NCBI GenBank assembly: GCA_002305235.1
Contig: DBQL01000145.1
Location: 1 to 17,607 of the forward strand
DNA from: Prevotella sp. UBA1395
GTDB lineage: Bacteria > Bacteroidota > Bacteroidia > Bacteroidales > Bacteroidaceae
Reading direction: 5' to 3'
Length of the DNA: 17,607 bases
The notes below the pieces were generated by a model. It saw only the letters and a program-made list of their open reading frames with translations, was not told the origin of the DNA and made no database searches. Below, piece by piece: positions 1 to 17,607 of this stretch (within the stretch, counting starts at the first letter, position 1; every line of letters begins with the position of its first letter). The position numbers and the translations under genes are program-made.

Positions 1-1497
1 CAACTTCTTTATGGAGGCGATGCCGTGGTACAGGTAGATGGCCATTCCAAGGAAATGGTAGAAGGCATGAACAACTCCGGCATCCTGCCCATCAAGATTG
101 TATATGCCGGCACGGCCAACAGCTCACAAGAGGTGGCCGACCTCATGTCGAGAGCCAACGTAGACAAGAAATGCGTGGGCGTTATCTGCTGGATGCACAC
201 CTTCTCACCCGCCAAGATGTGGATTAAGGGCATGCAAATCCTGCGCAAGCCGCTGTTGCACTTCCACACTCAGTATAACGAGAAGATTCCGTACGACACG
301 ATTGATATGGACTTCATGAACTTGAACCAGAGCGCTCACGGCGACCGCGAGTTCGCACACATCCTTTCACGTCTGCGCAAACCGCGCAAAACGGTCATCG
401 GTCACTGGAAAGACAAGAAGACCTTGAACCACATTGCCGTGTGGTCTCGCGTATGTGCCGGTGTGGCCGACGCTCAAGACTGCCTCATTATCCGTTTCGG
501 CGACCAAATGAACAACGTGGCTGTGACCGACGGCGACAAGGTGGCCTTCGAGCAAGTGTTGGGCTATCACGTGGACTATGTGCAGTTCTCTACCGTGCTG
601 CAATACTTTGACCAGATCAAAGACGCCGACGTTGACACACTCGTTCAGGACGTTTACTTCAAGGAGTATGTCGTTGCTGACGAATTGAAAGACAAGAACA
701 GTGAGGGCTATAAGAAGATTTGGAACTCCGCCAAGGCTGAGTTGACTCTCCGCGCCGTGCTCAAAGCCTACGGCGCAAAAGGTTTCACCACCAACTTCGA
801 CGACCTTGGCGACGTGAATGTGGAAGAAACCGGGCACGGATTTGACCAAATTCCCGGTCTCGCCTCACAGCGACTCATGCACGAGGGCTATGGATTCGGT
901 GCCGAAGGCGACTGGAAAGACGCTGCCTTGCTGCGCACCACATGGGTGATGAGCCAAGGTCTCGAGGGTGGCACATCATTCCTTGAGGACTACACGCTTA
1001 ACTTCGACGGCGAGAATACCTCTATCCTCGAGTCGCACATGTTGGAGATCAACCCCGACATCGCAGAGGAAAAGCCTCGCTTGGAAGTTCACTTCCTCGG
1101 CATTGGCGTGCGCAAGACTCCCACCGCCCGACTGGTGTTCACCGCCAAGCAGGGTCATGGCATCGCGGCTACAGTAGTGGATATGGGCAACCGTTTCCGC
1201 CTGATCGCCAACGATGTGAACCTCATCAAGAGCCAGCCGCTGCCCAAACTCCCCGTCGCTTCTGCGTTGTGGATTCCCGAACCCTCGTTCGAGGTGGGCG
1301 TAGGATGCTGGATGAATGCCGGCGGCACACACCATTCATGCTTCAGCATGTCTCTGACCGACGAGTATTGGCAGGATTTCGCAGAGATTGCCGACATGGA
1401 AGCCTGCATCATCAACAAGGATACCAAGTACGACCAGTTCTGCAAAGAACTTCGTTGGAACGAGTTATACTATATGCTTAACAAAGCATTGAAATAA
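1..1497 (+). CDS. araA: L-arabinose isomerase, 5' end outside window
   Basis: This cytoplasmic, metal-dependent enzyme converts L-arabinose to L-ribulose, the first step of bacterial arabinose catabolism. The frame is open to the left edge, and the first visible residues (QLLYGGDA) match the QHLYG region near the N-terminus of E. coli AraA, so only about 15 residues are missing. A GTG at 25 is internal, not the start. Recognisable blocks are WMHTFSPAKMW, LLHFHTQYNEKIPYDTIDMD, the EGDWK segment, GGTSFLEDY, the SHMLE segment and GGTHHSCFS. The four metal/catalytic residues of the family are present: Glu at 904-906, Glu at 985-987, His at 1036-1038 and His at 1333-1335 (E. coli E306, E333, H350, H450). 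The stop is at 1495-1497. The next gene is a sugar kinase after a 162-bp gap holding a large hairpin. Identity is very secure. Confidence 0.97.
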   Translation, partial: QLLYGGDAVVQVDGHSKEMVEGMNNSGILPIKIVYAGTANSSQEVADLMSRANVDKKCVGVICWMHTFSPAKMWIKGMQILRKPLLHFHTQYNEKIPYDTIDMDFMNLNQSAHGDREFAHILSRLRKPRKTVIGHWKDKKTLNHIAVWSRVCAGVADAQDCLIIRFGDQMNNVAVTDGDKVAFEQVLGYHVDYVQFSTVLQYFDQIKDADVDTLVQDVYFKEYVVADELKDKNSEGYKKIWNSAKAELTLRAVLKAYGAKGFTTNFDDLGDVNVEETGHGFDQIPGLASQRLMHEGYGFGAEGDWKDAALLRTTWVMSQGLEGGTSFLEDYTLNFDGENTSILESHMLEINPDIAEEKPRLEVHFLGIGVRKTPTARLVFTAKQGHGIAATVVDMGNRFRLIANDVNLIKSQPLPKLPVASALWIPEPSFEVGVGCWMNAGGTHHSCFSMSLTDEYWQDFAEIADMEACIINKDTKYDQFCKELRWNELYYMLNKALK

Positions 1498-1511
1498 CTG
1501 AAATAGCAAAT

Positions 1512-1603
1512 TGCAAAGGAGTTATCATGGAAACGGAGGATCGACAACAGAGGTTTGCTACGCCTCCCCACCCTCTCGATTCCATCATAACTCCTTCTTT
1601 GCA
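1512..1603 (+). repeat. Large imperfect inverted repeat between araA and the kinase gene
   Basis: The left arm 1512-1532 (TGCAAAGGAGTTATCATGGAA) is complementary to 1580-1603. Pairing is TGCAAA (6 bp), a 3-nt bulge in the right arm, GGAGTTAT (8 bp), one C-C mismatch, then ATGGAA (6 bp). The 47-nt loop contains further short complementary pieces (GAGG and CCTC). In the mRNA this would be a long stem. It has no T-tract, so it does not look like an intrinsic terminator. It could stabilise the upstream transcript, mark a processing site, set the isomerase/kinase ratio, or be a relic of a small repeat element. The stem also contains an AAAGGAG and an ATG at 1527-1529 that opens a 26-codon frame ending at 1607. 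That frame has no recognisable product. Confidence 0.7.
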
Positions 1604-1659
1604 TTGAGACTGACACTCCCCCTAATATCTATTCTCTACCTAATCATTAACAATAAAAC

Positions 1660-3258
1660 ATGGACGCAAAATCAACCATAGAATCCGGCAAAGCCGTTTT
1701 GGGCATCGAGTTTGGATCGACACGTATCAAAGCCGTGCTCATTGACCAAGAAAACAAACCCATCGCGCAAGGCAGCCACACATGGGAAAACCAACTTGTG
1801 GATGGCCTTTGGACTTATAGCATCGACAATATATGGGCCGGACTGCAAGACTGCTATGCCCAACTGCGCGCGGATGTCAAGGCACGGTATGGCACGGAGA
1901 TTGTGAAACTCGCCTCTATCGGTATCAGTGCCATGATGCACGGATACATGGCTTTCAACGACAAGCAAGAAATACTCGTGCCGTTCCGCACTTGGCGCAA
2001 CACCAATACCGGCAAGGCTGCAGCCGAACTCTCCACGCTCTTCAACTTTAACGTACCTCTTCGCTGGAGCATCTCACACCTTTACCAATGTATTCTGGAA
2101 GACAATGCCCATGTGAAAGATATTGATTTCCTCACCACTTTGGCCGGATACATCCACTGGCAGCTCACCGGTGAGAAGGTGTTGGGTATTGGTGATGCCT
2201 CGGGTATGATTCCCATCGATCCCGAGACCAAGAACTATGATGCCACAATGGTTGAGAAATTTGATCACCTCGTGGCCCCCAAGAGCTATGGATGGAAACT
2301 CTGTGACATTCTGCCCAAGGTGCTGGTTGCCGGCGAAAATGCCGGAATGTTGACCGCCGAAGGCGCAAAGAAGCTTGACATCTCCGGCCAATTGCAAGCC
2401 GGTGTGCCCCTCTGTCCTCCCGAGGGAGATGCCGGAACAGGCATGGCAGCGACCAACGCCGTGAAGCAACGCACCGGAAACGTATCGGCCGGAACATCTT
2501 CTTTCTCCATGATCGTGCTGGAAAAGAACTTGTCGAGGCCCTATCAGATGATCGATATCGTCACGACACCCGATGGAAGTCCCGTGGCAATGGTTCACTG
2601 CAACAACTGCACGTCGGACATCAACGACTGGGTCAACATCTTCAAGCAGTTTGAGGAGCTGATGGGAATCAAAGTAGACATGAACGAACTCTACACCAAG
2701 CTCTTTGAATCGGCACTTCAAGGTGATGCCGATTGTGGCGGACTGCTCTCCTACAACTATGTTTCCGGCGAGCCTGTGACCGACCTTGAGGATGGTCGCC
2801 CACTCTTCGTGCGCGCCGCCAACGATAAGTTCAACCTTGCCAACTTCATGCGTGCCCAGCTGTATGCTGCCATTGGCGTGCTGAAAATCGGCAATGACGT
2901 GCTGTTCAAAGAAGAGAAGGTAAACGTGGACCGTATCACCGGTCACGGCGGATACTTCAAGACCAAGGGCGTAGGACAGCGTTTCCTTGCCGCCGCACTC
3001 AACTCACCGATCTCTGTCATGGAGACTGCGGGCGAAGGAGGTGCATGGGGAATTGCCCTCTTGGCATCTTATCTCGTGAACAAAGACAACGGCCAAGACC
3101 TCGCCGACTTCCTCGACCAAAAGGTGTTTGCAGGCAATACCGGCGTGGAGATACAGCCCACTCCGGAAGATGTGGCAGGCTTTGACACTTACATAGAAAG
3201 CTACAAGCGCGGACTCGCCATTGAGAAGGCAGCCGTGGAAAATAAGAATGCCATTTAA
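1660..3258 (+). CDS. FGGY-family pentulose kinase, probable L-ribulokinase
   Basis: This ATP-dependent cytoplasmic sugar kinase has 532 residues, a normal length for the FGGY family. The N-terminal phosphate-binding loop [15 protein letters not shown] lies at residues 15-29. The probable catalytic Asp257 is in EGDAGTGM, followed by the second ATP-lobe motif [10 protein letters not shown] (273-282). Near the C-terminus are [10 protein letters not shown] and [15 protein letters not shown]. By sequence style it is nearer to xylulokinase-type FGGY proteins than to E. coli AraB. Bacteroides arabinose operons use such a kinase, often annotated xylulokinase, for L-ribulose. Its place straight after araA and before an arabinofuranosidase gene supports L-ribulose as substrate, giving L-ribulose-5-phosphate. 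The start at 1660 follows an A-rich leader without a Shine-Dalgarno, as is usual in Bacteroidetes. The family is certain; the substrate is inferred, and D-xylulose remains possible. Confidence 0.9.
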
Positions 3259-3271
3259 AACATCAACTGAT

Positions 3272-4843
3272 ATGAAGAACTATATCATCTCATTACTCCT
3301 GTCGGCAGCCGCAACGCTGCCGTCTTCAGCACAGGATGTGACAGCCACCATTCATGTCAATCAAGGCCAAAACCGCATTCCCAAGGAGATTTACGGTCAG
3401 TTTGCCGAGCATCTCGGATCTTGTATCTACGGCGGTCTTTGGGTTGGTCCCGAGTCTCCGATTGCCAATACCCAAGGCTATCGCAACGATGTGCTGAAGG
3501 CTTTGCAAGAGCTGAAGGTGCCGGTGCTGCGTTGGCCGGGCGGATGCTTTGCCGATGAATACCACTGGATGGATGGCATCGGACCACGTGAGAATCGCCC
3601 CAAGATGCAAAACAACAACTGGGGTGGTACCATCGAGGACAATTCCTTTGGCACACACGAGTTTCTTAACCTTTGCGAACTGCTCGGCGCAGAGCCTTAT
3701 ATCAGTGGCAATGTGGGCAGCGGCACGGTTGAGGAACTGGCCAAATGGGTGGAATATATGACCAGCGACGGTGAGACGCCGATGGCCAAGCTGCGTCGTC
3801 AGAACGGCCGCGAGAAGTCGTGGAACGTCAAATACCTTGGCGTGGGCAACGAAAGCTGGGGTTGCGGCGGAAACATGAGACCCGAATACTATGCCGACCT
3901 CTTCCGCAGATACTCCGTCTATTGTCGCGATTACGACAACCACAAACTCTATAAGATTGCCTCGGGAGCCAGCGATTACGACTATAACTGGACGCAGGTG
4001 CTCATGGATAATGTTGGCCACCGCATGGATGGCGTGTCTCTGCACTATTACACCGTGAAGGGATGGAACGGCTCCAAAGGCTCAGCCACGAATTTCAACC
4101 ATCAGGAATACTACCAGACCATCAGCAAATGCTTGCAGATCGAAGACGTGATCAAGAAGCACAGCGATATCATGGACAAGAAAGACCCGCAGAAACGCAT
4201 CGGTCTTTTGGTGGATGAGTGGGGCACATGGTGGGATGAAGAGCCGGGAACCATCAAGGGACACCTCTACCAGCAGAACACCATGCGTGACGCAATGGTG
4301 GCCGCACTGTCTCTCAACGTGTTCCACCGACACACCGACCGTGTCAAGATGGCGAACATCGCACAGGTTGTCAACGTGCTGCAAAGCATGATTCTCACCG
4401 ACACCAAAGGGCCGGGACACATGGTACTCACACCCACTTACCACGTGTTCCACATGTATCGTGACTTCCAAGAGGCCACCTATCTGCCCATAGACGTCAA
4501 GACCGACTCCATCGCTGTGCCCGGAGGAGGCATGCACCGACAGGCCGACGGCAAGATTCCGGTCGTCGATGTGTCTGCCGCCAAGAAGCAAGACGGTACC
4601 ATTGTCATTGCCTTGGCCAACACAAGTCTTGAGAAAGCACAAGACGTGGAGCTGGCGTTAGACAATGCCACGCTCAAGACGGCCACCGGGCGCGTACTGA
4701 CCGGCAAGAAGGTAGACGATTACAATGACTTTGAGCATCCCGATGTTGTCAAGACAACCGACTTCAAGAACATCAAGTTGAAGAAAAACACGGTTAAGAT
4801 GACCATCCCCGCCATGTCTGTCGTCGTGGTCAACCTGAAGTAG
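3272..4843 (+). CDS. Secreted GH51 alpha-L-arabinofuranosidase
   Basis: This 523-residue glycoside hydrolase releases terminal alpha-L-arabinofuranose from arabinan, arabinoxylan or their oligosaccharides. The chosen start ATG 3272 begins a clear signal peptide ([21 protein letters not shown]), followed by mature [10 protein letters not shown]. The frame is open further up to 3221 inside the kinase gene, but that would put a charged extension before the signal peptide. The first beta-strand block is [18 protein letters not shown]. The acid/base is Glu194 in [11 protein letters not shown] and the nucleophile is Glu316 in [10 protein letters not shown], both typical of GH51. The C-terminal beta-sandwich ends in MSVVVVNLK. 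No lipobox cysteine follows the signal, so a periplasmic location is likely, acting on imported oligosaccharides. Only 13 bp separate it from the kinase stop, so the two are probably cotranscribed. Confidence 0.95.
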
Positions 4844-4849
4844 ACCGCC

Positions 4850-4896
4850 ATGCCGCGGCATCCATCATCCATTCTCCGGCATACCATATTATAATA
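4850..4896 (+). repeat. Two short perfect palindromes in the spacer before transketolase
   Basis: The 108-bp gap between the GH51 and transketolase genes contains ATGCCGCGGCAT (4850-4861) and TATTATAATA (4887-4896). Both are perfectly self-complementary. CATACC at 4880-4885 is also complementary to GGTATG at 4914-4919. No TAnnTTTG promoter box and no T-tract terminator were found. They may be protein-binding dyads or chance; the function is unknown. Confidence 0.35.
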
Positions 4897-4951
4897 CGAT
4901 GTGTTCCGGGGAAGGTATGAGAAAAAGTAGTTTCAAATCAACAACATAACA

Positions 4952-6976
4952 ATGAACGACATTAAAGTAATGAACCATGCAGCCGACAACATTCGCATCT
5001 TGGCTGCATCTATGGTAGAAAAAGCCAACTCCGGACACCCCGGAGGTGCTATGGGAGGCGCTGATTTCATCAATGTGCTCTTTGCCGAGTATCTCGTTTA
5101 TGATCCCGCCGATCCCAAATGGACCGGCCGCGACCGCTTCTTCCTCGACCCGGGCCACATGAGTCCGATGCTCTACTCCGGCTTGGCCATGCGCGGCTTC
5201 TTCTCAATGGAAGACCTGAAACAATTCCGTCAATGGGAATCGGTTACCCCCGGTCACCCCGAACTTGACGTGGAGCGAGGCATCGAGAACTCTTCAGGCC
5301 CTCTCGGCCAAGGCCATGCGATGGCTGCCGGTGCTGCCATTGCCGAGAAATTCCTTGAGGCACGCCTTGGCAAAACGATGATGCAGCACAAGATCTACGC
5401 CTATATCAGCGACGGTGCCGTGCAGGAGGAGATCTCTCAGGGTGTAGGTCGCATTGCCGGCGTATTGGGATTGAACAACCTCATCATGTTCTACGACTCC
5501 AATGACATTCAGCTTTCCACAGAGACCAAGCTCGTGATGAACGAGAATACCAAGGCCAAGTATGAGGCATGGGGATGGAATGTGATGGAGATCGACGGCA
5601 ACAACGTGGAGCAAATCCGCAAGGCCCTCGATGCCGCCCTGCAGGAAGAGAGCCGCCCCACGCTCATCATCGGCAAGACCATCATGGGCAAGGGTGCCCG
5701 TCAGGCCGACGGGTCGAGCTACGAGGCCAACCTCAAGACGCACGGAGCACCGCTCGGAGGCGAAGCCTACGTGAACACCATCAAGAACCTTGGAGGCGAT
5801 GTTGAAAATCCGTTCGTGATCTTTGACGACGTGAAGGCACTCTATGACGCCCGCCGCGAAGAGCTCAAGACGATTGTCGCAGCACGCAAAGCCGACGAGG
5901 CAGCATGGCGCAGCGCCAATGCCGACAAGGCTGCCCTGATGGATGAGTGGTTCTCGGGCAAGGCCCCCAAGGTAGACTGGAGCAAGGTGGAGCAGAAAGC
6001 CGGAGCGGCAACACGTGCTGCCAGTGCAGCCTGTCTCACGGCATTGGCCGAGCAGGTTCCCAACATGATCTGCGCCTCTGCCGACCTTTCCAACTCCGAC
6101 AAGACCGACGGCTTCCTCAAGAAAACCACAAGCCTTGTCAAAGGAGACTTCAGTGGTGCCTTCTTCCAAGCCGGCGTGAGCGAGCTGACAATGGCCGACA
6201 TCTGTATCGGTATGATGCTTCATGGTGGCGTAATCGCCGCATGTGGCACATTCTTCGTATTCTCCGACTACATGAAACCGGCTGTCCGCATGGCTGCCCT
6301 GATGCAAGTGCCCGTGAAGTTTGTATGGACCCACGATGCCTTCCGCGTGGGCGAAGACGGTCCTACCCATGAGCCGGTGGAGCAGGAGGCGCAGATCCGA
6401 CTGATGGAAAAGATGAAAAACCATGCCGGTAAAGACAGCGTGCGCGTGTTCCGCCCTGCCGATGCCGAGGAGACCACCGTGTGCTGGAAACTCGCCATGG
6501 AAAACGTGGATACCCCCACAGCGCTCATCTTTTCTCGTCAGGGCATCGCCAATCTGCCCGAGGGCAACGACTATGAGCAGGCTGCCAAGGGTGCTTACAT
6601 CGTGGCCGGGTCTGACGAAAACCCCGACGTGATTCTCGTGGCCAGCGGTTCAGAGGTTTCTACCCTCGAGGCCGGCACAGAGGCTCTGCGCAAAGACGGC
6701 ATCAAGGTGCGGGTGGTAAGCGCTCCCTCCGAGGGATTGTTCCGCAACCAGAGTGCCGAGTACCAGCAGAGCGTGCTGCCCTTCGGCGTGAAGAAGTTTG
6801 GATTGACCGCCGGACTGCCTGTCACCCTTGAGAGCTTGGTGGGCAACGGACCCGAGAGCAAGGTGTTCGGCATGCCGAGTTTCGGTTTCTCGGCTCCTTA
6901 CAAGGTGCTCGATGAGAAATTAGGCTACACCGGAGAGAACGTGTACAATCAGGTGAAAGCGTTCTTGAAGGGATAG
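4952..6976 (+). CDS. tkt: Transketolase
   Basis: This thiamine-diphosphate enzyme of the non-oxidative pentose phosphate pathway moves two-carbon ketol units, for example from xylulose-5-phosphate to ribose-5-phosphate. Its 674 residues are a full-length transketolase. Landmarks are NSGHPGGAMGGADF (residues 26-39), GPLGQGHAMAAGAAI, the ThDP/Mg motif SDGAVQEEISQGV from residue 153, a central PYR domain with the catalytic Glu411 in GVSELTMADICIG, THDAFRVGEDGPTHEPVEQE, and a C-terminal domain ending in YNQVKAFLKG. The usual GDG...MEG is changed to SDG...QEE, which I believe is typical of Bacteroidetes transketolases. The context fits: arabinose yields D-xylulose-5-phosphate, its donor substrate, and rpiB follows. 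The start at 4952 is preceded by an A-rich leader. A second ATG at 4970 is possible but less likely. Confidence 0.96.
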   Translation: MNDIKVMNHAADNIRILAASMVEKANSGHPGGAMGGADFINVLFAEYLVYDPADPKWTGRDRFFLDPGHMSPMLYSGLAMRGFFSMEDLKQFRQWESVTPGHPELDVERGIENSSGPLGQGHAMAAGAAIAEKFLEARLGKTMMQHKIYAYISDGAVQEEISQGVGRIAGVLGLNNLIMFYDSNDIQLSTETKLVMNENTKAKYEAWGWNVMEIDGNNVEQIRKALDAALQEESRPTLIIGKTIMGKGARQADGSSYEANLKTHGAPLGGEAYVNTIKNLGGDVENPFVIFDDVKALYDARREELKTIVAARKADEAAWRSANADKAALMDEWFSGKAPKVDWSKVEQKAGAATRAASAACLTALAEQVPNMICASADLSNSDKTDGFLKKTTSLVKGDFSGAFFQAGVSELTMADICIGMMLHGGVIAACGTFFVFSDYMKPAVRMAALMQVPVKFVWTHDAFRVGEDGPTHEPVEQEAQIRLMEKMKNHAGKDSVRVFRPADAEETTVCWKLAMENVDTPTALIFSRQGIANLPEGNDYEQAAKGAYIVAGSDENPDVILVASGSEVSTLEAGTEALRKDGIKVRVVSAPSEGLFRNQSAEYQQSVLPFGVKKFGLTAGLPVTLESLVGNGPESKVFGMPSFGFSAPYKVLDEKLGYTGENVYNQVKAFLKG

Positions 6977-6998
6977 TATATCAATGTTAGGAGTTAGT

Positions 6999-7065
6999 GG
7001 TGACTTCGCGATCCGAATCCATCAAGATTCATTCCGAGGTCACCGCTCGCTCCTTTTCTTTTTAC
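6999..7065 (+). terminator. Possible terminator-like hairpin after transketolase
   Basis: GGTGAC (6999-7004) pairs with GTCACC (7039-7044). Inside it GAATC (7015-7019) pairs with GATTC (7026-7030) around the loop CATCAA. A pyrimidine/T-rich run (CTCCTTTTCTTTTT) follows to about 7065. The stem is broken by large internal loops, so this could be only a weak or Rho-assisted terminator or attenuator between tkt and rpiB. Confidence 0.35.
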
Positions 7066-7134
7066 TGTTTACCGTTTACACCCATCACCCGTCACTTATT
7101 ATCTAACACCTATCACCCAACAACAAAAGTCATT

Positions 7135-7587
7135 ATGATGAAAATAAAAACTGTTGGACTGGCCAGCGACCACGCCGGCTTCGCCCTGAAAGAGATTGTC
7201 AAGCAGTATCTTGACGAGAAAGGCATACCTTACAAAGACTATGGTACCAATTCTGAGGAAAGCACCGACTATTCCGACTATGGGCATACGCTGGCACAGG
7301 CCGTGGAAAACGGTGAGGTGTACCCCGCCATCGGCATGTGCGGCTCTGGCGAGGGCATCAACATGACACTCAACAAGCATCAAGGCATCCGCGCCGCATT
7401 GGTCTGGGCGCCGGAAATCGCGCATCTCGCACGCCAACACAATGACGCCAACGTGCTTGTGATGCCCGGTCGTTTCATCGACAAAGATACGGCCCGGAGC
7501 ATCATGGACGAGTTTTTCGCCACCGACTTCGAGGGCGGCCGCCATCAGAGACGCATCGACAAGATACCCCTGCAACCCGAAAAGTAG
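7135..7587 (+). CDS. rpiB: Ribose-5-phosphate isomerase B
   Basis: This protein interconverts ribulose-5-phosphate and ribose-5-phosphate, supplying the acceptor used by the transketolase encoded just upstream. It has 150 residues from ATG 7135 (149 from the adjacent ATG 7138), the normal RpiB size. The LacAB/RpiB family blocks are clear: GLASDHAGFALKE near the N-terminus, then GMCGSGEGINMTLNKHQGIR with the catalytic Cys69, then HLARQHNDANVLVMPGR. The frame is open upstream to 6997, but that stretch is low-complexity spacer (pyrimidine-rich, 7-bp direct repeats) with no family similarity, so the start is placed at 7135/7138. The gap to tkt is 158 bp. It may be read through from the arabinose cluster or have its own promoter; no clear TAnnTTTG box was seen. 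Confidence 0.95.
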   Translation: MMKIKTVGLASDHAGFALKEIVKQYLDEKGIPYKDYGTNSEESTDYSDYGHTLAQAVENGEVYPAIGMCGSGEGINMTLNKHQGIRAALVWAPEIAHLARQHNDANVLVMPGRFIDKDTARSIMDEFFATDFEGGRHQRRIDKIPLQPEK

Positions 7588-7608
7588 GCCGTCGCACACT
7601 ATCGAGAC

Positions 7609-7662
7609 AGCGCTTCTGTATACCCGATTCCCAACCGCGGAATTCGGACGCGGAAGCGTTTT
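7609..7662 (+). terminator. Possible terminator after rpiB
   Basis: CGCTTC (7611-7616) is complementary to GAAGCG (7653-7658), and TTTT follows directly (7659-7662). One more A-T pair through a G-T wobble extends the outer stem. A 4-bp CCGA/TCGG inner stem (7624-7627 with 7644-7647) may fold the loop. It lies 22 bp after the rpiB stop. The loop is long, so confidence is limited. Confidence 0.35.
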
Positions 7663-7727
7663 CTATGATGTATATACATGGGGCATACACTCTCCCCCGC
7701 CCGATCACCTCAAAACCACACATCGTC

Positions 7728-8093
7728 ATGACTCAAAACCTGCTTCTCTGCCTCGGTTCCAACACCCGGCAACAATACCATATCGACACCGCCCAACGGT
7801 TGCTCACCGAGGCATTGGGGCCCATGCGCTTCACCCCGCCGCTGTGGACCAAGCCCGTGGGCATCGAGTCGCCACAGTTTATCAACTGCTTGGGAACCGT
7901 GGAAACCACATTGGATTATGACCAAATACTCCGCCTCACCAAAGACATTGAGCGCAAAATGGGGCGTACACACGGGCAAACGCCGTCACACACGGTGCTG
8001 ATCGATATCGACATCTTGCGTTTGGGCGATAAGATATACCATGCCGCCGATTGGGAGCGTGACTTTGTGAAGGTGCTTCTCAAGGACCTCTGA
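7728..8093 (+). CDS. folK: Short, divergent HPPK (FolK-like) protein
   Basis: It resembles 2-amino-4-hydroxy-6-hydroxymethyldihydropteridine pyrophosphokinase, which transfers pyrophosphate from ATP in folate synthesis. ATG 7728 is chosen because LLLCLGSN, the family N-terminus, follows directly; the open frame back to 7665 adds unrelated residues. KPVGIESPQFINC and IERKMGRTHGQ match the core, and the two metal-binding Asp are kept in IDIDIL. It has only 121 residues against about 158 in E. coli and stops soon after VKVLLKDL, so the C-terminal part is missing. A gap-free alignment by eye to E. coli FolK keeps Arg82 but replaces Trp89 by Ser and the catalytic-loop Arg92 by Val. It may be a low-activity paralogue or have another pterin- or nucleotide-related role. 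The family is fairly secure; FolK activity is not. Confidence 0.75.
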   Translation: MTQNLLLCLGSNTRQQYHIDTAQRLLTEALGPMRFTPPLWTKPVGIESPQFINCLGTVETTLDYDQILRLTKDIERKMGRTHGQTPSHTVLIDIDILRLGDKIYHAADWERDFVKVLLKDL

Positions 8094-8557
8094 ACCCGAA
8101 TCCGGCCAATGACAACTTGCGAATGTGCTCCTATCTTGCTCCATGCGAGACCGGAACGACAGCACGAGGTGAGGCCTCGGCCTTACCCCCTTCTTGTTTT
8201 GTGATCTTTTTTGCTAACGCCGAGGCAGTGTCAACCGCAATCGTGGCTATGACGGTATGGTATCTACCAAAAACCAAAGTAATGTTCAACAGGGGCTGCC
8301 AACATTGAAAACAAGCCCCCAAGCAGTCACCCCAAAGACTTAACCTGCATCAAAGCCGATATTACCACGCTGTGGTAATATCGTTACCACGCCGTGGTAA
8401 TGGCATTACCACAATGTGGTAATCTGCCGAAAAATATTCAATGCCGACTCCCACAAAACGCAACCATCCGGCAAAAGCAACCTCTGCGCTGCCTTTCCCG
8501 GATGGAATGATGGGGGGTGCCCGATATTGCCGGCCCCTCAGGGCGCGGGGCGGCGTG
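8094..8557. other. 464-bp intergenic region without a convincing gene
   Basis: This gap lies between the convergent folK-like (+) and GHL10 (-) genes. Short frames of 63 codons occur on both strands around 8117-8322, but neither has a recognisable domain or a promoter. Visible structure includes an 8-bp inverted repeat GCCTCGGC/GCCGAGGC (8174-8181 and 8219-8226), the triple palindrome array at 8357-8427, and an inverted repeat CCATCCGG/CCGGATGG (8464-8471 and 8498-8505). No T-tract terminator is obvious for either flanking gene. The richness in dyads suggests non-coding repeat DNA, not a lost gene. Confidence 0.6.
8357..8427. repeat. Three 22-bp-phased palindromes, TTACCAC-NNN-GTGGTAA
   Basis: Three tandem 22-bp units start at 8362, 8384 and 8406. 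Each contains TTACCAC, a 3-base spacer (GCT, GCC, AAT) and GTGGTAA. The first has perfect 12-bp arms from 8357 to 8383. The second spans 8384-8400 and is symmetric around one central C. The third has ATTACCACA/TGTGGTAAT arms, 8405-8423. Centres lie at 8370, 8392 and 8414, exactly 22 bp apart, close to two turns of B-DNA. The arms are conserved while spacers and linkers vary. That fits a dyad-binding protein site array, or a hairpin repeat maintained as an intergenic element. The function is unknown. Confidence 0.9.
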
Positions 8558-10042
8558 TCAGAGTTTCACTTTTTTCTTTTTGCCTTTGCTCTCGTTCGAC
8601 ATCCTGTCGAGTGCGGTGACCACGTAATTATATTTCACCGTGCCATTGTCGTAGGGCAGTTTTACGTAGGTATCGGGCGTGATGGCCACGATTTTAGACT
8701 CGTCGTTGAGGTCGACATGCTCGTTGGCGGCAAACTGATAGACCACATACTTCCTTGCCTCGTCGTGCCACGACTTGCCCTTGGGCTGCTTCCAGAAGAG
8801 CATATACCCGTCGCTCGTCCACACAGCCTTTACACTTCGCGGCTTCTTGGGACTTTTGCTGTCGATGAAAGGCATTTGCGGTTGCAACGCGGGATAGCGC
8901 CAATAGGTGTCGCGCATCACCGTTGCGTAGTTGCCCACATTATCAACCATCGCCTTAGCATACCACAATACCGTGCCGCTCACATGGTGCATTTGCGCGT
9001 GCAATTGTCGCTTGGCGGGCAACTGATGGCTGTTGGGATTGTTCAGGTCGGGGAATTTTACGGTGCGCTCCACATCCTCGCCGATGAAAAGCGGCCGTTT
9101 CGACGCATACTTGTCCCACCACTTGATGAGCGTGGCATAGTCGGCCGTGGGATGACCGATTTGCCAATACACCTGCGGCACACAGTAGTCTACCCACCCG
9201 TTGTTCACCCACAGGATTACATCGGCATAGAGGTCGTCATAGTTTTGGAGTCCCTTGGTGGCCGATCCGTTCTTGGGGTCGGAGCTTTGGTTGCGGTAAA
9301 TGCCAAAAGGCGAGATGCCAAACTTCACCCACGGCTTGCGTTTGTGTATGGTTTCGCTGAGTTGTTTGACAAAGAGGTTGACATTGTTGCGCCGCCAGTC
9401 GCCAATATTCGTGAACCCTCCGCGGTTGGCCTCATACTGCCGTTGGTCGGGAATGACCTGCCCGGCCACGGGATAAGGGTAGAAATAGTCGTCGATATGG
9501 AATCCGTCAATGTCGTAACGGCTCACGATATCGTCGGCCACCCTGCAAATATAATCGGCATTTTCTTTCAGCGCCGGATTGAGGATGTACTGATTGTCGT
9601 AGACGAAATAGCTGTTGGGACGCTGCATGGCGATATGGCTTGCGGCCAAGGCTGTGGTGCCTTTGGTCTTGGCACGATAGGGATTGATCCACGCGTGCAA
9701 CTCCATTCCGCGCCGATGGCACTGGTCTATCATCCATGCCAAGGGGTCCCAATAGGGTTGTGGCGCCCGCCCTTGCACACCGGTGAGGAACCTGCTCCAC
9801 GGTTCTATCTTACTCTCATAGAGCGCGTCACACTCCGGGCGCACCTGAAAGATGATGGCATTCACGCCGTCTCGCTGCAGCGCGTCGAGCTGTTGGAGGA
9901 GCGTGCGCTGCATCGTCTCGGTGGATAAACCTTGAAATTGCCCGTTCACGGCCTGTATCCAAGCACCCCTGAACTCCCGTTTGCGGGCGTGACCCGACAA
10001 GACTACGAAGACGAGAAACAAGAGGAGAGAAAATCGTCTCAT
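8558..10042 (-). CDS. Secreted GHL10-type glycoside hydrolase-like protein
   Basis: This 494-residue protein is of the GHL10 (YngK-like, PF02638-type) TIM-barrel family, predicted to cleave glycans; no exact substrate is established. The start at 10042 gives a signal peptide (MRRFSLLLFLVFVVLSGHA), followed by the family opening KREFRGAWIQAVNGQF. The frame remains open upstream to 10150, but that part runs through the terminator and promoter described here. Core motifs are NAIIFQVRPECDALY, GMELHAWINPYRA, YDIDGFHIDDYFYPYP (residues 176-191, with the acidic residues expected near the active site) and YADVILWVNNGWVDYCVPQVYW. The last 100 or so residues (from about PRSVKAVWTSDGYMLFW) look like a fibronectin-III-type domain, and the C-terminus is a lysine-rich tail. 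A periplasmic or surface location is likely. It points toward, but is not part of, the arabinose cluster. Confidence 0.9.
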   Translation of the reverse strand: MRRFSLLLFLVFVVLSGHARKREFRGAWIQAVNGQFQGLSTETMQRTLLQQLDALQRDGVNAIIFQVRPECDALYESKIEPWSRFLTGVQGRAPQPYWDPLAWMIDQCHRRGMELHAWINPYRAKTKGTTALAASHIAMQRPNSYFVYDNQYILNPALKENADYICRVADDIVSRYDIDGFHIDDYFYPYPVAGQVIPDQRQYEANRGGFTNIGDWRRNNVNLFVKQLSETIHKRKPWVKFGISPFGIYRNQSSDPKNGSATKGLQNYDDLYADVILWVNNGWVDYCVPQVYWQIGHPTADYATLIKWWDKYASKRPLFIGEDVERTVKFPDLNNPNSHQLPAKRQLHAQMHHVSGTVLWYAKAMVDNVGNYATVMRDTYWRYPALQPQMPFIDSKSPKKPRSVKAVWTSDGYMLFWKQPKGKSWHDEARKYVVYQFAANEHVDLNDESKIVAITPDTYVKLPYDNGTVKYNYVVTALDRMSNESKGKKKKVKL

Positions 10043-10075
10043 AATGATGATGATGTTTTTAGGATTTAATAAGCG

Positions 10076-10083
10076 CAAAGATA
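10076..10083 (-). promoter_or_regulatory. Bacteroidetes-type -7 box of the GHL10 gene
   Basis: On the - strand this reads TATCTTTG, an exact TAnnTTTG box of the kind used by the primary sigma factor of Bacteroidetes, followed by C. It lies 33 bp before the ATG at 10042. No good TTTG -33 element is seen at the usual distance; the preceding DNA is instead the T-tract and stem of a terminator. Confidence 0.7.
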
Positions 10084-10084
10084 C

Positions 10085-10118
10085 AAAAAAAATAGGACAT
10101 GTCTCACGACATATCCTA
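10085..10118 (-). terminator. Intrinsic terminator upstream of the GHL10 gene
   Basis: On the - strand an 11-bp stem (TAGGATATGTC with GACATGTCCTA, one wobble, loop GTGA) at 10118-10093 is followed at once by eight T (10092-10085). This is a textbook intrinsic terminator in the direction of the outer-membrane protein gene, whose stop is about 200 bp upstream. Its T-tract abuts the TATCTTTG promoter box of the next gene. Confidence 0.8.
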
Positions 10119-10320
10119 CTTAAAATACTTACTAAAACTAAATTAACCACTAAAAATATGCTTTACAAAAGCTCTCCGGCCATACGGCCCCCGTTATCGG
10201 GAATCGTTGTCATCAGACGTAACACGTCATCAGACCGGCGGTCGGAGTGGCCTCGGAATCATTCTATATCAGGCCCCGCGACAATGGGATGAGGGTCGCT
10301 CGGCCATCTGCAGCCGGCAA

Positions 10321-11880
10321 TCAGAACCTGTAGCCCAAGGTCATGAGCAGCTGGTGGCGCTTGTGGCTCACGTCAACCCTGTCTGCGATGTTGCTCTCTG
10401 TGAGAGACGCCGCGTCTGAATAATAGCTCATAAAGGGATAGAACTCGCCGTTGGTCTGAGTGTACTGGTAGGCGAAATCGAAGGAGAACCGTTTCATCTG
10501 ATACCCGAATCCGCAGGTCAGTCGATTGGTACTCTTCCAGTTGGTATAGTCGGTCGAGGTGGCGTAAGCCGATCCTAACGAGCTGATGCTGCCATCACGA
10601 TAACCGTTCTCGTTGAAAATCGCGCTCTGATAGTTATATCCCAAGCGCACGGCCCAATTGTCCAAAATCTTGTATTCCAGTCCCAGTTTCAGCGTACTGA
10701 CGCCTTTGAGCGTGGCATTGGTATGGTCGTTCATACCCTGATCGCTATAACTGCTCTCATAATAGCCACCCGACCAATAATCGTAGTAGCCGCCATCGTT
10801 CACCCGGTTGTCTATCGACCCATAGTCGGCATACTCGTATGTAGCTCCCAAAGCCAGTTGATTGCCTACGGTATGGCCCATGCTCACGCCGAATTTCCAC
10901 GGGGTGAAGACCTTGAAATCGTATGCGGCCGAGTTTCCTTTGTCAATACTGCCTTGGGCATCTTCCATGGTAACATCGCTGTAACCTTTCAAGCTGAGGT
11001 CATACCAAGTAGGGGTATGCACATATAATCCGATGCGGAACGGCGACGACTCGATGGGCCTGAAGATGGCACCGACCTTGATATCAAACCCGCTTCCGTC
11101 AATGCGGAGGTCTTCCCAAGCCTTGGAGACTGTGCCTTGCTCAAGGTCTTCGGTGTAAAAACTGTTGCTGCGATAGTTCACGTCATGCAGACCGGCAGTC
11201 ACTCCGAGATAGACCCGATTGTTGATGTTGCCGCTCAGGTTGAAGTCGTACTCCCCGATATATCCCTTTTGATATTGCCCGAAGAGGTAAGCCGTGCCAT
11301 TGAGGAACTCCATTCCCACCTGCTTGCCGTTCTCATCGGTAAGGGGGGTCATCAGCTCCCGATAGTTGGCGTCGACCCCATTCCAGTTGTATTCGCCGGT
11401 AAGAGGGAATTTGATGGCCGAGAGTTTGTTTTGGGAGGCATAGCTCAATGTGTTGGTGGCCGTGAGAATCTGGTCGAAGTTACGGCTCTTGTGATAGTTG
11501 AATGCGAAGTTCAGATACCCGTTTCGGCCGTTACGCGCCGCATAAACAAACCCCACCTGATCAAAACTCGCATTGGTTTTGTTGCCATTGATTTTGGCCG
11601 AGATGCCGTTTCCCGACGGATTGGTGGTCTCGCCCTGCTGCGTTACCAGCCCGCCCGAGATGGTAAACTGGCTCGAACGAAACAGGCCTATGCCCGCGGG
11701 GTTGGTGCCAATGGTAGAGATGTCGGCACCCAAAGCCTCCATCGCTCCTCCCATGCCCACATAACGGGCCGTACCATTCAGCTCGTTGTCGACCAGTTTG
11801 GTATCTTGATAAGTTTCCTGCGCAAATCCCGATGCCGACAAGAGCGTCGCGATAGCCATCAGACTGTATTTGGTTTTCAT
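10321..11880 (-). CDS. OMPP1/FadL-type outer-membrane beta-barrel protein
   Basis: This 519-residue protein has a signal peptide (MKTKYSLMAIATLLSASGFAQ) and ends in an aromatic C-terminal strand, TLGYRF, the signal for outer-membrane barrel assembly. The N-terminal segment GTARYVGMGGAMEALGADIS followed by IGTNPAGIGLFRSSQF is characteristic of the OMPP1/FadL/TodX-like family in Bacteroidetes. Alternating hydrophobic and polar strands with many Tyr, Gly and Asn fill the rest. FadL members carry hydrophobic compounds across the outer membrane, but the substrate here is unknown. The gene starts 35 bp after the stop of the Gly/Tyr/Trp-rich protein gene, so both are likely in one transcript. The terminator at 10085-10118 would end it. 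Family call fairly firm; transport role inferred. Confidence 0.82.
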   Translation of the reverse strand: MKTKYSLMAIATLLSASGFAQETYQDTKLVDNELNGTARYVGMGGAMEALGADISTIGTNPAGIGLFRSSQFTISGGLVTQQGETTNPSGNGISAKINGNKTNASFDQVGFVYAARNGRNGYLNFAFNYHKSRNFDQILTATNTLSYASQNKLSAIKFPLTGEYNWNGVDANYRELMTPLTDENGKQVGMEFLNGTAYLFGQYQKGYIGEYDFNLSGNINNRVYLGVTAGLHDVNYRSNSFYTEDLEQGTVSKAWEDLRIDGSGFDIKVGAIFRPIESSPFRIGLYVHTPTWYDLSLKGYSDVTMEDAQGSIDKGNSAAYDFKVFTPWKFGVSMGHTVGNQLALGATYEYADYGSIDNRVNDGGYYDYWSGGYYESSYSDQGMNDHTNATLKGVSTLKLGLEYKILDNWAVRLGYNYQSAIFNENGYRDGSISSLGSAYATSTDYTNWKSTNRLTCGFGYQMKRFSFDFAYQYTQTNGEFYPFMSYYSDAASLTESNIADRVDVSHKRHQLLMTLGYRF

Positions 11881-11915
11881 TGTCTTGTGATATTTACTTA
11901 TTGTTGAAAAAATGC

Positions 11916-12905
11916 TTATCTTCTGCCGCCACCAAAGTGACCTCCGCCGCCTCCGGCACTTCCTCCGGACCGGCCACCACCAAAACTACCTCCCGATGAC
12001 GAGCCGCCACCGAAACTACCCGTGCTTCTGCTGCTGTTTCCGAATGATGGTGTAGACCGCGTATTGTTGCCAAAGTTGCTGTTGTTGTATGTCGGCGCGG
12101 TGCGAGTGCCGGTCGTGCGACCTCCGAACGAGCGGTTTCGATTGCTGCCCGAGGTGTAAGTGTTCGTCCGTGTCGTACTGCCCGAACCGGTATAACCACC
12201 GAATCGGCCACCCGAAGACACGGTGTTGCGGCCGTCGCGGGTCCAAGTCCGGTAACCGGTGGCCCCACGCGGATTGCCTCCGGAATAGCTTACATAGCCC
12301 CCTCCGTAGTAAGACCACCCGTAACGGCCATACCAGCCGAAATAATACGGACTGTACCAGCCGCCGTAGCCATAGTACCACGGGTCATACCAGCCGCCAT
12401 ACCAGCCGCCATACCAATCGTAATACCACGGGGCATACCATCCGCCATAGCCCGCATACCACGGATCATACCAGCCACCGTACCATCCACGGTAGCCGCG
12501 CGGACCATATCTGTAAAACCAAGGGTCATAGAATCCATCCCAACGACTCATGTATCGCGAGTAGGAATAATCGTCGTCATCGTAATAGTTCCTATTCGTC
12601 ATGATATAAGTCGTATCGATATATACCGAGTCGGGAGACACTCCGTAACCGCGTTCCAAGCTGATGATGTCACTTCCGATGGAGTCTACGCCGATCTTGA
12701 GATAGTAACTGCGAAACTTGCCGGCACGATTATACTCGTCGACATTACGGTTACTCCCCCGGTAATAGGCCGGGGCGTCATCCGTTACGACAGACTTCAC
12801 AACCTTATCCGACTTGTCAGGCACGAAATATAAATCATCGTCCTGAGCCATTGTCTGCAAAGGCATCATGCCTGCAAGGACTAAAAGTAATAGCAACTTT
12901 TTCAT
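11916..12905 (-). CDS. Secreted Gly/Tyr/Trp-rich low-complexity protein, function unknown
   Basis: This 329-residue protein has a signal peptide (MKKLLLLLVLAGMMPLQTMA), then a mature start of QDDDLYFVPD. Residues 21-105 are a folded-looking part that ends in SVYIDTTYIMTNRNYYDDDD. Residues 122-205 are an aromatic repeat tract built from WYGGWYDPWY-like units, nearly all Gly, Trp, Tyr, Pro and Asp. Residues 206-329 are rich in Gly, Ser, Thr, Arg and Asn with FGG and SGG repeats, ending in GGGHFGGGRR. I recall similar Bacteroidetes proteins labelled 'vitellogenin-like', but that label has no functional value. Composition suggests a disordered, sticky or self-assembling envelope or extracellular protein. 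It is probably cotranscribed with the barrel protein gene 35 bp downstream, so an outer-membrane partnership is possible. The frame is intact and has no frameshift despite the repeats. Confidence 0.85.
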   Translation of the reverse strand: MKKLLLLLVLAGMMPLQTMAQDDDLYFVPDKSDKVVKSVVTDDAPAYYRGSNRNVDEYNRAGKFRSYYLKIGVDSIGSDIISLERGYGVSPDSVYIDTTYIMTNRNYYDDDDYSYSRYMSRWDGFYDPWFYRYGPRGYRGWYGGWYDPWYAGYGGWYAPWYYDWYGGWYGGWYDPWYYGYGGWYSPYYFGWYGRYGWSYYGGGYVSYSGGNPRGATGYRTWTRDGRNTVSSGGRFGGYTGSGSTTRTNTYTSGSNRNRSFGGRTTGTRTAPTYNNSNFGNNTRSTPSFGNSSRSTGSFGGGSSSGGSFGGGRSGGSAGGGGGHFGGGRR

Positions 12906-12980
12906 ATCGTTACACCGTTAAATTGTTGTTCTTCAACAGTGGAGACACCATAGAAATGGCAGCATCCACTGATTACAATA

Positions 12981-12988
12981 CAAAAATA
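12981..12988 (-). promoter_or_regulatory. Candidate -7 box for the Gly/Tyr/Trp-rich protein operon
   Basis: On the - strand this reads TATTTTTG, matching TAnnTTTG, 75 bp before the ATG at 12905. A TTTG lies 15 bp further upstream (13007-13004), shorter than the usual 19-21 bp spacing. The AT-rich setting makes chance matches likely, so this is tentative. Confidence 0.4.
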
Positions 12989-13012
12989 TGATATAATCTA
13001 CTACAAAATTAA

Positions 13013-13043
13013 GGAAAAACCCTAAACCATAGTAGGATTTTCC
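13013..13043. promoter_or_regulatory. Dyad between divergent promoters
   Basis: GGAAAA (13013-13018) pairs with TTTTCC (13038-13043), and CCTA (13021-13024) pairs with TAGG (13033-13036), around the 8-nt loop AACCATAG. It sits between the - strand box at 12981-12988 and the prmA box at 13055-13062. It could be a shared operator. No + strand gene ends just upstream, so a terminator role is unlikely. Confidence 0.4.
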
Positions 13044-13054
13044 CTATTTTATTA

Positions 13055-13062
13055 TACTTTTG
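13055..13062 (+). promoter_or_regulatory. Bacteroidetes-type -7 box of prmA
   Basis: TACTTTTG matches TAnnTTTG and is followed by C. It lies 20 bp before the prmA ATG at 13083, giving a very short leader. No clear TTTG -33 element is visible. Confidence 0.6.
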
Positions 13063-13082
13063 CAATATTATTTAAGATTATT

Positions 13083-13949
13083 ATGAAGTATATCGTCGCT
13101 GATTTTGTCATTACATGCAACCCTGCCCTATTGCAGACCGCACGTGATCTTGTGGCCGATGCCGCTGCCGATGCCGGATTTGAATCGTTTGAAGACACTC
13201 CGCAAGGGTTGAAGGGGTATGTGCAAACCGACCTTTTCGACCGTGCGGCGTTAGACAGCTGCATTGCCGAAATACCTTTGGACGATGTTGTCGTGAACTA
13301 CACGACAGCTGAATTGGAGGATAAGAACTGGAACGAGGAGTGGGAAAAGGCAGGCTTCGACCCCATCAACATTGACGGACGGATCGTGATCTACGATGCC
13401 CGTCAAGAGCATCCGTCACTCGTTCCTCACACCATGCCCGTCTTTATACGCGCCCGACAGGCTTTCGGAACGGGCAATCACCAAACCACCCGCATGGTAA
13501 TTTCCACATTATCGGGTATGCCGGTGACCGGAAAGCGCGTGCTCGACTGCGGCTGTGGCACCGGAATCCTCGGCATTGTGGCCTCCAAGCTCGGCGCTGA
13601 AGAGGTCGTAGCCTACGACATTGATGAATGGAGCGTTGAGAATACGATGTTCAACGCCACAGAAAACGGTGTACACAACATCACCGTCCTGCACGGAGAT
13701 GCCCACGTGTTGAGTCATGTATGTGGTGTATTCGATATTGTCATGGCCAATATCAACCGCAATATCCTTCTCGAAGACCTTGTCGCCTACAAGGAAGTGC
13801 TATCGGCCGACGGTGTCATTATTCTCAGCGGGTTCTACGAACACGATGCCAATCTCATTCGTGAGAAGGCCCTTGAACTGAACATGACAGAGCGAAACCG
13901 AAAGATTGAGGACGATTGGTGCTGCCTTACATTAAGCATAGACCGATAA
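13083..13949 (+). CDS. prmA: Ribosomal protein L11 methyltransferase
   Basis: This 288-residue cytoplasmic SAM-dependent enzyme methylates ribosomal protein L11 at several lysine/amino positions. The N-terminal substrate-recognition domain spans roughly residues 1-100 and is followed by the family block ARQAFGTGNHQTTRMVI. The SAM-binding motif I VLDCGCGTGILGI starts at residue 153. An acidic loop ends motif II (VVAYDIDEWSVENT), and the motif-IV-like MANINRNILLEDL follows. The C-terminal beta-strand DDWCCLTLSID is typical. The length matches Bacteroidetes PrmA. The gene has its own TAnnTTTG box 20 bp upstream, stands alone on the + strand, and converges on the HU/LysM gene with a bidirectional hairpin between them. 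Confidence 0.95.
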   Translation: MKYIVADFVITCNPALLQTARDLVADAAADAGFESFEDTPQGLKGYVQTDLFDRAALDSCIAEIPLDDVVVNYTTAELEDKNWNEEWEKAGFDPINIDGRIVIYDARQEHPSLVPHTMPVFIRARQAFGTGNHQTTRMVISTLSGMPVTGKRVLDCGCGTGILGIVASKLGAEEVVAYDIDEWSVENTMFNATENGVHNITVLHGDAHVLSHVCGVFDIVMANINRNILLEDLVAYKEVLSADGVIILSGFYEHDANLIREKALELNMTERNRKIEDDWCCLTLSIDR

Positions 13950-13996
13950 ACAACATAACCGGGCAACAGCCCTTGGGGCTTGATGAGGAAACCGAT

Positions 13997-14032
13997 AAAA
14001 AGAGATAAGACCGCAAGGCCTTATCTCTTTTT
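13997..14032. terminator. Bidirectional terminator shared by prmA and the HU-LysM gene
   Basis: The arms AAAAAGAGATAAG (13997-14009) and CTTATCTCTTTTT (14020-14032) are perfect 13-bp complements. Inside, CC/GG closes a GCAA tetraloop after one A-C mismatch. On the + strand the stem ends in T5, and on the - strand it also ends in T5. It starts 47 bp after the prmA stop. It includes the stop (14021-14023) and the last three codons (Lys-Lys-Arg) of the - strand gene. Confidence 0.85.
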
Positions 14033-15757
14033 CAGTTTCAAGGCAGGAATCTTCACCTTTTCGCCGGCCTTAAACTCCGTGCGCCCGCCGTTCACAGCCT
14101 CGATATAACACTCCATGCCCGGTCCGAGGTTGGCTTTACTGATGCTCGACAAGGTCTGACCGGGTCTCACCGTCACCGTATGGTCGATGCCGGTAATGGT
14201 GTAGGCGCCCGTCCTTACCCTTACATCATTGTTATATGCCGACTGCCGCGCGGCGGCTTGAGATTCCGCAGCCGTTTTCTTGTCGGCCTTGGCGGCGGTC
14301 TCCTGCTGTTTTGCCAAAGCAGCTTTCCGTGCTTCCGCGGCTTTGACGGCCTCCTCTTCGATGCGTCGTTTCTCTTTCAACTCCGCCTCCGCAAGTGCTG
14401 CCGCCTTGGCCTGTTCAGCCTTTTCCAATTCCTGCCTCTGCCTGATGGCAGCCACACTGTCGGCCTTTGCCTTGGCCATAGCCAACGTATCAGGCTCGGG
14501 TTTAGACTTGACGACCGGCACGGGGGCGGTCTTTACCGGCACGGTTTCAGCCTCGAGATGCTGTATGCGGTTGTTCTTTTTGTCCAATTGACCCATCATC
14601 CACACCATCGCCCCGATGCATCCGACGACCAACAAGGCCGCCACACCAATCACAACCTTCAACATTTGGTGCTGTCGCTCCACCTGTTCGGCCAGTTCCA
14701 ACGTATGCAACCTGATGGTTCCAAGTCCGGAACCGTCATCCGTCTCATTGCCCTCGCCGACAGACGGAGCCTCAACTTCGGATGAATGAGTATTGTCAGC
14801 ACCCGCCGAAGGGCTATCTTCCATCCGTGTCGGGGCCTCCTCTTCCTGCGATGGGGCGTTCTCATCCTGCGATGGGGCCTCGTTGCCGGGCGTAGACGTC
14901 TCCGCCGCGTGATACAACGGTGCTATGCCCATCTCATCCGACTGTTCGTGGGTCTCCGACTCAGATTTCACGGCTACGGGTCGACGGCCGTTCAGCAAAG
15001 CCAGTTGGTTGGCATCCAATACCAATCGGTCTTCCCTGACCTCACCGACCGGACCCGCTCCCATCGTCATCACGTTACGGTTGTCTGTCGTCACGGCATC
15101 ACTCCCCCCCGCATCATCTGCTGCCGGGTGCTCGTCTGCCCTGTCGGTGCCGGGCGCCACCGCCTCTTTCGGACGGTCACCATTGAGTCTTGCCAGCAGG
15201 TCGGCGTCGATAACCAGTTGTTCGGAAACCTCGTGCGATACCGTTTTCGGCTCCGATGCCACCTCGGGCACATCGCGAACAGGGTTCGCAGACAGGGTTT
15301 CCACGGTCGCGGCCGGTGTCACTTCCGACACATTTGCAGTATCGTTGTCACTCTCAAGTCCCGTGTCGCCATCGCCGTCATCGTCCGACTCGACCATAGA
15401 GTCGGCGAATTTCCGGTCTATCTCATCAAATTCCACCCCTTCATTGACCACCACTGTCTCAAACTGCGCGAACGGACGGTTCACCTGATCGCGCATGGCA
15501 GCATCGGCCGTGAAGCTGATTTTGTCGCGTCCCTCAATGATAATCGGTTCCCCGGTGTTCACATCCACGCTCTTGCGCGATGCCACACTGGTCACCTTGA
15601 ACGTGCCAAGGCCCTTCACCTTGACCTGTTTCTCGTCGCGAAGACCATCGTTCACCACCTCGAAGAAGTGGGTTACCAACTGCTCCGCGGCCGCCCTGTC
15701 GATGTCATACTTCTCTACCAAGAAGCGGGCAAGGTCTTTGTTAGCTATCTTACTCAT
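14021..15757 (-). CDS. HU-like, single-membrane-helix, LysM-domain protein
   Basis: This 578-residue protein joins four parts. Residues 1-95 form an HU/IHF-like domain (MSKIANKDLARFL, VKVKGLGTFKVTSVASRK, and the arm region with VNTGEP). Residues 100-350 are an acidic, Pro/Ser/Thr-rich linker containing two copies of a 17-residue motif, QLVIDADLLARLNGDRP (180-196) and RLVLDANQLALLNGRRP (244-260). A hydrophobic helix VVIGVAALLVVGCIGAMVWM lies at about 368-387. An Ala/Lys/Glu-rich predicted coiled coil covers about 427-505. A LysM domain (HTVTVRPGQTLSSISKANLG to FKAGEKVKIPAL) covers about 525-574. LysM binds peptidoglycan-type glycans and HU binds DNA, so a link from nucleoid through inner membrane to cell wall can be inferred. 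The arm lacks the usual intercalating Pro, so DNA binding is uncertain. Gap to the HU gene: 14 bp. Confidence 0.88.
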   Translation of the reverse strand: MSKIANKDLARFLVEKYDIDRAAAEQLVTHFFEVVNDGLRDEKQVKVKGLGTFKVTSVASRKSVDVNTGEPIIIEGRDKISFTADAAMRDQVNRPFAQFETVVVNEGVEFDEIDRKFADSMVESDDDGDGDTGLESDNDTANVSEVTPAATVETLSANPVRDVPEVASEPKTVSHEVSEQLVIDADLLARLNGDRPKEAVAPGTDRADEHPAADDAGGSDAVTTDNRNVMTMGAGPVGEVREDRLVLDANQLALLNGRRPVAVKSESETHEQSDEMGIAPLYHAAETSTPGNEAPSQDENAPSQEEEAPTRMEDSPSAGADNTHSSEVEAPSVGEGNETDDGSGLGTIRLHTLELAEQVERQHQMLKVVIGVAALLVVGCIGAMVWMMGQLDKKNNRIQHLEAETVPVKTAPVPVVKSKPEPDTLAMAKAKADSVAAIRQRQELEKAEQAKAAALAEAELKEKRRIEEEAVKAAEARKAALAKQQETAAKADKKTAAESQAAARQSAYNNDVRVRTGAYTITGIDHTVTVRPGQTLSSISKANLGPGMECYIEAVNGGRTEFKAGEKVKIPALKLKKR

Positions 15758-15771
15758 ATTCTTCGTGCCGG

Positions 15772-16050
15772 TTACGCTTTCTTCAATTCCTCCTTGATAG
15801 ATGCCACGGGCTTGAAACCGAGCACCAGTTTTGGCGGCACGAGCATGCGCTGCTGCGTGCCGGGATTGACAACGATGCGCTCCAACCGCTTCTTTACCTC
15901 AAATGTTCCGAAGTTGGCGACCTGCAAACTGTCGCCCTGCTCGAAGCGAGTAGCCATGAAATCGATGAGGTCGGTCACCATTTTCTGGGTGTCGGCCTGT
16001 GTATAGCCGGCGCGTTGCGCCAATTCCGCAATGAATTCCTTGTTGTTCAT
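15772..16050 (-). CDS. HU/IHF-family DNA-binding protein
   Basis: This 92-residue nucleoid protein has the family size. It opens MNNKEFIAELAQRAGYTQADTQ, carries the dimer-core sequence LQVANFGTFEVKKR, and has a DNA-binding arm around VNPGTQQRMLVPPK with the conserved intercalating Pro after Asn. It ends in GFKPVASIKEELKKA. The start codon overlaps the rimO stop in an ATGA arrangement (16047-16050), and the HU-LysM gene follows after 14 bp. The three are therefore almost certainly one transcript with coupled translation. It is divergent from typical HupB-like proteins, and Bacteroidetes often carry several HU paralogues. A partnership with the neighbouring HU-LysM protein, for example as a heterodimer through the HU fold, is possible but inferred. 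Confidence 0.92.
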   Translation of the reverse strand: MNNKEFIAELAQRAGYTQADTQKMVTDLIDFMATRFEQGDSLQVANFGTFEVKKRLERIVVNPGTQQRMLVPPKLVLGFKPVASIKEELKKA

Positions 16051-17378
16051 ACCACTCCGTATAAGTCAAATTCGTCACTGTCGGTAATCTTCACGTCGTA
16101 GAAACATCCCGTGCGCAGCCTGCGGTTCTCCGCTGGAATGAGCACCTCGGGGTCTACCTCCGGCGAGCATGCCTCCGTGCGGCCCACATAATAGTTGCCC
16201 TCCTTGCGGTCGATGATCACCTTGAGGGTCTGCCCCACCTTGGCCGACTCGATGTCGGCGCTGATCTCTTGCTGCACGGCCATGAGCTTATCCAACCGCC
16301 GCTGCTTCACCTCCTCGGGCACGTCGTCTTCGTAATGGCGCGCGGAATAGGTGCCCTCCTCCTCGGAATAGACAAAGGCCCCCATGCGCTCGAAGCGTGT
16401 CTCGCGCACGAAATCGACCAGTTCGTTGAAATCATCGTCCGTCTCGCCGGGAAAACCCACCAGCAATGTGGTGCGCAGGGTGATGCCGGGCACCCGCTCG
16501 CGGATAGTCTTGATGAGGTCGAGCGTCTCTTGTTTGGTCACGTGGCGGCGCATACGGTCGAGCATATTGTCTGAAATATGCTGCAAGGCAATGTCCAGAT
16601 ACTTGCACACATTGGGTTTGGCGGCCATCACATCGAGCAGTTCCAAGGGAAACTGGTTGGGGTAAGCATAGTGCAACCTGATCCATTTCACGCCCTTGAT
16701 ATCCGCCATGCGGCTTACCAGTTCGGCTATCTGCGGCTTACCATAAAGGTCTACGCCATAGTAAGTAAGCTCCTGTTCGATAATCTGAAACTCTTTCACA
16801 CCCTCGGCCACCAATGCCTCTACCTCACGCAGAATATCGTCTATCGGTCTCGACACGTGCCTGCCGGTGATGAGCGGAATGGCGCAATAGGCGCAATGCC
16901 TGTCACATCCCTCGGCAATCTTGATATAGGCGTAGTGGCGCGGCGTGGTGATCACCCTGCCTGCCGACATCTTCTCGCGGCTCTCGCCAAACGTCTCAGA
17001 CGACACATCGTCGCTTCGCGCCGGTCCGATGTCGCTCAAGAGTTGCTTGTAATTGAACTTGCCATAGAATTTATCCACCTCGGGAATAGACTCTTCCAGC
17101 TCTTGCTGGTAGCGTTGCGACAGGCATCCCATGACATACAGCCGGCTGAGCCGCCCCTCGTTCTTGGCCTCCACAAACTCGAGGATGGTGTTGATACTCT
17201 CTTCCTTGGCACTTTCTATGAACCCGCAGGTATTGATCACAGCAATCTCGCCCTGCGGCCTTTTGGCATCGTGGACACACCGATACCCCTGATTCTTGAA
17301 TTGACGCATGAGCTGTTCGGAATCGACGAGATTCTTGGAACAGCCCATCGTGATAAAGTCTATCTGATTTTTTTTCAT
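16047..17378 (-). CDS. rimO: Ribosomal protein S12 methylthiotransferase
   Basis: This radical-SAM enzyme adds a methylthio group to the conserved Asp of ribosomal protein S12. It has 443 residues from ATG 17378, the family length. The frame stays open to 17531, but that extension would overlap the ftsY end and has no family similarity. The N-terminal MTTase domain holds the auxiliary-cluster cysteines Cys13 (MGCSKNLVDSE), Cys51 (NTCGFIESAKEES) and Cys85 (VMGCLSQ). The radical-SAM cluster is C158-x3-C162-x2-C165 in EGCDRHCAYCAIPLITG. A TRAM domain follows near the C-terminus (LKVIIDRKEGNYYVGRTE). RimO, not MiaB, is indicated by GCSKNLVDSE. The gene follows ftsY by 91 bp, an order common in Bacteroidetes. 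An A8 run directly after the ATG is a possible slippage spot. Confidence 0.96.
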   Translation of the reverse strand: MKKNQIDFITMGCSKNLVDSEQLMRQFKNQGYRCVHDAKRPQGEIAVINTCGFIESAKEESINTILEFVEAKNEGRLSRLYVMGCLSQRYQQELEESIPEVDKFYGKFNYKQLLSDIGPARSDDVSSETFGESREKMSAGRVITTPRHYAYIKIAEGCDRHCAYCAIPLITGRHVSRPIDDILREVEALVAEGVKEFQIIEQELTYYGVDLYGKPQIAELVSRMADIKGVKWIRLHYAYPNQFPLELLDVMAAKPNVCKYLDIALQHISDNMLDRMRRHVTKQETLDLIKTIRERVPGITLRTTLLVGFPGETDDDFNELVDFVRETRFERMGAFVYSEEEGTYSARHYEDDVPEEVKQRRLDKLMAVQQEISADIESAKVGQTLKVIIDRKEGNYYVGRTEACSPEVDPEVLIPAENRRLRTGCFYDVKITDSDEFDLYGVV

Positions 17379-17469
17379 GCAAACAGTTCGCTTCTTTTCA
17401 TATACACCCCTCGGACACCCATCATGGTCGATGCCATGCCGGCGCAAGGAAGTGTCGGGATGAGGAAAA

Positions 17470-17607
17470 TCAGAACAGCGAGTCGACAAATTCCTTGCGA
17501 TTAAACAATTGCAAGTCTTCCATCTTCTCACCCAGTCCGATGTATTTCACGGGCACCTTGAGCTGATCCGAGATGCCGATGACCACGCCGCCCTTGGCCG
17601 TGCCGTC
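17470..17607 (-). CDS. ftsY: Signal recognition particle receptor FtsY, C-terminal end only
   Basis: The last 45 codons of an SRP-receptor GTPase are visible, ending at the TGA 17472-17470; the rest lies beyond the right edge. The segment starts DGTAKGGVVIGIS (the G4/closing-loop region of SRP GTPases), continues VPVKYIGLGEKMEDLQLF and ends NRKEFVDSLF, which is the FtsY-type C-terminus. FtsY docks the ribosome-SRP complex at the inner membrane for cotranslational protein insertion. It is the first visible gene of the - strand run that continues with rimO, HU and HU-LysM. Confidence 0.95.
   Translation of the reverse strand, partial: DGTAKGGVVIGISDQLKVPVKYIGLGEKMEDLQLFNRKEFVDSLF

Follow-up and report, generated by a model that had tools for sequence, protein, structure and literature searches.

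HU and IHF subunits are soluble proteins whose arm-tip proline intercalates into DNA, and members of this family shape promoters. In Bacteroidetes, which include dominant gut Gram-negatives, the positioning of the nucleoid relative to the envelope has, to our knowledge, been little explored. The idea of linking an HU module through a helix to a wall domain already exists in HU-CCDC81/SPOR proteins, and the HU-type domains of CCDC81 proteins have been proposed as docking surfaces. A second point of reference is HubP of Vibrio cholerae, which carries its LysM on the N-terminal side. As described in PMC8789113, HubP combines a periplasmic LysM, coiled coils flanking a single membrane helix and a highly acidic cytosolic part, and it sets the position of the chromosome origin through ParA1.

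We analyzed a 17,607-nucleotide stretch from Prevotella sp. UBA1395 (contig DBQL01000145.1), referred to here as the window. It encodes a tethered HU protein together with a small HU gene directly upstream, and the relevant features are as follows.

14021..15757, minus strand: gene of the tethered HU protein, 578 aa, ordered HU–acidic linker–membrane helix–long helix–LysM
15461..15757, minus strand: HU/IHF domain, residues 1-99
15560..15562, minus strand: codon of Val66, at the site of the DNA-intercalating proline of HU/IHF
14729..15460, minus strand: acidic, poorly ordered linker, residues 100-343, from charge count and low pLDDT
14585..14656, minus strand: single membrane helix, residues 368-391, from the model and a hydropathy scan
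14237..14545, minus strand: Ala/Lys/Glu-rich helical stalk, residues 405-507
14030..14194, minus strand: LysM-type domain, residues 522-576
15772..16050, minus strand: small upstream partner HU gene, 92 aa, separated by 14 nt from the start of the tethered gene (PF00216, 7.1e-23)
16047..17378, minus strand: rimO (S12 methylthiotransferase), upstream of the partner (TIGR01125, 6.1e-143)

Elsewhere in the window, a 329-aa Gly/Tyr/Trp/Ser-rich protein with a signal-like start (11916-12905, minus strand) matched nothing in Pfam or NCBIfam at E <= 1. A 142-aa HPPK domain protein (7665-8093, plus strand) lies between rpiB-type and GHL10 glycosidase-like genes. A tRNA scan of the window found none, and a promoter and terminator scan returned sites no more numerous than in shuffles.

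The domain order proposed from the letters alone holds up throughout. The N-terminal domain scores 64.6 bits against PF00216 (cut-off 22.4; 1e-17), its HU fold is recovered in the predicted structure and by structural comparison, and the 50 Foldseek matches listed for the model are exclusively HU/IHF-type. The acidic linker (59 D+E versus 15 K+R), with low pLDDT over most of its length, the one hydrophobic helix and the Ala/Lys/Glu-rich helix were likewise all found as described. In one relative (L119, ORF 3826-5130) the acidic linker consists of many near-identical 'EEPVVEDEQPVV'-like repeats, and because of these repeats slippage may alter linker length. The claimed C-terminal LysM is borne out as a fold, modelled at pLDDT ~95 with a beta-alpha-alpha-beta arrangement and matching solved LysM domains in VIA-align 2 (the Foldseek matches listed being the HU/IHF-type ones), though its PF01476 score of 12.8 bits falls under the curated cut-off of 20.9. 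Relatives L011 (22.6 bits) and L277 (23.8 bits) exceed that cut-off. The HU and LysM folds are supported in both the window protein and a Balneolaceae relative, using single domains alone, as the whole-chain models were of low confidence (pTM 0.30 and 0.36).

The C-terminus of the window protein was detected by tblastn in 71 of 74 relatives' loci. A family-built LysM profile matches 173 of the 174 tallied loci outside the window (L122 is the single exception), a tally that includes duplicate copies of the same locus and a rate that, as for the HU profile, is partly by construction, since both profiles were built from the same family and some scored loci were included. The LysM-type domain is predicted to bind peptidoglycan or GlcNAc polymers.

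The sequence-only reading placed the N-terminal part in the cytoplasm and the C-terminal part in the periplasm, and cautioned that the flanking charges do not settle the matter. That caution stands for the window protein, whose own helix flanks are indecisive and whose hydropathy scan shows no second hydrophobic segment, but family-wide the charges do lean. Across 78 aligned rows, the first charged residue N-terminal of the helix is Lys or Arg in 77, and comparing the net charge of the 6-residue flanks gives 52 rows with N>C, 17 with equal charge and 9 with N<C (50, 8 and 20, respectively, for 15-residue flanks). These flank charges moderately favor a topology with HU inside and LysM outside.

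The tethered protein was initially treated as acting alone; the evidence instead suggests that it works as a two-protein unit together with the HU encoded upstream. The partner scores 81.1 bits against PF00216 (cut-off 22.4), and the rimO stop overlaps its start (ATGA). We called a partner wherever an HU-matching ORF of <220 aa lay on the same strand with its end no more than 400 nt ahead of the tethered HU start and no more than 120 nt beyond it. By this rule a small HU precedes all 165 distinct scorable tethered proteins (window counted), and, unlike the HU and LysM profile match rates, this adjacency is not by construction. When the 165 upstream HUs are scored against four HU profiles, the partner profile, which was built from 41 of these HUs, gives the highest score in every case. 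Ten loci without a scorable long HU ORF were dropped (L029, L043, L044, L063, L067, L084, L100, L125, L136 and L146). Among these, L043 and L044 are controls taken from the window's own genome, L029 has both genes as ORFs, L063 and L067 contain partner and tethered HU by tblastn, and L084, L100 and L125 end after the HU part with the partner upstream by tblastn. Among the 79 named relatives (Prevotella, Segatella, Hallella, Hoylesella, Xylanibacter and numerous MAGs), the small HU is upstream in 77/77 loci having >400 nt of upstream DNA. The gene rimO lies upstream in 75/76 named Prevotella-type loci with >1200 nt upstream, in 5/18 loci from the wider order and in 0/26 Balneolaceae loci.

The paired HU domains are of two distinct kinds. 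In a tree of 108 HU domains over 108 columns, in which 46 of 104 inner branches are open, all 41 tethered domains are grouped by a single branch (SH-aLRT 95). The 41 partners form a separate group (SH-aLRT 95) with three rows initially labelled 'other', which turned out to be partners of G041 (twice) and G298, and the 23 remaining HUs belong to neither group. Net charge averages -0.4 for tethered HU domains, +4.6 for partners and +6.0 for other HUs. At the arm tip, partners keep proline in 42/43, whereas tethered domains have Val in 73 of 78 aligned rows, as in the window, and Pro in one. Because proline is present in 23/28 of rows L185-L212, 26 of which are Balneolaceae, the tethered subunit probably lost it within Bacteroidales. 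In one genome (G025) the tethered HU arm is deleted. Judged from sequence, the tethered HU alone looks like a poor DNA binder in most Bacteroidales relatives; being near neutral and having lost the proline, it would contact DNA mainly via its partner.

A second single-domain HU type in Bacteroidales (loci L164, L166-L173, L175 and L176) has Ile at this position and forms its own tree group, so the arm-tip proline is not universal in the HU/IHF family. Over seven genomes, the mean between-genome distance was 0.52 and 0.58 for the tethered and partner HU domains versus 0.33 and 0.21 for two ordinary HUs from these genomes.

The tethered HU–LysM protein is real and common in its own lineage. A match at E <= 1e-15 is present in 139 of 151 own-family genomes, a few of these matches being weak and possibly plain HUs (e.g. 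G782, G770). The same domain order occurs in 15 families of its own order, Bacteroidales, and in Balneolaceae; a profile of nearer relatives gave the architecture in 20/149. Broader tallies of 357/392 and 125/345 were set aside as architecture counts, since plain HUs make up many of their weak matches. One of the 12 own-family genomes without a match, G886, contains both HUs, the linker, the helix and the LysM in a single intact ORF after rimO. A search of 58 genomes of its genus uncovered an equivalent fusion in G879, with 49% identity and no stops, and a candidate locus in G910 cut by the contig end. The second HU arm is shortened in both fusions. The other 11 genomes show only the two ordinary HU types among 21 classified single-domain loci; their weaker, longer HU-like matches include L282 (192 aa), for which the partner profile gives the top score, 28 bits. 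A tether that has diverged beyond the reach of the profiles may be present in these 11 genomes.

Conserved pairing and natural fusion are what we see of the predicted DNA-binding HU dimer. Our main reading, to which we assign a probability of roughly 0.5, is an HU heterodimer with one soluble subunit and one that crosses the membrane and holds peptidoglycan, tethering DNA to the wall. The small HU would pair with the tethered HU domain as a cytoplasmic, IHF-like heterodimer, to which the soluble subunit would supply positive charge and the DNA-kinking proline and the tethered subunit the dimer surface. From the HU, a flexible acidic linker of ~240 residues would run to the single inner-membrane helix, and a long periplasmic helical stalk would end in the peptidoglycan-holding LysM. 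Such a strap would span the membrane, linking chromosomal DNA with the cell wall, and would keep the nucleoid, or certain favored DNA sites, close to the envelope or to a wall zone in growth or division. Against this account stand the distance-correlation test, itself uninformative, which gave no co-evolution signal for the HU pair beyond shared descent, the loss of the arm in some members, and Kbp as the nearest LysM fold. The wider proposal falls slightly short of an even chance: an ancient two-gene, trans-envelope DNA-to-peptidoglycan strap, built on an obligate heterodimer of a soluble DNA-bending and a wall-bound HU, that would anchor the chromosome directly in Bacteroidales (Prevotella and relatives) and Balneolaceae, beside the tandem-HU/SPOR protein.

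The pair could also be an envelope-linked regulator and not a mechanical strap, its LysM sensing or following peptidoglycan while the HU pair alters the shape or transcription of membrane-near DNA. We consider this unlikely, although promoter shaping by HU/IHF is in keeping with it. In 12 of 18 loci from the order (L026, L028, L031, L032, L033, L034, L035, L037, L038, L039, L041 and L045), the pair adjoins a conserved gene run that, judged from its sequences, looks like moxR-DUF58-bat, genes linked to envelope and stress. However, this run was not seen in the window and went unrecognized in the nine Balneolaceae loci examined, with flanks of ~1.5 kb or less, and Pfam gives no DNA-reading domain besides HU.

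Similarly unlikely, in our estimate, is a tethered HU that serves as a DNA-free docking surface, recruiting to the membrane either the small HU or a different protein. Its near-neutral charge would suit such a role, as would the changes to its arm: most Bacteroidales relatives have lost the proline, G025 has a deleted arm and both fusions have a shortened one. The mostly Balneolaceae rows that retain the proline speak against it, and with a basic, proline-bearing partner the heterodimer could still bind DNA. That the LysM is instead Kbp/YgaU-like (potassium-dependent) and not peptidoglycan-binding, or that the protein lies the other way round in the membrane and the pair works elsewhere, seems to us improbable, even though Kbp-based sensors (8zex and 7vcm) are the best LysM fold matches, Kbp itself (7pvc) is among the structures listed, and some Balneolaceae relatives are named 'nucleoid-associated protein YgaU' in databases.

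Relatives are named 'HU family DNA-binding protein' or 'nucleoid DNA-binding protein/nucleoid-associated protein YgaU' in databases. Among the papers listed by a literature search, judged on titles and abstract openings, none concerned a tethered HU–LysM protein, and none described its pairing with a small HU, the split into two HU groups, the natural fusion or the charge asymmetry. For B. thetaiotaomicron, tables in PMC10434189 name one gene as HU and a different one as LysM. The parts of the pair suggest DNA on one side and wall on the other, and the pair recurs in far-removed branches of the phylum; it thereby opens direct anchoring of the chromosome to the wall to testing.

Among known systems, the HU-CCDC81/SPOR parallel drawn at the outset is real: L241 and L250 carry PF18174, PF18175 and SPOR. 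Like the window system, these HU-CCDC81_bac/SPOR proteins combine a pair of HU-type domains with a hydrophobic helix and a wall-binding-type domain at the C-terminus. They differ in having both HU domains, which belong to other Pfam families, within one chain and in ending in SPOR; in the window system the HUs are PF00216, one of them has its own gene, and LysM forms the end. Membership of the tethered protein in HU-CCDC81 was rejected, with PF18175 at 22.5 bits versus a cut-off of 35 and neither PF18174 nor SPOR among the Pfam matches listed. We also rejected the idea that the LysM and SPOR forms occur in complementary sets of genomes; PF18174 occurs in 131/148 genomes of the order, including the window's own, which encodes a PF18174+PF18175 protein whose end disappears into a run of N. 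At L284 and L285, a LysM-type tether gene is followed downstream by a tandem-HU-like protein with, by eye, a SPOR-like end.

IHF (IhfA/IhfB) and HU heterodimers share the HU/IHF fold and two diverged HU genes, which here lie side by side; they differ in that here one subunit is tethered and, in most Bacteroidales relatives, without the proline. Kbp/YgaU (BON-LysM) provides the closest solved LysM fold but lacks an HU and a membrane helix. HubP differs in its TPR-repeat end, its N-side LysM and its reaching DNA via partner proteins; the window system has a C-terminal LysM and an HU module that could contact DNA directly. Compared by architecture from the description in PMC8789113, HubP/FimV shares the LysM, the single membrane helix and the acidic cytosolic part, and HubP provides a working example of anchoring by this combination. 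A direct anchor, if true, would differ from landmarks such as HubP, which acts through ParA1.
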